From Ensifer adhaerens (GTDB lineage Bacteria; Pseudomonadota; Alphaproteobacteria; Rhizobiales; Rhizobiaceae), in contig NZ_CP118610.1 of the NCBI RefSeq assembly GCF_028993555.1, forward strand, positions 2,480,001 through 2,544,000: a DNA stretch of 64,000 bases, in the 5' to 3' direction. The notes beneath the pieces are model-generated. The model had not been told where the DNA came from. It did not search any database and saw nothing but the letters and a program-made list of their open reading frames with translations. Within the stretch, counting starts at the first letter, position 1. Each line of letters starts with the position of its first letter. Shown here piece after piece: positions 1-64,000 of the stretch. A program made the position numbers and the translations under genes.

Positions 1-737
1 GCAAGGATCGCGCCATTGGTGGTCTTGACGATCGCATCGATGATGGCGCTGCCGCCTCTGGCCTCGGCCGCAATGATCGCCTCGCCCAGCGCCAGCGCCA
101 GCGAGATGCCGCCGAGTGCCGCGTTGTCCCGGACGTATGATGCGCGCACCGGATTGCGGCACGAGGCGATGAAGCCGCCCGACATGTCGGACGCGGTACG
201 CAGGACCGGCGAGACCTTGGCGGTGGCGCCGCGCACCACCAGCTCGATGTAGCGGTTCTCCTCGCGGTTTCCGCCGACGGCCGTCTGGATCATCGGCTCG
301 GGCGAGCCGGCAAGGCCGATCGAGCCCATGTCGCCGGTCGGATGCGCACGAATGTCGCCGACCGCGTCCACCACCTTGGTGCCGAGGATTGCCGAGGGCA
401 GCCAGCCGTTGAGCGTCGAGGACTTGCCGTTCTGGCCGATGATCAGGCCCGAGAGCTTCTCGCCAAGCGCCTCCTGCAGAAGCTGCACCGCCTTGACGTA
501 GTCGACGCCGCGCATTTCCCATGGCGTGGTCGAGGCCGGCGCACCGATGGCCGCCGCCGTCGCCACCCAGTCGTCGGCGTTAAGCTCGTCGATCGACACC
601 AGTTCCGGCTTGCCGATCGAGACCGCGGCATAGCCGAGCATGCGCCCATGATCGGCCCACCCGCCACCGCCGGCGGCATAGACCGACCCGCCCTTGACCG
701 CCGCCTCGACGTCCTTTTCCTTCAGTATCCGGCCCAT
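1..737 (-). CDS. DUF917 / S-methyl-thiohydantoin desulfurase-family protein (3' part missing)
   Basis: The reading frame starts with MGRILKEKDVEAAVKGGS and runs off the left edge after about 245 residues; family members are about 360 residues. The Gly-rich YAAGGGGWADHG segment near residue 20 and the GxNGKSSTLNGW region are typical of DUF917 proteins, a family that includes an enzyme removing sulfur from thiohydantoins such as the 2-thioxoimidazolidinone propionate formed in ergothioneine breakdown (family knowledge). The ATG lies 1 bp after the TGA of the upstream carbamoylase, so the two are translationally coupled. It is the last visible gene of a four-gene minus-strand operon that continues beyond position 1. 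The role in a sulfur-removal step is inferred from the hydantoinase and carbamoylase next to it. Confidence 0.8.
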   Translation of the reverse strand, partial: MGRILKEKDVEAAVKGGSVYAAGGGGWADHGRMLGYAAVSIGKPELVSIDELNADDWVATAAAIGAPASTTPWEMRGVDYVKAVQLLQEALGEKLSGLIIGQNGKSSTLNGWLPSAILGTKVVDAVGDIRAHPTGDMGSIGLAGSPEPMIQTAVGGNREENRYIELVVRGATAKVSPVLRTASDMSGGFIASCRNPVRASYVRDNAALGGISLALALGEAIIAAEARGGSAIIDAIVKTTNGAIL

Positions 738-738
738 G

Positions 739-2019
739 TCACACCTTCTCCTGCAATCTCTTATCGAGCCTCTTCACCGCGTCGAAGAGAACGGCGGCGC
801 CAAGCGCGATGTCGTCGTTTTCGGCCCATTCCTCGGGCGCATGCGACCGTCCGCCGAGGCAGGGAATGAAGATCATCGCCGAGCGGGTGATGCGCCCCAT
901 CCAGGCTGTGTCATGCCCGGCGCCGGACGCCATGCGCCGGTGCTTCGCGCCGATCGCGTCGCAGCTGTCTTCCAGTGTCGAAAGCAGCAGCGCATCGCCC
1001 GGCGTCGGGTGGTTGTCGGAAATCACATTGGCGGGCGCGATCGCCACGCCCGATGCCTCGGCAACGCTCCCGCAAAGCGGCCCAAGCTCAGCGAGGAACC
1101 GCTCCATCTGCGGCCTGAGCTCGGCGCGGGCGTCGATCAGCAGCCGCACGCGCGACGGCACGACGTTGGCGGCATTCGGTTCGATCGCGAATTCGCCGAC
1201 CGTCGCGGTGAAATGCCCTTCGCCTTTGGAAAGCTCTGTTGCCAGCCGCTCGATCTCCAGCACCAGCCGGGAGGCCGCGACCAGCGCATCGCGCCGGTGA
1301 CCCATCGGCGTCGTGCCGGCGTGATCGGCCTGTCCCTCGACGATGATCTCGATGCGGGTGATGCCGGAGATCGCGGTGACGACGCCGATATCCAGACGGC
1401 CGGTTTCGAGCACCGGCCCCTGCTCGATGTGCAATTCCAGAAACGCCTTGATGTCCGAACGCTTCGAGCCCGACAGCCGCGACGGGTCGCCGCCGACTTC
1501 GACGATGCCCTGGCGCAGGCTCAAATCACCCTGCGTCCGGCTCAGCCAGCCATCCGGCAAAACGCCCGCCATGCCGCGGCTGCCGACGCAGGAGACGCCG
1601 AAGATCGACACTTCCTCGGCGAGGAAATCGACGATCTCCAGGTCATGATCGAGTTCGATGCCGTTATCGGTCAAGGCGCGTGCCACTTCGAGCGCCGCCG
1701 CCACCCCAGCAATACCGTCGAAACGGCCGCCATCCGGCACCGTGTCGGAATGGGAGCCGAGCAGGATGGTGCCGAGCGCCGACTTTTTGCCCTTGCGCCT
1801 GCCGATCAGGTTGCCGGCGGCATCGATCCGGGTTTCGAGGCCTGCCGCACGGAAGCGCCGGTCGAGAAAGGCGCGGCCTTCGAGGAAGAGCGGCGTGAAG
1901 GCGCGGCGCGTATAGGGCCGGTCCGGCTCGGTGATCCCCGCAAGGCCATTGACGATGCCGGCGATGCGGCTGGCATTCACAGGCAGATTGGTCGGGACAT
2001 TTTGAGCAGCCTTGCTCAT
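739..2019 (-). CDS. M20-family Zn-dependent amidohydrolase (N-carbamoyl-L-amino acid hydrolase / allantoate amidohydrolase type)
   Basis: A 426-residue protein of normal length for the hydantoinase/carbamoylase branch of M20 peptidases. The two-metal site is visible: GSHSDTVPDGGRFDG (His90, Asp101), AEE (135-136), ELHIEQGPVLE (His197) and GGRSHAPEEW near the C terminus. The lid-domain motif GQADHAGTTPM is present. Such enzymes remove the carbamoyl group from N-carbamoyl amino acids, giving the amino acid, CO2 and ammonia in the cytoplasm. It overlaps the stop of the upstream cyclic amidohydrolase by 4 bp (ATGA), so ring opening followed by decarbamoylation is the natural reading. If the operon degrades ergothioneine, the substrate would be N-carbamoyl-glutamate; allantoate or beta-ureidopropionate are alternatives. 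Confidence 0.88.
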   Translation of the reverse strand: MSKAAQNVPTNLPVNASRIAGIVNGLAGITEPDRPYTRRAFTPLFLEGRAFLDRRFRAAGLETRIDAAGNLIGRRKGKKSALGTILLGSHSDTVPDGGRFDGIAGVAAALEVARALTDNGIELDHDLEIVDFLAEEVSIFGVSCVGSRGMAGVLPDGWLSRTQGDLSLRQGIVEVGGDPSRLSGSKRSDIKAFLELHIEQGPVLETGRLDIGVVTAISGITRIEIIVEGQADHAGTTPMGHRRDALVAASRLVLEIERLATELSKGEGHFTATVGEFAIEPNAANVVPSRVRLLIDARAELRPQMERFLAELGPLCGSVAEASGVAIAPANVISDNHPTPGDALLLSTLEDSCDAIGAKHRRMASGAGHDTAWMGRITRSAMIFIPCLGGRSHAPEEWAENDDIALGAAVLFDAVKRLDKRLQEKV

Positions 2020-3395
2020 TTCGCCTCCTGCAAGGTCAAGGTCGGCAGCGGCCGGACAAATTGGCCGACGCCGGGTTCGGCCAGAACCTGCCGGCCATCG
2101 AAGGCAAGCCTTCCGCGCAGATACGTCGCCGATACCCGCCAGGGCAGCCGGATGCCGTTATAGGGCGACCAGCCGACGACGTTGTGACCGCTTGTCGCCG
2201 CATCATAGACATAGGGCTCGGGCGTCATGACGATGATATCGGCATCCTTGCCGGCTTCCAGCGCGCCTTTCTGGTGGTCGAGGCGGAAATGCCGCGCCGG
2301 GTTCAGCGTCATCAGTTCGGCTGCCCGCGTCAATGGGATGCCACGCTCCAGCGCACCCTTGACGAAAAGCGGCACCATGACTTCGAGACCGGGCACGCCC
2401 GAGGCATTGGCCAGCATGTCCGGATTGGTCTTGCGGTCTTCCGACCAGCTGACGTGATCGGTCGAGACCATCGTCACCGTGCCATCGGCCACGTGCCGCC
2501 AGAGCTTTTCCACCTCGGCGCGCGGCCGGATCGGCGGATTGATCTTGGCCTTGCCGCCGAGCCGGCGGACGTCGTTTTCCTCGTCGAGCGTCAGATAGTG
2601 GATGCAGCACTCGATCGTCGCGGCATGTCCTTGCGCGCGGTAAGCGGCAGCAATCTCATAGCCGCGGCCGAGTGAGCAATGCACCACATGCGCCGGGCAT
2701 CCGGTGGCCGCACCCGTCTCGTAGATCTGGTTGGTGGCAAGAAGTTCCGTCAGAGGCGGACGCGACAGCCCATGGGCGCGGTAGTCGGTGATCCCGCCTG
2801 CCTTGACCTTGTCGATCGCGGCACGCACCGCCTCGTCATCCTCGTTGTGGACGCCGGCGGCAAGCCCGGTTGGCGCAATTGCCCGGAAGCAGTCTTCGAG
2901 AAGCGCGGCCGGAATGCGCGGAAAGCGTTTCGGATCGGTGCCGAAGGTGGAGAATTTGAAGGCGGCGACACCCGCTTCGACCATCTCGCCGATGCGCGCC
3001 GGCCCCTCCTCGGGATCAACGGTGCCATAGAGCGCGAAATCGACGCGCGCCTGCGGCCCTGCATGGTCGATCTTGCGGCGCAAAGCCTCAGCCGAGCAGA
3101 CGAGATTGCCCTCGTCATAGGGCATGTCGACGATGGTGGTAACGCCGCCGGCCGCTGCCGAGCGGGTCGACCAGATGAAATCCTCCTGATTCTTCTGCGA
3201 CAGCGAGTGCACCTGCGCATCGACCGCACCGGGTAAGATCAGCGCGTTGCCCAGATCATGCCGCTCGCGCGCCGCCGGTGCCGCCCCCTGCCCGACATGC
3301 ACCACCTTGCCGTCGCGAACCGCCACATGGCCGCCCTCAACGATCCGGTGCGGGAGAACGACGGTGCCTTTCAGAACGAGATCGAAATCGGACAT
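2016..3395 (-). CDS. Cyclic amidohydrolase of the dihydroorotase/hydantoinase/allantoinase family
   Basis: A 459-residue amidohydrolase-superfamily protein. Visible metal-site elements are Lys147 in FKFSTFG (the usual carboxylated lysine), His183 in VHNEDDE, His239 in VHCSLGRG and Asp313 in STDHVSW. The N-terminal HxH pair is altered: the usual DAHVH is DAQVH, with Gln61 in place of the first His and His63 kept; I checked this against the DNA. The enzyme should open a cyclic ureide such as hydantoin or dihydropyrimidine. Its neighbours, a carbamoylase downstream and a thiohydantoin-desulfurase-like protein, favour a 5-substituted hydantoin. It lies 29 bp after the ammonia-lyase-like gene. Whether Gln61 leaves an active two-metal centre cannot be told from the sequence. 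Confidence 0.85.
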   Translation of the reverse strand: MSDFDLVLKGTVVLPHRIVEGGHVAVRDGKVVHVGQGAAPAARERHDLGNALILPGAVDAQVHSLSQKNQEDFIWSTRSAAAGGVTTIVDMPYDEGNLVCSAEALRRKIDHAGPQARVDFALYGTVDPEEGPARIGEMVEAGVAAFKFSTFGTDPKRFPRIPAALLEDCFRAIAPTGLAAGVHNEDDEAVRAAIDKVKAGGITDYRAHGLSRPPLTELLATNQIYETGAATGCPAHVVHCSLGRGYEIAAAYRAQGHAATIECCIHYLTLDEENDVRRLGGKAKINPPIRPRAEVEKLWRHVADGTVTMVSTDHVSWSEDRKTNPDMLANASGVPGLEVMVPLFVKGALERGIPLTRAAELMTLNPARHFRLDHQKGALEAGKDADIIVMTPEPYVYDAATSGHNVVGWSPYNGIRLPWRVSATYLRGRLAFDGRQVLAEPGVGQFVRPLPTLTLQEAK

Positions 3396-3424
3396 GCTGT
3401 TCTCCCAATTGGATCACGCGTGGG

Positions 3425-4972
3425 TTACTTTCCGAGCGCGAAGAAGTCGTCGAATTCCGGCATCGGCGCGGTGGCAACGAAGGAGCGCAACAGGTCGTGG
3501 CAGGTAAACGCGTCCTGCAGCGCCTCGATCTCCTTCGAGAGCGGCCGGTCCTTGAGATAGATAGGGCTGACCGAGCGGGTCTGGTCATAGGCGCGCTTGA
3601 CGACGCCTTGCGGCTGGTCGCCAACGAGGTCGATCGCCTGGGCCGACAGCATCGCCTCGATGGCGGCGAGCTGACGCAGGTCGCGCACCTGCGTTTCCAT
3701 GCGCTCGACGATCAGCGGCAGGAAGGTTGCTTCCTCTTCGAGACCACCGGCAACCACGATCGATTGCGCCGAAAGCGGTACGGCGAGCGACTGCACCCGC
3801 ATGTAGAGCTCGACGGCAAGCTTCATCAGCGGGCCGAGCCCCGTTGCCACCTCGCCGGGCGCCACGAGATTGACCGAGAGATTGCGGCGCCCGCCGTTCG
3901 ACAGCAGGATGCAACGGTTCAAGACGTTGCGTGCTGCATGCGAAAAGGCGATCTGCGCCGCTTCGATATAGAGCGTCGTCGTCAGCGGCAGTGACGCGCC
4001 GGAGGAATGGACCTGCCCGCCAAGCACGACGGGGTTGTCGTCGGAGAGATAGGTCTGCTCCATCAGCCGGCCGGCTGCGACCAGCAACGTATCGACGACC
4101 GCGCCGAACACCTGGGCCGTCATGCGCAGGCTCAAGGGATCGTGGATTGCCGTCGGCACTGGCCAGTCGGCAACGCCGGACTGACCATAGAGCCAGGAGC
4201 CGACCAATGCCTCGCCCCGGGTCGACAATGTCGCCGCCACCCGCCAGGGATCGGCGGACGCACCAAGCGCCAGCGACGACATCACGCCGGTGACGAGCAG
4301 CACACGGATCGCCGATGCCGCCTCGCGCAGGACGTTGGTGGCGGCGGCAAAGGCGATGGCATTGACGCTGAGCGCCGCCAGCGCGTCGCGCGGCTGCATG
4401 ATGAAGGGATCCAGCCCCGCTTCGGCAAGCGCAGTTTCGGCCGAGACGAGCCGCCCCTGGTAATAGGCCTCGCCGACGCCCGTCAGCACCGAGGCGATCT
4501 GCCCCATCAGGCCGATGTCGGCGCAGCCCATCGAGCCGTGACGGCGCACGGCCGGAATGATGTCGGCTTCGAGCAGCGAAAGGAAAGCCCGGATCAGCTC
4601 CGGGCTGCAGCCGGTGTGGCCGCGCATCGCGGTGTTGACGCGGATGGCGATCGCCATCCGCACGATCGCCGGCGCGAAGAACTCGCCGGTTCCGAAATGG
4701 TGGGCGCGCACCAGCGAATTGTTGAATTCCGCGAGGTCACCGGCGGTCCACAGCCGGTCCTTCATCGAGCCGACGCCGGTGTTGGAGCCATAAACGGGCA
4801 GCCCCATCGCGATGCGGTCGGCGATTACCTTGTGGGCGGCGTCCACCCGCTCCATGCCGCCATCGTCCGCCACAGGCCGCGCCCGTCCTGCGCCGATTTC
4901 CCCGAGCGTCGCGAAGTCGAGCGGTTTCCCGCAGAGAACGATGGTTTTGACCTGTTGCAGCATGCCGGACAC
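3425..4972 (-). CDS. Histidine/phenylalanine ammonia-lyase-like protein lacking the MIO triad (candidate ergothionase)
   Basis: A 515-residue member of the aromatic amino acid lyase family. YGSNTGVGSMKDR (Tyr61, Lys71) matches the YGxNTGFG region, IHDPLSLRMTAQVFGA matches the QDxYSLRCxPQ region and YLSDDNPVV matches the SDNP region. In place of the GSxGASGDLAPL segment that makes the MIO cofactor it has GSMGCADIGLM (146-156), so Cys150-Ala151-Asp152 replace Ala-Ser-Gly. A normal MIO cannot form, so this is probably not a true ammonia-lyase. Ergothionase, a homologue that eliminates trimethylamine from ergothioneine without MIO, is the best family match, given the desulfurase, hydantoinase and carbamoylase downstream. 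It is the first gene of the operon, facing a LysR gene 210 bp away. Confidence 0.8.
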   Translation of the reverse strand: MSGMLQQVKTIVLCGKPLDFATLGEIGAGRARPVADDGGMERVDAAHKVIADRIAMGLPVYGSNTGVGSMKDRLWTAGDLAEFNNSLVRAHHFGTGEFFAPAIVRMAIAIRVNTAMRGHTGCSPELIRAFLSLLEADIIPAVRRHGSMGCADIGLMGQIASVLTGVGEAYYQGRLVSAETALAEAGLDPFIMQPRDALAALSVNAIAFAAATNVLREAASAIRVLLVTGVMSSLALGASADPWRVAATLSTRGEALVGSWLYGQSGVADWPVPTAIHDPLSLRMTAQVFGAVVDTLLVAAGRLMEQTYLSDDNPVVLGGQVHSSGASLPLTTTLYIEAAQIAFSHAARNVLNRCILLSNGGRRNLSVNLVAPGEVATGLGPLMKLAVELYMRVQSLAVPLSAQSIVVAGGLEEEATFLPLIVERMETQVRDLRQLAAIEAMLSAQAIDLVGDQPQGVVKRAYDQTRSVSPIYLKDRPLSKEIEALQDAFTCHDLLRSFVATAPMPEFDDFFALGK

Positions 4973-5182
4973 GAACCTTTCCGCGCGTCGCGCCTCGACC
5001 TCGAGACTGCCCGCGGATGCCTGGATTTACACGCAACCGCCGCTCGAAAACGTCCGGATGCTTGATGCATGCTATGCGCTTATCGCCCGCTCGTGCTATA
5101 TCCCAAATCTGGAACAAGTGATGCCGGATTGTGGACACGCAATCGGCGCGCGTGGCCGCTCGTTCGGCAAGAGGACCGCCCG
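4973..5182. promoter_or_regulatory. Divergent intergenic region between the lyase operon and the LysR-like gene
   Basis: This 210-bp gap separates divergent starts and must hold both promoters. It contains the AT-richer stretch TGATGCATGCTATGCG around 5063-5078, with an internal GCATGC palindrome, and ATATCCCAAAT near 5097-5107. LysR-type proteins usually bind such shared regions. I cannot pick a single operator with confidence. Confidence 0.4.
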
Positions 5183-6409
5183 ATGGACCTGGCAACGATC
5201 GTGATCGTCGATGCGGTACTGCGTGAAGGCGGTATCCGCGCGGCCGCAGTCCGCTGCCAGCGGGCGCCATCAAGCGTCAGCGCTGCGGTCAAGAGGTTCG
5301 AGCAGGCGGTCTCCATGCCCCTCTTCCGGCGAGAGGGTGCCGCTCTCATCCTCACACTCGAAGCCCGCACGCGTTCCACCGACATCGGACAGGCGACGGC
5401 CAAAATCGCGGCGATTCTTGCCGCGGTGGGCCGGGACGTGCCCGCGCCACCGATCGGCCTCGTGGCACTCGATCGATTCGTCCGGATCGCCCGCTCCGGC
5501 AGCATCCGCGCAACGGCCAAGGCGCTCAGCCTCGGCCAGCCGCAACTGACGCGCCAGATCGCGGATCTCGAACGCCATCTCGGCGTCCGGCTGTTCGAGC
5601 GATTTCATGGCGGCATCCTGACAACGGCAACCGCCGAGCGGATCATCCCTCTCGTCGAAGCGCTGCTCGATATCTGGGCGCGGCTGACGCATGCCTCTGC
5701 CGATCGCTTCCGCCGCGACGTTGCCACCTGGCGCCTCGGCGCCGTCATGCCGCTTGGTCCGGAAAGCGAGATCGCCCGCATGCTGGCGGCGCTGCTGGCC
5801 AACTGGCACCGCAGCCGCCCGCGCCAGCCATTGTTCATTTCCAGCACCACGGCCGACGAGCTCCTGGCCGGGCTTCGCAGCCGCCGCTTCGATGCGGCGC
5901 TGCTCGATGTCGCCGAAATTCCCGCCGATTGCGACGGACGGCTGGTATCGCAGACACCGCTGGTGCTGGCCGGCCCCGCGTCCGCCCTTTTCGAAATGGG
6001 CGGTGATCTGCCACGGCTGCTCGCCACCTGCCCGATCGCCGTGCCCAGCGTCAGGAGCGGTCTGCGGCGGGAAGCCGCGCGCTTCCTCGACGACACGCTT
6101 GATGAAGCCGAACGGCGGCGCATCACGCTGGTCGAGGTCGATTCCATTCCTGTCATCATCAACCTCGTCGGCCAGCACGGCTACCTCTCGGTGCTGCCGG
6201 AAACCTCGCTCTCCCGCATGCACAGCCCGCCGGCAATGATCCGACTGGGCGCCGCCTACCGGCAATCCCTGACGCTCGCCTGGCCGCGTGTTGCTCTTTC
6301 GGGCGAAATCGGCGACCTGATGATCTCCATGATGCGGGCGGGCGCACAGACCCAGGAACGGCCGTCCTCGGTGGAATCAGTTTCCGACCTTCCCGCACCA
6401 AAGCCCTGA
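5183..6409 (+). CDS. LysR-like transcription regulator with two N-terminal winged-helix domains
   Basis: The chosen start is the ATG at 5183, which has AGAGGA 7 bp upstream; an in-frame ATG at 5069 would add 38 residues without a ribosome site. The 408-residue product carries two LysR-like DNA-binding segments in tandem. The first is at 1-58 (AAAVRCQRAPSSVSAAVKRFE). The second is at 93-150 (ATAKALSLGQPQLTRQIADLE, LGVRLFERFHGG) and is closer to the consensus. An effector-binding domain follows. Ordinary LysR proteins have about 300 residues and one wHTH. The gene is divergent from the putative ergothioneine operon and is its likely regulator. It ends 48 bp before the convergent cdhR-like gene. 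Confidence 0.83.
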   Translation: MDLATIVIVDAVLREGGIRAAAVRCQRAPSSVSAAVKRFEQAVSMPLFRREGAALILTLEARTRSTDIGQATAKIAAILAAVGRDVPAPPIGLVALDRFVRIARSGSIRATAKALSLGQPQLTRQIADLERHLGVRLFERFHGGILTTATAERIIPLVEALLDIWARLTHASADRFRRDVATWRLGAVMPLGPESEIARMLAALLANWHRSRPRQPLFISSTTADELLAGLRSRRFDAALLDVAEIPADCDGRLVSQTPLVLAGPASALFEMGGDLPRLLATCPIAVPSVRSGLRREAARFLDDTLDEAERRRITLVEVDSIPVIINLVGQHGYLSVLPETSLSRMHSPPAMIRLGAAYRQSLTLAWPRVALSGEIGDLMISMMRAGAQTQERPSSVESVSDLPAPKP

Positions 6410-6457
6410 AACGAATCCGCAAACCGCCCTTCTTGAATCACTGCGCGAGGAACGATC

Positions 6458-7429
6458 TCAGGTCTTCAGTTTCAGCCGCCGGCGGGTCTCGCTCGGGCTT
6501 TCGCGGTAATGCGCGCGGTAGCTGCGCGAGAAGGACGACGACGAATTGAAGCCGGAGATCGCGGCGATGTCGGCAAATTCCAGACGCGTCTCGATCACCT
6601 TGCGCCGCGCCGCATTGAGACGCAGCGCCAGGTAATGCTCGTGCGGCGCAACGCCCATCGTGTCACGAAAGAGGTCCTGCAGATGGCGCGTGCTGACGCC
6701 AATGCGACGGGCAAGCCGCGCCAGCGTCAAGGGCGCCTCCACCGTTTCCTCCATCAATTTCACGGCCGCGCCGACGCGCGGATCAAGGATGCGCATGTTG
6801 CCGATCGCCGGCATCTGCAGCAGGTCGCCGCGGGTGCGCTCCTGCTCGTAGATGAACAGGCGCGAGACTTCGAGCGCCAGCGAATAGCCATGCGCCCGAC
6901 GAATGAGCTCCAGCATCAGGTCGAGCGTCGGCAGGGATCCGCCTGTGGTAATGCGCTTGCCGTCGATGACGAAGCGCTCGCGCACCATCGTCACCTGCGG
7001 ATAGCTGGTGGTGAAGTCCTCGAAATCCTCCCAGTGGGTCGTCGCTCTGAAATTGTCGAGCAGGCTGGTTTCGGCAAGCAGCCAGGAACCCGATTCGATG
7101 CCGGCCATCAGTTCACGGTGCCGGGCGGTCTGCGACAGGAGCATCTTCAACTGCGAGGTGGCGCTGCGCTCCCAGTTGTAGCTGGAGAGGATGAAGAGAG
7201 GTGATGTCTCGCGCTGCGGCCGAAAGGCACCCGAGACCGGAATGGGAATGCCGCTCTTCGTCTCGATCGGTTCGCCATCCGGGCTGTAGATCGTCCAGTC
7301 GTAGAGCGGTCTCCCGGCGATGCGGTTGGCGGCGCGCATCGGCTCGATGACCGAGGCGACGAGGATCAGATTGGTCTCCGGCAGCACCAGGATATCGACG
7401 TGCTGCACCTGCGAAACGTTCTGATCCAT
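6458..7429 (-). CDS. cdhR: GlxA-family AraC-type regulator, CdhR-like (carnitine catabolism activator)
   Basis: A 323-residue protein with an N-terminal DJ-1/PfpI-like sensor domain (HVDILVLPETNLILVASVIEP, roughly 10-170) and a C-terminal AraC double HTH (LARRIGVSTRHLQDLFRDTMGVAPHEHYLALRL, then FADIAAISGFNSSSSFSRSYRAHYRESP). I start at the ATG at 7429, which is preceded by GGAGAAG; upstream in-frame starts run into the divergent gene. In Pseudomonas the homologue CdhR activates carnitine genes. Here it is divergent from the BKACE and carnitine dehydrogenase genes, which supports the same role. A 10-bp direct repeat with 21-bp spacing in the shared promoter region is a candidate binding site. 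Confidence 0.88.
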   Translation of the reverse strand: MDQNVSQVQHVDILVLPETNLILVASVIEPMRAANRIAGRPLYDWTIYSPDGEPIETKSGIPIPVSGAFRPQRETSPLFILSSYNWERSATSQLKMLLSQTARHRELMAGIESGSWLLAETSLLDNFRATTHWEDFEDFTTSYPQVTMVRERFVIDGKRITTGGSLPTLDLMLELIRRAHGYSLALEVSRLFIYEQERTRGDLLQMPAIGNMRILDPRVGAAVKLMEETVEAPLTLARLARRIGVSTRHLQDLFRDTMGVAPHEHYLALRLNAARRKVIETRLEFADIAAISGFNSSSSFSRSYRAHYRESPSETRRRLKLKT

Positions 7430-7451
7430 GCCCAAACTTCTCCGCCCCATC

Positions 7452-7482
7452 GCCGATAATGTATAAGATGAAGCCGATAATG
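7452..7482. promoter_or_regulatory. Candidate CdhR operator: direct repeat GCCGATAATG x2
   Basis: GCCGATAATG occurs at 7452-7461 and again at 7473-7482, exactly 21 bp apart (two helical turns), between the divergent cdhR-like gene and the carnitine operon. AraC-type activators commonly bind such phased direct repeats. The assignment to this regulator is inferred from position. Confidence 0.5.
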
Positions 7483-7537
7483 AAAAGCAGTGCAGTCTTT
7501 CTTGGCTCGTAATGGGGTCAATAAAAGGGAGACAGCA

Positions 7538-8440
7538 ATGCCGCTCAGCATGAACCGCGAGGTATTCATCACCTGTGCCGTCACCGGCTCGGGAGACACC
7601 GTTTCTAAATCCAGCCACGTTCCGATCACGCCGAAACAGATCGCCGAAGCGGCGGTCGAGGCGGCCAAGGCGGGTGCTGCCGTGATCCACTGCCACGTTC
7701 GCGATCCGGAGACCGGCGCGCCGTCCCGCAGGCTCGATCTCTACCGGGAAGTGACCGACCGCATCCGCTCCGCCGATATCGACATCGTCTTGAACCTGAC
7801 CGCCGGAATGGGCGGCGACCTAGTGTTCGGCAATGTCGAAAGCCCCCTGCCCGTCAACGAGAAATTCACCGACATGGCCGGCGCCACCGAACGCGTCGCC
7901 CATGTCGCCGAATGTCTGCCGGAGATCTGCACGCTCGACTGCGGCACCATGAACTTCTCGCTGGGCGATTATGTCATGACCAACACGCCGTCGATGCTGC
8001 GCGAAATGGCCCGCCAGATGACCGCCCTTGGCGTGCGCCCCGAAATCGAAGCCTTCGACACCGGCCACCTCTGGTTCGCCAAGCAGCTCGCCGAAGAAGG
8101 CCTGATCGAGGATCCGGTGCTGATCCAGCTCTGCATGGGCATTCCGTGGGGCGCGCCTGATGACCTCAACACCTTCATGGCGATGGTCAACAACGTGCCC
8201 GCCAACTGGACCTTCTCGGCCTTCTCGATCGGCCGCAACGCGCTTGCCTATCCGGCAGCGGCGGTCCTTGCCGGCGGCAACGTCCGCGTCGGCCTCGAAG
8301 ACAACCTTTATATCGGCAAGGGTCAGCTCGCCACCAACGGCCAGCTCGTTGAAAAGGCCGTCGGCGTCATCGAGGGCATGGGCGCCAAGATCATCGGACC
8401 GAAAGAGGTCCGCGAGAAACTGAAGCTGACGAAGCGCTGA
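7538..8440 (+). CDS. cdhC: BKACE-family 3-keto acid cleavage enzyme (dehydrocarnitine cleavage, CdhC-like)
   Basis: The start at 7538 (MPLSMNREV) has GGGAGA 6 bp upstream; a start at 7490 is in frame but lacks a ribosome site. The 300-residue product has the Zn-binding IHCHVRDP motif (His51, His53), NLTAGMGGD, CTLDCGTMNF and VGLEDNLY, all typical of beta-keto acid cleavage enzymes (formerly DUF849). In the aerobic carnitine route this enzyme reacts 3-dehydrocarnitine with acetyl-CoA to give betainyl-CoA and acetoacetate. It is the first gene of the operon, 17 bp before carnitine dehydrogenase. Confidence 0.92.
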   Translation: MPLSMNREVFITCAVTGSGDTVSKSSHVPITPKQIAEAAVEAAKAGAAVIHCHVRDPETGAPSRRLDLYREVTDRIRSADIDIVLNLTAGMGGDLVFGNVESPLPVNEKFTDMAGATERVAHVAECLPEICTLDCGTMNFSLGDYVMTNTPSMLREMARQMTALGVRPEIEAFDTGHLWFAKQLAEEGLIEDPVLIQLCMGIPWGAPDDLNTFMAMVNNVPANWTFSAFSIGRNALAYPAAAVLAGGNVRVGLEDNLYIGKGQLATNGQLVEKAVGVIEGMGAKIIGPKEVREKLKLTKR

Positions 8441-8457
8441 GCAGGGACAGAACAATC

Positions 8458-9951
8458 ATGAGCTTTATCACCAAAGCAGCCTGTGTCGGCGGCGGCGTCA
8501 TCGGTGGCGCCTGGGTGGCGCGCTTCGCGCTTGCCGGCATCGACGTAAAGATCTTCGATCCGCATCCGGAAGCCGAACGCATCATCGGCGAAGTCATGGC
8601 CAATGCCGAGCGCGCCTATGCGATGCTCACAATGGCGCCGCTGCCGCCGAAGGGAAAACTCACCTTCTGCAAGAGCATCGAGGAAGCGGTCGAAGGTGCT
8701 GACTGGATTCAGGAAAGCGTGCCGGAACGGCTGGAACTGAAGCGCGGCGTCATCACCAAGATCGACGCGGCCGCAAGGCCGGATGCGTTGATCGGCTCCT
8801 CCACCTCGGGTCTGCTTCCCTCCGATCTCCAGTCCGAGATGCACCACCCCGAACGCATGTTCGTGGCGCATCCCTATAACCCCGTCTACCTCCTGCCGCT
8901 GGTCGAACTCGTCGGTGGCAAGAAGACGAGCAAAGCGACGATCGAGCGCGCCATGTTGGGCGTCGAGCAGATCGGCATGAAGGGCGTCGTCATCGCCAAG
9001 GAGATCGAGGCCTTCGTCGGCGACCGCCTGCTCGAAGCTCTGTGGCGCGAGGCGCTCTGGCTGATCCAGGACGACATCTGCGATACCGAGACGCTCGACA
9101 ACGTCATGCGTTACTCCTTCGGCATGCGCTGGGCGCAAATGGGCCTGTTCGAGACCTACCGCATCGCCGGTGGCGAGGCCGGCATGCGCCACTTCCTCGC
9201 CCAGTTCGGTCCGTGCCTCAAATGGCCGTGGACGAAGTTTACCGATGTCGTCGACCTCGATGATGCGCTGGTCGAAAAGATCGGCGCCCAGTCGGACGCG
9301 CAGGCCGCCGGCCGCTCGATCCGCGAACTCGAGCGCATCCGCGACGAAAACCTCGTCGGCATCATGCATGCGCTGAAATCAGGCAATGGCGGCGAAGGCT
9401 GGGGTGCGGGCAAGCTGCTCGCCGATTTCGAAGCCAAGCTCTGGGCGAACGCCAAGAAGCCGGAAGCCGACCTCGGCGACGTCAAGCCGCTGCGCATCGT
9501 CGACACCAAGGTCAGTGCTGCCTGGGTCGACTACAACGGCCACATGACCGAGCACCGCTATCTCCAGGTCTTCGGCGACACGACCGACGGCCTGCTGCGC
9601 CTGATCGGCGTCGATCTCGACTATGTGCGCGACGGCCACAGCTACTACACGGTCGAGACCCATATCCGGAACCTCGGCGAGGCCAAGCTCGGCGACGCCC
9701 TCTATTCGACCTGCCAGGTGCTCTCCTCCGATGAGAAGCGCCTGCACATCTTCTCGACGATCTACAACGCCGAGACCAACGAGGCGGTCGCAACCGCAGA
9801 ACAGATGGCGCTGCATGTCGACAGCAAGGCCGGCAAGGCGGTGCCTGCACCGGCGCACGTGCTGAGCAAGCTCGCCGCCATTGCCGAAGCGCATGCGCAA
9901 CTGCCGGCACCGGACGGTGTAGGCCGCTTCGTCGGCCAGAAGCGCGCCTGA
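8458..9951 (+). CDS. lcdH: Carnitine 3-dehydrogenase fused to a hotdog thioesterase
   Basis: The 497-residue product has a Rossmann NAD site (GGGVIGG at 11-17, acidic Asp34 after strand 2), a 3-hydroxyacyl-CoA-dehydrogenase-like catalytic and dimer domain to about residue 320, and from about 345 a 4HBT hotdog domain (AWVDYNGHMTEHRYLQVF with Asp358). The first half oxidises L-carnitine to 3-dehydrocarnitine. The second half is expected to hydrolyse betainyl-CoA to glycine betaine, a job done by the separate CdhB protein in Pseudomonas. Known carnitine dehydrogenases without the extra domain have about 320 residues, and the fused form is described in rhizobia. GGGACAG precedes the ATG. Confidence 0.93.
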   Translation: MSFITKAACVGGGVIGGAWVARFALAGIDVKIFDPHPEAERIIGEVMANAERAYAMLTMAPLPPKGKLTFCKSIEEAVEGADWIQESVPERLELKRGVITKIDAAARPDALIGSSTSGLLPSDLQSEMHHPERMFVAHPYNPVYLLPLVELVGGKKTSKATIERAMLGVEQIGMKGVVIAKEIEAFVGDRLLEALWREALWLIQDDICDTETLDNVMRYSFGMRWAQMGLFETYRIAGGEAGMRHFLAQFGPCLKWPWTKFTDVVDLDDALVEKIGAQSDAQAAGRSIRELERIRDENLVGIMHALKSGNGGEGWGAGKLLADFEAKLWANAKKPEADLGDVKPLRIVDTKVSAAWVDYNGHMTEHRYLQVFGDTTDGLLRLIGVDLDYVRDGHSYYTVETHIRNLGEAKLGDALYSTCQVLSSDEKRLHIFSTIYNAETNEAVATAEQMALHVDSKAGKAVPAPAHVLSKLAAIAEAHAQLPAPDGVGRFVGQKRA

Positions 9952-10089
9952 CCGCAACAGCGGCAGGCAACCAACAAGCAGCTTCGCCACCGGCGGCGGG
10001 GCTGCGCACCGCAAGGAAGGGAGGCTTGAGGAGGCATATCTCTTTTGCGGCATGGACGTCAGCGGCGCGAAAACGAGGGGTAGAGAACA

Positions 10090-11250
10090 ATGAATTTCGC
10101 ACTGACCGAAGAACAGCAGATGATCGTCGACACGGTCAGGAGCTTCGTCGAAACGGAAATCTATCCGCACGAGGACGAGGTCGAGCGAACGGGTATCGTG
10201 CCGCGCGAGCTTGGCCAGGAAATCGCCCGCAAGTGCAAGGAGATCGGTTTCTTCGGCTGCAACTTCCCCGAAGAAGTCGGCGGCGCCGGCCTCGACCACA
10301 CCTCCTTTACCCTCGTCGAGCGCGAGCTTGGCCGCGGCTCCATGGGCCTCACCGTATTCTTCGGTCGCCCCTCGGGCATCCTGATGGCCTGCAATGCCGA
10401 GCAGCGCGAGAAGTATCTGCTGCCCGCGGTCAAGGGCGACAAGTTCGATGCACTCGCCATGACAGAGCCGGATGCCGGCTCCGACGTGCGCGGCATGAAG
10501 TGTTTTGCCCGCAAGGACGGCGACGACTGGATCGTCAACGGTACCAAGCATTTCATCAGCCATGCCGACATCGCCGATTTCGTCATTGTCTTCATCGCGA
10601 CGGGTGAAGAGGACACGCCACGCGGCCCGAAGAAGAAGATCACCTGTTTCCTCGTCGACCGCGGCACGCCCGGCTTCGAGATCCGCAAGGGTTACAACTC
10701 CGTTTCCCACCGTGGCTACAACAACTGCATCCTGACCTTCGACGATTGCCGCCTGCCCTCGTCCCAGATCCTCGGCGAGGTGCACAAGGGTTTTGACGTC
10801 GCCAACGACTGGCTGTTTGCCACCCGCCTCACGGTGGCGGCAACCTCGGTCGGCCGCGCGCGTCGCGCCTTCGACTATGCGCTCAACTATGCCGCCGACC
10901 GCAAGCAATTCGGCAAGCCGATCGGCGCCAATCAGGGCGTCTCCTTCAAGCTCGCCGACATGATCACCGAGATCGACGCCGCCGATCTCCTGACGTTGTC
11001 GGCCGCCTGGCGGCTCGACAACGGCCTGCCGTCGAACCGCGAGATCGCGTCCGCCAAGGTCTTTGCCACCGAGATGCTTGCCCGCGTCACCGACGAGGCG
11101 ATCCAGATCTTCGGCGGCATGGGCCTGATGGACGACCTGCCGCTCGCCCGCTTCTGGCGCGACGCCCGCGTCGAGCGCATCTGGGACGGCACATCGGAGA
11201 TCCAGCGCCACATCATCAGCCGTGACCTGCTTCGGCCGCTGGGAGCGTGA
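10090..11250 (+). CDS. Acyl-CoA dehydrogenase, CaiA-like (gamma-butyrobetainyl-CoA / crotonobetainyl-CoA)
   Basis: A 386-residue FAD acyl-CoA dehydrogenase of standard length: N-terminal helical domain, middle beta domain with AMTEPDAGSDVRG, and the C-terminal signature FGGMGLMDDLPLARFWRDARV followed by WDGTSEIQRHIISRDLL. It is similar in style to CaiA and to plant or bacterial short-chain dehydrogenases. Between the carnitine dehydrogenase and a CaiD-like hydratase, the best reading is oxidation of gamma-butyrobetainyl-CoA to crotonobetainyl-CoA. A 138-bp gap precedes it, with no separate regulator, so it may belong to the same transcript or have its own promoter. The exact substrate is inferred from the neighbours. 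Confidence 0.88.
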   Translation: MNFALTEEQQMIVDTVRSFVETEIYPHEDEVERTGIVPRELGQEIARKCKEIGFFGCNFPEEVGGAGLDHTSFTLVERELGRGSMGLTVFFGRPSGILMACNAEQREKYLLPAVKGDKFDALAMTEPDAGSDVRGMKCFARKDGDDWIVNGTKHFISHADIADFVIVFIATGEEDTPRGPKKKITCFLVDRGTPGFEIRKGYNSVSHRGYNNCILTFDDCRLPSSQILGEVHKGFDVANDWLFATRLTVAATSVGRARRAFDYALNYAADRKQFGKPIGANQGVSFKLADMITEIDAADLLTLSAAWRLDNGLPSNREIASAKVFATEMLARVTDEAIQIFGGMGLMDDLPLARFWRDARVERIWDGTSEIQRHIISRDLLRPLGA

Positions 11251-11257
11251 TCGGCCG

Positions 11258-13315
11258 ATGACCCGCTCCCTCGACCGCCTGATCCGCCCGCGCTCGATCG
11301 CCGTCTTCGGCGGCAAGGAAGCGCGGCGCGTCATCGAACAATGCGACAAGATGGGTTTTACCGGCGAGATCTGGCCGGTGCACCCGCGCGAGGCCGAGAT
11401 CCTCGGCCGCAAGTGCTACCGCTCCGTTGCCGAACTGCCCAGCGCACCGGATGCCTCCTTCGTCGGTGTCAACCGGCAGCTGACGATCGACATCATTCGC
11501 GATCTCTCTGCCCGCGGCTCAGGCGGCGCCGTCTGCTACGCCTCCGGCTTTCGCGAGGCGGCCAGCGAACTTGACGACGGCAACGACATGCAGGAGGCGC
11601 TGGTGCTGGCTGCCGGCGCCATGCCGATCGTCGGACCGAATTGCTACGGCTTCATCAACATGCTTGACGGCGCCCTGCTCTGGCCGGACCAGCACGGCAT
11701 GCAGCGCGTCGAAAAGGGCGTTGCGATCCTGACGCAATCCTCCAACATCGCCTGCAACATCTCGATGCAGACGCGCGGCCTGCCGCTCGCCTATGTCATG
11801 ACCGCCGGCAACCAGGCGCAGACGGGCTTGTCCGACATCGCCTGCGCCGTGCTTGAGGATCCGCGCGTCACCGCCGTCGGCCTGCATATCGAAGGCTTCG
11901 ACAGCGTGGCCGCCCTCGAGCGGCTGGCGACGCGAGCACGCGAACTCGGCAAGCCCGTCGTTACGCTGAAGGTCGGCAAGTCGGAAGCAGCCCAGCTTGC
12001 CACCGTCTCGCACACCGCGTCGCTTGCCGGCAACGACCGTGTCTCCTCGGCGCTGCTTGCCCGCCTCGGCATCGGCCGCGTCGACACCTTGCCCGCCCTG
12101 TTGGAAACGCTGAAGCTGCTGCATGTGGCAGGCCCGCTCGACAGCCGCGACATTTCCTCGATGAGCTGCTCCGGCGGTGAGGCCTCGCTGATGGCGGATG
12201 CCGGCGAGCGCTACCGGGTCAACTACCGCCCGCTGCGCGACGAGCAAAAGAAGCCCCTGAAGGACGCGCTCGGCGAGATGGTGACCATCGCCAACCCGCT
12301 CGACTACCACACCTTCGTCTGGGGCAACCGCGAGAAGCAGACGACCGCTTTCACCGCCATGATGAAGGGCGGTTATGCGATCAATCTGCTCGTGCTCGAC
12401 TTCCCCCGCCTTGACCGCTGCGACCCGGCCGACTGGGAGACCACCTGCCATGCGGTGATCGACGCGGCACGGGCGACCGGCGCCCGCGCCGGTATCGTCG
12501 CAAGCCTCGGCGAGAACATGCCGGAGGCAACCGCCCTCTTCCTGATGAAGGCAGGCGTCGTACCCTTCTTCGGCATCGAGGAGGCACTGGCTGCGATCGA
12601 GACCGCGGCTGACATCGGCGCTGTCTGGGCAAGGCCCGTCCCGCCGCGTCTGCTCGACGGCGGCGGTAGCGCCGCTGGCGAACCCATAACGCTCAGCGAG
12701 CATCAGGCCAAATTGGAGCTTGCTGCCGCCGGCCTCGCCGTGCCGAAGGGCAAGACCGCGGCAACCGCCGAAGAGGCCGCAGCGGCTGCCGAAGCGCTCG
12801 GTTTCCCGGTCGTGCTGAAAGGCCTCGGTGTCGCTCACAAGACCGAAGCGGGTGCCGTGAAGCTCAACCTTTCAAGCCGCGACGAAGTACACGCGGCGGC
12901 TGAGGCCATGGCCGCGGTCGCCTCGGGCTATCTGGTCGAGAAGATGGTCGCCAAACCCGTTGCCGAACTCATCATCGGCGCCATGCGCGATCCGGTCGCC
13001 GGCCCCGTGCTGACGATCGGCGCCGGCGGCATCCTCGTGGAACTGCTCGACGATTCCGCCATCCTGACGCTGCCGACGACGCCGGAAGCGATCCGCGAGG
13101 CGATCGGCGGGCTGAAGATCCACAAGCTCATCGACGGCTATCGCGGCGCTCCGGCCGGCGATTTCGCTGCATTGACCGACGCTGTCGCCGCAGCGGCATC
13201 CTATGTCGTTGCAAACGCTTCGAATCTCGAAGAACTCGATATCAATCCATTGATGGTGTTGCCGAACGGCCAGGGTGCCGTTGCCGCCGACGCTCTCATT
13301 CGCCGGAGGAACTGA
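11258..13315 (+). CDS. NDP-forming acyl-CoA synthetase (single-chain ACD type)
   Basis: The chosen ATG at 11258 lies 8 bp after the preceding stop; a start at 11222 would overlap the upstream gene. The 685-residue product has a CoA-binding Rossmann domain (1-130), two flavodoxin-like succinyl-CoA-ligase domains with the catalytic His252 in TVSHTASLAGND, and an ATP-grasp domain from about 480 (GFPVVLKGLGVAHKTEAGAVKLNL, LDINPLMVLPNG). These enzymes interconvert acyl-CoA, ADP and Pi with acid, CoA and ATP. In this operon it could activate gamma-butyrobetaine or crotonobetaine, or release carnitine from carnitinyl-CoA with ATP gain. No AMP-forming CaiC-like ligase or CaiB transferase is present in the window. 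Confidence 0.85.
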   Translation: MTRSLDRLIRPRSIAVFGGKEARRVIEQCDKMGFTGEIWPVHPREAEILGRKCYRSVAELPSAPDASFVGVNRQLTIDIIRDLSARGSGGAVCYASGFREAASELDDGNDMQEALVLAAGAMPIVGPNCYGFINMLDGALLWPDQHGMQRVEKGVAILTQSSNIACNISMQTRGLPLAYVMTAGNQAQTGLSDIACAVLEDPRVTAVGLHIEGFDSVAALERLATRARELGKPVVTLKVGKSEAAQLATVSHTASLAGNDRVSSALLARLGIGRVDTLPALLETLKLLHVAGPLDSRDISSMSCSGGEASLMADAGERYRVNYRPLRDEQKKPLKDALGEMVTIANPLDYHTFVWGNREKQTTAFTAMMKGGYAINLLVLDFPRLDRCDPADWETTCHAVIDAARATGARAGIVASLGENMPEATALFLMKAGVVPFFGIEEALAAIETAADIGAVWARPVPPRLLDGGGSAAGEPITLSEHQAKLELAAAGLAVPKGKTAATAEEAAAAAEALGFPVVLKGLGVAHKTEAGAVKLNLSSRDEVHAAAEAMAAVASGYLVEKMVAKPVAELIIGAMRDPVAGPVLTIGAGGILVELLDDSAILTLPTTPEAIREAIGGLKIHKLIDGYRGAPAGDFAALTDAVAAAASYVVANASNLEELDINPLMVLPNGQGAVAADALIRRRN

Positions 13316-13320
13316 CCCTC

Positions 13321-14103
13321 ATGACCGGACCGATCCTTACACGCCGCGAAGGCGGCATTCTCGAAGTCACGATCGACCGGCCGAAGGCCAATGCCATCGA
13401 TCTCGCGACCAGCCGGGTGATGGGCGAAATCTTCCGCGACTTCCGCGACGACGACAGCCTGCGTGTCGCGATCATCACCGGCGCCGGCGAGAAATTCTTC
13501 TGTCCGGGATGGGACTTGAAGGCGGCTGCCGACGGTGACGCGGTCGACGGCGACTATGGCGTCGGCGGTTTCGGCGGCATGCAGGAGTTGCGTGACCTCA
13601 ACAAGCCGATCATCGCCGCCGTCAATGGCATCTGCTGCGGCGGCGGCCTAGAGATCGCGCTTTCGACCGACCTGATCCTGGCCGCCGAACACGCCACTTT
13701 CGCGCTGCCCGAGATCCGCTCCGGCACGGTTGCGGATGCCGCCTCGATCAAGCTGCCGAAGCGCATCCCCTACCACATCGCCATGGACATGCTTTTGACC
13801 GGCCGCTGGCTCGACGTGGCCGAAGCGCATCGTTGGGGTTTCGTCAACGAGATCCTGCCGGCAAGCAAATTGATGGAACGCGCCTGGGAGCTCGCGCGCC
13901 TGCTCGAAAGCGGCCCGCCACTGGTCTATGCCGCGATCAAGGAAGTGGTCCGTGCCGCCGAGGGCGAAGCATTCCAAACGACCATGAACAAGATCACCCA
14001 ACGACAGTTCAAGACGGTCGACGTTCTCTATTCGAGCGAAGACCAGCTGGAGGGCGCACGCGCCTTCGCCGAGAAGCGCGACCCCGTGTGGAAGGGTCGC
14101 TAA
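13321..14103 (+). CDS. caiD: Carnitinyl-CoA dehydratase / crotonobetainyl-CoA hydratase
   Basis: A 260-residue crotonase. It follows E. coli CaiD closely from end to end: LEVTIDRPKANAID, VAIITGAGEKFF, GWDLKAAA, and the exact C terminus FAEKRDPVWKGR. The CaiD catalytic glutamates correspond to Glu111 (GGGLEIALS) and Glu131 (ALPEIRSG), at the same numbering. The enzyme hydrates crotonobetainyl-CoA to carnitinyl-CoA. It starts 5 bp after the CoA synthetase stop and closes the catabolic gene run. With the dehydrogenase and BKACE upstream it connects crotonobetaine and gamma-butyrobetaine to glycine betaine. Confidence 0.92.
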   Translation: MTGPILTRREGGILEVTIDRPKANAIDLATSRVMGEIFRDFRDDDSLRVAIITGAGEKFFCPGWDLKAAADGDAVDGDYGVGGFGGMQELRDLNKPIIAAVNGICCGGGLEIALSTDLILAAEHATFALPEIRSGTVADAASIKLPKRIPYHIAMDMLLTGRWLDVAEAHRWGFVNEILPASKLMERAWELARLLESGPPLVYAAIKEVVRAAEGEAFQTTMNKITQRQFKTVDVLYSSEDQLEGARAFAEKRDPVWKGR

Positions 14104-14490
14104 AGCGGGGTGAAGAATGTGGGCAGTTTTTTGCCCGCGTTACGCCTTGAGCAGTACCCGCCAACCCTTGGCGGCGCAGGCAACAGAGCCGGACAACCGG
14201 CATCGGGACGTGACGAGACGCGCGGGCAACATCGCGCGCCATTGAACACGCATCCATAAGCCTAGCTTATGGAAATAAATTGTAATTTAGGGCGTTACAA
14301 GAACCGTTCCAGCGATTACGCTTATCGATCTGAACGAGACGCGCCCGGTCGAAGGAAGGAGAAAAGGCACCCAGACCAGCAACAAGCGGCCGTCCGGGCC
14401 GATCCGAAAGCCATCGATACAATGGCGATACGCAGCAATCTCTAACAACCACAACGAACGGCGAATGCCGACACAGAAGGGAACAGGGGA
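14104..14490. promoter_or_regulatory. 387-bp gene-free region before the ABC importer, with a perfect 21-bp inverted repeat
   Basis: No protein gene is credible here. A weak hairpin GGGCA-N6-TGCCC near 14121-14136 may end the upstream operon. At 14253-14273 there is a perfect dyad with 9-bp arms (TCCATAAGC / GCTTATGGA) around a CTA centre, next to a TTGAAC element at 14243-14248 that could be a -35 box. The dyad looks like a dimeric repressor or activator site for the ABC operon that starts at 14491. Confidence 0.5.
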
Positions 14491-16080
14491 ATGAGCGATT
14501 ACAAGGATTACCTCACACGACAGGTCATGCTCGGCAAGATGAACCGGCGCGAGTTTCTCGGCCGCGCGGCTGCTGCCGGCATTCTCGCCTCGACGGCCGG
14601 CACTTTGTTTGCCACCAGCGCTGCAGCGCAGGAGCCCAAGCGCGGCGGCCATCTGAAACTCGGCCTTGAAGGTGCAGCGGCCACCGACTCGAAGGACCCG
14701 GCCAAGGCACTGTCGCAGTTCATGTTCGTCGTCGGCCGCAACTGGGGCGACATGCTGGTCGAAAGCCATCCGACAACGGGTGCACCGGTGCCGGCGCTTG
14801 CCGAATCCTGGGAGCCGTCCGCCGACGCATCGACATGGACCTTCACCATCCGCAAGGGCGTGAAATTCCATGACGGCAAGGAACTGACGCTCGACGACGT
14901 CATCAAGACCCTGCAGCGCCATACCGACGAAAAGTCGGAGTCCGGCGCGCTTGGCGTGATGAAGTCGATCAAGGAGATCAAGGCCGACGGCGACAAGCTG
15001 GTGCTGGTGCTGACGGAAGGCAATGCCGACCTGCCGCTGCTTCTGACCGACTACCACCTGATCATCCAGCCCGGTGGCGGCATCGACAAGCCGGACGCGA
15101 TGATCGGCACCGGCCCCTTCAAGGTCACGAGCTTCGAGGCCGGCGTTCGCGCCACCTTCGAGCGCAACGCCGACGACTGGCGGACGGACCGCGGCTACGT
15201 GGATTCGGTGGAACTGATCGCCATGAACGATGCGACCGCTCGCATCGCCGCCCTTTCGTCCGGCCAGGTGCACTACATCAACCGCGTCGACCCGAAGACG
15301 GTCAACCTTCTGAAGAAGGCGCCGACGGTCGAGATCCTGAACACGTCAGGCCGCGGCCACTACGTGTTCATCATGCATTGCAACACGGCGCCTTTCGACA
15401 ACAACGACCTGCGCATGGCGCTGAAATATTCGATGGACCGCGAAACCATGGTCCAGCGCATCCTCGGCGGCTACGGCAAGGTCGGCAACGACTTCCCGAT
15501 CAACGACACCTATGCCCTCTTCCCCGAAGGCATCGAGCAGCGGGCCTATGACCCGGACAAGGCGGCCTTCCACTACAAGAAGTCCGGCCACAGCGGTCCG
15601 GTCCTCCTGCGCACCTCCGACGTCGCCTTCCCGGGTGCGGTCGACGCGGCCGTGCTCTACCAGGAAAGCGCCAAAAAGGCGGGCATCGAGATCGAGGTCA
15701 AGCGCGAGCCGGGCGACGGCTACTGGACCAACGTCTGGAACGTCCAGCCCTTCTCGACGTCCTACTGGGGCGGCCGTCCGACCCAGGACCAGATGTACTC
15801 GACCGCCTATCTTTCGACTGCCGACTGGAACGACACCCGCTTCAAGCGCCCGGACTTCGACAAGCTCCTGCTCGAAGCCCGTGCCGAGCTCGACGAGGCA
15901 AAGCGCAAGGACATGTACCGTACCATGGCCATGACGGTGCGTGACGAAGGCGGCCTGATCCTGCCGATGTTCAACGACTTCGTGAACGCCTCCACCAAGC
16001 AGGTGAAGGGCTACGTGCACGATATCGGCAACGACATGTCGAACGGCTACGTCGCAACCCGGGTCTGGCTGGACGCATGA
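14491..16080 (+). CDS. ABC transporter substrate-binding protein, dipeptide/oligopeptide (SBP_bac_5) family, Tat-exported
   Basis: A 529-residue periplasmic protein with a twin-arginine signal (NRREFLG, Arg19-Arg20, then an Ala/Gly-rich stretch and AAAQEPKRGG as cleavage region). The mature part has the family hallmarks GTGPFKVTSFEAG, LALKYSMDRE-type helix and PTQDQMYSTAYLS. It delivers a ligand to the permeases encoded immediately downstream (4-bp overlap). Its position right after the carnitine genes suggests a betaine or carnitine-like ligand, but this family also binds peptides, opines and sugars. A close paralogue lies at 23033-24637. Confidence 0.9.
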   Translation: MSDYKDYLTRQVMLGKMNRREFLGRAAAAGILASTAGTLFATSAAAQEPKRGGHLKLGLEGAAATDSKDPAKALSQFMFVVGRNWGDMLVESHPTTGAPVPALAESWEPSADASTWTFTIRKGVKFHDGKELTLDDVIKTLQRHTDEKSESGALGVMKSIKEIKADGDKLVLVLTEGNADLPLLLTDYHLIIQPGGGIDKPDAMIGTGPFKVTSFEAGVRATFERNADDWRTDRGYVDSVELIAMNDATARIAALSSGQVHYINRVDPKTVNLLKKAPTVEILNTSGRGHYVFIMHCNTAPFDNNDLRMALKYSMDRETMVQRILGGYGKVGNDFPINDTYALFPEGIEQRAYDPDKAAFHYKKSGHSGPVLLRTSDVAFPGAVDAAVLYQESAKKAGIEIEVKREPGDGYWTNVWNVQPFSTSYWGGRPTQDQMYSTAYLSTADWNDTRFKRPDFDKLLLEARAELDEAKRKDMYRTMAMTVRDEGGLILPMFNDFVNASTKQVKGYVHDIGNDMSNGYVATRVWLDA

Positions 16081-17195
16081 TGATGGAAAGCGGACCGCTC
16101 ACTGGTCCGGTTTCGACGGATGGAACCGCGGGTGCAACACACCCGCGGTCTGCCGAACTTTCCGGAGTACCAGCAAAACCCAACCCTGCCGCCAGCCAAA
16201 GCGAAATCGGTGGCACCTTCTGGCGGCGCTTCACCTTCCGTCGCCCTCTCGCGGCGCTGATCCTGCAGCGCCTCGGCTTGAGCGTCGGCCTTCTCTTTGC
16301 CGTATCTCTGATGATCTTTGGCGGCATCGAGGCGCTGCCGGGCGACTTCGCCACCACGTATCTTGGCCAGTCGGCAACGCCGCAGGCGGTTGAAAACATC
16401 CGCAAGGATCTCGGCCTCGACAAGCCCTGGACCGAGCGCTACCTCTCCTGGCTCGGCGGCGCCGTTCAGGGCGATTTCGGCACCTCCTGGGCCAGCAAGA
16501 ACTCGGTCGGCGAGCAGATCAGCAAGCGGCTCGGAAACTCGCTGTTCCTCGCCTTCTTCGCGGCCTTCGTGTCTGTACCGCTCGCCGTCGGCCTCGGCAT
16601 GCTGGCGGTGCAGTTCCGCAACCGGCTGCCCGACAAGATCATCAACGTCGTCTCGCTTGCGGCCATATCCCTGCCCGAGTTCTTCGTCGGCTATCTGCTG
16701 ATCATGTTCTTCGCGGTCAAATACGGCGTCGCGACCTTCCCCGCGACCGTCTATGACAGCATGAGCTTCACCGAGCGGCTCTCGGCGATCGCGCTACCTG
16801 TCGCAACGCTCGTTCTCGTCGTTCTCGCCCATATGATGCGCATGACCCGGGCTGCGATCCTCAACGTCATGTCCTCGGCCTATGTCGAGACGGCGGAGTT
16901 GAAGGGCCTCGGCATGTTCCGCATCATCGCGCGCCATGCGGCTCCCAACGCCGTGGCGCCGGTCATCAACGTCATTGCGCTCAACCTTGCCTATCTCGTC
17001 GTCGGCGTCGTCGTTGTCGAGGTGGTCTTCGTCTATCCCGGCATGGGGCAATACATGGTGGATGCGGTGACCGTGCGTGACATGCCGGTCGTTCAGGCCT
17101 GCGGCCTGATCTTTGCCGCCTTTTACATCTTCCTGAACATGGCGGCCGACATTCTCGCGATCATCGCCAACCCGAGACTGAGGCATCCGCGATGA
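16077..17195 (+). CDS. ABC transporter permease, DppB type
   Basis: A 372-residue inner-membrane permease with about six membrane segments. The first is LILQRLGLSVGLLFAVSLMIFGG (about 61-83). The conserved cytoplasmic EAA-like loop YVETAELKGLGMFRIIARHAAPN near 265 contacts the ATPase. The start overlaps the SBP stop (ATGA). About 60 polar Pro/Ser/Thr-rich residues precede the first membrane helix, longer than usual for DppB; several adjacent Met codons (MMM) make the exact start uncertain. It pairs with the DppC-type protein that overlaps its 3' end. Confidence 0.9.
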   Translation: MMMESGPLTGPVSTDGTAGATHPRSAELSGVPAKPNPAASQSEIGGTFWRRFTFRRPLAALILQRLGLSVGLLFAVSLMIFGGIEALPGDFATTYLGQSATPQAVENIRKDLGLDKPWTERYLSWLGGAVQGDFGTSWASKNSVGEQISKRLGNSLFLAFFAAFVSVPLAVGLGMLAVQFRNRLPDKIINVVSLAAISLPEFFVGYLLIMFFAVKYGVATFPATVYDSMSFTERLSAIALPVATLVLVVLAHMMRMTRAAILNVMSSAYVETAELKGLGMFRIIARHAAPNAVAPVINVIALNLAYLVVGVVVVEVVFVYPGMGQYMVDAVTVRDMPVVQACGLIFAAFYIFLNMAADILAIIANPRLRHPR

Positions 17196-18019
17196 ACCTG
17201 AGATCCATCCCCTTCAGCGCCTGGATCGGCATCGCCGGCATCGCGATTGCGATCTTCTGCGCCGTCTTTGCACCCGTCATCGCCCCCTTCGGCGAACGCG
17301 ACGTCGTCGGCGACGTCTGGCTTCCGGCCGGCGGCGACTTTCTGCTCGGCACCGACAATCTCGGCCGCGACCTGCTCTCGCGTCTGATCTATGGCGCCCG
17401 TACCACGATCTTCGTGGCGCTGGCGGCAACCGTGCTCTCCTTCTCGCTGGGCATGCTCCTGAGCTTCACGGCGGCCGTCGTCGGCGGCTTCACCGACCAG
17501 CTTTTCTCCCGCTTCAACGACCTGATGATGGCGATCCCGACACTGATCTTCGCCCTCGTCGTTCTCGCCGTGCTGCCGCAGCATCTGTGGATCCTGATCC
17601 TGGTGATGGCGGTGCTCGACAGTACCCGCGTCTTCCGCATCGGCCGCGCCGTTGCGCTCGATGTCGCGGTCATGGAGTTCGTCGAAGCGGCACGGCTGCG
17701 CGGCGAAGGTTCGCTCTGGATCATCTTCCGCGAGATCCTGCCGAACACGCTGTCGCCGCTCTTGGCCGAGTTCGGCCTGCGCTTCGCCTTCTCGATCCTG
17801 TTCCTCTCCACCCTCTCCTTCCTCGGCCTCGGCATCCAGCCGCCGGCAGCGGACTGGGGCGGCATGGTCAAGGACAACAAGGACGGCATCATCTTCGGTA
17901 TCTCGGCAGCGCTCATCCCGGGGGCCGCGATCGCCACACTCGCGATCTGCGTCAACCTGGTGGTCGACTGGCTGATGAAGAGAACCTCCAGCCTCAAGGG
18001 AGGACGCGGCGATGCCTGA
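17192..18019 (+). CDS. ABC transporter permease, DppC type
   Basis: A 275-residue permease with the characteristic periplasmic segment LLGTDNLGRDLLSRLIYGAR (about 49-68) after the first helix, and the coupling loop FVEAARLRGEGSLWIIFREILPN (about 163-185). It ends with LSTLSFLGLGIQPPAADWGGM, a typical DppC C-terminal signature. It overlaps the upstream permease by 4 bp and the downstream ATPase by 8 bp, so the four transporter genes form one tightly coupled operon. Confidence 0.92.
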   Translation: MNLRSIPFSAWIGIAGIAIAIFCAVFAPVIAPFGERDVVGDVWLPAGGDFLLGTDNLGRDLLSRLIYGARTTIFVALAATVLSFSLGMLLSFTAAVVGGFTDQLFSRFNDLMMAIPTLIFALVVLAVLPQHLWILILVMAVLDSTRVFRIGRAVALDVAVMEFVEAARLRGEGSLWIIFREILPNTLSPLLAEFGLRFAFSILFLSTLSFLGLGIQPPAADWGGMVKDNKDGIIFGISAALIPGAAIATLAICVNLVVDWLMKRTSSLKGGRGDA

Positions 18020-19643
18020 GATGCTCTCCGTCAAGAACCTCAAGATCGAAGCGACCAGCTATCCGCCGGGCGAGCCGCCCAAGGTCGTCACCCTCGTCGA
18101 GGGCGTCTCCTTCGACGTTGAGAAGGGCAAGGTGCTCGGGCTTATCGGCGAGTCCGGCGCTGGCAAGTCGACCATCGGGCTTTCGGCGCTCGCTTACGGC
18201 CGCGGCGGCGTGCGCATCACCGGCGGCAAGGTCCTGCTCGACGGCAAGGACATCCTGACGCTCGACAGGAACGGCATCCGCTCCATCCGCGGCGCCCGTG
18301 TCTGCTACGTCGCACAGTCGGCGGCCGCCGCCTTCAACCCGGCCCACAGGCTCGGCGACCAGGTGATCGAGGCGTCGCTCCGCCACGGCATCATGAGCCG
18401 CGAGGAGGCAAAGAAGCGGGCGCTCTATCTCTTCCGAGTGCTGGGTTTGCCCAATCCCGAAACCTTCGGCGAGCGCTATCCGCATCAGGTCTCCGGCGGC
18501 CAGCTGCAGCGTGCCATGACCGCCATGGCGCTCTGCCCCAATCCGGAGCTGATCGTCTTCGACGAGCCGACGACCGCACTCGATGTGACGACCCAGATCG
18601 ACGTACTGGCCGCAATCAAGCATGCGATCGAGGAGACGCATACGGCGGCACTCTACATCACCCATGATCTCGCGGTCGTCGCCCAGATTTCCGACGACAT
18701 CATGGTGTTGCGCCACGGCAAGACAGTGGAATACGGCAGCACCCAGCAGATCATCGAGGCGCCGCGGGAAGATTACACCCGCGCGCTCGTCAGCGTGCGT
18801 CAGACCAAGCGTGATGAAGCGCCTGATCAGACCGGGACGCAGCTGAAGATCGAACATATCAGCGCCGGCTACGCCAATGGCTTCAAGGTGCTGCACGACG
18901 TTTCGATGCATCTACCGAAGGGGCAGACCCTGGCGATCGTCGGCGAAAGCGGCTCGGGCAAGTCCACCCTTGCCCGCGTCATCACCGGCCTTTTGCCGCC
19001 GACCGAGGGCCGCATCACCTTCGAGGGCAAGGAACTGCCGCGCGCCCTGAAGGGCCGCAGCAATGACGAGCTGCGCCGCATCCAGATGATCTACCAGATG
19101 GCGGATACCGCGATGAACCCGCGCCAGACGGTGCGCGACATCGTCGGCCGGCCGCTCTCCTTCTACTTCGGCCTGCACGGCCAGAAGAAGACGGAGCGGG
19201 TGAACGAGCTCCTGGACCAAATCGAGATGGGCAGCCGCTTCCTCGATCGCTATCCGGCCGAACTTTCCGGCGGGCAGAAGCAGCGCGTGGCGATCGCACG
19301 CGCCTTGGCGGCCAAGCCCGAGCTGATCCTATGCGACGAGCCGACCTCGGCGCTCGATCCGTTGGTGGCCGAAGGCATCCTGAATCTGCTTTTGAAGCTT
19401 CAGGAGGAAACCGCTGTTTCCTATGTCTTTATCACCCACGACATCGCCATCGTCCGTGCGATCGCCGACAGCGTAGCGGTCATGCACCGCGGCCGCCTCG
19501 TGCGCTTCGGGCCGAAGTCGAAGGTGCTGTCGCCGCCCTTCGACGATTATACCGACCTCCTGTTGAAGTCGGTACCGGAGATGGAGATCGGTTGGCTGGA
19601 GCGTGTCCTGAAGACGCGAAGGATGGAGAGCGCCGGAAACTAA
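18012..19643 (+). CDS. ABC transporter ATPase, fused DppD-DppF tandem
   Basis: A 543-residue protein with two complete nucleotide-binding domains. The first has Walker A GESGAGKS (47-54), signature SGGQLQRAM and Walker B LIVFDEPT. The second has Walker A GESGSGKS near 313, signature LSGGQKQRVAIARALAA and Walker B LILCDEPTSALD. Peptide-type importers often have two separate subunits; here they are one polypeptide, as in GsiA-like systems. It energises the two permeases upstream. Confidence 0.93.
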   Translation: MPEMLSVKNLKIEATSYPPGEPPKVVTLVEGVSFDVEKGKVLGLIGESGAGKSTIGLSALAYGRGGVRITGGKVLLDGKDILTLDRNGIRSIRGARVCYVAQSAAAAFNPAHRLGDQVIEASLRHGIMSREEAKKRALYLFRVLGLPNPETFGERYPHQVSGGQLQRAMTAMALCPNPELIVFDEPTTALDVTTQIDVLAAIKHAIEETHTAALYITHDLAVVAQISDDIMVLRHGKTVEYGSTQQIIEAPREDYTRALVSVRQTKRDEAPDQTGTQLKIEHISAGYANGFKVLHDVSMHLPKGQTLAIVGESGSGKSTLARVITGLLPPTEGRITFEGKELPRALKGRSNDELRRIQMIYQMADTAMNPRQTVRDIVGRPLSFYFGLHGQKKTERVNELLDQIEMGSRFLDRYPAELSGGQKQRVAIARALAAKPELILCDEPTSALDPLVAEGILNLLLKLQEETAVSYVFITHDIAIVRAIADSVAVMHRGRLVRFGPKSKVLSPPFDDYTDLLLKSVPEMEIGWLERVLKTRRMESAGN

Positions 19644-19690
19644 GGGCGCCGAGGAAAATGCGCGTCGCCCGTTACAGGGCGAGATCGGAA

Positions 19691-19724
19691 GGGAAGCCGA
19701 CCGTGTATGGGCGATCGGCTTCCC
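19691..19724. terminator. Stem-loop after the ABC operon
   Basis: A perfect 10-bp inverted repeat (GGGAAGCCGA / TCGGCTTCCC) with a 14-bp loop lies between the convergent ABC ATPase and DUF1127 genes. There is no T-run on either side, so it could be a transcript-end stabilising hairpin rather than a classical terminator. Confidence 0.5.
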
Positions 19725-19782
19725 TGCCCCCAATGCCGCGTCAGGACGCGACCGGCGCATTCACGCTTCGCGTGAGCTCGCG

Positions 19783-20040
19783 TCAATGCTCCCAGAAATG
19801 CTTCTTCACCTCGCTATCGACCTGCTTTTCGGTCAGGCCGATATCATCGATCAGCTCCGGCGCATCGACCGCCATATGGGCAAGCTGGTCGCGGTAGTGC
19901 TGGCGATCGTCCCACATGGCAAACAGACGCTTTGGATGAAACCACCTGGTGATGCGGCCATCGCCGGGCTCGGACGTCTGTTCGACGTCCTCGGATACGG
20001 CGTGGTAGAAGTCGGACATGCCTGACAGTAGCTTGCTCAT
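19783..20040 (-). CDS. Small DUF1127-like protein
   Basis: An 85-residue protein with GGGAGGA 5 bp before its ATG. The central WDDRQHYRDQLAHMAVDAPELIDDIGLTEKQVDSEVKKHFW segment follows the DUF1127 pattern (a Trp/Arg start, regular L-x3-L spacing, DIGLT). Short DUF1127 proteins in rhizobia have roles in phosphate and carbon metabolism and RNA turnover, but the family function varies. The gene is divergent from the LuxR-TPR regulator and convergent with the ABC operon. Confidence 0.75.
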   Translation of the reverse strand: MSKLLSGMSDFYHAVSEDVEQTSEPGDGRITRWFHPKRLFAMWDDRQHYRDQLAHMAVDAPELIDDIGLTEKQVDSEVKKHFWEH

Positions 20041-20099
20041 GGTCGTCCTCCCACGTGATGTTCAGCGCAAACTCTAGCCTCATAGGGCTATGCGGCAAT

Positions 20100-20111
20100 C
20101 GCACATGTGCG
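20100..20111. promoter_or_regulatory. 12-bp perfect palindrome CGCACATGTGCG between divergent genes
   Basis: This palindrome sits in the 148-bp gap between the DUF1127 gene and the LuxR-TPR gene and could be an operator for either. A nearby AGCC-N5-GGCT dyad is weaker. The assignment is by position only. Confidence 0.3.
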
Positions 20112-20188
20112 GTGTTTTGCGTCCAGCATTTGTAGTATTTTGCTTAAGCCGCAGCAGAACGAACAGCTGGAACGACAAGGAGGCAGGT

Positions 20189-21619
20189 ATGGCCCGCATC
20201 CTGACGCGTCGCTTTGTGCCTGCGGTCCTGTCGGATCGCGAGCGCGCGGTCGCCGAGCGCTTTGCTGCCGGCCTGACCTATCGCCAGATCGGCGAAGCGC
20301 TCTGCATCGCGCCATCGACGGTGCGTAGCCACCTTGCGACGATCTATGGCAAGCTCGGCGTTCGCAACAAGATCGAGCTGGCGTCGGAGATAGCGGGGCC
20401 ACCGGAGGGAACGATCGAGGCGGCGGCCGAGCAAGGACCACCGGTCCTCGCCCTGTTCCCGATCGAAAGCCTCAACGAGGAGCAGCGCTGGAACCGGTTT
20501 GCCGACGGCCTGTCATCGGATATCTGCGTCGATCTTGCGCGTTACGCGGATGTGCCCGTCGTCGCCTTCCACACCATGAAGCAGTTGGGCAACCGTGCGG
20601 AGAGCTACGACGACCATGTCCAGGCCGTCGGCGCGACCTATGCGGTGACCGGCCAAGTGCGCGCCGACGAGCGACAGGTGCGGCTGACGATCCAGCTCTC
20701 GGAAACGCGCTCCGGCATGACGCTCTGGAGTGAGCGCTACGACCGGCCGATCGGTGACATACTCGCGCTTCAGGACGATTTGACGGAGGGCGTCGTCAAC
20801 GCGCTGGCGGGCTGCTTCGGCAGGCTTGCCGCCCTTGGACGCAATGCGAGCCGCAAGAAGGCGCCCTCGAGCCTGCACTCCTACGATTATTACCTTCTCG
20901 GGGTCGAAGAGCTCAACCGGTTCAGCCCGGAGGGAAACGCCGCGGCGATCCGCCTCCTCAGGCGGTCGCTGGAATTGGACCCCGCACGGGTAAGGGCCTG
21001 GACCGAACTGGCCTATGCCCACGCCGTCCAGGCGTGCAACGGCTATGGCAGCGATCTTGATACGACCATCGGGAACTGGCGATCGGCGATCGAACAGGCC
21101 ATCAGGCTCGATCCGACGAACCCGTTCGCCCACACCTGCCTTGGCGATCTCAAGGCCTGCATGGGTGATCTCAAGGGTGCGGCCGACGCCCAAGATGTCG
21201 CCTTCCGGCACGGCAAGCACAATGCCGACACGCTGGCGCTGCTCGCCGGAAGCAAGGCTTTGGTGGCCGGAGATCCGGACGAAGCACTATCGCTGATCGA
21301 AAAGGCGATGTCCCTCAATCCCCTGGCGCCGCCCTGGTACTACGGCATGCTCGGCCGCACCCTGTTCGTCGCCGGACGCCATGCGGAGAGCCTGTCGGCG
21401 CTGGGACGCAGTTCGCAGGAAGCGCCGAACACCCTCATGTTCCAGGCGATGGCCCAGGCGTTTGTCGGACAATCATCCGAAGCGGCAAGCACCGCGCTGA
21501 GGCTTAAGACCGAGTTTCCGCTTTTCTCGGTCGAACGCTTCATCGCCGGCTACCCGGTCACCAACCCTCCGGCCCTGCGGGCGGTGCAGGAAGGATCCCG
21601 GCTGGCAATGTTCGACTAG
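20189..21619 (+). CDS. LuxR-type HTH regulator with TolB-like and TPR domains
   Basis: The start at 20189 is preceded by AAGGAGG 5 bp away, which rejects the longer frame from 20090. The 476-residue product begins with a GerE/LuxR HTH (LSDRERAVAERFAAGLTYRQIGEALCIAPSTVRSHLATIYGKLGV, about 14-58). A TolB/adenylate-cyclase-associated segment follows (LALFPIESL, FADGLSSDICVDLARY, YAVTGQVRADERQVRLTIQLSETRSG), then TPR repeats from about 245 to the end. Such proteins are cytoplasmic regulators that sense partners through the TPR domain. It lacks a cyclase domain. The target is unknown; it stands alone. Confidence 0.8.
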   Translation: MARILTRRFVPAVLSDRERAVAERFAAGLTYRQIGEALCIAPSTVRSHLATIYGKLGVRNKIELASEIAGPPEGTIEAAAEQGPPVLALFPIESLNEEQRWNRFADGLSSDICVDLARYADVPVVAFHTMKQLGNRAESYDDHVQAVGATYAVTGQVRADERQVRLTIQLSETRSGMTLWSERYDRPIGDILALQDDLTEGVVNALAGCFGRLAALGRNASRKKAPSSLHSYDYYLLGVEELNRFSPEGNAAAIRLLRRSLELDPARVRAWTELAYAHAVQACNGYGSDLDTTIGNWRSAIEQAIRLDPTNPFAHTCLGDLKACMGDLKGAADAQDVAFRHGKHNADTLALLAGSKALVAGDPDEALSLIEKAMSLNPLAPPWYYGMLGRTLFVAGRHAESLSALGRSSQEAPNTLMFQAMAQAFVGQSSEAASTALRLKTEFPLFSVERFIAGYPVTNPPALRAVQEGSRLAMFD

Positions 21620-21676
21620 GCGGCAGACAACGTGGAGCACGCGGCCGAGCGGCCTCGGCAGAACTGTGGGCAGTAC

Positions 21677-22018
21677 CTACTTCTGTCGGCAGTCGACGTC
21701 GCCCACCCTCTGCGCCGCCTCACCTTCAAAGGTCACCGTCGCCTCGGCCTTCGCCACGCAATCGCCCTTGGCGCCGCTGCCGGCACGGAAATGCACGACG
21801 GGCTGGCCCTCGATCATGATGCTTGGCACCACCTCGTAAAGTTCAGGCGGGCAATTGGCGACGTCGGAGAGCCTGAGCGCCGGCTGGCCGCCGATCATGA
21901 CGCTGGAGGCGCCCGAAAGCGCGCAGGACGGGATCGGCGCCCACGCCTCGTCAGCCATCACGGACGGAGCCGGCACGGCAAACCAAAGGCAGGCGGTGAC
22001 GGCCGCTACAGCTTTCAT
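21677..22018 (-). CDS. Exported PAAR-like small protein
   Basis: A 113-residue protein with a Sec signal peptide (MKAVAAVTACLWFAVPAPSVMADE). The mature part shows PAAR-like repeats: SSVMIGGQPALRLSDVANCP and PSIMIEGQPVVHFRAGSG, with four Cys residues that could form disulfides. PAAR proteins usually cap type VI secretion spikes and have no signal peptide. This one is predicted periplasmic and has no T6SS or toxin gene beside it, so its function is unknown. It is convergent with the LuxR-TPR gene. Confidence 0.65.
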   Translation of the reverse strand: MKAVAAVTACLWFAVPAPSVMADEAWAPIPSCALSGASSVMIGGQPALRLSDVANCPPELYEVVPSIMIEGQPVVHFRAGSGAKGDCVAKAEATVTFEGEAAQRVGDVDCRQK

Positions 22019-22076
22019 GACCTCTTCTCCAATTGTCCCCTTGCCGGTGCAACCATCGCACGGCCGCGCCCCCGCC

Positions 22077-22889
22077 TCAATATTCGCTCGGCACGGTCAA
22101 AAGCTCGGCACCGGGCGCATCGAGGAAAGCGCGGACCGTCTGCGGCATATGACGTGAGGCGAAGGACAGCACACCGCAGCGCGAGAGCATCTGGCGCAGG
22201 TCCGGCTGGGCCCCAAGAGATCGCCAGATCATCCGGGACGCATAGGGCAGGTTCTCCTTGCGCCAGGAGACACCCATGGTGGTGCCGCGCAGATAGACGC
22301 GCTGGTGCACCTCGAACGGCAAAAGGATCGTCTGCGCCAGCATCGGTTCGCGCCCGATGCTGCGCTCGGCGACGAAGATGCGGTTTCGCCAGAAGGTGAC
22401 GAGACCGACATATTTCGAAAACTGCTGGATCTCGTTGGCAGGGTCGCGGATGCGCTCGATGGATTTGACCCGGATCGAGCCTGCCTCCTCGTAGATCCGG
22501 GCGCAGGAGCACACGACCAGCCCCGGCCAGGAGAGCGAAACATGGTAAGTCTGATAGTAGCCGATATGGCGCCTCAAGCCCGCGATGTCGCCGGGGAAGC
22601 CTTCGAGCAACAGGCTGGCATCCGAGCGATCGCGGTCCGGTCGCGTCATGCGCGCCTCGAACTGTTTTGCCGGCAGCGCGAAGTCTTCTGCCGCCAGTCC
22701 GAAGAAGCGGGCGATGCGTGCGACATTGTGCGCTGACGGCCGCGCTTCGCCACCGATGTAGCGATTGAACTGCTGCCGGTTGATGCCGATCTCGCGGCAG
22801 ATCTGCGAGATCGAACGTCGTGTCGCGCAGGCGAACCTGAGGTTGGCCGAGAAGATTTCGATGTCCTGCACTGTGCTATCTGCCCTCAC
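22077..22889 (-). CDS. XRE-family (Cro/CI-type HTH) transcription regulator
   Basis: A 270-residue protein. The N-terminal HTH (RRSISQICREIGINRQQFNRYIGGEARPSAHNVARIARFFGL, about 24-65) is followed by a ligand- or partner-binding region with no domain I recognise (YYQTYHVSLSWPGLVVCSCARIYEE and onward). It is divergent from the second dipeptide-type binding protein, across a gap with 10-bp phased GCGT repeats, so it probably controls that gene and itself. Confidence 0.8.
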   Translation of the reverse strand: MRADSTVQDIEIFSANLRFACATRRSISQICREIGINRQQFNRYIGGEARPSAHNVARIARFFGLAAEDFALPAKQFEARMTRPDRDRSDASLLLEGFPGDIAGLRRHIGYYQTYHVSLSWPGLVVCSCARIYEEAGSIRVKSIERIRDPANEIQQFSKYVGLVTFWRNRIFVAERSIGREPMLAQTILLPFEVHQRVYLRGTTMGVSWRKENLPYASRMIWRSLGAQPDLRQMLSRCGVLSFASRHMPQTVRAFLDAPGAELLTVPSEY

Positions 22890-22933
22890 CCTGGCGCCAG
22901 CCGCCTTGACGCAAGCAGGCGGCGAAGGCGGCA

Positions 22934-22966
22934 GCGTAAAACCGCGTAAAAAAGCGTCAAGTCGCG
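22934..22966. promoter_or_regulatory. Phased GCG(T) repeats at 10-bp spacing
   Basis: GCGTAAA starts at 22934 and 22944, GCGTCAA at 22954 and GCGAAAT at 22964, an exact 10-bp period on one DNA face. They lie between the divergent XRE gene and the binding-protein gene, and are a candidate operator array. Confidence 0.45.
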
Positions 22967-23032
22967 AAATTGTGCACGCTCCTGCAGCCGCTAGGTTTTC
23001 CCGATAAACATTTCACCAAAGGGAACCCTAGA

Positions 23033-24637
23033 ATGACCGAATTCACGAAGCGACCCGACGGCCTTCTCGTCCCCGCGAGCATGGCTTCGACCGGCATCAG
23101 CCGGCGCGGCTTTCTGGCGGGTACCGCAGCGCTTGGCCTTGCGGCCGGCCTCGGCGCAACGCTTGGCGCAAGCGACGCGCGGGCTGAGGAGCCGAAGCGC
23201 GGCGGCCATCTAAAGCTCGGTCTCAAGGGCGGCGCCACCACCGATTCGCTCGACCCGGCCACCTATAGCGGCTCGGTCCTGTTCGTCATCGGTCATCTCT
23301 GGGGCGATACACTGGTCGAATCCGATCCGAAGACCGGTGCGCCGCTGCCGGCCCTTGCCGAATCCTGGACCCCTTCGGCGGATGCGTCCGAGTGGACCTT
23401 CAAGATCCGCAGCGATGTCAGCTTCCACGACGGCAGCAAGCTGACGGTTGCCGACGTCGTTGCCACGCTGAAGCGCCATGCGGACGAAGGCTCGAAGTCC
23501 GGCGCGCTCGGGCTGATGCGCTCGATCAAGACGATCGAGGAAAAGGCAGGGGCGCTTGTGCTGACGCTGACCGAAGGCAATGCCGACCTGCCGCTGCTTC
23601 TGACCGACTATCACCTGATCATCCAGCCAAAGGGTGGCGTCGACAATCCGGCCTCGCCCATCGGCACCGGCCCCTACAAGCTTACGAGCTACGAAGCGGG
23701 TCTGCGCTCGACCTTCGAGAAGAACGCCGACGACTGGCGCTCGGACCGCGGTTTCGTCGACAGCGTCGAGATCATCGTGATGAACGACACGACGGCGCGC
23801 ATTGCGGCGCTTTCCTCCGGTCAGGTTCACTTCATCAACAACATCGACCCGAAGACCGTGCCGCTCCTCAAGCGCGCGCCGCGCGTCGAGATCCTGCGTA
23901 CCGCCGGCAAGGGCTTCTACAGCTTCCTGATGCATTGCGACACGGCGCCCTTCGACAACAACGACCTGCGACTTGCGCTGAAATACGCGATTGACCGTCA
24001 GGCCATCCTCGACCGGGTGCTCGGCGGTTTCGGCACGCTCGGTAACGACTATCCGGTCAACGGCAACTATGCGCTTGCACCCGAAGGCATCGAGCAGCGG
24101 GCCTATGACCCAGACAAGGCCGCCTTCCACTTCAAGAAGTCGGGCTACGACCGGTCGATCCTGCTGCGAACCTCGGACGCGGCCTTCCCGGGTGCCGCCG
24201 ATGCGGCTGTTCTCTTCCAGGAAAGCGCCAAGAAGGCCGGCATCGAAATCGAAGTGCGGCGCGAGCCCGAGGACGGCTACTGGACCAACGTCTGGAACGT
24301 GCAGCCCTTCTGCGCCTCTTACTGGGGCGGCCGGCCGACGCAGGATTCGCGCTACTCGACGTCGTACCTGTCCACCGCCGAATGGAACGACACGCGCTTC
24401 AAGCGCGAGGATTTCGACAAGCTGCTGCTTCAGGCCCGCTCCGAGCTCGACGACGCAAAGCGCAAGGAGATGTACCACACCATGGCAATGACGGTGCGCG
24501 ACGAAGGCGGCCTGATCCTGCCGGTCTTCAACGATTACGTGAACGCCGCTTCGGCCTCACTCAAGGGCTTCGTCGACGACATCGGCAACGACCTTTCCAA
24601 CGGCTACGTCGGCAGCCGCGTCTGGTTCGACAGCTAG
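23033..24637 (+). CDS. ABC substrate-binding protein, dipeptide/oligopeptide family, Tat-exported (paralogue of 14491-16080)
   Basis: The ATG at 23033 follows AAAGGGAA. The 534-residue product has a twin-arginine signal (ISRRGFLAG at about 22-30) and then follows the first SBP closely over its whole length, including EPKRGGHLKLGL, LTEGNADLPLLLTDYHLIIQP, RIAALSSGQVH and DDIGNDLSNGYV. No permease or ATPase gene accompanies it; a hydrolase follows 131 bp later. It may use the importer at 16077-19643 with another ligand, or a distant one. Confidence 0.9.
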   Translation: MTEFTKRPDGLLVPASMASTGISRRGFLAGTAALGLAAGLGATLGASDARAEEPKRGGHLKLGLKGGATTDSLDPATYSGSVLFVIGHLWGDTLVESDPKTGAPLPALAESWTPSADASEWTFKIRSDVSFHDGSKLTVADVVATLKRHADEGSKSGALGLMRSIKTIEEKAGALVLTLTEGNADLPLLLTDYHLIIQPKGGVDNPASPIGTGPYKLTSYEAGLRSTFEKNADDWRSDRGFVDSVEIIVMNDTTARIAALSSGQVHFINNIDPKTVPLLKRAPRVEILRTAGKGFYSFLMHCDTAPFDNNDLRLALKYAIDRQAILDRVLGGFGTLGNDYPVNGNYALAPEGIEQRAYDPDKAAFHFKKSGYDRSILLRTSDAAFPGAADAAVLFQESAKKAGIEIEVRREPEDGYWTNVWNVQPFCASYWGGRPTQDSRYSTSYLSTAEWNDTRFKREDFDKLLLQARSELDDAKRKEMYHTMAMTVRDEGGLILPVFNDYVNAASASLKGFVDDIGNDLSNGYVGSRVWFDS

Positions 24638-24710
24638 GCAATTCCAGCGAAAGTGCCGCGCGGTTTCGTATCCGGGATCGCGAACAGCAATGGAACAACT
24701 CCAGAAAATG

Positions 24711-24732
24711 CGGGACGCGATTTTGCGTCCCG
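24711..24732. terminator. Stem-loop between SBP gene and hydrolase gene
   Basis: CGGGACGC and GCGTCCCG pair over a 6-nt GATTTT loop, and two more bases on each side can also pair. There is no following T-run. It may reduce read-through or protect the 3' end of the abundant SBP message. Confidence 0.4.
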
Positions 24733-24768
24733 TATTGCCCAAGAGAACAAAGAGATAGCTAGAACGAC

Positions 24769-26763
24769 ATGTCCGAACGTGAATTCACTGTGATCGAAAA
24801 CGAATGGATCCGGCTGAAGGACGGCACCGAACTCGCCGCCCGCATCTGGATGCCCGCTGGCGCGGAAGCCGACCCGGTTCCGGCTGTGCTTGAATACCTG
24901 CCCTATCGCAAGCAGGGCGGCACCAGCCTGCGCGACGAATCCACCTATCCCGTCTTTGCCGCCGCCGGCATTGCCGGCGTTCGCGTCGACATCCGCGGCT
25001 CCGGCGAGAGCGAAGGCGTCATCGATGGCGAATATACGCCGCGCGAGCTTTCGGACGGCTGCGAGATCGTCGAATGGATCGCCGCGCAGCCGTGGTCCAA
25101 CGGCAAGGTCGGCATGATGGGCATCTCCTGGGGCGGCTTCAACTGCCTGCAGGTCGCAGCCTTGAGGCCACCGGCACTGAAGGCCGTCATCTCGATCGCT
25201 TCCACCGTCGACCGCTACAACGACGACATCCACTACAAGAACGGCTGCCATCTCTCCGCCCAACTGTCCTGGGCGGCGACCATGCTCGGCTACCAGTCGC
25301 GCTCGCCCGACCCGGCGATCGTCGGCGACCGCTGGAAGGAAATGTGGCTGGAGCGGCTGGAGAACGAGCCCTTTTTCATGGAGGAGTGGCTGGAGCACCA
25401 GCGCCGCGATGCCTTCTGGCAGCACGGCTCGATCTCAGACGATTTCGACAAGGTCGCGATCCCGGCGCTCGTCATCGCCGGCTGGGCCGACGGCTATCGC
25501 AACACACCGCTGAAGGCGGTCGCGGGCCTCGGCGGCAAGGCGAAGGCTCTCATCGGCCCCTGGGTGCACAAATATCCGCATTTCGCCTTCCCGAAGCCGC
25601 GTGCCGATTTTCATGGCGAAGCGATCCGCTGGTGGAACCGCTGGCTGCGCGACGAGAAGAATGGCGCCGAGGAAGGGCCGCAGGTGCGTGCCTATATTCT
25701 CGACGGGCCACGCCCGTCGCTCCGCCGCGACAGCGATCCCGGCCGCTGGGTGGCAAAGGACGCCTGGGCATCACCGGAAATGCAGCTCTTCGGCATCTCC
25801 CATGATGGCCGGCTGACGCCCTCGTCCGGCGGTACCGGCGTCGGCGAGATCTACCTGAAATCGCCGCTCGATACCGGCACGGCATCCGGCGAGTACTTTA
25901 CCTTGAAGCCCGACGCCGAAATGGCGGGCGACCAGCGCATCGACGATGCCGGCTCGCTCACCTTCGAGACGGCACCGCTGCTTGCATCCGCCGACTATCT
26001 CGGCCAGCCGACGCTGACAGTCGACGTCACCTGCCAGGCGCCAACGGCCAATCTCGCCGTCCGCCTCGTCGACGTACATCCGGATGGTACCGCGACCCGC
26101 GTCGCCTTCGGTGTCCTCAATCTGGCGCATCGCGACGGCAACGCCAGCCCGCGGGCAATGGAGCCGGGCCGCAAGACGCGGATCACGCTTGTGCTCGACG
26201 CCTGTGGCTATCGCTTCCGCCCGGGCAACCGCATCCGCGTGTCGCTCTCCACCTCCTACTGGCCGCTGATCCTGCCATCGCCCACCGATCCGGGTCTCAC
26301 GATCGACACATCAAGCCTGTCGCTGGCGCTGCCCCTGCTCGGCGCGCACCGCGAGATCGTGGTGCACGAGCCGGAAAACCCAGATCCGCTGCCGAAGTAC
26401 CGCGAACTGACACGCGGTACTTCGAGCCGCACCGTCGAGCGCGACATGACCCACGGCATGACGCACTATCGGATCTACGAGGATACCGGCCTCTCCGAGC
26501 ATCCACAGACCGGCCTTTCAACGCAGGACATCCGCGATGAAACCTGGTCGATCGCGCCCGACGATCCGCGCTCGATGATCGGGACCTCGACCTGGACCTG
26601 CGTTGCCAAGCGTGACGGCTGGTCGGTGCGCACGGTTTCGACCTCGACGCTCCACTGCAGCGAAAGCGAGTGGATCACCGAGGCTGAAGTGGTCGCCTAC
26701 GAAGGCGAAACGCGGATCTTCGAGAAGCACTTCAAGAAGCGCATCCCTCGCGATTTCATGTGA
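24769..26763 (+). CDS. CocE/NonD-family serine hydrolase (X-Pro dipeptidyl-peptidase type)
   Basis: A 664-residue cytoplasmic alpha/beta hydrolase. GMMGISWGGF carries nucleophile Ser120; the acid is Asp in AGWADGYR (about 243); the base is His in GPWVHKYPHF (about 268). A helical cap and the C-terminal jelly-roll PepX_C domain (SADYLGQPTLTVDVTCQAP through RPGNRIRVSLSTSYWP) follow. The family includes cocaine esterase, X-Pro dipeptidyl-peptidase and alpha-amino-acid ester hydrolases. The preceding peptide-type binding protein suggests that it cleaves an imported ester or amide, but the substrate cannot be read from the sequence. Confidence 0.88.
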   Translation: MSEREFTVIENEWIRLKDGTELAARIWMPAGAEADPVPAVLEYLPYRKQGGTSLRDESTYPVFAAAGIAGVRVDIRGSGESEGVIDGEYTPRELSDGCEIVEWIAAQPWSNGKVGMMGISWGGFNCLQVAALRPPALKAVISIASTVDRYNDDIHYKNGCHLSAQLSWAATMLGYQSRSPDPAIVGDRWKEMWLERLENEPFFMEEWLEHQRRDAFWQHGSISDDFDKVAIPALVIAGWADGYRNTPLKAVAGLGGKAKALIGPWVHKYPHFAFPKPRADFHGEAIRWWNRWLRDEKNGAEEGPQVRAYILDGPRPSLRRDSDPGRWVAKDAWASPEMQLFGISHDGRLTPSSGGTGVGEIYLKSPLDTGTASGEYFTLKPDAEMAGDQRIDDAGSLTFETAPLLASADYLGQPTLTVDVTCQAPTANLAVRLVDVHPDGTATRVAFGVLNLAHRDGNASPRAMEPGRKTRITLVLDACGYRFRPGNRIRVSLSTSYWPLILPSPTDPGLTIDTSSLSLALPLLGAHREIVVHEPENPDPLPKYRELTRGTSSRTVERDMTHGMTHYRIYEDTGLSEHPQTGLSTQDIRDETWSIAPDDPRSMIGTSTWTCVAKRDGWSVRTVSTSTLHCSESEWITEAEVVAYEGETRIFEKHFKKRIPRDFM

Positions 26764-26843
26764 GGTTCGCCTGGAACGGGCCGGCGGTTGGCCGCCGCCG
26801 CGTCCAGTCCGGCAGCACCCTCTTGACTTCATTGGCGCGCCAT

Positions 26844-26878
26844 TGTACCAATCGGTAAACACTTGACCGATTGGTACA
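26844..26878. promoter_or_regulatory. TetR-type operator: 13-bp perfect inverted repeat, 9-bp spacer
   Basis: TGTACCAATCGGT (26844-26856) is exactly repeated in inverse as ACCGATTGGTACA (26866-26878). It lies 3 bp before the start of the HPP gene and downstream of a TTGACT element (26823-26828) that could be the -35 box. Binding there would block the promoter or early transcript. The TetR gene in the same operon is the obvious ligand, implying autoregulation. Confidence 0.75.
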
Positions 26879-26881
26879 CAC

Positions 26882-27376
26882 ATGCGTCACTTCTTCTCGC
26901 GTCACCAGCCTCCCGTTCATATCAACCGCGGCCTCATCGCCGGCATCGGTGGCCTTGTCGCCATTGCCGCCGTAGGCGCGCTCACCAATCTTGTCGGCCA
27001 TCCCATGCTGATGGCGCCCTTCGGCGCCAGCTGCGTGCTGATCTTCTCGGTCGCATCAAGTCCCCTGTCGCAGCCGGCCAATGTCGTCGGCGGTCATGTC
27101 GTCGCGACGCTCGTCGGCCTAATCCTGAGAGCGATTTTCCCCAACGAATGGTGGGCCGTCGCGATCGCCGTGGGCGCGGCAATCGCGCTGATGGCGGCAC
27201 TGCGCATCACCCACCCCCCGGCAGGCGCCAATCCGCTCGTCGTCTTTGCCGCCGATCCCGGCTTCGAGTTCCTGCTCTTTCCGGTGCTGACCGGCTCGCT
27301 GATCCTCGTTGCCGTCGGCGCCCTCTTCCATCGCTTCGCCAAGGTGGAATATCCGCTGGTGAGGAAACCGGCATGA
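26882..27376 (+). CDS. HPP-family integral membrane protein
   Basis: A 164-residue protein with four membrane segments and the name-giving motif THPPAGANP (His111-Pro112-Pro113). Related plant and cyanobacterial proteins transport nitrite; most bacterial members are uncharacterised. The ATG at 26882 directly follows the 35-bp operator and has no ribosome-binding site, so the message may be leaderless. It overlaps the TetR gene by 4 bp (ATGA). Confidence 0.83.
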   Translation: MRHFFSRHQPPVHINRGLIAGIGGLVAIAAVGALTNLVGHPMLMAPFGASCVLIFSVASSPLSQPANVVGGHVVATLVGLILRAIFPNEWWAVAIAVGAAIALMAALRITHPPAGANPLVVFAADPGFEFLLFPVLTGSLILVAVGALFHRFAKVEYPLVRKPA

Positions 27377-27939
27377 GCCGCATCGTCACTGAGCGAAAGG
27401 ACGTTATCGCGACGCTCGCGGAGACCTTTCGCGAACATGGCTATGATGGCACGAGCCTCAGCCTGATCACCGAGAAGACCGGCCTCGGCAAGGGCAGCCT
27501 CTACCACTTCTTCCCGGGCGGGAAGGAGGAGATGGCCGAAGCCGTGCTTGGCGACATTGCAGCCTGGTTCCGCACCCACATCTTCGACGCGCTGCGCGAC
27601 ACGGAAAGTCCTGAGCAAGCGCTGGAGACGATGTTTGCCGGCGTCGACAGCTATTTCCGCCAGGGCCGCAGACTCTGCCTGATGGGGGTGATCGCGGCAA
27701 GCGGTGCCCACGACCGCTTCGCGCGCGAACTCAACGGTTACTTTTCCGATTGGCGCGCCGATCTCGCCGCAACGCTCGAACGCGCCGGTACGCCAAGGGC
27801 GGAATGCAACGCACTCGCCGAGGAAATCGTTGGCGGCATTCAGGGCGCGCTGATCCTCGCTCGCAGCCTCAACGACCCCGGCGCCTTCGGCCGGGTGCTT
27901 GCCCGGCTGAAGACGCGGTGCCTGCCCGCAGCCTCGTGA
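27373..27939 (+). CDS. TetR/AcrR-family repressor
   Basis: A 188-residue protein with an N-terminal TetR HTH (MSRIVTERKDVIATLAETFREHGYDGTSL..., FHGYDGTSLSLITEKTGLGKGSLYHFFPGGKEEM core) and a helical ligand domain. The start at 27373 overlaps the HPP stop; a longer frame beginning at 26863 is not needed and would cross the operator. It is the likely repressor at 26844-26878. The inducer is unknown. Confidence 0.88.
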   Translation: MSRIVTERKDVIATLAETFREHGYDGTSLSLITEKTGLGKGSLYHFFPGGKEEMAEAVLGDIAAWFRTHIFDALRDTESPEQALETMFAGVDSYFRQGRRLCLMGVIAASGAHDRFARELNGYFSDWRADLAATLERAGTPRAECNALAEEIVGGIQGALILARSLNDPGAFGRVLARLKTRCLPAAS

Positions 27940-28039
27940 AAAGTAAGCGACGGCTAGGACCACTGTCCCTGCCCGCCAAATTGACAAAAATCAGATCGCC
28001 GTTTGACCCTGCCTTGACAAGCGCCTTTGCGCCCAGATA

Positions 28040-28071
28040 TTAACCGACAAGTTAAATAACTATACGGTTAA
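28040..28071. promoter_or_regulatory. Two tandem TTAAC-N6-GTTAA-like dyads upstream of the SRPBCC-MFS operon
   Basis: TTAAC-N6-GTTAA spans 28040-28055 and TAAC-N6-GTTA spans 28057-28070; the centres are 16 bp apart. The AAC-N6-GTT core is the same architecture as the dyads at the ArsR gene near 63082-63140. An ArsR-type repressor is therefore suspected, although none is encoded beside this operon. Confidence 0.45.
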
Positions 28072-28108
28072 AGGCTGGGCGCATTGGGGCGCCCTGGGAG
28101 GAGGCTTC

Positions 28109-28573
28109 ATGACAGCGGCGACCGCGAACGCAACGCGCAAGGATATCGGACTGGAAATCGTGCGCGACTTCGAAGCGCCGGTGAGCCTCGTCTTCAAGGT
28201 CTGGTCGACGCCCGAGCACATGCTGCGCTGGTGGGGACCACGTGATTTCACGCCGCATTCGGTCAGCATGGACTTCCGTCCGGGCGGCGCGTGGCGCGCC
28301 TGCATCCGCTCGCCCGAAGGCCAGGACTACTGGATGAGCGGCGTCTATCGCGAAGTGCGCGAGCCGGAAAAGCTCGTCTTCACCTTCGCCTGGGATGAAG
28401 ACGGCGCGCCCGGCGCCGACACGCTGATCACCGTTTCCCTCGCCGATATCGGCGGCAAGACGCGGCTGGTCTTCCAGCAAACACCATTCGAGACTGTCGA
28501 AGAGCGCGACTCGCACCAGGAAGGCTGGGGCGAGTGCCTCGAGCGGCTCAGGGACTTTGTCGAACATGTCTGA
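28109..28573 (+). CDS. SRPBCC / AHSA1-type protein
   Basis: A 154-residue START-like protein (IVRDFEAPVSLVFKVWSTPEHMLRWWGPRDFTPHSVSMDFRPGGAWR, then the C-terminal HQEGWGECLERLRDFVEHV helix). The family has a hydrophobic pocket and is often paired with ArsR regulators and transporters. GGGAGGAGG precedes the ATG. The downstream transporter gene overlaps its end, so the two probably act together, perhaps in resistance to or uptake of a hydrophobic compound; this is inference. Confidence 0.85.
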   Translation: MTAATANATRKDIGLEIVRDFEAPVSLVFKVWSTPEHMLRWWGPRDFTPHSVSMDFRPGGAWRACIRSPEGQDYWMSGVYREVREPEKLVFTFAWDEDGAPGADTLITVSLADIGGKTRLVFQQTPFETVEERDSHQEGWGECLERLRDFVEHV

Positions 28574-30164
28574 GATCGCAAACCCGCAAAACCTTTCTGC
28601 GCCCGGTCCGAAGGCGACCCGGCGCGAGTGGATCGGGCTGGCCGTGCTGGCCCTGCCCTGCATGCTCTATTCCATGGACCTGACCGTGCTGAACCTCGCG
28701 GTCCCGCAACTGACCGAGGAACTGAAACCCTCAGCCGCCCAGCTCCTCTGGATCATCGACATCTACGGCTTCATGGTCGCTGGCTCCCTGATAACAATGG
28801 GAACGCTCGGTGACCGTATCGGCCGCCGGCGCCTGTTGATGATTGGTTCGATCGCCTTCGGCCTCGCCTCGATCTTCGCCGCCTTTGCCTGGAACGCCGA
28901 GACGCTGATCCTCGCGCGTGCCGTGCTCGGCATCGCCGCGGCAACGCTTGCGCCCTCCACTCTCTCATTGATCCGCAACATGTTCCTTGACGACAGGCAG
29001 CGTACCTTCGCGATCGGAGTCTGGCTTGCCAGCTTCTCCGCCGGCGGCGCCATCGGCCCCGTCGTCGGCGGGCTCATGCTGTCGCAGTTCTGGTGGGGCT
29101 CGGTTTTCCTGCTGGCAGTCCCCGTCATGGTGCTGATCCTGGTTCTGGGCCCGATCCTGCTGCCGGAGTTCCGCGATCCCGAGGCCGGCCGGATCGATCT
29201 CACCAGCGCCGCCCAGTCGCTCGTCGCCGTGCTTTCGGTGATCTACGGCGTGAAGCACATCGCCGAGGCAGGGCTCGACACGACGGCGATCTTCTTCATT
29301 CTGCTCGGAATTGCCGTCGCGATCCTGTTTGCACGGCGCCAGCTCCGTCTTGCCGACCCCCTGATCGATCTGGCGCTGTTCAAGACGCCAACCTTCAGTG
29401 CAGCACTCGGCGTCAACATCCTCGGCATGTTCGTCGGCTTCGGCGCTTTCCTGTTCGTTGCGCAGTATCTGCAGCTGGTGCTCGGGCTTTCGCCTTTCGT
29501 TGCCGGCCTCTGGTCGGTGCCGACAGGCGTCGCGATGATCCTCGCCTCCATGGGGGTGCCGGTGCTTGCGACACGCTTTGCCGCTTCCAATCTGATCGCC
29601 TCCGGTTTCGTTCTGGCGGCCGTCGGTTTTGCGATCTGCACCCAGGTCGGCACAACGAGCAGCCCGCTGCTCGTCACGACAGGTCTCGTCATCCTCTGCC
29701 TCGGCTTCGCCTCGATCGGCACGTTGACGACGGACATGATCGTCGGTTCCGCGCCGCCGGAACGTGCGGGTGCGGCCTCGGCGATCTCGGAAACCAGCTT
29801 CGAATTCGGCGGCGCGCTCGGCATCGCCGTGCTCGGCAGCCTGCTGACCTCGGCCTATCGCGGCCGCATGGACGAGCTGGTGGTGACCGGATTGCCGGAA
29901 GAAACGATCGCGGCGGCACGACAGACGCTGGGCGGCGCTGTCGCGGTCGCATCCGGCCTGCCGCCGGCAGACGCCGAACGGCTGCTGACGGCGGCGCGCG
30001 GCGTCTTCACCCAGTCCTTCGCCTTCACAGCTTCGATCTGCGTGTTCCTTTCGCTCGCCACCGCGCTCATGGCCTTCCTGCTCCTGCGCAAGGCGAGCGA
30101 CGACGGCACGGGCGGAGATCCTGCGCTCGTCGATAAGGCGTCGCCGTCGGCCAACGTCGGATAG
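28566..30164 (+). CDS. MFS transporter, DHA2 (14-helix drug:H+ antiporter) family
   Basis: A 532-residue membrane protein. MDLTVLNLAVPQLTEEL (motif D1-like), GTLGDRIGRRRLLMIG (motif A) and ARAVLGIAAATLAPSTLSLIRNMF are typical of EmrB/QacA and MMR-like exporters. The start chosen is the ATG at 28566, which overlaps the SRPBCC stop; a TTG at 28557 would add three residues. It probably exports a toxic compound by proton exchange. The substrate is unknown. Confidence 0.88.
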   Translation: MSEIANPQNLSAPGPKATRREWIGLAVLALPCMLYSMDLTVLNLAVPQLTEELKPSAAQLLWIIDIYGFMVAGSLITMGTLGDRIGRRRLLMIGSIAFGLASIFAAFAWNAETLILARAVLGIAAATLAPSTLSLIRNMFLDDRQRTFAIGVWLASFSAGGAIGPVVGGLMLSQFWWGSVFLLAVPVMVLILVLGPILLPEFRDPEAGRIDLTSAAQSLVAVLSVIYGVKHIAEAGLDTTAIFFILLGIAVAILFARRQLRLADPLIDLALFKTPTFSAALGVNILGMFVGFGAFLFVAQYLQLVLGLSPFVAGLWSVPTGVAMILASMGVPVLATRFAASNLIASGFVLAAVGFAICTQVGTTSSPLLVTTGLVILCLGFASIGTLTTDMIVGSAPPERAGAASAISETSFEFGGALGIAVLGSLLTSAYRGRMDELVVTGLPEETIAAARQTLGGAVAVASGLPPADAERLLTAARGVFTQSFAFTASICVFLSLATALMAFLLLRKASDDGTGGDPALVDKASPSANVG

Positions 30165-30273
30165 CCCCGCGGCGCAAACTGCCGCGGCATCGATACGGAA
30201 ACAAGGCAGCGCCTCGGCGCCGGCAATCCTGCCGGCGAAAGGTGACGCGCGTCCAGAATCAGGGAGGAAACCG

Positions 30274-30693
30274 ATGAAGAAGCTCTATCGCGGCAGCTGC
30301 CATTGCGGCGCCGTTACCTTCGCATGCCAGCTCGACCTTGCCGAGGGCATCCGCCGCTGCAACTGCTCCTTCTGCGCCAAGACGCGCATGCAGAAGGCCT
30401 TTGCCCTTCGTGAAGAATTCGAGATCACCGCCGGCAAGGACAGGCTCACGAGCTACCGTGCCGACAATTCGAGCTGGATCGAGGGCGATGTCGACCATTA
30501 TTTCTGCAGCCGGTGTGGCGTCAGGCCCTTCTCGCGCGGCTACCACAAGGACTTCCTCGGCCACTTCTACGCGGTCAACGTCGCCTGCCTCGACGGCGTC
30601 AGCGACGCGCAGCTCGCCGAAGCGCCCATCATCTACGAGAACGGCCGCGCCGACGACCATTTCAATGCACCGGAAGACACGCGCTTCATGTAG
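30274..30693 (+). CDS. GFA/CENP-V family Zn-binding protein
   Basis: A 139-residue protein with the family cysteine sets: GSCHCGAV (8-15), CNCSFC (about 30-35) and YFCSRCGV (about 75-82). The family is named for glutathione-dependent formaldehyde-activating enzyme, though most members, like this one, have no proven activity. GGGAGG lies 9 bp before the ATG. It stands alone between the transporter operon and a convergent ACT-domain gene. Confidence 0.85.
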   Translation: MKKLYRGSCHCGAVTFACQLDLAEGIRRCNCSFCAKTRMQKAFALREEFEITAGKDRLTSYRADNSSWIEGDVDHYFCSRCGVRPFSRGYHKDFLGHFYAVNVACLDGVSDAQLAEAPIIYENGRADDHFNAPEDTRFM

Positions 30694-30715
30694 TCGCCCG
30701 GCGAGCTCTCGAAAA

Positions 30716-31117
30716 TCAGGCGATCGTCAGGGAGCGCAGGGCTGCCAGTGCGCGCTCGGCATCCGCTTCCGGCACGAAGATGTGGTCGTGATAATAGGCA
30801 GCGATCACATTGGCGCTGATGCCCTCGCGCGTCAGCGCCGCCGAAACCGCCGCCGTCAGACCAACGGCCTCGAGTGCTGAATGCACGTTGAGCGTAATGC
30901 GCCGAAGCAGCGGACCGTAATCGAGCCCCGCCTCGTCGGCGGCATCGCGGGCAAGCACCAAGGTGAGCCCTTCATCCTCGCGATAGGTGGCGAGCGGTTC
31001 CAGCATCTGGTAGCGCGCGGCATCGCGGTAGGCGACCGTGCAGTAGACATAGGTCTGCGGAAACAGCACCGGGTTCATCGTCGCCAACAGCTTCGCGAGA
31101 TCCGTTTCTCCGGCCAT
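30716..31117 (-). CDS. ACT-domain protein
   Basis: The ATG at 31117 (MAGETDLAKLL) has AGGGAA 5 bp upstream, so upstream in-frame Met codons (31132, 31186) are rejected. The 133-residue protein resembles the stand-alone double-ACT proteins of proteobacteria (YVYCTVAYRDAARYQMLEPLATYREDEGLTLVL, then LTREGISANVIAAYYHDHIFVPEADAERALAAL). ACT domains bind amino acids and regulate enzymes; the partner is unknown. Confidence 0.8.
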   Translation of the reverse strand: MAGETDLAKLLATMNPVLFPQTYVYCTVAYRDAARYQMLEPLATYREDEGLTLVLARDAADEAGLDYGPLLRRITLNVHSALEAVGLTAAVSAALTREGISANVIAAYYHDHIFVPEADAERALAALRSLTIA

Positions 31118-31271
31118 GTCATTTCCCTGCATTGAAACTCTTCTGCTCGTGAAGTGGTAGCGGATCGTCACGTTGGCGTGAAGCACGCGATCGCGATTTG
31201 ACCATTGTCATTCCCATGAAAACATGAGGTCATCGAAGCCCGGGCATGACGTCCGGCGATGGGAGGAAGCG

Positions 31272-31994
31272 ATGGCGCGTAGCAGCAAATCGGCACATAT
31301 CTCGGGCAGACCCGTCGTCACCTTGGCAATCGCCTTCGCCGCCCTGCTGGCATCTGCACCGCTTGCCGCCGCCCAGGAACCGCCCGTGGTCATCCCCCCG
31401 CCATCGCTCGATGAGAAGGCAGCCGTGTCGACGGAGATTGCCGTCTTCGCCGGTGGCTGCTTCTGGGGCGTGCAGGGCGTCTTCCAGCATGTGAAAGGCG
31501 TCCGCAAGGCCGTCTCCGGCTATTCGGGCGGCACGGCCGCGACTGCCGATTACGAGACCGTGAGCGGTGGCAAGACCGGCCACGCGGAATCAGTGGAAGT
31601 GACCTACGATCCGCGCGAGGTCACCTATGGGCGGCTGTTGCAGGTCTTCTTCTCCGTCGCCCACAATCCGACACAGCTCAACTACCAGGGGCCGGATCAT
31701 GGCACCCAGTATCGATCGGCCGTTTTTGCAGTGACGTCGGAGCAGAAGCGCATCGCCGATGCCTATGTGGCCCAACTCGGCAAATCAGGCGCCTACCCGG
31801 CAGCGATCGTGACGGAAGTCTCGCCATTCAAGGGCTTCTACGCAGCCGAGGACTATCACCAGGATTTCCTGACACGAAACCCGACCCATCCCTACATCGT
31901 CTACAACGACCTGCCCAAGATCGAGAACCTCCGGGCGCTCTTCCCGCAAGCTTTCCGGACAAACCCGGTGCTCGTCTTCAAGGCGAAGAGCTAA
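31272..31994 (+). CDS. msrA: Exported peptide-methionine (S)-S-oxide reductase
   Basis: The ATG at 31272 follows GGGAGGAA closely. The 240-residue product has a Sec signal peptide (VVTLAIAFAALLASAPLAAAQE) and a full MsrA domain: catalytic Cys63 in GGCFWG, then VSGYSGGTAATADYETVSGGKTGHAESVEVTYDP and YQGPDHGTQYRSAVF. It reduces oxidised methionine in periplasmic proteins. The secreted form implies a periplasmic electron source, since MsrA needs thioredoxin-like reduction. No msrB gene is adjacent. Confidence 0.93.
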   Translation: MARSSKSAHISGRPVVTLAIAFAALLASAPLAAAQEPPVVIPPPSLDEKAAVSTEIAVFAGGCFWGVQGVFQHVKGVRKAVSGYSGGTAATADYETVSGGKTGHAESVEVTYDPREVTYGRLLQVFFSVAHNPTQLNYQGPDHGTQYRSAVFAVTSEQKRIADAYVAQLGKSGAYPAAIVTEVSPFKGFYAAEDYHQDFLTRNPTHPYIVYNDLPKIENLRALFPQAFRTNPVLVFKAKS

Positions 31995-32036
31995 GCCCCT
32001 TTTTCTCGGTAGACCTCCGTTGCACTGTTTCCTGCG

Positions 32037-32951
32037 TCAACGGGTGCCGACGAGAACCGCCACACCTTCCGCCAGCCGCCGAAAACCTTCGCGCGCGCCC
32101 TCGCTCATGTGCCGGGCCCGAAGCCAGGCATGGATCATCTGCGGCTCCTCGCGGAAGGTGACGTTGACGCCGGCGGTCGCAAGCCGCGCCGCATAGATGC
32201 GGGCATCGTCGCGCAAGGGATCGAAGAAGGCACCGGTGATATAGCTCGGCGGCAGGCCCGAAAGGTCCTTTTCCGCCAGAGGTGCGGCGAAGGGATTGTC
32301 GGCGGGCGCTTGCAGAATCTTGCGATAATAGCTGGTGTCGGCGGTCGTCAGCCCCGGTGCTTCGGCCATTTCTTCATAGGAGCCCGAGACCAGATCGCCA
32401 CCAAGGCCCGGATAGATCAACACCTGGCCGACAATGCCCTTGAGCCCTTCCGCGCGGGCCTTGAGCACTATACCCGCCGTGAGATTGCCGCCGGCACTGT
32501 CGCCGGTAACGACGACGGGACGGCCGTCGGACAGAAGCGCCTGAAGCGCTGTGTAGCAGTCATCGAAGGCCGCCGGCCAGACATGCTCCGGCGCGAGCCG
32601 GTAGTCGACCGACACCAGCTCGGCCTTGGCAAAATCCGCAAGCTCGGCGCAGATCGCATCATGGCTGTCGAGCGAGCCGACGACGAAGCCGCCGCCATGG
32701 ATGTAGTAGATCCGGGTATTGGTCGAAACCGTCGCCGGCCGATAGCGCCGGACCTTAATGCGACCGTCGACAAGCGTATCCTCGCGGGTGAGCCCGGCCG
32801 GGCTCGGTGCATCGAATTCGGCGCAGAGCGCGTCATACCATTTTCGCTGCTGCTCGATCGAGGCATCGACCGCATCGGTCGGATAGAAGTCCTCGCAGCG
32901 GCGGTGAAAGGCGAGTATCCCCTCTTCCGTCGGCATCGGCCGCTTGGTCAT
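32037..32951 (-). CDS. Alpha/beta hydrolase, hormone-sensitive-lipase (HSL) family esterase
   Basis: A 304-residue enzyme with the HSL oxyanion motif HGGGF (85-89) and nucleophile Ser152 in GDSAGGN, plus ASP and His in DPLRDDARIYA and IHAW. The ATG at 32951 is used; a GTG at 32960 has a better-placed GGGAGGA and would add three residues. It is an esterase for short-chain or acetylated substrates. It is divergent from a LysR gene (33112), which might control it. Confidence 0.85.
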   Translation of the reverse strand: MTKRPMPTEEGILAFHRRCEDFYPTDAVDASIEQQRKWYDALCAEFDAPSPAGLTREDTLVDGRIKVRRYRPATVSTNTRIYYIHGGGFVVGSLDSHDAICAELADFAKAELVSVDYRLAPEHVWPAAFDDCYTALQALLSDGRPVVVTGDSAGGNLTAGIVLKARAEGLKGIVGQVLIYPGLGGDLVSGSYEEMAEAPGLTTADTSYYRKILQAPADNPFAAPLAEKDLSGLPPSYITGAFFDPLRDDARIYAARLATAGVNVTFREEPQMIHAWLRARHMSEGAREGFRRLAEGVAVLVGTR

Positions 32952-33111
32952 CTGGTCCACGTCATCCTCCCGCTGCTCCGCTTCCGCTCGCAGCTTAGCA
33001 TCGGCAATCCCGCTGCCTGTCCGAAAACCGACATGACAGGAAAAAATCAGCGATCGATCCGCTTGCGTTTCGGCGCTTGCCAGCCTCGCCCCGCACCTAT
33101 TAACTCGCGCC

Positions 33112-34020
33112 ATGGCCTTCACATTTCGACAGTTGCAGTATTTCGTCGCCGTCGCCGAACAGGGTTCGATCACCCGTGCGGCACAGAACCTCTCGATCTC
33201 GCAATCCTCGATCACCGAAGCGATCAAGGAGCTGGAAGGCGATCTCGGCGTCGAGCTCTTCGACCGGCATCCGCGCGGCCTGTCGATCACCCACAATGGC
33301 CACCAGTTCCTGCGCCACGCCACCAAGATCCTCGCCAATGTCTCCGACGCCCGGCGCAGCTTTTCCGACAGCCGCGAAGAGACCGGCGGCAAGCTCAATC
33401 TCGGTGTTACCTCGCTGGTTGCCGGTTACGTGCTCTCCGATCTGCTCGCCCGCTATCGCCGCGCCTGCCCCGGCGTCGAAGTCAGCGCCATCGAGGACAA
33501 CGGCTCCTATCTCGAACATCTCTTGATCGGCGGCGAGCTCGACGTCGCCGTCATGGTCATCTCCAACCTGCGCGATCGCATGGCACTGCAGGCCGAAATC
33601 CTCGAAACCTCGCCCTATCGCCTGTGGCTGCCGATCGGACATCCCTTGGTCAGTGCCGACATCATCTCCGTCAGCGATATCGCCAAGGAACCGCTGATCA
33701 TGCTGACGGTGGATGAAATCGAGGAGAACACCGGCAAGCTTTTGACCGCACTCGGCGCCCGCCCGCACGTGGCGTTCCGCACCCGGTCCGTGGAAGCGGT
33801 GCGCAGCCTGGTCGCAACAGGCGCCGGGATCGCACTGCTGCCGGATCTCGTCTACCGCCCCTGGTCGCTTGAAGGCGACCGCATCGAAAGCCGCGATGTT
33901 TCGGGCGCGCTCCCCGTCGTGCAGGTCGGCATGGTCTGGCGCAAGGGTTCCGGGCTGCCGCAATCGGCACGCGATTTCGTCGGCATCGCCGAGGCGCTTC
34001 GAAGCGCCCGCCCGCGCTAA
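33112..34020 (+). CDS. LysR-family transcription regulator
   Basis: A 302-residue protein of normal LysR length: wHTH FTFRQLQYFVAVAEQGSITRAAQNLSISQSSITEAIKELEGDLGVELFDRHPRGLSIT at 2-59, then a two-lobed effector domain (LNLGVTSLVAGYVLSDLLARY...). It is followed on the same strand by the polyamine-type ABC operon 160 bp later, and is its likely regulator. A TCGGA-AAA-TCCGA dyad at 34065-34077 lies in the gap. The divergent esterase gene is an alternative target. Confidence 0.9.
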   Translation: MAFTFRQLQYFVAVAEQGSITRAAQNLSISQSSITEAIKELEGDLGVELFDRHPRGLSITHNGHQFLRHATKILANVSDARRSFSDSREETGGKLNLGVTSLVAGYVLSDLLARYRRACPGVEVSAIEDNGSYLEHLLIGGELDVAVMVISNLRDRMALQAEILETSPYRLWLPIGHPLVSADIISVSDIAKEPLIMLTVDEIEENTGKLLTALGARPHVAFRTRSVEAVRSLVATGAGIALLPDLVYRPWSLEGDRIESRDVSGALPVVQVGMVWRKGSGLPQSARDFVGIAEALRSARPR

Positions 34021-34064
34021 CCCGCTGGTTTTTCTTGCTTTCAGGCGATTTCACGAGTTTGATA

Positions 34065-34077
34065 TCGGAAAATCCGA
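34065..34077. promoter_or_regulatory. TCGGA-N3-TCCGA dyad upstream of the polyamine-type ABC operon
   Basis: A short perfect dyad in the promoter region between the LysR gene and the binding-protein gene. Its short arms make it only a weak operator candidate. Confidence 0.25.
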
Positions 34078-34180
34078 AAGCGTCATTCTGTTTAATGAAT
34101 TTGCGAATACGGTGAAACCAAGGCACGCTTCATTCTGGGAACGAAGCCGCAAAACGCGGCTCAAAACTGGGAGAATTCAG

Positions 34181-35341
34181 ATGAAGCAGATGCTCAAATC
34201 CTGCACGGCATTGACCCTGTCGCTCGGCCTTGTCGCCCCGGCATTCGCGCAGGAGCCGCTGAAGGAACTCGGCAAGGGTGAAGGCGAACTCTCCATCGTC
34301 GCCTGGGCCGGCTACATCGAGCGCGGCGAGACCGACAAGAGCTACGACTGGGTCACGGATTTCGAAAAGCAGACGGGCTGCAAGGTCTCGGTGAAGACGG
34401 CCGCCACCTCGGACGAAATGGTGGCGCTGATGAACGAAGGCGGCTTCGACCTCGTCACCGCCTCGGGCGACGCCTCGCTCCGCCTGGTTGCCGGCAAGCG
34501 CGTCCAGCCGATCAACACCGATCTCATCCCCAGCTGGAAGACCATCGACGAGCGCATGCAGAACGCGCCGTGGTTCACGGTCAACGGCGTGCACTACGGC
34601 ACGCCCTATGTCTGGGGCCCGAACGTGCTGATGTACAACAAGGACGCCTTCAAGGGCGACGCGCCGAAGAGCTGGAACGTCGTCTTCGAGGAAATGAACC
34701 TGCCCGACGGCAAGTCCAACAAGGGCCGCGTCCAGGCCTATGACGGCCCGATCCACGTGGCGGACGCTGCCAACTACCTGATGGCGCACAAGCCGGACCT
34801 CGGCATCAAGGATCCCTACGAACTCAACGAAGATCAATACAAGGCGGCCCTCGAGCTGCTTCGCGGCCAGCGCAAGCTGGTCGGCCGTTACTGGCACGAC
34901 GCGATGATCCAGATCGACGACTTCAAGAACGAAGGCGTCGTCGCCTCCGGCTCCTGGCCGTTCCAGGTCAACCTGATGGAAGCCGAAAAGCTCCCGATCG
35001 CCTCGACTATTCCGGAAGAAGGCGTGACCGGGTGGGCCGACACGACTATGCTGCACGCCGATAGCCAGCATCCGAACTGCGCCTATATGTGGATGGAGCA
35101 CTCGCTGTCGCCGAAGGTTCAGGGCGACGTTTCCGCCTGGTTCGGCGCCAACCCGTCCGTCGGCGCAGCCTGCAAGGGCAACGAGCTTCTGACCGATGCC
35201 GGCTGCAAGACCAACGGCTACGAGGACTTCGACAAGGTCAAGTTCTGGAAGACACCGGTGACGAAGTGCGCAAGCCAGGGTGAATGCGTGCCCTATCACC
35301 GCTGGGTATCCGACTATATCGGCGTGATCGGCGGCCGCTGA
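34181..35341 (+). CDS. ABC substrate-binding protein, PotD/spermidine-putrescine type
   Basis: The ATG at 34181 starts a 386-residue exported protein with a Sec signal (MKQMLKSCTALTLSLGLVAPAFAQE). The mature sequence ELSIVAWAGYIERG, SGDASLRLVAGKRVQPINTDLIPSW and YGTPYVWGPNVLMYNKDAF is typical of the polyamine-binding family. Four C-terminal Cys residues (AACKGNELLTDAGCKTNG, TKCASQGECVPY) suggest two disulfides. The ATPase and two permeases follow on the same strand. An aminobutyraldehyde-type dehydrogenase at the operon end fits putrescine or a related amine as ligand. Confidence 0.9.
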   Translation: MKQMLKSCTALTLSLGLVAPAFAQEPLKELGKGEGELSIVAWAGYIERGETDKSYDWVTDFEKQTGCKVSVKTAATSDEMVALMNEGGFDLVTASGDASLRLVAGKRVQPINTDLIPSWKTIDERMQNAPWFTVNGVHYGTPYVWGPNVLMYNKDAFKGDAPKSWNVVFEEMNLPDGKSNKGRVQAYDGPIHVADAANYLMAHKPDLGIKDPYELNEDQYKAALELLRGQRKLVGRYWHDAMIQIDDFKNEGVVASGSWPFQVNLMEAEKLPIASTIPEEGVTGWADTTMLHADSQHPNCAYMWMEHSLSPKVQGDVSAWFGANPSVGAACKGNELLTDAGCKTNGYEDFDKVKFWKTPVTKCASQGECVPYHRWVSDYIGVIGGR

Positions 35342-35369
35342 GCCGTCGCGACATATCGCAAGCATTTGC

Positions 35370-35580
35370 CCCTCACCCTGACCCTCTCCCCACGTGGGGA
35401 GAGGGAATGCCCTCGGCCAATCCGCAGGGCGTGACCTTGAGGCAAGAGGCCCGCCGCACGTCCCCTTCGCCCCGCTTGCGGGGAAAAGGTGCCCGGCAGG
35501 GCGGATGAGGGGCCCTTCCCTCGCCGTGGGGATGAGGGGCGCTTCCCCTCACCGCGGGAATGAGGGGCCACACTTTCTGG
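35370..35580. repeat. Rhizobial intergenic mosaic/REP-like element, copy 1
   Basis: The 249-bp gap between the binding protein and ATPase genes is filled with palindromes. A perfect 24-bp dyad at 35382-35405 is centred on CACGTG with arms CCCTCTCCCC / GGGGAGAGGG. Further GGGGAA- and GAGGGGC-rich dyads run to 35573. The block shares CTTGAGGCA, a CGGAT-A-GGGGC core and CTTCCCTCGC with the copy at 45845-46010. It resembles RIME-type elements; in this place it may separate binding-protein from ATPase expression. Confidence 0.65.
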
Positions 35581-35590
35581 AGTATCTTGA

Positions 35591-36589
35591 ATGACCACCG
35601 CCGTTCTCTTCGACAATGTTTCCCGCCACTTCGGCGCCGTGCGCGCCGTCGATGGCGTGAACCTCGAGATTGCCGAGGGCGAGTTCTTCGCCATGCTCGG
35701 CCCCTCCGGCTCGGGCAAGACCACGTGTCTCCGCCTGATGGCCGGCTTCGAGCAACCGACCGGCGGCCATATCGAAATCTTCGGCGAAACGGCCGAGGGT
35801 GTTCCGCCCTACAGGCGCAGCGTCAACACCGTCTTCCAAGATTACGCCCTCTTCCCGCACCTTTCGATCCTCGACAATGTCGCCTACGGGCTGATGGTCA
35901 AGGGTGTCGGCCGCGAGGAGCGGCGCAAGGCGGCCGAAGACGCGCTCGCCATGGTCAAGCTGCCGGGCTACGGCACCCGCCGCCCCGGCCAGCTCTCCGG
36001 CGGCCAGCGCCAGCGCGTCGCGCTCGCTCGTGCGCTCGTCAACAAGCCCAAGGTTCTGCTCCTCGACGAGCCGCTCGGCGCGCTGGACCTGAAGCTGCGA
36101 GAGCAGATGCAGGAGGAACTGAAGAGCCTGCAGAAATCGCTCGGCATCACCTTCGTCTTCGTCACCCACGACCAGGGCGAGGCCCTGTCGATGGCCGACC
36201 GCATCGCCGTCTTCAACGACGGACGCATCCAGCAGCTCGGCCGCCCGGAAGACGTCTACAAGCAGCCAAAGACCCGTTTTGTCGCCGATTTCGTCGGCTC
36301 GTCCAACGTGCTGCCCGCCAAGCTTTGCCAGCGCCTCGGGTTGAAGGCGCCATTCGCCAGCTTGCGCCCGGAAGCGATCGCCATCGCAGCACCCGCCAAT
36401 GGCGCGCTCAGCCTGACGGGCACCGTCGCCGCCCATAGCTTCCTCGGCGCCGTAAACCGCGTTGTCGTCGATGTCGATGGCGCCCGTGTCGCCGTCGCCA
36501 GCCCCGCAGCCCTTGCCGTCCCGGCCCTCGGCAGCCCCGTCACCATCAGCTTCGCCGCACACGAGCTGCACCCGATGGAGGACGCATGA
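35591..36589 (+). CDS. ABC transporter ATPase, PotA type
   Basis: A 332-residue protein: Walker A GPSGSGKTT (38-46), Q-loop FQDYALFPHLSI, signature LSGGQRQRVALARALV, Walker B VLLLDEPLGALD and switch His in VTHDQGEAL. A C-terminal regulatory TOBE-type domain follows from about 235. It overlaps the downstream permease by 4 bp and energises it. Confidence 0.93.
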   Translation: MTTAVLFDNVSRHFGAVRAVDGVNLEIAEGEFFAMLGPSGSGKTTCLRLMAGFEQPTGGHIEIFGETAEGVPPYRRSVNTVFQDYALFPHLSILDNVAYGLMVKGVGREERRKAAEDALAMVKLPGYGTRRPGQLSGGQRQRVALARALVNKPKVLLLDEPLGALDLKLREQMQEELKSLQKSLGITFVFVTHDQGEALSMADRIAVFNDGRIQQLGRPEDVYKQPKTRFVADFVGSSNVLPAKLCQRLGLKAPFASLRPEAIAIAAPANGALSLTGTVAAHSFLGAVNRVVVDVDGARVAVASPAALAVPALGSPVTISFAAHELHPMEDA

Positions 36590-37536
36590 CCGCCTTTGCC
36601 GAACCCCTCGTCCTGCCCAAACGCCGCGGCCCCGCCGGCCGCCTGTCGGACTTCTTCTGGCGCCATCCGCATCTGCTTTTGACGCTGATGCTCGCGCCGC
36701 CGCTCCTCTGGCTCGGCGTCGTCTATCTCGGCTCGCTGTTTGCGCTGTTGCTGCAGAGCTTCTTTTCGATCGACGACTTCTCGGGCCTGATCAATTACGA
36801 ATTCACGTTTGCGACCTATCGCCAACTCCTCAGCGAAACCAATCTCGATATCATCCTGCGCACCGTCCTGATGGCGGCGACCGTCACGCTCGCCTCCGCC
36901 GTCATCGCCTTCCCCATCGCCTATTATGCGGCGCGCTATGCGCAGGGGAAATGGAAGGTGCTGTTCTATCTCGGCGTCATGCTGCCGCTCTGGTCGAGCT
37001 ATCTCGTCAAGATCTACGCCTGGAAGCTGATTCTTGCCAAGGAAGGCATCCTCACCTGGTTCTTCGAGAAGCTGCACCTGCTCTGGCTGCTCGACGCCTG
37101 GCTGGCGCTGCCCGTGGTCGGCGGCAACTCGCTTTCGGTCAGCTACACCGGCACCTTCATCGTCTTCGTCTATGTCTGGCTGCCCTTCATGATCCTGCCG
37201 ATCCAGGCAGCACTCGAGCGCGTGCAGGGCAACCTGATCGAAGCCTCCTCCGACCTCGGCGGCACGCCGGCCCAGACCTTCCGCTACGTGCTTTTCCCGC
37301 TGGCGCTGCCCGGCATCGTCGCCGGTTCGATCTTCACGTTTTCGCTGACGCTCGGCGACTACATCATTCCGCAGATCGTCGGCTCGTCGCGCCTCTTCAT
37401 CGGCCAGGCGGTCTATGCCCAGCAGGGCACCGCCGGCAACATCCCGCTCGCCGCCGCCTTTACCGTGGTGCCGATCGTCATCATGGGCGCCTATCTCTTC
37501 GTCGCCAAACGCATGGGGGCCTTCGATGCGCTCTGA
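36586..37536 (+). CDS. ABC transporter permease, PotB type
   Basis: A 316-residue inner-membrane protein with six helices (first: [31 protein letters not shown], about 26-56). The coupling loop [27 protein letters not shown] near 219 is the family EAA motif. It has a 4-bp overlap with the ATPase and an 11-bp overlap with the next permease. Confidence 0.92.
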
Positions 37537-38338
37537 ACGCAACCGCTCGCCGATGGGCCTGAAGATCGCGGCCGGCGTCGGCCTCGCCTTCCTGCACCTG
37601 CCGATCCTCTTGATCTTCCTCTACGCGTTTACGACAGAGGAAAAGAGCTATCAGTTCCCGCCGCCAGGGCTGACGACGCAATGGTTTGCCGTTGCCTGGA
37701 ACAGGCCCGACGTCTGGGCCGCACTGATGCTCTCGGTCAAGGTCGCCTCGATCGCGACCGCCGTCGCGCTGGTGCTCGGCACGCTCTGCGCCGCCGCCGT
37801 CAGCCAGACGCGCTTCTTCGGTCGCGAGACGGTCTCGCTGCTCGTCATCCTGCCGATCGCGCTTCCCGGCATCATCACCGGCATTGCGCTTCGCTCCGCC
37901 TTTTCGATGGCCGACATCCCCTTCTCGTTCTGGACCATCGTGCTCGGCCACGCGACCTTCTGCATCGTCGTCGTCTACAACAATGCCGTCGCCCGCTTCC
38001 GGCGGATTTCCGGCTCGCTGATCGAGGCATCGATGGACCTCGGCGCCGACGGCTTCCAGACCTTCCGCCACATCATCCTGCCGAACATCGGCACGGCGCT
38101 TCTGGCCGGCGGCATGCTCGCCTTCGCGCTGTCCTTCGACGAGGTGATCGTCACCACCTTCACCGCCGGCCAGCAGTCGACCCTGCCGATCTGGATGCTC
38201 GAAGAGTTGATCCGCCCGCGCCAGCGGCCCGTGACCAACGTGGTCGCCATGGCCGTGGTGCTCGTCACCTTCCTGCCGATCCTCGGCGCCTACTACCTCA
38301 CCCGCGATGGCGACCAGATCGCCGGCGCCGGCAAATAA
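37526..38338 (+). CDS. ABC transporter permease, PotC type
   Basis: The start at 37526 ([11 protein letters not shown]) overlaps the end of the PotB-type gene; a longer frame from 37415 is out of keeping with the family. The 270-residue product has six helices and the loop [23 protein letters not shown]. The segment [16 protein letters not shown], read here as [13 protein letters not shown], is a PotC hallmark. It completes the importer. Confidence 0.92.
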
Positions 38339-38362
38339 CTCGACTTTCAAGGGAGAACAGAC

Positions 38363-39790
38363 ATGGACACCCAACTGCTGATCGGTTCGCGCTTCGAGGC
38401 CGGAACCGAGGCCGACGAACACATCCTGAACCCGCGGACGGGCGGCAAGATCGTCGACCTGCCGGAAGCCTCGCATGCTCAGGTCGAGGCAGCCGTCGAC
38501 GCGGCCGAGCAGGCGTTTACCAGCTGGTCGCAGACCACGCCCGGCGAGCGCTCCAACTATCTCCTGAAAATCGCCGACGCGATCGAGAAGGATGCGGACG
38601 GTTTTGCAGCGCTCGAAGCGCTCAACTGCGGCAAGCCGATCAATGCGGTGAAGAACGACGAACTGCCGGCCATCGTCGACTGCTGGCGCTTTTTTGCCGG
38701 CGCGGTGCGCAACCTGCACGCGCCGACATCAGGTGAGTATCTGCCGGGCCACACCTCGATGATCCGCCGCGACCCGATCGGTATCGTCGGCTCGATCGCG
38801 CCCTGGAACTACCCGCTGATGATGATGGCCTGGAAGCTGGCGCCGGCGATCGCCGGCGGCAACACCGTCGTCTTCAAGCCGTCCGAGCAGACGCCACTGA
38901 CGGCGCTGAAGCTCGCGCGCGTGCTCGCCGACATCCTGCCCGAAGGCGTGGTCAACGTCGTTTCCGGCCGTGGGGAGACCGTCGGCAACGCGCTGATCAA
39001 CCACCCGAAGATCTCGATGGTCTCGATCACCGGCGATATCGCCACCGGCAAGAAGGTGCTGGCCGCTGCCGCCAAGACCGTCAAGCGCACCCATCTGGAA
39101 CTCGGCGGCAAGGCTCCTGTCATCGTCTATGACGACGCCGATCTGGAAGCCGTGGTCAACGGCATCCGCACCTTCGGCTATTACAATGCCGGCCAGGACT
39201 GCACCGCCGCCTGCCGCATCTATGCCGAGGCCGGCATCTACGAAAAGCTGGTCGCCGACCTCACGTCGGCCGTCTCGACCATCCGCTACAACCTCGCCGA
39301 CGACACCGAAAACGAGATCGGCCCGCTGATCTCGCGCCGCCAGCGCGACCGTGTCGCAAGCTTCGTCGAGCGCGCTGCCGACCAGAAGCACATCGAGATC
39401 ACCACCGGCGGTGCCGCCGGCAGTTCGGACGGCTTCTTCTTCCAGCCGACGGTCGTGGCCGGCGCCACCCAGGAAGACGAGATCGTGCGCCGCGAAGTCT
39501 TCGGTCCCGTCGTCTCCGTCACCCGCTTTACCGGCAAGGACGATGCGATCGCCTGGGCCAATGACAGCGACTATGGCCTTGCCTCCTCCGTCTGGACCAA
39601 GGACATCTCCCGGGCGATGAAGGCGGCGTCCCGCCTGCAATACGGCTGCACCTGGATCAACACCCACTTCATGCTGACCAACGAGATGCCGCATGGCGGC
39701 GTCAAGCAGTCGGGCTACGGCAAGGACATGTCGGTCTACGCGCTCGAAGACTACACCGCCGTTCGCCACATCATGATCAACCACGGCTGA
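38363..39790 (+). CDS. NAD-dependent aldehyde dehydrogenase, gamma-aminobutyraldehyde type
   Basis: A 475-residue ALDH: cofactor and general-base region [16 protein letters not shown] (catalytic Glu), nucleophile Cys near 278 in [13 protein letters not shown], and C-terminal [20 protein letters not shown], rather than NxGQVC, is typical of aminobutyraldehyde and related aminoaldehyde dehydrogenases (PatD/Prr group). It starts 24 bp after the polyamine importer, so it probably oxidises 4-aminobutyraldehyde, from putrescine, to GABA. Betaine aldehyde is a possible side substrate. Confidence 0.88.
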
Positions 39791-39853
39791 CACCGCACTC
39801 AGGCGTGGTTCCGCAAAAGCATGCAAACAAAAACAAAACGGGAGGAGTTTGCC

Positions 39854-40348
39854 ATGTACCGTCGTCAATTGCTTGTTGCTGCTGGGGCGCTTAGCCTCAG
39901 CGCCCTCGTGCTCACGCCGGCGGCCTTCGCCGCCGAGGCGGCACCGGATGTGGTCGCGGCCTATGTCGCGGCTTGGAACGCCCATGACTCGGCCAAGGCA
40001 GCCTCCTATTTCGCCGACGACGTGACCTACTACGACGCGTCCGTCGGCAAGCCGGTCACCGGGAAAGACGCCGCCAAGACCGGCGTCATCGACAATTTCC
40101 TGAATGCCGTTCCCGACGTCGCGTGGACAATGAAGGGCGATGCCATCGCCGCCGGCGACAAGGTTTCCTTCGAATGGGAATTCTCCGGCACCAACACGGG
40201 CGCCTGGAGCGATGGCACGGCCGCGACGGGCAAGAGCTTCAAGATCACCGGAGCCTCGGTCTTCACGGTCAAGGACGGCAAGATCGCAACTCAAAGCGAT
40301 TATTATGACGCGCTCGGCTTCTACAAGCAGCTGGGCTTGATGCAATAG
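39854..40348 (+). CDS. Exported SnoaL-like / NTF2-fold protein
   Basis: The start at 39854 has GGGAGGAG 6 bp upstream. The 164-residue product has a signal peptide (LLVAAGALSLSALVLTPAAFAAE) and a SnoaL-like domain (DVVAAYVAAWNAHDSAKAASYFADDVTYYDASVG, FKITGASVFTVKDGKIATQSDYYD). Such domains bind small molecules or act as cyclases and isomerases. It follows the aldehyde dehydrogenase by 63 bp. The function here is unknown. Confidence 0.8.
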   Translation: MYRRQLLVAAGALSLSALVLTPAAFAAEAAPDVVAAYVAAWNAHDSAKAASYFADDVTYYDASVGKPVTGKDAAKTGVIDNFLNAVPDVAWTMKGDAIAAGDKVSFEWEFSGTNTGAWSDGTAATGKSFKITGASVFTVKDGKIATQSDYYDALGFYKQLGLMQ

Positions 40349-40429
40349 GCGGCGCACAGCCTGCGTTCCGACGCTTCAACGGCCGCAGGCTTCGGCTTGC
40401 GGCTTCCCGCGCCTTTTGCTCGCAAATCA

Positions 40430-40444
40430 TGATTGCAAAACTCA
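40430..40444. promoter_or_regulatory. Iron-responsive (IRO/RirA-type) box, TGA-N9-TCA
   Basis: TGATTGCAAAACTCA fits the rhizobial RirA-box core TGA-N9-TCA. It lies 71 bp before the fhuF-like gene, whose product and partner handle ferric siderophores, so iron repression by RirA is expected. Confidence 0.55.
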
Positions 40445-40470
40445 TAAATGACTTGCGTCGCGCAAAATCT

Positions 40471-40485
40471 TGAGTAACACGATCA
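40471..40485. promoter_or_regulatory. Second IRO/RirA-type box, TGA-N9-TCA
   Basis: TGAGTAACACGATCA is a second match to TGA-N9-TCA, 41 bp after the first and 30 bp before the gene start. Two boxes in one short upstream region make a chance match less likely. Confidence 0.5.
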
Positions 40486-40514
40486 CCTTATGAGTTTCTG
40501 ACCGCGCTCAGAAG

Positions 40515-41345
40515 GTGTTGCATGCTTGCGGGATGGCGTTCTTCCACGGCTGGGTTTTCGATCGGGCTTGCCCGGATGCGGATGACGTCATGACGGCTGC
40601 CGCTTCCGAACCGGTCGTCGCAACGGGCGGCCCCAAGGCGCTATCCGCCGCCTTTGCCGGCACCCATGCCTGGTGCAACGAGAAGATGGTGCTTTCGGAT
40701 GAACTCTCCGACGGCGTGGCGCTGCCGGACTTCTTCGCTTCCGGCGCCTTCGACAGAGCGCTCGACATCTACACGGAAAAATCCGGCGCCAGCGACCGGC
40801 GCGCCGTCGCCTCCATGTGGTCGCTCTACTATTTCTCTAGCCTCACCATCCCCTATCTGGTGGCGCGCGTCCTTGACCATCAGGTGCTGCCTGTCACCTT
40901 CGATCGGATGAAAGTGGCGCTTGCCGAAGATGGCCTGCCCCGGACCTTCGGCGTCGCAACGTCGGGTGACTGGCAAGACACCGACGACGCCGATGTTTTC
41001 GCAACGCTTGGCCCCCTGATGCAGGGGCATCTGCGGGAGGTCGTCGGCTACCTCAAGTCCGTCGGCGGCATCGCCCCGAAACTCGCCTGGAACAATGCGC
41101 TCGTCTATATCGACTATGCGCTCAGGGCCTCCGGTATCGAGCCGCTGAACGCCCAGGCCGATGCGCTCATCGGCAGCAAATCCCTGCCGGACGGCACGCC
41201 CAACCCCTTCTTCGATTGCCTGCGCCACGAGGAAGACGACGGTGCCCGCGTCTGCCGGCGCAAGATCTGCTGCCTGCGTTATCTGCTGCCCGGCGTGCCA
41301 AGCTGCGGCAGCCTCTGCGCCCTTCCCAGCCAAAGGAACCAATAG
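40515..41345 (+). CDS. fhuF: Siderophore-iron reductase, FhuF-like
   Basis: A 276-residue protein whose C-terminal cysteine cluster ICCLRYLLPGVPSCGSLC carries the Cys-Cys-x10-Cys-x3-Cys type pattern expected for the FhuF [2Fe-2S] site. The N-terminal helix-rich part (WSLYYFSSLTIPYLVARVL) matches the family. The enzyme reduces ferric siderophores in the cytoplasm to release iron. The start is unsure: GTG 40515 is given, ATG 40533 is possible, and neither has a strong ribosome site. Two TGA-N9-TCA boxes lie upstream and a ferrisiderophore-type binding protein gene begins 3 bp after the stop. Confidence 0.82.
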   Translation: MLHACGMAFFHGWVFDRACPDADDVMTAAASEPVVATGGPKALSAAFAGTHAWCNEKMVLSDELSDGVALPDFFASGAFDRALDIYTEKSGASDRRAVASMWSLYYFSSLTIPYLVARVLDHQVLPVTFDRMKVALAEDGLPRTFGVATSGDWQDTDDADVFATLGPLMQGHLREVVGYLKSVGGIAPKLAWNNALVYIDYALRASGIEPLNAQADALIGSKSLPDGTPNPFFDCLRHEEDDGARVCRRKICCLRYLLPGVPSCGSLCALPSQRNQ

Positions 41346-41348
41346 GTT

Positions 41349-42488
41349 TTGATTTTTCGCCGCTTCTTCCCGGCCGCCCTGCGGCTGATACTCGTTCTCG
41401 CCACCACCCTGCTCTTTGCCTTGTCCGCCCGCACCGAAGGCCACTGGCCGATGACCGTTACCGATGCGGTCGGGCGTGAGGTGACGATCCCGGCAAAGCC
41501 CAAGGCGATCCTTCTCGGCAGCGGCTTCAATCTCGTCGCGCTGTCGCTGATCCATCCCGATCCGGTCAGCCTGCTGGCGGGCTGGTCCGGTGACATGAAG
41601 GGCGACAATCCGGAAATCTACGAGAGCTTCCGGCGGAAGTTTCCTGATATCGCCGATGTCCCGCAGATCGACGACGGAACCGGCCCGGGCCTGTCCTTCG
41701 AGACGCTGCTGACGCTGAAGGCCGACCTTGCCATCCTCGCCAATTGGCAGGCCGACACCGAACCCGGCAAGCGTGCCATCGACTATCTGACCGGCATCGG
41801 CGTTCCCGTCATCGTCGTCGACTTCAACAACGATCCGCTGACGAGCACGCCGCGCATGATGCGTCTGCTCGGCAAGATCTTCGAAAGGGACGAACAGGCG
41901 GAAGCCTTCGCCCGGTTCTACGAGGACAAGCTGGCGCTCATTCAATCACGCGTCGCCACCAAACCCGAGCCGCGGCCGCTGGTGCTGATGGACGCCTTCC
42001 CCCAGGCCGACCGCTGCTGCTGGGCCTATGGCACCGGCGGTCTCGGCGAATTCCTGACGATCGCCGGTGGCCGCAACATTGCCGAAGGCGTGCTCCCCCG
42101 ACCGGGCGGCACGGTCAACGCCGAGGCGATCATGGCGGCAAACCCCGACATCTACATCGCGACCTCCTCGCCCGGCGGCAAATACGGCACGCTGTCGATC
42201 GGCCCCGGTGTCGGCGAGGACGAAGCGCAGCAGACGCTCGCCCGCACCATCGAGGCGCCCGCCCTGTCCAGCATCCGCGCCGTGCAGGAAAAGCGCGTCC
42301 ATGGTCTCTGGAACTTCTTCAACGCCATCCCGCTCAACATCATCGCCGCCGAAGCCTTCGCCACCTGGATCCGGCCGGACCTGTTTGGCGATCTCAACCC
42401 GAAGAAGAGCCTTGCCGAAATCAACACCCGGTTCGCCGCGGTTCCGTTCGAAGGCACCTATTGGGTGGATCTGAAACCGGCGGACTAG
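41349..42488 (+). CDS. ABC substrate-binding protein, ferric-siderophore (FecB/FhuD) type
   Basis: A 379-residue exported protein: hydrophobic signal region LRLILVLATTLLFALSART and mature PMTVTDAVGREVTIPAKPKAILLGSGFNLVALSLI, the usual opening of the type III binding-protein fold. The second half has GEFLTIAGGRNIAEGVLPRPGGTVNAEAIMAANPDIYIATSS. The start is a TTG 3 bp after fhuF, with only a weak AGG ahead of it, which suggests translational coupling. No cognate permease or ATPase is nearby; they must lie elsewhere. Confidence 0.82.
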   Translation: MIFRRFFPAALRLILVLATTLLFALSARTEGHWPMTVTDAVGREVTIPAKPKAILLGSGFNLVALSLIHPDPVSLLAGWSGDMKGDNPEIYESFRRKFPDIADVPQIDDGTGPGLSFETLLTLKADLAILANWQADTEPGKRAIDYLTGIGVPVIVVDFNNDPLTSTPRMMRLLGKIFERDEQAEAFARFYEDKLALIQSRVATKPEPRPLVLMDAFPQADRCCWAYGTGGLGEFLTIAGGRNIAEGVLPRPGGTVNAEAIMAANPDIYIATSSPGGKYGTLSIGPGVGEDEAQQTLARTIEAPALSSIRAVQEKRVHGLWNFFNAIPLNIIAAEAFATWIRPDLFGDLNPKKSLAEINTRFAAVPFEGTYWVDLKPAD

Positions 42489-42500
42489 TTTGCCGGCAAA
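42489..42500. terminator. Small palindrome directly after the siderophore SBP gene
   Basis: TTTGCCGGCAAA starts at the stop codon region and could form a short hairpin at the transcript end. It is weak. Confidence 0.25.
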
Positions 42501-42694
42501 AGGCCCATCATCGGCCAAATGGAACCATCGGCTGCTGCCTATGGTCGCGTGTTGTCAGCCGTCGGGCACCCTGTATAAGTGCCGTCACGGCCTCGACTAT
42601 TGAGGGCAGAGACCGTCTAACGCTTTGATCGGCTGCATGGTTTCCCTCTTGCATCGAATCCGATTCAAGGAATGATGCGGTGAGGAGGATCCGG

Positions 42695-43219
42695 ATGCTT
42701 TGGTTGATTGCGTTACCGCTGGGGCTCGTCGTTGTGTATCTGGCAGCACGCTTCAGCCGTTTTCGCCAATGGGCGGAACCGATCCTCTCGGTTGCCGTAG
42801 CGGTCGGCCTGCTCGTCGCCTTCATCATCTGGTTCAGCGACCGCGACGGCCGCAAGCCCGCAGCACCGGAGCCGGCCCAGACGACGCAGCCCGCGGGCCT
42901 GACCGCTGCCGACGTTGCGCTTGATGGCCTGACCTTCGAGCAAAGCCAGCCGGAACGAAGCTTCCGCCTGCGGGGCACGGTGACGAACAAGGGCCAGACC
43001 ATGCTGGAATACTTCCGCCTCTCCGTCACGCTGGAGGATTGTCCCGACGATACCTGCCAGACGATCGGCGACGATGCGGCCCTCATTCTCGCCCGGGTGC
43101 CGGCCGGCCAGAGCCGGCCGTTCGAGACCTTCCTCACCTTTCCGAACCGCGAAGGCCAGAGCCTGATGGCGCCGAAATGGACGACCGAGATCGTTGAGGT
43201 TCGCGGCACAAACCGGTGA
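42695..43219 (+). CDS. Uncharacterised inner-membrane protein with periplasmic domain
   Basis: The ATG at 42695 has AGGAGG 7 bp upstream (a GTG at 42680 is also in frame). The 174-residue product has two N-terminal membrane helices (LWLIALPLGLVVVYLAARF and ILSVAVAVGLLVAFIIWF), a Pro/Ala linker (KPAAPEPAQTTQPAG), and a beta-rich domain (FRLRGTVTNKGQTMLEYFRLSVTLEDCPDDTCQTIGDD) like the FxLyD proteins that carry an immunoglobulin-like fold. Two Cys may pair. I do not recognise a function. Confidence 0.7.
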   Translation: MLWLIALPLGLVVVYLAARFSRFRQWAEPILSVAVAVGLLVAFIIWFSDRDGRKPAAPEPAQTTQPAGLTAADVALDGLTFEQSQPERSFRLRGTVTNKGQTMLEYFRLSVTLEDCPDDTCQTIGDDAALILARVPAGQSRPFETFLTFPNREGQSLMAPKWTTEIVEVRGTNR

Positions 43220-43235
43220 ACAGCGGGTGCACTGC

Positions 43236-43257
43236 CCGGAATGCGACACAATTCCGG
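43236..43257. terminator. Hairpin between convergent genes
   Basis: CCGGAAT and ATTCCGG pair over 8 nt between the membrane-protein gene (plus) and the isochorismatase-fold gene (minus). No T-run follows, so it is a weak two-way terminator candidate. Confidence 0.35.
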
Positions 43258-43336
43258 CGGAAACCCGCTTCACAGTTTATCAGGAATCGCTTGTAAATAG
43301 CGCGCGCTCGGCGATTCGACAGGAGAGTGGGATACT

Positions 43337-43921
43337 CTAGGCGGCGTCCGGACGGCGTAGGGCTTCGACGAAAGCAACTGTTGTCGTCACCTCGGCGAAT
43401 TCGGCGCGCAAGGTCGCGATATGGGCTCGGTGGACGTCCCGTGCCGCGATTACCGTTCCATCTCCATCCGGCTGATCGAAGCAATCGCACGCATCCTCCA
43501 CGAGGATCATGCGGTAGCCCAGATTGGCGCCGACGCGCACCGAGGTGGAGACACACATGTCGGTCGAGATGCCGAACGCAACAACTGTATCGACGCCGAG
43601 ACGCCGAAGCCTGAGGTCGAGATCGGTGCCGATGAAGGCCGCGTTGACACTCTTGGTGACGAGTGGCTCGCCGGGTTGCGGCTCGAAGCCGGGCCGGAAG
43701 GCATTGCCGGACGCACCGTGTCCAAGCGTCGAGCCCGGCATGACGCTTTCATGGCGAACATGGATCACCGGCCGACCGGCCGCGCGCCAGGCGGCAAGCA
43801 GAGCAAGACCGTTCCGGTCGATATCGTGGTTCCATCGGCGCGGCCAGGGGGCGCTGTCGAAAGCCTGCTGCATGTCGATCGGCAGCAGCACGGCATTGTC
43901 GGGTACAACTGGTAATTTCAT
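43337..43921 (-). CDS. Isochorismatase-fold cysteine hydrolase
   Basis: A 194-residue cytoplasmic hydrolase with the triad Asp16 (LLPIDMQQAF), Lys89 (VTKSVNAAF) and Cys122 (ISTDMCVSTS). The family includes nicotinamidase, isochorismatase and N-carbamoylsarcosine amidase. AAGGAG precedes the ATG by 7 bp. It is divergent from the Lrp gene, with palindromic GTCCGG boxes between them, so the Lrp protein probably controls it. The substrate is unknown. Confidence 0.85.
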   Translation of the reverse strand: MKLPVVPDNAVLLPIDMQQAFDSAPWPRRWNHDIDRNGLALLAAWRAAGRPVIHVRHESVMPGSTLGHGASGNAFRPGFEPQPGEPLVTKSVNAAFIGTDLDLRLRRLGVDTVVAFGISTDMCVSTSVRVGANLGYRMILVEDACDCFDQPDGDGTVIAARDVHRAHIATLRAEFAEVTTTVAFVEALRRPDAA

Positions 43922-43963
43922 GGCAAAGCTCCTTCGTTGCGAGAAGGAAGCTATCTGTCCTAT

Positions 43964-44013
43964 CGTCCGGTTTCACTGGACAAGATGGCGCCAAACCGGA
44001 CAATCGTCCGGAC
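43964..44013. promoter_or_regulatory. Two GTCCGG/CCGGAC inverted repeats between the hydrolase and Lrp genes
   Basis: A near-perfect GTCCGG-N5-CTGGAC dyad (43965-43981) and a perfect CCGGAC-AATC-GTCCGG dyad (43996-44011) sit in the shared promoter region, about 30 bp apart. Lrp/AsnC proteins bind such repeated sites, so this is the probable operator. Confidence 0.55.
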
Positions 44014-44035
44014 ATCGCACAAAAGGAGATACAAT

Positions 44036-44479
44036 TTGACGGAACTCGACGACAAGGATCGGCTGCTACTGGCAGCGCTTCGCCAGGATTCACGCCAGAG
44101 TCTGGTGGCGCTTGCCCGACATGCCGGCCTCTCGCGCAGCGGCGTGCATGAGCGCCTGCGGCGCCTCGAAGCCAAGGGCGTCGTCGCCGGCTACACGATC
44201 CGTCTCGGTGTCGAGGACAAGAACCCTACGGTCAGGGCACTGGTCGCCATCAGTTTCCAGTCCGGCAAGAATTGCGACCACATCGTGCCGCACCTTTCCG
44301 CCATGCCGCCCGTCGTCACCTGCTGGTCGCTCGCCGGCACCACCGATCTGATGGTACTTGTTGAATGCGCCTCCAATGGCGACCTCGACACGATCCGTCG
44401 GCAGATTTCATTGATCCCGGGTGTCGCCACGGTGCAGACGCATGTGGCGCTCCGGACCCATTTCGATCGCAGGGATTAG
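44036..44479 (+). CDS. Lrp/AsnC-family transcription regulator
   Basis: The start is taken as TTG at 44036 because AAGGAG stands 6 bp upstream and the product then opens as MTELDDKDRLLLAALRQDSRQSLVALARHAGLSRSGVHERLRRLEAKGVVAGYTI, the family wHTH. A frame from ATG 43937 would run through the operator boxes. The 147-residue protein ends with the RAM/ACT-like effector domain (SLAGTTDLMVLVECASNGDL). It is divergent from the hydrolase at 43337. Confidence 0.88.
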   Translation: MTELDDKDRLLLAALRQDSRQSLVALARHAGLSRSGVHERLRRLEAKGVVAGYTIRLGVEDKNPTVRALVAISFQSGKNCDHIVPHLSAMPPVVTCWSLAGTTDLMVLVECASNGDLDTIRRQISLIPGVATVQTHVALRTHFDRRD

Positions 44480-44484
44480 AGGAA

Positions 44485-44503
44485 CGCCTCGTTCAACGAG
44501 GCG
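44485..44503. terminator. Bidirectional hairpin between convergent lrp-like and Rieske genes
   Basis: CGCCTCGT and ACGAGGCG pair over a 3-nt TCA loop in the 29-bp gap between the two convergent genes. It is short and GC-rich, without a clear T-run. Confidence 0.5.
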
Positions 44504-44508
44504 CCGTA

Positions 44509-45741
44509 TCAGACCGGCCGGCTGATCTCGTCGAGATACCAGTTGATGTAGCGCAGTTCGTTGTGCTCCATCGGCGCGATCGGGCCCGGCACGAAATAAT
44601 GCGAGCGCACACCGCGCGACGTGTGCTCGATAATCGCCTTGTCTTCCTCGGTCGTCACCTTCCACAGCCACGTCAACCGGTCGAGATCGTAGTCCCGCCC
44701 CTCTTGCGCATCGGCGTCGACCAGCCAGATCAGCTCCATCTCCGAGGTCTCGGCCGTCTTCGGAATGAAGCGGTAGATCATGCCGTGGTCGGGATAGCAG
44801 ACGAGGAAAGTGGTGCCGCCGAGATGGATCGACGTGACGCCGCCGTCGAAATCGGAAAAGCGGCCCATCAGCTTGCTCAGCGCCTGGCCATCCTTGCTGC
44901 CGGTCTTGGCACCGTCATAGAGCGGATAGCGGAAGGCGTGCACCGCCTCCTTGCCGGCTGCGGACGTCTGCCAGTGGTTGCCGGAGCCGACCTCGATGCC
45001 GAGCGCGCAAGTGCGCGCCTCCATCCGGGCATTCAACTCTTCGATCATGTGCAGCGGCTGCTCCAGCGCATGCGTCTGCGAATACTCGGGATGCGCCGGG
45101 CCGCAGTGGTAGCACTCGACATAGTTCTCGACCGCAAGCTTCCAGTTGGCATCGACAGGATAGGTCTGGCGATGCGCGATCTTCGCGGATCCCCAGCCAT
45201 ATTGCCCGCAGGTTGCGTGCAGCAGGTGCTCGACATCGGAAAAATCGAGCGGCTCCTCGGCAAAGGAAATGAAGATCAGGCCTTCGGCAACGCGCACATG
45301 GAGCTTCTTCAGCCCATGATCCTCGCGCTTGAAATCCTTCGGCATCAACCGTGCGGCCTTCAGCGCCCCGTCATTACCATAGGTCCAGGCGTGATAGGGG
45401 CAGACAAAGGCGCGGGCATTGCCCTTATCCTTGGTGCAGACCTCAGCACCTCGGTGGCGGCAGACATTGAGCATCGCGTGGATCTCGCCGCTCGCCGTGC
45501 GGGTGACGATTACCTGCTCGGACGCCATGCGAAAGACCTCGAAGTCGTTGGCGTTCGGGATCGTGCTCTCATGCGCGACACAATGCCAATGGCGGCGGAA
45601 GACGCGCTCCAAATCGCGCTCGTAGATCTTCGCGTCGAGATAGAAGGCGCGAACGAGCCCGTGGCCCGGGCGGTGAGCGGCAACCAGTTGGTCGATGCGA
45701 TCGCCGGTGACAGTGGTCGTCTTGAGCTCCGAAACGAGCAT
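44509..45741 (-). CDS. Rieske-type ring-hydroxylating/demethylating oxygenase alpha subunit (betaine demethylase candidate)
   Basis: The ATG at 45741 has GGAG about 9 bp upstream; a TTG at 45759 is rejected. The 410-residue protein has the Rieske [2Fe-2S] set Cys94-x-His96 and Cys114-x2-His117 (CRHRGAE ... CPYHAW) and the mononuclear iron motif ENYVECYHCGPAHPEY near 210. Family members include GbcA (glycine betaine to dimethylglycine), the carnitine oxygenase CntA and the proline betaine demethylase. The MttB-like and dimethylglycine-dehydrogenase-like genes upstream favour a betaine N-demethylase. No reductase partner (GbcB type) is in the window. Confidence 0.85.
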   Translation of the reverse strand: MLVSELKTTTVTGDRIDQLVAAHRPGHGLVRAFYLDAKIYERDLERVFRRHWHCVAHESTIPNANDFEVFRMASEQVIVTRTASGEIHAMLNVCRHRGAEVCTKDKGNARAFVCPYHAWTYGNDGALKAARLMPKDFKREDHGLKKLHVRVAEGLIFISFAEEPLDFSDVEHLLHATCGQYGWGSAKIAHRQTYPVDANWKLAVENYVECYHCGPAHPEYSQTHALEQPLHMIEELNARMEARTCALGIEVGSGNHWQTSAAGKEAVHAFRYPLYDGAKTGSKDGQALSKLMGRFSDFDGGVTSIHLGGTTFLVCYPDHGMIYRFIPKTAETSEMELIWLVDADAQEGRDYDLDRLTWLWKVTTEEDKAIIEHTSRGVRSHYFVPGPIAPMEHNELRYINWYLDEISRPV

Positions 45742-46180
45742 GGGGATAAACTCCAACAATGGACCGGAAGGACCGCGTTCCGGCGCGCGTGTATTTCGTC
45801 TTCGCGGGTGCCGAGTGGCTCCCGTTTAATCGTTGGAGCGAGAACCCTCCCTCACCAGAACCCTCTCCTCGCGCGGGGAGAGGGGAAAGCACCTTCTGCG
45901 CCAGCCGGCTGCCCCATCGGCCGGCACTCGCAGCGCCGCGCAGCCCCCGGCCTCTTCTCTTGAGGCACGAAGGTGGCGGTCAGGCCGGATAAGGGGCGCT
46001 TCCCTCGCAGCGCCAAAGACGAGCAGCACCAAGCACTTGCGTCTCTCAAGGCACGGTCCATCGCTCGTGGGCTTCGGCCGACACCTCCGCCCGGCGCATT
46101 TCCTTGCAATCTGTAGAGGACGAGCGGCCAGACCTGGCCGCCCGTTGCCCTCGCCCCCGCGATCGGGGCGAAGCGTCAAC
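45742..46180. repeat. 439-bp gene-free region with a second mosaic/REP-like element
   Basis: No protein gene is credible here. A block from about 45845 to 46010 repeats the palindromic style of 35370-35580: an imperfect 24-bp dyad at 45861-45884 (CCCTCTCC / GGGGAGAGGG), CTTGAGGCA, a GGCCGGAT-A-GGGGCGCTTCCCTCGC stretch, and an AGCGCC tail. Further right, GCGGCCAG-AC-CTGGCCGC (46124-46141) can form a hairpin and may end the minus-strand MttB-like transcript. The Rieske gene start region adjoins at 45742. Confidence 0.6.
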
Positions 46181-47725
46181 TCAACAAAAGATCTGGAACT
46201 TCTCCCGGATCATCCGGTCGATCTCCGGCGCGATCACCGAGGGGGCCGCTTCGGCGAGAATCCGGTTCTTCTTCTCGATCGCCTTTGCCACCAGATCTGG
46301 ACGGCCGATCTCGACCCATTCCTTCGGGCTCGTGCGGTCGGCAACGGCCGGATAGATGTACTCCGTCTGCATCAGCCCCAGCGTCTGCGGATGGCCGAGA
46401 TAGTGGCCGGGGCCCTCCAGGCAGACCGAGCGCATGGTGTCGAGCGAAACCGAATCCTCGGTCACGTCGATACCGCGGATGCAGCGCTGCACCTGGCCCA
46501 AGAGATCGTCGCCGAGCACCAGCGATTCCAAGCAGAAGCCGAGCAGCGAGGCATGCATGCCGACGGCCTCGTACACCATGTTGAGGCCCGAGAGCCCGGC
46601 CATGACATTGGAGATCGCCTGCTCCCAACCGGCCTGCATGTCCGGCAGCTTGGCGTCGGCAATACCGGCCGCAGCGCCCCCGGGCAGACGATAGAACTGG
46701 TGCATCTGTGCGCAGCCCGCCGTCAGCAGTGCCTGTTCGCCGGAGCCGCCGGACATCGCGCCGGTGCGCAGGTCCGAAACGAAGGGCCAGGTGCCGAAGA
46801 CGGCCGGATGGCCGGGCGACATGGCATTGACATAGACGACACCTGCCAGGCACTCGGCCACCGCCTGGACGATCGCGGTTGCGAGCGGCGCTGGTGCTGT
46901 CGCACCCGCCTGGCCGGCCGAGAGCAGCAGGATCGGCATCCCGGCACGGATGCACTTTTCCATGGTGATGCAGCTTTCCTCGGCAAACTTCATCGGCGGC
47001 ACCACGAAGCAGTTCGAGTTGGAAACGAAGGGCCGCGCCCGCCACTTGTCCTCGCCGCCGGCAATCATGTGGATCAGATCGAAGCAGCCGTCGACATGCG
47101 AGGGATCGGAGAAGCTAGTGCCGACATGTTTGGTCGTACCGGCGCAGCAGGCATAGAGCGTGTTGACGTCCATCAGGAAGTTGTCGGCCACATCCCGGCA
47201 GACCATGGCGCGCTGGAAGAAATGCACGTTGTCGAGGTGATGAACGAGCTGTGCGGCGTTCAGCAGATCCTTGGCGGTGGATTCGCGATACTCGCGCTTC
47301 TCGACGTCGACGATGTGCACGGCAGCCCCGGCTGTGCCGTAGTAGACGCGGGTGCCGCTCAGTTCGAGATCCTGCTTCGGGTCGCGGGCATGAAGCGTGA
47401 TGTCGCGTGCGGCGATCGCAAGCATGTCCTCGACCAGCGCGCGCGGAAAGCGGATCCGCCCGTCATCGCCGAGGATCGCGCCGGCACCGGTCATGATCTC
47501 GATGCCCGACTTCGGCGCGTTGGCAAGGCCGATCTGTTCCAGCGCATCGAGTGCCGCCTCGTGGATGCGCTTCACATTGGCATCGGTCAGCGGCTTGTAT
47601 TGCCCGCCGGAAAGGCCCGGACGGACCGGCCGGATATTTTCGGCCAAGGGTGCTGCGCGCAGCGCCACCCGCGCCGCCCGTCCGCCGGACCGTCTCGAAG
47701 CCGCAACTGCACAATCGTCAGCCAT
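46181..47725 (-). CDS. MttB superfamily methyltransferase (non-pyrrolysine)
   Basis: The ATG at 47725 follows GGGAG by 6 bp; upstream Met codons are rejected. The 514-residue TIM-barrel protein is collinear with trimethylamine:corrinoid methyltransferase MttB (GLSGGQYKPLTDANVKRIHEAALDALEQIGL, GGRLP-like region, LGHPQTLGLMQTEYIYPAVADRTSPKEW). The reading frame has no amber codon, so it is a non-Pyl member; characterised relatives demethylate glycine betaine, proline betaine or carnitine and pass the methyl to a corrinoid protein. No corrinoid protein gene or activase is visible. It sits between the Rieske gene and two demethylating flavoproteins, so a quaternary amine substrate is likely. Confidence 0.85.
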   Translation of the reverse strand: MADDCAVAASRRSGGRAARVALRAAPLAENIRPVRPGLSGGQYKPLTDANVKRIHEAALDALEQIGLANAPKSGIEIMTGAGAILGDDGRIRFPRALVEDMLAIAARDITLHARDPKQDLELSGTRVYYGTAGAAVHIVDVEKREYRESTAKDLLNAAQLVHHLDNVHFFQRAMVCRDVADNFLMDVNTLYACCAGTTKHVGTSFSDPSHVDGCFDLIHMIAGGEDKWRARPFVSNSNCFVVPPMKFAEESCITMEKCIRAGMPILLLSAGQAGATAPAPLATAIVQAVAECLAGVVYVNAMSPGHPAVFGTWPFVSDLRTGAMSGGSGEQALLTAGCAQMHQFYRLPGGAAAGIADAKLPDMQAGWEQAISNVMAGLSGLNMVYEAVGMHASLLGFCLESLVLGDDLLGQVQRCIRGIDVTEDSVSLDTMRSVCLEGPGHYLGHPQTLGLMQTEYIYPAVADRTSPKEWVEIGRPDLVAKAIEKKNRILAEAAPSVIAPEIDRMIREKFQIFC

Positions 47726-47735
47726 CATCATCTCC

Positions 47736-47772
47736 CAATGGGGCTGGTGCCCCTCATCCACGCGGTGAGGGG
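47736..47772. repeat. GCCCCTCA-N9-TGAGGGGC palindrome between methyltransferase and flavoprotein genes
   Basis: A dyad with 8-bp arms in the 65-bp gap. It uses the same CCCCTCA/TGAGGGG words as the mosaic elements at 35370 and 45845 and may be a short relic of that family or a stabilising hairpin. Confidence 0.4.
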
Positions 47773-47790
47773 CAGCCACAAATTCTCACC

Positions 47791-50238
47791 CTACATCCGC
47801 ACCCGCTCGGCCCGCGGGTCGTACATCGGTTTCAGCGACGCCTCGGCCTTCACCCGTGTTCCGGCGATCTCGATCTCGAAACGCGAGCCAAGCACGTCGT
47901 CGGCGCTCTCGCCTTCCGACGGGACGTAACCGAGGCCGATCGCGCCGCCGAGGTGGTGGCCGTAATTGCCCGAGGTGATCGTGCCGACGATCTTGCCGTC
48001 GCGGACGATCGCCTCGTTGTGGAAAAGCAGCGGCTCCGGATCGGAAAGCCGGAACTGCACCATCCGGCGCGACAGCCCGCGATTGTGCTTGGCCAGCACC
48101 GCCTCGCGGCCGATGAAGTCGCCCTTGTCGGCTTTCACCGCAAAACCGAGCCCGGCTTCGAGCACGTGGTCTTCGTCGGTGATGTCGTGGCCGAAGTGGC
48201 GGAAGGCTTTTTCGATGCGGCAGCTGTCGAGCGTGTGGATGCCGCAGAGCTTGAGGCCGAGCCCCTCGCCCGCCGCTTCCAGCGCCTCGAACACATGCGC
48301 CGTCTGGTCGGTCGGGACATAGAGCTCCCAGCCGAGTTCACCGACATAGGTGACGCGGTGCGCCCGCGCGAGGCCCATTCCGACCTCGATCTCGCGCGCC
48401 GTGCCAAAGGGATGAGCGGCGTTGGAGAAATCGTTGGGGCTGACCTTCTGCATGAGGTCCCGCGCCTTCGGCCCCATGACGCAAAGCACGCTTTCGCCGG
48501 CGCCGACGTCGGTGATGACCACGAATTCGTCAGTGAGATGCTTGCGCAGCCAGGCCAGGTCGCGCTGCAGCGTGGCGCCGGGCACGACCAGCAGGAAGGC
48601 GGTTTCCGAGAGACGCGTCACCGTCAGGTCGCTTTCGATGCCGCCGCGGGCGTTCAGCATCTGGGTGTAGACGATGCGTCCCGGCTCGACGTTCATCTCA
48701 TTGGCGCAGAGCCGCTGCAGGAAAGAAAGCGCATCGCGCCCCTCCACCCGGATCTTCCCGAAGGAGGTCATGTCGAACAGGCCGACGCCATTGCGGACAG
48801 CGAGATGCTCGGCCTTCTGGTTCTCGAACCAGTTCTGCCGTTTCCAGGAATAACGGTATTCGCGCTCCTGGCCCTCGTTCGCAAACCAGTTTGCCCGCTC
48901 CCAGCCGGCTACTTCGCCGAAGACGGCGCCACGGGCCTTCAGATGTTCATGCAGCGGCGAACGGCGTACGCCGCGGGCCGTTGCCATCTGGCGATAGGGG
49001 AAGTGGTCGGCATAGAGCAGGCCGAGCGTTTCCGAGACGCGGTCCTTCAGGTAGGCGCGGTTCTTCTGGAACGGCTGCGCCCGGCGGATATCCACCTCCC
49101 AGAGATCAAAGGGCGGCTCGCCGTCGTTCATCCATTGGGCGAGCGCCATGCCGGCGCCGCCGGAGGAGACGATGCCGATCGAGTTGTAACCGGCCGCCAC
49201 CCAATAGCCCTTCACTTCAGGCGCTTCGCCGAGATAGTAGCGGTCGTCGGGCGTGAAGCTCTCCGGGCCGTTGAAGAAGGTGTGGATGCCCGCCGTTTCC
49301 AGCATCGGCATGCGGTTGACCGCCATTTCCAGGATCGGCGCGAAGTGGTCGAAATCGTCCGGCAGCTGGTCAAAACAGAAATCCTCGCGGATGCCGTCCA
49401 TGCCCCAGGGCTTGGCCTTGAGCTCGAAGGCGCCGATCAGCATCTTGCCGGCATCCTCCTTGTAGTAGGTGCACTCATCCGGCACGCGCAGCACCGGCAG
49501 GCGCTTCAGCTCCGGGATCGCCTCGGTGACGATGTAGAAATGCTCGCAGGCATGCAGCGGCACGGTGACGCCGGCCTGCCGCGCGAACTCCCTGCCCCAC
49601 ATGCCGGCGCAGTTGACGACATGGTCGGTCTCGATCGTGTAGGTCTCGCCGTTCTGCTCGCAGGTGACACCCGTCACCCGACCGTCCTTCTTCAGCACCG
49701 ACGTCACCTTGACGCCCTCGATGATCGTGGCGCCGTTCTGGCGTGCGCCCTTGGCCAGCGCCATGGCGATGTTGGCCGGGTCGCACTGGCCATCGAGCGG
49801 CAGATGCACCGCCGCCTTCACATCTGATGTATTGAGGTGCGGATACATCGCCTTCACTTCGTCAGGCGTGATCTCACGCACATCGACATTGAAGGCACGC
49901 GCAAGCGAGGCCTGCCGATAGATCTCCTCCTTTCGCTCGTCCGTCAGCGCCACCGTGATCGAGCCGTTCTGGCGCATGCCGGTGGAGATGCCGGTCTCGG
50001 CCTCGAGCTTGACGTAGAGGTCGGCCGAATATTTCGCGAGCCGCGTCATGTTCTGCGAGGCGCGCAGCTGGCCGATGAGGCCGGCGGCATGCCAGGTGGT
50101 GCCGGAGGTCAGTTGCTTGCGCTCCAGCAGCACCACGTCGGTCCAGCCGAGCTTGGCCAAGTGATAGGCGACCGAACAGCCGGACACGCCGCCGCCGATG
50201 ATAACCGCGCGGGCTTTCGAGGGAATGGGCTTGCTCAT
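47791..50238 (-). CDS. FAD-dependent dimethylglycine/sarcosine dehydrogenase-like protein with GcvT domain (first paralogue)
   Basis: An 815-residue protein. The N-terminal DAO domain has AVIIGGGVSGCSVAYHL (11-27) and TSGTTWHAAG, in which His50 aligns with the covalent FAD site of dimethylglycine dehydrogenase. A FAO_M middle region follows, and from about 430 the GcvT aminomethyltransferase-type folate domain (MTSFGKIRVEGRDALSFLQRLCANEM, GLKLCGIHTLDSCRIEKAFRHFGHDI). It oxidatively removes an N-methyl group and can pass it to tetrahydrofolate. It overlaps the preceding gene by 4 bp. The exact amine is not readable. Confidence 0.88.
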   Translation of the reverse strand: MSKPIPSKARAVIIGGGVSGCSVAYHLAKLGWTDVVLLERKQLTSGTTWHAAGLIGQLRASQNMTRLAKYSADLYVKLEAETGISTGMRQNGSITVALTDERKEEIYRQASLARAFNVDVREITPDEVKAMYPHLNTSDVKAAVHLPLDGQCDPANIAMALAKGARQNGATIIEGVKVTSVLKKDGRVTGVTCEQNGETYTIETDHVVNCAGMWGREFARQAGVTVPLHACEHFYIVTEAIPELKRLPVLRVPDECTYYKEDAGKMLIGAFELKAKPWGMDGIREDFCFDQLPDDFDHFAPILEMAVNRMPMLETAGIHTFFNGPESFTPDDRYYLGEAPEVKGYWVAAGYNSIGIVSSGGAGMALAQWMNDGEPPFDLWEVDIRRAQPFQKNRAYLKDRVSETLGLLYADHFPYRQMATARGVRRSPLHEHLKARGAVFGEVAGWERANWFANEGQEREYRYSWKRQNWFENQKAEHLAVRNGVGLFDMTSFGKIRVEGRDALSFLQRLCANEMNVEPGRIVYTQMLNARGGIESDLTVTRLSETAFLLVVPGATLQRDLAWLRKHLTDEFVVITDVGAGESVLCVMGPKARDLMQKVSPNDFSNAAHPFGTAREIEVGMGLARAHRVTYVGELGWELYVPTDQTAHVFEALEAAGEGLGLKLCGIHTLDSCRIEKAFRHFGHDITDEDHVLEAGLGFAVKADKGDFIGREAVLAKHNRGLSRRMVQFRLSDPEPLLFHNEAIVRDGKIVGTITSGNYGHHLGGAIGLGYVPSEGESADDVLGSRFEIEIAGTRVKAEASLKPMYDPRAERVRM

Positions 50239-52682
50239 GCACGCAGTCTTTCGTTGGAGGGATCCCAGAGCGGCTGGTCCGCCTCAACCGTCGCCTTGAA
50301 GCGGTCGCCGAAGATCTCGACCTCGATTTCCTTGCCCGGTACGGCAAGATCGGCCCTGAGCATGCCGAGCGCGATCGACTTGCCGACGCGGTGGCCCCAG
50401 TTGCCCGAGGTTGTCTCACCGACCACCTGACCGTCGGACCAGAGCGTCGACATGTAGGGCGCGTCGCAACCGTCGGCGGCGACCGTCAGCGTGACGAAGC
50501 GCTTGGAAACGCCCTGCTGCTTCTCCCGTTCCAGCGCCGCCTTGCCCTTGAAGCCCGGCTTGCCCCAGTCGACGAAGCGTTCGAGCCCGCCCTGCAGGAT
50601 GGTGTAGTCGGTCGAAAGATCGCCCTTCCAGGCGCGGTAGCCCTTCTCGATGCGCAAACTGTCGAGGGCCTCCATTCCGAAGGGTTTGAGCCCATGCTTC
50701 TGGCCTGCCGCCCAGACGGCGTCGAAGATCGCAGCGGCATCGTCCACCTTGCTGTGGATCTCCCAGCCGAGTTCGCCGGCAAAGGAGACGCGCACCAGCT
50801 GGCAATAGCGCCCGGCGATCTGAGTGGTCTGGTGCGTGAGCCAACCCTTGGAAAGGTCCGCTTCGCTGACCTCGGAAAGGATCGCACGCGACTTCGGCCC
50901 GGTGAGAATCTGGCAGGAGAAGGACTTGGTCACGTCGTCGATGGTGAAGGCGGCGTTGTCAGGCCGATGCTTCGTCAACCATTCGAAGTCGTGCCACTGC
51001 GCCGTGGCCGCCGTGATCAGGAAGAAGAAATCCTCGTCGATCATCATCACCGACATCTCGGTGACGATCCGGCCCTTGTCGTCGGAGAAGTAGGCTAGGC
51101 CGATGCGGCCCGGCTTCGGTACGCGACCGGTGATGAGCCCAGAGAGCCATTCGGTCGCCCCCTCGCCCTTCACCCGGAAGCGCGAGAAGCCCGGCAGGTC
51201 GAGAATGCCGGCGGCATCGCGCACGGCCAGGCACTCCTCCTTGATGCGCTCCGCCCAAGGTCCTTCGCGTCCCCAGGTCTGCGTCGCCTCCTCGGACGTG
51301 TCGTCGCCGGGCTTGGCGTACCACATGGCACGCTCCCAGCCGTTATAGGGCTTGAACTGGGCGCCAAGCGCTGCGATGCGATCATGGATCGGCGACAGCT
51401 TCCTGCCTCGCCCGGCGGGCCAGTAATGCTTCGGAAAGTGCATCGCATATTCGTGGCCGTAGATCTCCATGCCCTTTGCGATGCAATAGTCCTGATCGGT
51501 ATAATCGGTGTAGCGGCGCGGGTCGCAGGACCACATGTCCCACTCGGTCTGGCCCTCGGTGATCCATTCGGCGAGCACCTTGCCGGCGCCGCCCGCCTGG
51601 CAGATGCCGAAGGTAAAGACACAGGCCTCGAACGCGTTCGGCACGCCCGGCATCGGGCCGATCAGCGGGTTGCCGTCGGGCGCGTAGGGGATCGGGCCGT
51701 TGATGATCCGCGACAGGCCGGCCGTTCCGAGGATCGGCACGCGCTCGACCGCATCGTTCAGGTACCATTCCAGCCGGTCGAGATCGTCGGGGAAGAGCTG
51801 GAACGAAAAGTCTTCCGGCATCGGGTCGTCTGGTGTCGTCCAATGGGCGCGGCAGTTGCGCTCGTACGGCCCGAGGTTCATGCCGTTCTTCTCCTGGCGG
51901 AGATAGTAAGAGCTGTCGACATCGCGAAGCAGCGGCAGCTTGTGGCCCGCCTCCTTCGACCAGGCGGCAAGCTCCGGGATCTCGTCGAACAGGATGTACT
52001 GGTGGCTCATCACCATCATCGGCACGTCGCGGCCGAACATCTTGCCGACCTCACGGGCATAGTAGCCGGCGGCGTTGACGACATATTCGCAGCGGATCTC
52101 GCCCTGCGGCGTCGAAATCACCCATTCGTCGTTTTCGCGCCGTGCCCCAGTCACGGGACAGAAGCGAATGATCTTGGCGCCCATGTCGCGCGCACCCTTG
52201 GCGAGCGCCTGTGTCAGCTGCGCCGGGTCGATATCGCCGTCATAGGGATCGTAGAGCGCGCCGGTCAGTTCGTGCGTCTCAAGGAAAGGATAGCGGGCGC
52301 GCATCTCGTCGGGCGAGAGAATGTCGAGATCCATGCCCTGGTAGCGGCCCATGCCGACGACGCGCTTGAATTCCTGCAGCCGCTCCTTGGAGTGGCCAAG
52401 GCGGATCGAGCCGGTGACGTGGTAGTTCATCGGATAATCGACCAGCGCACCGAGGTCGCGATAGAGCGACGCCGAATAGCGCTGCATGTTCATGATAGAC
52501 CAGGAGGACGAAAAGGTCGGCACGTTGCCGGCCGCATGCCAGGTCGAGCCGGCCGTCAGCTCGTTCTTTTCCAGAAGCACGCAATCGGTCCAGCCGGCCT
52601 TGGCAAGATGGTAGAGCGAGGAAGCACCGATCGCTCCCCCTCCGATGATCACGACGCGTGCGTGCGACGGCAAATTCGACAT
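50235..52682 (-). CDS. FAD-dependent dimethylglycine/sarcosine dehydrogenase-like protein with GcvT domain (second paralogue)
   Basis: The ATG at 52682 follows GAGGGAA. It has the same 815-residue length and domain order as its neighbour: FAD-binding VVIIGGGAIGASSLYHL, LTAGSTWHAAG with His49 at the covalent FAD position, and a C-terminal GcvT domain (GILDLPGFSRFRVKGEGATEWL, GLKPFGMEALDSLRIEKGYRAWKGD). The two proteins diverge clearly, so they probably take different amines in sequence (for example dimethylglycine, then sarcosine). It is the first gene of the operon, divergent from the LysR gene. Confidence 0.88.
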   Translation of the reverse strand: MSNLPSHARVVIIGGGAIGASSLYHLAKAGWTDCVLLEKNELTAGSTWHAAGNVPTFSSSWSIMNMQRYSASLYRDLGALVDYPMNYHVTGSIRLGHSKERLQEFKRVVGMGRYQGMDLDILSPDEMRARYPFLETHELTGALYDPYDGDIDPAQLTQALAKGARDMGAKIIRFCPVTGARRENDEWVISTPQGEIRCEYVVNAAGYYAREVGKMFGRDVPMMVMSHQYILFDEIPELAAWSKEAGHKLPLLRDVDSSYYLRQEKNGMNLGPYERNCRAHWTTPDDPMPEDFSFQLFPDDLDRLEWYLNDAVERVPILGTAGLSRIINGPIPYAPDGNPLIGPMPGVPNAFEACVFTFGICQAGGAGKVLAEWITEGQTEWDMWSCDPRRYTDYTDQDYCIAKGMEIYGHEYAMHFPKHYWPAGRGRKLSPIHDRIAALGAQFKPYNGWERAMWYAKPGDDTSEEATQTWGREGPWAERIKEECLAVRDAAGILDLPGFSRFRVKGEGATEWLSGLITGRVPKPGRIGLAYFSDDKGRIVTEMSVMMIDEDFFFLITAATAQWHDFEWLTKHRPDNAAFTIDDVTKSFSCQILTGPKSRAILSEVSEADLSKGWLTHQTTQIAGRYCQLVRVSFAGELGWEIHSKVDDAAAIFDAVWAAGQKHGLKPFGMEALDSLRIEKGYRAWKGDLSTDYTILQGGLERFVDWGKPGFKGKAALEREKQQGVSKRFVTLTVAADGCDAPYMSTLWSDGQVVGETTSGNWGHRVGKSIALGMLRADLAVPGKEIEVEIFGDRFKATVEADQPLWDPSNERLRA

Positions 52683-52806
52683 TAACTGTTCCCTCGTTTT
52701 GGCCGAATTCTTGCCGGGGAAGCAGGGCGCCATCAAGCGACGGAAACAGGCTTTATTGATCGACAAATTCGATTAGATTGAAGCGATTGCGGAGGGAGTA
52801 CACGAC
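52683..52806. promoter_or_regulatory. Divergent promoter region of the demethylation operon and LysR gene
   Basis: This 124-bp gap holds an AT-rich stretch at about 52753-52783 (TTATTGATCGACAAATTCG, then ATTAGATTG), with a TCGA-N5-TCGA mini-dyad. This is the likely place for LysR binding, but no longer symmetrical site stands out. Confidence 0.35.
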
Positions 52807-53682
52807 ATGCAGGTGGAGCTGATCGAGACCTTTCTCGACCTGATGGAAAGCCGCTCCTTCAACCGCACCGCCGAGCGGTTGAACATCACCCAATCCACCG
52901 TCTCGCACCGGGTGAAGGCGCTGGAAGCGCAGTTCAACCGCAAGCTCTTTACCCGCAACAAGGGTGGCACCGTGCCGACGGCCGCTGGACTGCGTTTCCT
53001 CGATTATGCAAAAGCCCTGCAGAACCAATGGCATGAGGCAACGCGCGCGGTCACCAGCGCCGGTGCGCTGGAGCGCTCCATGCGGCTCGGCATTCAACAT
53101 GATCTGGCCGAGGCCTTTGCTGGCGAATGGATGGCGGCGATCAGGCAAGACCTGCCCGCAACCGAGGTTTATATGGAGGCCGACTACTCCAACCAGATGA
53201 ACCGCGATCTCGGCGCTGGCGACCTCGATCTCGCCATCCTCTACACCCCCCACTATCTGCCCGATCTCTACTATGAACGGATCGGCGATCTGCATTACGT
53301 GCTGGTCAGCACCGAAGCGCGGGCTCTCGCCGATATCCGCTCGGAAACCTATATCCGATCGAGCTATTCGCCGACCTTCGACCGTGCCCACCGGCTGGCC
53401 CTGCCGCATCTTTCCGCCGCCCTGCTTTCAGCCGGCCAGAACATGGCGATCACCCGGTTGCTCTCGGCACTCGGCGGATCGGCCTATGTGACGGCGGCAA
53501 CAGCGGAGCGGCTTTCAGCGGACGGATCTGCATTTCGTGTTCAGGATGCGCCGGTTATCGCCCAGACCGTCTATGCCGCGACGAGCCTTCGCACCCGCCA
53601 CGCCCACCAGCACCGCAAGATCATCGGTGCCATGGGTGCGCTGCTTTCAACCTTGCCGGCACCGGGTTCGGAAACCCCTTAA
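52807..53682 (+). CDS. LysR-family transcription regulator
   Basis: A 291-residue protein with the wHTH at 3-60 (VELIETFLDLMESRSFNRTAERLNITQSTVSHRVKALEAQFNRKLFTRN) and an effector domain typical of LysR proteins. GGAGGGAG precedes the ATG. It faces the flavoprotein operon and is its probable regulator. It ends overlapping the 3' end of the convergent ABC permease gene by 4 bp. Confidence 0.9.
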   Translation: MQVELIETFLDLMESRSFNRTAERLNITQSTVSHRVKALEAQFNRKLFTRNKGGTVPTAAGLRFLDYAKALQNQWHEATRAVTSAGALERSMRLGIQHDLAEAFAGEWMAAIRQDLPATEVYMEADYSNQMNRDLGAGDLDLAILYTPHYLPDLYYERIGDLHYVLVSTEARALADIRSETYIRSSYSPTFDRAHRLALPHLSAALLSAGQNMAITRLLSALGGSAYVTAATAERLSADGSAFRVQDAPVIAQTVYAATSLRTRHAHQHRKIIGAMGALLSTLPAPGSETP

Positions 53683-54350
53683 GCCATGCGGCGCTGGATC
53701 AGCCGCTGCAGAAACATCAGGATCGAGACGATCGCGAGATAGTAGATCAGCGCTGCCGAATACCACTCGACGAAGCGGAAGCTTGAGGCGATCGCGTCGT
53801 TGACGACGGCCATGATCTCTCGCATCGAGATGACATAGGCAAGCGAGGTCAGCTTGATCAGGTTGATGAACTCGTTGACGAGCACCGGCATGACGATGCG
53901 CAGCGCCTGCGGCAGGATCACCAGGAAGAACGTCTGCCAGCGGTTGAGGCCAAGTGCGCGAGCGGCATCCGTCTGTCCCTGGCCGATGGCCGAAAGCGCC
54001 CCGCGCATCGCTTCGGCCATGTAGGCGGCAGTCACCAGGGTGAAGGCGATGAAGGCGGCGACGAAGGGCGTGTACCAGGGCGCCCGCGTCAGCCCCGGAA
54101 AGAGCTGCGGAGCGCCGTTCCAGACGATCAGAAGCACGAGGATCAGCGGTGACGAGCGGAACAGCCAGACATAGAGCTGTGCCGCCGTCCGCCTGACTGT
54201 CGCCATCGAGTTGAGCGCGACGGCCAGCGGCAGGCAGAGCAGGAACGACGCGGCCTGAACAAGGATGGAGAGCAGGATCGCAATGCCCGCTCCCTGCAGC
54301 ATGACCGGCATGGTCAGGGCATCGAAAAACAGTCTGGTGTCGAAGTTCAT
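53679..54350 (-). CDS. ABC transporter permease, polar amino acid (HisM/GlnP) type
   Basis: A 223-residue protein with about five helices and the family loop GQGQTDAARALGLNRWQTFFLVILPQALRIVMPVLVNEFINLIKLTSL (about 121-168). Such permeases form homo- or heterodimers. The binding protein lies directly upstream. There is no second permease or ATPase in the window, so the operon is incomplete or uses subunits encoded elsewhere. Confidence 0.9.
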   Translation of the reverse strand: MNFDTRLFFDALTMPVMLQGAGIAILLSILVQAASFLLCLPLAVALNSMATVRRTAAQLYVWLFRSSPLILVLLIVWNGAPQLFPGLTRAPWYTPFVAAFIAFTLVTAAYMAEAMRGALSAIGQGQTDAARALGLNRWQTFFLVILPQALRIVMPVLVNEFINLIKLTSLAYVISMREIMAVVNDAIASSFRFVEWYSAALIYYLAIVSILMFLQRLIQRRMA

Positions 54351-54371
54351 GCCCTGCCCCCGCCTTCGAGA

Positions 54372-55187
54372 TTAGGAGTCGTAGTCGACATCGAAGAGCG
54401 CCGGATCGAGGCCGTACTTTTTCGCGAGGTCACCGAAGAAACCCTTCTCCTTCAGCGCCTTGAGCCCCGCCTTGACGGCGGCCGCATCGGCGGCGTCGCG
54501 TCGGCTGTAGATGCCGTACTTGAAATCGGAGGCCCAGATACAGGGGAGCTGCAGGGCGCCATCGGAGCGCGAGGCGCGATAGGCGCCCTCGGCCTCTTCC
54601 GTTACCGTCGCATCGACCCGGCCGACCAAAACCTGCTGGTAGGCGGCCTGCTGCGTCGGATATTCCTGCACCTCGACCGGCGGCAACCCCTTGGCTGTCA
54701 GCGCCTCGTTCAGCGGCCCGATCCGCTCTTCCTTGTAGTAGGCGCCGGCTTCGAGCGCGATGACCTTGCCGCTCAGGTCCTCCGGCACCTTGATCGTGTT
54801 GCTGCCCACCTTTGTGACCATGGCGGTCGCCGATTTCATGTAGGGCACGCCGTCATAGGTCTCGCGCCGCTTGGCGTTGATGTAGATGCCGCTGACGATG
54901 ACGTCGCAGCGCCCTGCCCCGAGCGTCGGTAGCAGGCCGGCAAATTCGGTGACTGTGTAGCTCACCTTCGCATTCCATTGCGCCGCCAGGGCCTCGGCGA
55001 TCTCGATGTCGATGCCGGTCGGGGCTGCATCGGCCGGATGCGCCTTGAACGACAACGGCGGGAAGGCTGCCGTGGTACAGACGCCAAGCTCGCCGTCGGC
55101 GGCAAAGGCCGGGATCTCAGCCTGTGCGATACCGGCCGAAAAGAACGTGGTTGCAAGAAGGGTTGCGCAGGATGCCAGTCTGATCAT
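54372..55187 (-). CDS. ABC substrate-binding protein, family 3 (amino acid type)
   Basis: The ATG at 55187 has AAGGGGA 6 bp upstream; a Met two codons earlier is too close to it. The 271-residue product has a signal peptide (MIRLASCATLLATTFFSAGIAQAE) and the family 3 fold (TAAFPPLSFKAHPADAAPTGIDIEIAEALA, LGAGRCDVIVSGIYINAKRRETYDGVPYM). The neighbouring biuret-hydrolase-like enzyme suggests an N-rich ligand such as a ureido compound or an amino acid. Confidence 0.88.
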   Translation of the reverse strand: MIRLASCATLLATTFFSAGIAQAEIPAFAADGELGVCTTAAFPPLSFKAHPADAAPTGIDIEIAEALAAQWNAKVSYTVTEFAGLLPTLGAGRCDVIVSGIYINAKRRETYDGVPYMKSATAMVTKVGSNTIKVPEDLSGKVIALEAGAYYKEERIGPLNEALTAKGLPPVEVQEYPTQQAAYQQVLVGRVDATVTEEAEGAYRASRSDGALQLPCIWASDFKYGIYSRRDAADAAAVKAGLKALKEKGFFGDLAKKYGLDPALFDVDYDS

Positions 55188-55201
55188 CGTCATTCCCCTT
55201 A

Positions 55202-55501
55202 TTATGCTGGTGAAACGCGGCCGACGATGTCGCCATAGGTATGGCTGTCGAAGGCCGGAAGGATGAGCGGGTCCACGAAGCCGTCACGCCGCGCCGTCAG
55301 CACGTATTGCATCATCGACGCATTGTCCGGCATCTCGAAAACCTGAACGAAATCATAGGGTCCGAGCGTGGCGTAGAAGGCGACCGAGCGGCCGCCGAGC
55401 GCGGCGACGCGATCCTCGCTCACCTTGCGCCGTGCGCCGCTATCGGCAAGCTCGGCCAGTCCCTTGGCGGTCAGTCGCATCAGCGAGATATATCTTTGCA
55501 T
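55202..55501 (-). CDS. GYD-domain protein
   Basis: A 99-residue protein of the GYD family (RYISLMRLTAKGLAELADS, GGRSVAFYATLGPYDFVQVFEMPDNASMM), a small ferredoxin-like fold with YDFV in place of the family GxYD. Function is unknown. It sits between the binding protein and the amidohydrolase gene on the same strand, so it is part of that unit. Confidence 0.83.
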   Translation of the reverse strand: MQRYISLMRLTAKGLAELADSGARRKVSEDRVAALGGRSVAFYATLGPYDFVQVFEMPDNASMMQYVLTARRDGFVDPLILPAFDSHTYGDIVGRVSPA

Positions 55502-55560
55502 GGGGCATCATTCCGTTGAAACGGTTGGCAAAAGGCTGGATTTTGAGTGTGCGGCGACGC

Positions 55561-56226
55561 TTAGCGCGTGGCCTTTGCAAAGCCGGCGATGACGGCGTCG
55601 CTGGTCGCGACCGTGCCGAAGATGCCGTTCTCGATCGAGATCATGTTGATCGCCGCCTCATGCGCCCACTGCTCGCCGCTGGCGCAGCAGTCCGAGATCG
55701 TCAGGCACTGGAAATTGCGGTCGCAGGCTTCGCGCAGCGTCGTGTGCACGCAGACATCCGTGGTGCAGCCGGTAAAGAGCATATGGGTAATGCCCTGCGC
55801 CCTGAGCACGTGCTCGAGGTCCGTGTAGGTGAAAGAGCTGTTGCAGGTCTTGTCGATGATGACGTCGGTCTCGGCAACATCAAGCTCGGGCAGCAACTGG
55901 AAACCGGGGCTGGAGCGCAACAGCACCTGCGTATTCTCCAGACCCGAGCGCTTGCGGCGCCATTTCTCGTAAGGCGTCATGTCTGCAAGGTCAGCGCGAT
56001 AGCCCTGACGCGTGTGGATGATGAGACAGCCGGCTTGCCGTGCTGCCGCAATCACGCGATTGACCGCCGGCACGATGGCGGCAAGCGGCGCCGGGTCGTA
56101 GCCCATCGAGGCGAAGTAGCCGTTGGGCGAGCAGAAGTCGATCTGAAGGTCGATCACCATCAACGCGGTCTGTGACGGAACCAGCTTTCCGTCATAAGGA
56201 AAATCAAACGGTTGTGCCTCGATCAT
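55561..56226 (-). CDS. Isochorismatase-fold cysteine amidohydrolase, biuret-hydrolase-like
   Basis: A 221-residue enzyme with the triad Asp26 (MVIDLQIDFC), Lys126 (IIDKTCNSSF) and Cys159 (TGCTTDVCVHTTLREA). The N-terminal run FDFPYDGKLVP, the NGYFASMGYD stretch and IIDKxxxxSF/DLEHVL resemble the rhizobial biuret hydrolases and RutB-type ureidoacrylate amidohydrolases. It would cleave an imide or ureide and release ammonia. With the ABC genes it could form an import-and-hydrolysis unit for ureido nitrogen. It is divergent from the LysR gene at 56354. Confidence 0.83.
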   Translation of the reverse strand: MIEAQPFDFPYDGKLVPSQTALMVIDLQIDFCSPNGYFASMGYDPAPLAAIVPAVNRVIAAARQAGCLIIHTRQGYRADLADMTPYEKWRRKRSGLENTQVLLRSSPGFQLLPELDVAETDVIIDKTCNSSFTYTDLEHVLRAQGITHMLFTGCTTDVCVHTTLREACDRNFQCLTISDCCASGEQWAHEAAINMISIENGIFGTVATSDAVIAGFAKATR

Positions 56227-56263
56227 GGTGTTACTCCCTCTCTCCGCACCGATTCATAGGTGC

Positions 56264-56290
56264 AAAAATCGATTGGGAATAGCGATTTTT
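56264..56290. promoter_or_regulatory. LysR-type operator candidate: AAAAATCG-N11-CGATTTTT
   Basis: An 8-bp perfect dyad with an 11-bp spacer fits the T-N11-A style of LysR sites and lies between the amidohydrolase and the LysR gene. A second perfect 12-bp palindrome, GTTTAGCTAAAC (56309-56320), lies just downstream. Confidence 0.55.
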
Positions 56291-56353
56291 TATGCTTGAT
56301 ATTGTGCAGTTTAGCTAAACGATTTCGCGATCCGATCCTGGGGAGAATGACGG

Positions 56354-57280
56354 ATGAAGGCGCTGCATTTCCTGCCCTATATCCGGGCATTCGAGGCGGT
56401 CGCGCGGATCGGATCCGTGCGCCAGGCAGCGGACGAGCTGGGCCTCAGCCCCGGCGCCGTGTCGTTGCAGCTGCGCCGGCTGTCGGAGACGACCGGGCTG
56501 ACGCTGCTTGAAAAATCCGGCCGTAATATCCGGCTGACGGCGGCCGGGCGCGACTTCGCCCAGACGGTCTCCCACGCCATCGGCAATCTCGCTGCAGCCG
56601 TCGAGGACGGCACCGACCGGCGTCTCGAAAGCCAGAGGAGCAAGCTGACGGTCGCCTTGCCGCCAGCACTCGCCATTGCCTGGATGGCCGGCTTGCTGGT
56701 GCAGTTTGCCGGTGCCCGTGGCCTCACCGATCTCTCCATGCGTAATTGCATCCGGGCCAGCGACGTCGTCTGGGACGATGTCGATCTTGCCATCGTCTAC
56801 GACAATCCGCCGTTCGACGGTCTGTGGTGGCAGGCGGTCAGCGACGTGAAACTGCGCACCGTCTGCTCGCCGCTGCTGTTCCCGCGTCTGGAAGGGCCCT
56901 TGCGCGAAAAGAAGCTTCGCGACGTGACGCTGCCGCATGAGGATGACGGCCGCGAATGGACGCGCTGGTCAGCCGCCTCGCGCATTTCGCTGGAAGGAAG
57001 CCGCAGTGTCCGGGTGCCCTCGGTCGCGATCGCCGTTGCGTCCGCCCTGCAGGGCCAGGGCATCGCGCTCGTCTCCGACGTGCTGACCCGTTCCTATCTC
57101 TTGGAAGGCCGGCTGATCCAGCCCTTTGCCACCGCCATCCCGGCGTCGGCGGGCTACTACCTGCTCTGCTCGACGGAAAAGGCGGAGGAGCCGCTGATCC
57201 AGGCCTTCGCCAACCAGATCGCCGCACACCTGCGCGGCGAACGATCGGCCAACAAGCCGCCGGTCAATAGCGGCCCTTGA
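56354..57280 (+). CDS. LysR-family transcription regulator, GcvA-like
   Basis: A 308-residue protein opening with LHFLPYIRAFEAVARIGSVRQAADELGLSPGAVSLQLRRLSETTGLTLLEKSGRNIRLT, the GcvA/AmpR-type wHTH. The effector domain follows. GGGGAG precedes the ATG. It is divergent from the biuret-hydrolase-like operon and likely regulates it. Its last 17 bp overlap the convergent hydrolase gene. Confidence 0.9.
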   Translation: MKALHFLPYIRAFEAVARIGSVRQAADELGLSPGAVSLQLRRLSETTGLTLLEKSGRNIRLTAAGRDFAQTVSHAIGNLAAAVEDGTDRRLESQRSKLTVALPPALAIAWMAGLLVQFAGARGLTDLSMRNCIRASDVVWDDVDLAIVYDNPPFDGLWWQAVSDVKLRTVCSPLLFPRLEGPLREKKLRDVTLPHEDDGREWTRWSAASRISLEGSRSVRVPSVAIAVASALQGQGIALVSDVLTRSYLLEGRLIQPFATAIPASAGYYLLCSTEKAEEPLIQAFANQIAAHLRGERSANKPPVNSGP

Positions 57281-58955
57281 GCTGTGTCTTCAGCCGCTCG
57301 GCATCGGCCTCGGTCACGCCTTCAGGTGCCATCACCTGCATCCAGGCGTCGATATAGTGTTCGGGCGCATAGACGTGGCCGTAGCCGATCGGCGACGTGG
57401 TCGCGAGCGCCATGTCGGCCAGCAGCTGGAACATGGTGACGACCGGGAACCAGCGAAGCGCGGGCGAAACGTCGGCACCACGCGGCGCCTTCATCCAGTC
57501 CGGCTCACGGTAGAAGGAATGGGGATCGAAGAAGGTGATCGGGTCGCTCGCATATTGCAGGTAGACGATGCGGACATTGCCCCACTGGGCGCCCGGAATG
57601 TTGAGCGCGTTTTCCTGGTTGGTGAAGCGGATCACCGAGCCATCGCGATAGAGCGGCCGCCATTCCGGTGAGCCGGGATTGCGATTTCGCGTGATCTGCA
57701 GCCAGGTCCTGGTCGGGAACGGCGAACCGACCCAGAGAGCGCCCTGGAACGGATCGCTGATGATATCGAAGGGATCGACCGAGCCCTGTGAGTTCATCGA
57801 GCCGAGACTGAGGCCATAGAGATAGAGCTTCGGCCGCTTGTCCCTGGGCAAGGTCGTCCAGTAGCCATAGACCGCATCGAACAGTGCATCGGCCGTTTCC
57901 GCGCCATATTCGGGCTCGACCAGCAGCGACAGCCAGCTTGTCAGATAGGAGTACTGCACCGCGACGCTCGCGACATCGCCCTTCAAGAGATATTCGAGCG
58001 AATCAAGCCCCGGCGGGTCGATCCAGCCGGTGCCGGTCGGCACGACGATCACAAGGTTGGTCCGCTCGAAGCCGCCGACGCGCTTCAGCTCTTCCAGCGC
58101 CAGCTTCGCCCGCTCCTTGGCGGTTTCGGCCGAGTTGAGCCCGGCATAGACGCGCAAGGGTTCCTTCGCTTCTCCGCCGAAGAAGCTGCCGATGTCCTTT
58201 GCCGCCGGCCCCGATGCGATAAACTGCCGGCCCTGCCGGCCAAGCTCGTCCCAGGTCATCAGCGACGCGCTGCTGCCGGTCTTCAAGGGATCGGCGGGCG
58301 GTGCGACGTCAGGGTCGATCAGGGCATCGAGCCGCTGGAACGAGCTGTCGGCCGCGTGCAGCGCGAAGCGGAAGATGACGCCGTCGACGGCCGACCAGAA
58401 GAGCGCAACGGCGGCAACGACGGCTGCGACCTTGGCCAGCGGCCGGGTCAGCACATATTCGAAACGACGGCTTAAAAACCGGAAGGTCAGCCGGAACAGA
58501 CGAGCCAGCAGCACGATGGCGACGAAAACAAGGGCGGCGATCAGCCCGAGCTTGAAGGGTTCGGCGCTTTCGACCGGGTCGAGCCCCATGATCTGACGCA
58601 CCGTGTTCTGCCAGTAGGCCGTGCGCCAGAGGAAGGCGAGCGCAACCGCAGTACAGCCGAGCGCTGCCAGAACCTTGACGATAAGCCCGGTGCGTCCACG
58701 GATCTCCGGCAGATCGAGCAGCGACCAGACCCAGCGCAACAGCACGCCGATCGCATAGCCGGCGCCGAGCGACATGCCGGATATCACCGCCTGCACCACA
58801 TAGGGCCGAGGGATGAGGCTCGGTGTCAGCGACATCGCGAAAAAGAAGACGCCGACGATCAGCCCGGTGGTCGAGAACGATGCGAGCAGCGTCGAGAGAA
58901 AACGCGGCACCGGCCATTTCGATTGGCTCAGGTCCGTCTCTTGCAGGTGATCCAC
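57264..58955 (-). CDS. Membrane-anchored alpha/beta hydrolase (Abhydrolase_9 family)
   Basis: The start is GTG at 58955, preceded by GAGAGGAG 7 bp upstream; a GTG at 58994 lacks such a site. The 563-residue protein has four or five N-terminal membrane helices (FSTTGLIVGVFFFAMSLTPSLI, then YVVQAVISGMSLGAGYAIGVLLRW, and others to about 200). A cytoplasmic or periplasmic alpha/beta-hydrolase domain follows, with the nucleophile elbow GLSLGSMNSQGS near 373 and C-terminal GYGHVYAPEHYIDAW. The family is common in rhizobia and actinobacteria but uncharacterised. Its 3' end overlaps the convergent LysR gene. Confidence 0.8.
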   Translation of the reverse strand: MDHLQETDLSQSKWPVPRFLSTLLASFSTTGLIVGVFFFAMSLTPSLIPRPYVVQAVISGMSLGAGYAIGVLLRWVWSLLDLPEIRGRTGLIVKVLAALGCTAVALAFLWRTAYWQNTVRQIMGLDPVESAEPFKLGLIAALVFVAIVLLARLFRLTFRFLSRRFEYVLTRPLAKVAAVVAAVALFWSAVDGVIFRFALHAADSSFQRLDALIDPDVAPPADPLKTGSSASLMTWDELGRQGRQFIASGPAAKDIGSFFGGEAKEPLRVYAGLNSAETAKERAKLALEELKRVGGFERTNLVIVVPTGTGWIDPPGLDSLEYLLKGDVASVAVQYSYLTSWLSLLVEPEYGAETADALFDAVYGYWTTLPRDKRPKLYLYGLSLGSMNSQGSVDPFDIISDPFQGALWVGSPFPTRTWLQITRNRNPGSPEWRPLYRDGSVIRFTNQENALNIPGAQWGNVRIVYLQYASDPITFFDPHSFYREPDWMKAPRGADVSPALRWFPVVTMFQLLADMALATTSPIGYGHVYAPEHYIDAWMQVMAPEGVTEADAERLKTQLKGRY

Positions 58956-59112
58956 GGGCTTGCTCCTCTCCGGGACGTTCGGCACGACTGGCACGATCCG
59001 GAAGCACTGTCGCCTTCCGGTTGCGGCGCGTCAACCGTGACCAGGCAAGACTGGTTCGTGAGCAACTTGGAAGCGCACTGAGTCTAAGACCTTGAAATGA
59101 CGGCGCTCCGGA

Positions 59113-59571
59113 TCAGACCCGCCGCTCCTTGATCGTGTTCATGACGAAGCTCGTTTCGATCGAGGCGACGCATTTCAGCCGCGCGATCTTCTCCTTGATG
59201 AAGCGCTCGTAGTGATCGAGCCCGGCGCTCATCACCTTCAGCACGTAGTCGCGCGAGCCGGTCACCAGATGGCATTCGAGCACCTCGTCCCAGCCGCGCA
59301 CCGCGTCTTCGAACATCACGATCTCATCCTCATGCTGACGACTGAGCCTGACGGTGGCAATCGCCGTCATCGTCCAACCGTCGATCGACGGATCGATCAG
59401 TGCCGTATAACCCCTGATGACGCCGGTTTCCTCCAGCCGCCGCAGCCGCCGCAGGCAAGGCGAAGCCGAAAGCCCGACCCGCTCGGCAAGCTCGTTGTTG
59501 GTGAGCCTGGCGTCGGCCACCAGCTCCTTCAAAATCCTGCGATCGGTCTCGTCGGCAATTTTCTGCGCCAT
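59113..59571 (-). CDS. Lrp/AsnC-family transcription regulator
   Basis: The start at 59571 (MAQKIADETDRRILKELV) fits the family length of about 152 residues; the longer frame to 59748 crosses the divergent promoter. wHTH: ADARLTNNELAERVGLSASPCLRRLRRLEETGVIRGYTALID. C-terminal RAM domain: CHLVTGSRDYVLKVMSAGLDHYERFIKEKI. It is divergent from the PLP lyase gene, 126 bp away, and is its expected regulator, in the style of rhizobial MdeR/MGL pairs. Confidence 0.9.
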   Translation of the reverse strand: MAQKIADETDRRILKELVADARLTNNELAERVGLSASPCLRRLRRLEETGVIRGYTALIDPSIDGWTMTAIATVRLSRQHEDEIVMFEDAVRGWDEVLECHLVTGSRDYVLKVMSAGLDHYERFIKEKIARLKCVASIETSFVMNTIKERRV

Positions 59572-59697
59572 ATCTTTCCATTTCAGCCAAATCTTTGCGC
59601 AACTCAAGAACATGAAGCCGGAAATAGCAAGGATCGGTCCAAGCATCTGATATAATTTGCCTGTCAGTCGAGTCCGCTTCCCTTCAGGAGACAAGTC

Positions 59698-60981
59698 ATG
59701 ACCGCACCACACCCCTCCAAGACCCACATCGGAAACCACAAGCTGCATCCGGAAACCCTGATGCTAAATTATGGCTACGATCCGGAACTGTCGGAGGGCG
59801 CCGTCAAGCCACCGGTCTTTCTGACCTCGACCTTCGTTTTCCGTTCAGCCGAAGAGGGCCGCGACTTCTTCGACTTCGTTTCCGGCCGGAAGGAGCCGCC
59901 GGCAGGCGTCGGCGCCGGCCTCGTCTATTCGCGTTTCAACCATCCAAACAGCGAAATCGTCGAGGACCGCCTTGCCGTCTATGAGCGCACAGAGAGCTGT
60001 GCACTGTTTTCGTCCGGCATGTCGGCCATCGCCACCACCTTGCTCGCTTTCGTCAAGCCGGGAGACGCGGTGCTGCACAGCCAGCCGCTCTATGGCGGCA
60101 CCGAAACGCTGCTGGCGCGAACCTTCCTCAATCTCGGCGTTGCCGCTGTCGGCTTTGCCGACGGTGTGAGTGAGGCGGCCGTCAGCGCGGCTGCCGAAGA
60201 GGCGATGGCCAAGGGCCGGGTCTCGGTGATCCTGATCGAGACGCCCGCCAACCCGACCAACAGCCTTGTCGATGTCGCCATGATCCGCCGCGTCGCCGAT
60301 GCGATCGGGCGCAAGCAGGGCCACACGCCGATCATTGCTTGCGACAACACCCTGCTCGGCCCGGTGTTCCAGCGCCCGATCGAGCACGGCGCCGACATCT
60401 CGCTCTATTCGCTGACCAAATATGTCGGCGGTCATTCCGACCTGATCGCCGGTGCAGCCCTTGGTTCAAAGGCGGTGATGAAGCAGGTGAAGGCGCTGCG
60501 TGGCGCGATCGGCACGCAGCTTGACCCGCATTCCTGCTGGATGCTCGGCCGCTCGTTGGAAACGCTGTCGGTGCGCATGCAGAAGGCCGACGACAATGCC
60601 CGCATTGTCGCGGAATTCCTGCGGGAGCACCCGAAGGTCGAGCGCATCCACTACCTGCCCTTCCATGGCGAGGACACGCCCGTCGGCCGCGCCTTCAAGG
60701 CGCAGTGCACCGGCGCCGGCTCGACCTTCTCCTTCGACATCACGGGCGGCCAGGAGGCGGCCTTCCGCTTCCTCAATGCACTGCAGATCTTCAAGCTCGC
60801 CGTCAGCCTCGGCGGCACCGAATCGCTTGCCAGCCACCCGGCGGCCATGACCCATTCCGGCGTGCCGATCGAGGTGCGCCATCGCATCGGCGTGCTGGAA
60901 TCGACGATCCGGCTGTCGATCGGCATCGAGCATCCGGATGATCTGGTCGCCGATCTCGCCAATGCGCTGACGCTCGCCTGA
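59698..60981 (+). CDS. PLP-dependent cystathionine/methionine gamma-lyase family enzyme
   Basis: A 427-residue Cys/Met-metabolism PLP enzyme. The Schiff-base lysine is Lys241 in [11 protein letters not shown]. Other family motifs are [48 protein letters not shown] and [19 protein letters not shown]. The group cleaves methionine, cystathionine or related sulfur amino acids, giving a 2-oxo acid, ammonia and a thiol. Pairing with a divergent Lrp gene suits an amino-acid-induced methionine gamma-lyase. A terminator-like hairpin follows. Confidence 0.9.
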
Positions 60982-60982
60982 C

Positions 60983-61025
60983 AAAAGGCGCTCTGCCGCT
61001 CGCCGGCGGCGGGGCGCCTCCTTTT
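60983..61025 (+). terminator. Terminator hairpin after the gamma-lyase gene
   Basis: AAAAGGCGC pairs with GCGCCTCCTTTT (3-nt bulge) around an inner GCCGC/GCGGC stem, ending in CTTTT. This is a good intrinsic terminator for the plus strand and, by its A-run start, perhaps for the convergent VOC gene too. Confidence 0.65.
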
Positions 61026-61080
61026 GATCACCTTGAATGGGCACGACACTCTTCGACCGAGCCTGCGCCCCGGATGTGCA

Positions 61081-61431
61081 TCAGTGCGTCAGGATATTGA
61101 CGATGTTGCCGAAGGGGTCGCGCATGAAGAAGCGGCGCACGCCCCAGGGTTCGTTGGTGATCTCATAAACGATCTCGACCCCGGCCGCTCTCGCCCGCTG
61201 ATAGATCTGGTCGACGTCGTCAACCTCGATCGAAAGCACCGGCACCGGTGTGTTGTTGCCACCCTCGCTGGCAATGCTCACCTGCGGCATCGCGGCTTTG
61301 CCCTCGGCGGCAAAGGTCAGGATCCAGCCGTGATCCATCACCACGTCGAGCTCCAGCAGGTCGCCGTAAAACGCGCGCGCCACCTGCGGGTCCGGGGCGT
61401 AGAGGTTGGAAACAATACGCTTCACGGTCAT
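61081..61431 (-). CDS. VOC-superfamily (glyoxalase/dioxygenase-fold) protein
   Basis: A 116-residue single-domain VOC protein: KRIVSNLYAPDPQVARAFYGDLLELDVVMDHGWILTF at the N terminus and RFFMRDPFGNIVNIL at the C terminus. The RDPFGN ending is the standard metal-site edge of the fold. Members bind or modify small ligands such as fosfomycin, methylglyoxal or ring compounds. The function here is not defined. It stands alone, convergent with the gamma-lyase gene. Confidence 0.85.
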   Translation of the reverse strand: MTVKRIVSNLYAPDPQVARAFYGDLLELDVVMDHGWILTFAAEGKAAMPQVSIASEGGNNTPVPVLSIEVDDVDQIYQRARAAGVEIVYEITNEPWGVRRFFMRDPFGNIVNILTH

Positions 61432-61558
61432 GGCTTTGCTCTCCCTCCTGCGAGCCGTAACGGAGGCCGCACGGCGCGCCTACTGGTTGTTCGGCTGTTA
61501 GCGGTACAGCCTATACTGCCCGCCAGTGACATTCGATTGAAGCGGAAATCGCATCGCT

Positions 61559-62179
61559 TCAGAATGAAGCCGACGCATGCTCCGACGACGCTTTCGCGCC
61601 GGAGGCGGCAAGTGCCACCTGCACCAGCGTCGCCGCTGCCTTGCCCGCCATTTCCATGTAGCTGGCATCCCGGTGCAGCAGCACCACGGCAAAACTGCCG
61701 TCGAGCAGCAGCAGGATCTGTTTTGCAAGCGTTGCGGGTTCGGATGCACCTGCTTCGGCAAAGGTCTCGGCCATCCACGCCTCGAACTTCTTTTTGTGGG
61801 CGGCCCCGATACGGATCGCCGGATGGCCCGGCATGTTGGCAAGTTCGGCCGAGGTCCGCAGGAAGCCACAGCCCTTCCATTTCGGGTGGCGCGCCGCCCG
61901 TGCCAGATTGACGAACATCGCCTCGACCTTGATCGGCAGATCCCCTTCCGCTTCGCCGTACCATTTCCGAAAGAGCTTGAGATTGGGCTGGTCGCGACCT
62001 TCGAGATAGGCGGCAATCAGTTCGTCCTTGCTCTCGAAATGATAGTAAAGCGTGCGTTTGGTCACGCCCGCCTCCTCGGCCACCGCATCGACGCTGACGG
62101 CGCGGATGCCCTCAGCATAGAAGAGTTTTGCCGCAGCGGCGACGATCGTGTCCCGGGTCGATTTCTCTGCTTGCGCCAT
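61559..62179 (-). CDS. TetR/AcrR-family regulator
   Basis: A 206-residue protein with wHTH-type TetR N terminus (STRDTIVAAAAKLFYAEGIRAVSVDAVAEEAGVTKRTLYYHFESKDELIAAYLEGRDQPN, about 6-65) and a helical ligand domain. No ribosome site is visible before the ATG at 62179; the operator begins 4 bp upstream, so the message may be leaderless. It is divergent from the crotonase gene at 62262 and probably represses both. Confidence 0.88.
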   Translation of the reverse strand: MAQAEKSTRDTIVAAAAKLFYAEGIRAVSVDAVAEEAGVTKRTLYYHFESKDELIAAYLEGRDQPNLKLFRKWYGEAEGDLPIKVEAMFVNLARAARHPKWKGCGFLRTSAELANMPGHPAIRIGAAHKKKFEAWMAETFAEAGASEPATLAKQILLLLDGSFAVVLLHRDASYMEMAGKAAATLVQVALAASGAKASSEHASASF

Positions 62180-62183
62180 CGCG

Positions 62184-62209
62184 ATGTATACCGACTAGTG
62201 AATATACAT
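62184..62209. promoter_or_regulatory. TetR-type operator: ATGTATA-N12-TATACAT with central ACTAGT
   Basis: The 7-bp arms ATGTATA / TATACAT and the palindromic ACTAGT share one dyad centre (between 62196 and 62197). The site lies in the 82-bp gap between the TetR gene and the crotonase gene. Confidence 0.65.
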
Positions 62210-62261
62210 GACATCCTCCTTCACCTAGCGTCTCCGTGTCAACACTTGCCGGAGAGCAACC

Positions 62262-63098
62262 ATGTCCAACACCGTGCTGATGCAGATTTCCGAGGGCATC
62301 GCCCTGCTCACGCTCAACCGCCCACAGAAGCTCAATGCCCTGAACTACGAACTGATCGACTGGCTCCTCACCCTTCTCGACACGATCGAGGTCAACGACA
62401 AGGTTGGCGCTGTGATCATCACCGGCGCCGGCGAGCGCGCCTTTTCCGCCGGCGGCGATATTCACGAGTTTTCCGAAAGCGTGCGCCAAGGCGTGAACCC
62501 CGCCGTGCGCGATTTCGTCAGGCGCGGCCAGCGGTTGACGGCGCGGCTCGAGGCCTTTCCGAAGCCGGTGATCGCCGCCGTCAACGGTATCGCCTATGGC
62601 GGCGGCTGCGAGATCACCGAGGCCGTGCATCTGGCCATCGCCAGCGAACACGCCCGCTTTGCCAAGCCGGAAATCAAGCTCGGCATGCCGCCGACCTTCG
62701 GTGGGACGCAGCGGCTGCCACGCCTTGCCGGCCGCAAGCGCGCACTCGAACTGCTGCTGACGGGAGAGGATTTTTCGCCCGAGCGCGCCCTGGACCTGGG
62801 GCTCGTCAATGCGGTCGTCGCCCACGAGGACCTTATCCCCGCCGCCCGCGATTTGGCCAAGCGCATTATGCATCACTCCCCCCTCGCCGTTCGCTCAATC
62901 ATCACGGCCGTGACCCGCGGCCTCAACATATCGATCGCCGAGGGCCTGCAGATGGAAAGCGAGCAATTTGCCCAGGTGGTGCCGACCGACGACCTTTCGG
63001 ATGCGCTTGCCGCCTGGAAGGGACGACGCATCCATGAAGACGGCCCAAGCACCGACTTCTTCTCGTTACTCAGGAGAAACGTTCAACCTAACGGTTGA
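62262..63098 (+). CDS. Enoyl-CoA hydratase/isomerase (crotonase) family protein
   Basis: A 278-residue crotonase: VLMQISEGIALLTLNRPQKLNALN, GAGERAFSAGGDIHEF (oxyanion segment), AVNGIAYGGGCEITEAVHLAIASEHARFAKPEIKLGMPPTFGGTQRLPRLAG. Glu in CEITEA and Glu in KPEIKLG are the usual catalytic pair positions. It hydrates enoyl-CoA in fatty or aromatic acid breakdown; the substrate is unknown. GGAGAG precedes the ATG. It is divergent from TetR and is followed by ArsR on the same strand. Confidence 0.88.
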   Translation: MSNTVLMQISEGIALLTLNRPQKLNALNYELIDWLLTLLDTIEVNDKVGAVIITGAGERAFSAGGDIHEFSESVRQGVNPAVRDFVRRGQRLTARLEAFPKPVIAAVNGIAYGGGCEITEAVHLAIASEHARFAKPEIKLGMPPTFGGTQRLPRLAGRKRALELLLTGEDFSPERALDLGLVNAVVAHEDLIPAARDLAKRIMHHSPLAVRSIITAVTRGLNISIAEGLQMESEQFAQVVPTDDLSDALAAWKGRRIHEDGPSTDFFSLLRRNVQPNG

Positions 63099-63140
63099 CA
63101 ATTGCGTCGACCGAAGAGATATTCAACAACATGGTTGAAT
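63082..63140. promoter_or_regulatory. Two TTCAAC-N6-GTTGAA dyads at the ArsR gene start
   Basis: TTCAAC-N6-GTTGAC spans 63082-63099 and ATTCAAC-N6-GTTGAAT spans 63121-63140, with centres 40 bp apart. The second dyad covers the ArsR start codon and the first overlaps the crotonase stop. They are likely autoregulatory ArsR sites. Confidence 0.65.
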
Positions 63141-63493
63141 ATCAGAATGAACGTCTCGATGCCGTGTTCCACGCGCTTTCGGATCCGACGCGCCGCGCCA
63201 TGCTCCAGAACCTTTCGCAAGGCGAGAGACTGGTCGGCGAGCTTGCGGCGCCCTTCTCGATCTCGCTGGCCGCGGCATCGAAGCACATCAAGGTGCTGGA
63301 AGGAGCAGGTTTGGTGCGCCGCGAAGTGAAAGGCCGCACGCATGTGTGCCGGCTCGATGCCGCGCCGATGCATGCCGGCATGGAGTGGATGCGCCACTAC
63401 GAAGCCTTCTGGCGCAGCCGCATCGACGCACTCGAGGCACTGCTTCTCGCCGAAGACGCAACTGCTCAAACAGACCCGGAGGAAAAGCCATGA
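63131..63493 (+). CDS. ArsR-family winged-helix regulator
   Basis: The ATG at 63131 (MVEYQNERLDAVFHALSDPTRRAML) gives the usual short ArsR length of 120 residues; a TTG at 63095 would add 12 residues. The HTH is RRAMLQNLSQGERLVGELAAPFSISLAAASKHIKVLEGAGLVRREVKGRTHVCRL, with no obvious metal-binding cysteines, as in the SRPBCC-linked ArsR group. It overlaps the SRPBCC gene by 4 bp (ATGA), so the two are co-transcribed. Confidence 0.9.
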   Translation: MVEYQNERLDAVFHALSDPTRRAMLQNLSQGERLVGELAAPFSISLAAASKHIKVLEGAGLVRREVKGRTHVCRLDAAPMHAGMEWMRHYEAFWRSRIDALEALLLAEDATAQTDPEEKP

Positions 63494-64000
63494 CTTCGCG
63501 TTCCACAGCCTTTGCCAGCGCCGACTACGGCCGTGTCGTTGCGCCCGATGCGGTGCGCATCGAGCGCCTTCTGCCCGGCCCGATCGAGCGGGTCTGGTCC
63601 TATCTGACCGACGAAACCAAGCGCCGGCTCTGGATGGCATCGGGCACGATCGGCTCGACCGAGGGGGCTGCTGTCGAACATGTGTTCCGCCATTCGGAAC
63701 TGACGACGGCCGACGACCAGCCGCCACAAAAATACGCCAGCCACGCCGGCGAGGTTCGCAATCACGGCCACATTCTCGCCTGGGAGCCGCCTCGCCTGCT
63801 CGCCTACAGCTGGAACGAGGAAACCGACACACCGTCGGAGGTCCGCTTCGAACTCAGCCCGCGCGGCGACAAGGTGCTACTCATGGTCACCCATACCCGC
63901 ATCGCCAATCGCGGGATCATGACCAGCTTCTCTGCCGGCTGGCACGTGCATCTCGACCTGTTGCGCGATCTCCTGGAAGGAGAACCGCCCGCAGCCTTCT
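63490..64000 (+). CDS. SRPBCC / AHSA1-type protein (3' part missing)
   Basis: The frame starts MTSRSTAFASADYGRVV and runs to the window end, about 170 residues so far. PIERVWSYLTDETKRRLWMASG and LLAYSWNEETDTPSEVRFELSPRG, with WHVHLDLLRDLLEGEPP near the end, are typical of the AHSA1/START fold. The ArsR-SRPBCC pairing is widespread and is often tied to stress or xenobiotic response, but the ligand is not known. The start is fixed by the ATGA overlap with the ArsR stop. Confidence 0.87.
   Translation, partial: MTSRSTAFASADYGRVVAPDAVRIERLLPGPIERVWSYLTDETKRRLWMASGTIGSTEGAAVEHVFRHSELTTADDQPPQKYASHAGEVRNHGHILAWEPPRLLAYSWNEETDTPSEVRFELSPRGDKVLLMVTHTRIANRGIMTSFSAGWHVHLDLLRDLLEGEPPAAF

What the first reader, a model, noticed from the sequence alone, without database searches (positions are those of the whole stretch)
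1..4972. Probable ergothioneine catabolism operon, four of five steps visible
A lyase of the HAL family without the MIO triad, a hydantoinase, an M20 carbamoylase and a DUF917 desulfurase-family gene are co-directional and tightly spaced (gaps 29 bp, -4 bp and 1 bp). The described bacterial ergothioneine route uses exactly these families: ergothionase (lyase, trimethylamine out), thiourocanate hydratase, thiohydantoin desulfhydrase, hydantoinase and carbamoyl-glutamate hydrolase. Only the urocanase-like hydratase is missing, and the operon continues left of position 1. The gene order is inferred to match; the substrate is not proven.
Basis: partly seen in the sequence, partly recalled or inferred. 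Interest (0 to 1): 0.75.

Follow-up and report, generated by a model that had tools for sequence, protein, structure and literature searches.

The report
Complete ergothioneine-degrading operon in Ensifer
This soil bacterium carries a five-enzyme gene set that most likely breaks down the fungal antioxidant ergothioneine to glutamate; the pathway is already known, but related operons point to a likely importer and to unexplained variants.

Summary
On the same strand lie the rest of the desulfurase gene, a small TfoX_N-domain gene and a urocanase-like gene. Order: lyase (A), hydantoinase (D), carbamoylase (E), desulfurase (C), TfoX-like (T), thiourocanate hydratase (B). Four of five enzymes pass curated NCBIfam cut-offs for the ergothioneine pathway. 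The lyase matched no such model, but its best solved relative is Treponema ergothionase and it likewise lacks the MIO triad. A-D-E-C-(T)-B recurs as single unbroken hits in 74 of 80 named relatives. This is a complete ergothioneine catabolic operon: a new member of a known kind. No EgtD was found in the genome, so scavenging is likely.

New leads: an OsmF/YehYXW betaine-type importer inside the operon in 7 related loci; a divergent LysR protein with two HTH domains; a TfoX-like gene found in 5 of 13 ErtA-positive and 0 of 138 other family genomes; and the D-E-C-B back end without ergothionase, coupled to UbiD/UbiX/TRAP genes, in two genomes. Substrate and activities are inferred, not shown.

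The parts
3425..4972 (-). ErtA: MIO-less HAL-fold lyase, probable ergothionase (ergothioneine -> thiourocanate + trimethylamine); start codon uncertain
   Evidence: Pfam Lyase_aromatic; best PDB hit ergothionase 6s7j; C150-A151-D152 at the MIO place in 12 of 12
2016..3395 (-). ErtD: hydantoin-5-propionate amidohydrolase; first His of the HxH motif is Gln
   Evidence: NF058538 801.2 bits, cut-off 600; D-x-Q-x-H in 97 of 97 loci, 6 of them duplicates
739..2019 (-). ErtE: N-carbamoyl-L-glutamate amidohydrolase (M20)
   Evidence: NF058540 602.8 bits, cut-off 520; the generic NF009531 Zn-dependent hydrolase model scored higher, 689.7, cut-off 486
1..737 (-). ErtC: thiohydantoin desulfurase, 5' two thirds; the gene runs on to the left (whole gene L004:11640-12737, where L004 = window + 12000). 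Further left, outside the window and on the same strand: TfoX_N-domain gene L004:11298-11627 and ErtB thiourocanate hydratase L004:9167-10876
   Evidence: ErtC: NF058529 606.8 bits, cut-off 440; ErtB: NF058530 1057.7 bits, cut-off 930; TfoX_N: PF04993 31.7 bits, cut-off 30.1
5183..6409 (+). Divergent LysR-type regulator with two HTH_1 domains; start at 5183 is inferred (the listed ORF opens at 5069)
   Evidence: Two HTH_1 stretches in 5 of 5 orthologues scanned, window included; present in 58 of 80 named loci
5072..5106 (-). Conserved block TTGGGATATA-N19-GCATAG upstream of ertA, candidate promoter or operator
   Evidence: One hit each in 42 of 81 loci scanned

Best explanation
A complete operon for using ergothioneine as a nutrient. 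ErtA eliminates trimethylamine from ergothioneine to give thiourocanate; ErtB adds water to give the thiohydantoin propionate; ErtC removes the sulfur, presumably as sulfide, to give hydantoin-5-propionate; ErtD opens the hydantoin to N-carbamoylglutamate; ErtE releases glutamate, CO2 and ammonia. Shown here: gene content, order, family assignment and conservation. Inferred: every reaction, the substrate, single-transcript expression, control by the divergent double-HTH LysR protein, and uptake, for which no importer is identified in this genome.
For: ErtB, ErtC, ErtD and ErtE pass NCBIfam equivalog cut-offs for this pathway. The lyase is closest in the PDB to ergothionase and lacks MIO. A-D-E-C-(TfoX)-B as single unbroken hits in 74 of 80 named loci, 52 with and 22 without the TfoX gene, and A, D, E, C and B in that order in the 12 family loci fetched, one with ertA hit in two pieces. 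All 13 of 151 family genomes with ErtA (E <= 1e-60) also have ErtC over its cut-off. The genome's own HutU keeps Cys where 97 of 97 readable ErtB copies have Ala. No EgtD match in the genome, which argues for scavenging.
Against: No NCBIfam ergothionase model was hit by the lyase; its best models were histidine ammonia-lyase, far below their cut-offs. ErtA diverges faster (52-56% identity in Rhizobium and Martelella) than ErtB and ErtD, so substrate range may differ among lineages. Between the TfoX gene and ertB lie roughly 420-470 bp with inverted repeats, so ertB may have its own promoter. ErtD, a defining hydantoinase, has lost one canonical metal ligand. No importer beside this operon could be assigned.
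Confidence: 0.92

Rival explanations
1. The operon serves mainly ergothioneine sulfonate, the oxidised form, by the route reported for Agrobacterium radiobacter, in which (as I recall) the sulfur leaves as sulfite without a desulfurase.
For: Related host; the Yan 2022 title is in a reference list seen in passages. The lyase family can act on the sulfonate (recalled).
Against: A full-length thiohydantoin desulfurase over its curated cut-off sits in the operon and accompanied ErtA in 13 of 13 family genomes; the sulfonate route would not need it. The two substrates are not exclusive.
Confidence: 0.05
2. S-methyl-ergothioneine catabolism.
For: Paralogous NCBIfam models exist for S-methyl thiourocanate hydratase and S-methyl thiohydantoin desulfurase, and ErtB and ErtC hit them.
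Against: Both hits lie below the S-methyl cut-offs (739 against 880; 286.9 against 450) and below the unmethylated models, which are passed.
Confidence: 0.01
3. Hydantoin, allantoin or pyrimidine degradation with a co-opted HAL-like lyase.
For: The general superfamilies of D and E allow it; the top-scoring model for E is a generic Zn-dependent hydrolase.
Against: TIGR03178 allantoinase 282.9 (cut-off 357.85) and TIGR02033 dihydropyrimidinase 204.7 (cut-off 393.25) against ErtD 801.2 (cut-off 600); the urocanase-like and desulfurase genes would have no role there.
Confidence: 0.02

Closest known systems
Five-step bacterial ergothioneine pathway (Burkholderia sp. HME13; in vitro reconstitution by Seebeck's group, both recalled)
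   Same: All five enzyme families, co-directional in one cluster; four of five over curated cut-offs
   Different: Host is an Ensifer; extra TfoX_N gene; divergent double-HTH LysR; whether these occur in Burkholderia was not examined
Ergothionase of Treponema denticola (PDB 6s7j, 6s7q)
   Same: Best solved relative; no MIO triad; shared Y61, N204, DPLSxR, DDNP, K384 and E412 by the printed alignment
   Different: A distant relative (187.6 bits over 480 residues); Cys-Ala-Asp here where that enzyme has Glu-Gly-Asp
Ergothioneine sulfonate pathway of Agrobacterium radiobacter (Yan 2022, title seen)
   Same: Related host and, as recalled, related lyase, hydratase and hydantoinase steps
   Different: A desulfurase is present here
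Histidine utilisation (HutH, HutU)
   Same: Folds of ErtA and ErtB; separate HutH/HutU-like copies lie on contig C2
   Different: MIO triad in HutH only; Cys in HutU against Ala in ErtB

Membership tests
Ergothioneine catabolic (ert) operon | Ergothionase-type lyase without MIO | tested here: met
   best PDB hit; C-A-D at the MIO place in 12 of 12. No curated ergothionase model was hit
Ergothioneine catabolic (ert) operon | Thiourocanate hydratase rather than urocanase | tested here: met
   NF058530 1057.7 bits, cut-off 930; hutU 694.8; it also passes the hutU cut-off of 375
Ergothioneine catabolic (ert) operon | Thiohydantoin desulfurase | tested here: met
   NF058529 606.8 bits, cut-off 440
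Ergothioneine catabolic (ert) operon | Hydantoin-5-propionate amidohydrolase | tested here: met
   NF058538 801.2 bits, cut-off 600
Ergothioneine catabolic (ert) operon | N-carbamoyl-L-glutamate amidohydrolase | tested here: met
   NF058540 602.8 bits, cut-off 520, though generic NF009531 scores higher
Ergothionase of T. denticola | The four essential catalytic residues of the published structure | tested here: inconclusive
   Candidate residues are conserved but the paper naming them is not held
Ergothioneine catabolic (ert) operon | Activity on ergothioneine, trimethylamine and sulfide release | not testable with these tools
   Needs the bench
S-methyl-ergothioneine pathway | S-methyl thiourocanate hydratase and S-methyl thiohydantoin desulfurase over cut-off | tested here: not met
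   739 against 880 and 286.9 against 450
Histidine ammonia-lyase | MIO-forming Ala-Ser-Gly | tested here: not met
   C150-A151-D152; HutH model 205.7 against cut-off 539.15

The most novel reading that the evidence does not exclude
The thiourocanate-to-glutamate genes (B, C, D, E) are a portable back end that bacteria join to different front ends: a cytoplasmic ergothionase with its own OsmF/YehYXW importer, an ergothionase-like lyase with a signal-like leader, perhaps a MIO-type ammonia-lyase acting on a thiohistidine, or a UbiD/UbiX decarboxylase with a TRAP importer for a still unknown carboxylated thioimidazole. In the same reading the OsmF/YehZYXW family, annotated as glycine betaine transporters, includes true ergothioneine importers, and ErtD is a hydantoinase with an altered metal site.
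Probability: 0.35. Interest if true: 0.65.

Novelty: new member of a known kind. Interest (0 to 1): 0.42.

Why it matters
Ergothioneine is made by fungi and some bacteria, and its breakdown releases trimethylamine and probably sulfide. A conserved operon in Ensifer, Rhizobium, Shinella and relatives suggests that root-associated bacteria eat this fungal antioxidant. The related operons give testable candidates for a Gram-negative ergothioneine importer, a regulator, and unknown substrates that enter the same pathway.

Tried and rejected
PotADBC-SDR cassette as the ergothioneine importer: PotD at >= 80% identity is enriched in ErtA-positive genomes (9 of 13 against 7 of 138; Fisher p 8e-8, not corrected for kinship), but all 7 of those ErtA-negative genomes carry the same Pot-SDR cassette, and in G057 it abuts the carnitine cluster with no ert genes between. 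It reads better as an independent, perhaps carnitine-linked cassette. Rejected as importer, not disproved.

The window genome's own OsmF (G000:C2:1337906, 74% identical) as the importer: in the tree it falls with copies mostly from ert-negative genomes and not with the in-operon copies, though the separating fork is weak (79/88) and three label changes are needed. OsmF presence is not significantly tied to ErtA (6 of 13 against 37 of 138, p 0.20).

EgtD as counterpart: 10 of 151 family genomes over cut-off, 0 of 13 ErtA-positive, p 0.60, so no exclusion is shown; ErtA-positive G088 had one sub-cut-off fragment.

A supposed lyase upstream of ertD in L127 proved to be GMP synthetase. Rows not counted or doubtful: six named loci gave no single-hit A-D-E-C-B string: L054 and L112 end early, L085, L088 and L092 gave split hits, L098 has no D or E hit (confirmed). 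The 80 named loci were found with patterns that include the GCADI motif, so their C-A-D count (94 of 96 ErtA-like hits read, leaving out HutH, the HutH-like L152 and one unreadable) is biased; one search is not. Six of the 97 ErtD loci are duplicate assemblies.

Literature: searches (their listings) showed no paper in the held library that describes this operon in rhizobia or ties YehZ to ergothioneine; most subscription papers are not held, so this is weak evidence of absence.
Full report
What is there. The window is G000:C1:2480001-2544000 of a 7.77 Mb, four-contig genome. G071, the same-genus genome with ErtA in the family sample, is the same assembly as Ensifer sesbaniae CCBAU 65729 by shared sequence and contig length, so the host is an Ensifer/Sinorhizobium.

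The missing step. Fetching the DNA left of the window (L004; L004 position = window position + 12000) shows that the operon goes on: the whole desulfurase gene (365 aa), a 109-aa TfoX_N-domain gene 12 bp after it, and a urocanase-like gene, all on the minus strand (TfoX_N by Pfam). NCBIfam release 20.0 has curated models for this pathway: thiourocanate hydratase 1057.7 bits (cut-off 930), thiohydantoin desulfurase 606.8 (440), hydantoin-5-propionate amidohydrolase ErtD 801.2 (600) and N-carbamyl-glutamate amidohydrolase ErtE 602.8 (520). The S-methyl versions are not passed. The hydratase also passes the general hutU cut-off, and ErtE scores higher on a generic hydrolase model, so the specific names rest on the comparison of models, not on one hit.

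The lyase. No ergothionase model was hit. The best PDB match is ergothionase of T. denticola, 187.6 bits, next 134.1. The MIO place reads Cys-Ala-Asp in 12 of 12 sequences aligned. By the printed alignment, Y61, N204, D278-P279-L280-S281, R283, D311-D312-N313-P314, K384 and E412 are shared with the Treponema enzyme, and all are invariant. Which of these are the published essential residues could not be checked.

Conservation. In a sample of 151 genomes of the same family, own included, 13 have ErtA at E <= 1e-60, and 16 have ErtC over its cut-off: those 13 plus G049, G068 and G096. In the 12 relatives fetched, A, D, E, C and B occur in this order (ertA of G011 is hit in two pieces). A scan of named genomes gave 271 relatives of the lyase, of which the best 80 were kept: 74 of 80 show A-D-E-C-B as single hits on one strand, 52 of them with the TfoX gene between C and B. 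At class level 5 of 385 genomes, own included, have ErtC at E <= 1e-100, so the operon is patchy.

The neighbours. A LysR-type gene diverges from ertA in 58 of 80 named loci. It carries two HTH_1 domains in 5 of 5 copies scanned; a 605-aa LysR protein with two HTH_1 domains also sits beside the distant operon in G096, and homologues of the window protein stand beside ertA in two other families, G190 and G412 (not domain-scanned). A block TTGGGATATA-N17/19-GCATAG lies upstream of ertA in 42 of 81 loci, once each; in 858,514 further fetched bases, which include other copies of ertA loci, every hit was again just upstream of an ertA. The Rhizobium-type loci L089-L091, L093-L097 and L099-L112 lack both the LysR gene and the block; in the one I read, L107, ertA follows ubiE- and ubiB-like genes (by eye). 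The carnitine cluster to the right (carnitine 3-dehydrogenase 913.4 bits, cut-off 592) adjoins in 54 of 80 named loci by its BKACE gene. G057 has the left-hand Pot-SDR cassette directly against the carnitine cluster with no ert genes, so the ert block seems to come or go as a unit.

Import. In G088 (L028), in Martelella and 'Marinicella' loci L086, L087 and L092, and in G190 and G412 of two other families, genes for an OsmF/YehYXW-type betaine ABC transporter fill the space between ertA and ertD; in L098 they lie between ertA and ertC and no D or E hit was found. I name the set OsmF/YehYXW from the OsmF equivalog (498.2 and 496.0 bits, cut-off 400, in the two sets scanned) and from homology of the other genes; in L087 and L092 only OsmF and the 4.1-kb gap were checked. 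The pneumococcal ergothioneine-binding EgtUC is a weaker relative (102.5 bits; E. coli OsmF 361.4; binding described in passages of PMC9732360). Two Rhizobium-type ert genomes, G029 and G128, carry an OsmF elsewhere that groups with the in-operon copy of G412 (100/100), while one ert-negative genome, G014, groups with the Martelella copies. This suggests that part of this 'glycine betaine' family imports ergothioneine. The Ensifer copy on C2 groups elsewhere, so the importer of the window's host is open.

Other specific marks. The TfoX-like gene was found at E <= 1e-20 in 5 of 151 family genomes, all among the 13 with ErtA (5 of 13 against 0 of 138, Fisher p 2e-6, kinship not corrected). ErtD has Gln for the first His of the HxH metal motif in 97 of 97 loci (91 after 6 duplicates), where the L-hydantoinase 1gkr has His. 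ErtB has Ala where the genome's own urocanase has Cys, 97 of 97 readable.

Variants. In G049 and G068 the operon D-E-C-B has no lyase; instead UbiD starts inside the end of ertB, followed by UbiX and TRAP DctP; in G068 also DctQ and DctM. Their only other lyase-family matches in one search carry the MIO motif. G096 has an ergothionase-like lyase (Glu-Ala-Asp, DPLSYR) with a signal-like leader, by eye. G236 has a HutH-like MIO lyase beside ErtC and ErtB, and G165 has A-C-B; no D or E hit in either 20-kb stretch. These are unexplained.

Verdict. Real, complete, functionally well predicted, and of a known kind. The interest lies in the comparative leads, not in the operon itself. The fate of trimethylamine was not examined.

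Noticed in passing
L126:34-5014 and L127:12486-19215: Lyase-less ert back end (D-E-C-B) coupled to UbiD, UbiX and TRAP transporter genes in two genomes; substrate unknown.
   Followed up: partly
L128:14002-15684 and 6525-8342: Ergothionase-like lyase with a signal-like leader, and a 605-aa LysR protein with two HTH_1 domains, beside a distant ert operon with a ProP-like MFS gene.
   Followed up: partly
L152:7813-12605: HutH-like lyase with the MIO motif next to ErtC and ErtB; might act on a thiohistidine.
   Followed up: partly
window 6458-14103: Carnitine catabolism cluster (GbdR-like regulator, BKACE, carnitine 3-dehydrogenase with thioesterase, acyl-CoA genes) next to the ert operon.
   Followed up: partly
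L004:11054-11247: Inverted repeats of 22-23 nt with C+G-rich arms between the TfoX-like gene and ertB, perhaps a rhizobial intergenic repeat element.
   Followed up: no
L004:880-6012: PotADBC plus SDR cassette that also occurs in genomes without ert genes; substrate unknown.
   Followed up: partly
G000:C1:3080250-3081614 (outside the window): Third lyase-family gene of the genome (489.9 bits to PF00221); its MIO status was not determined.
   Followed up: no
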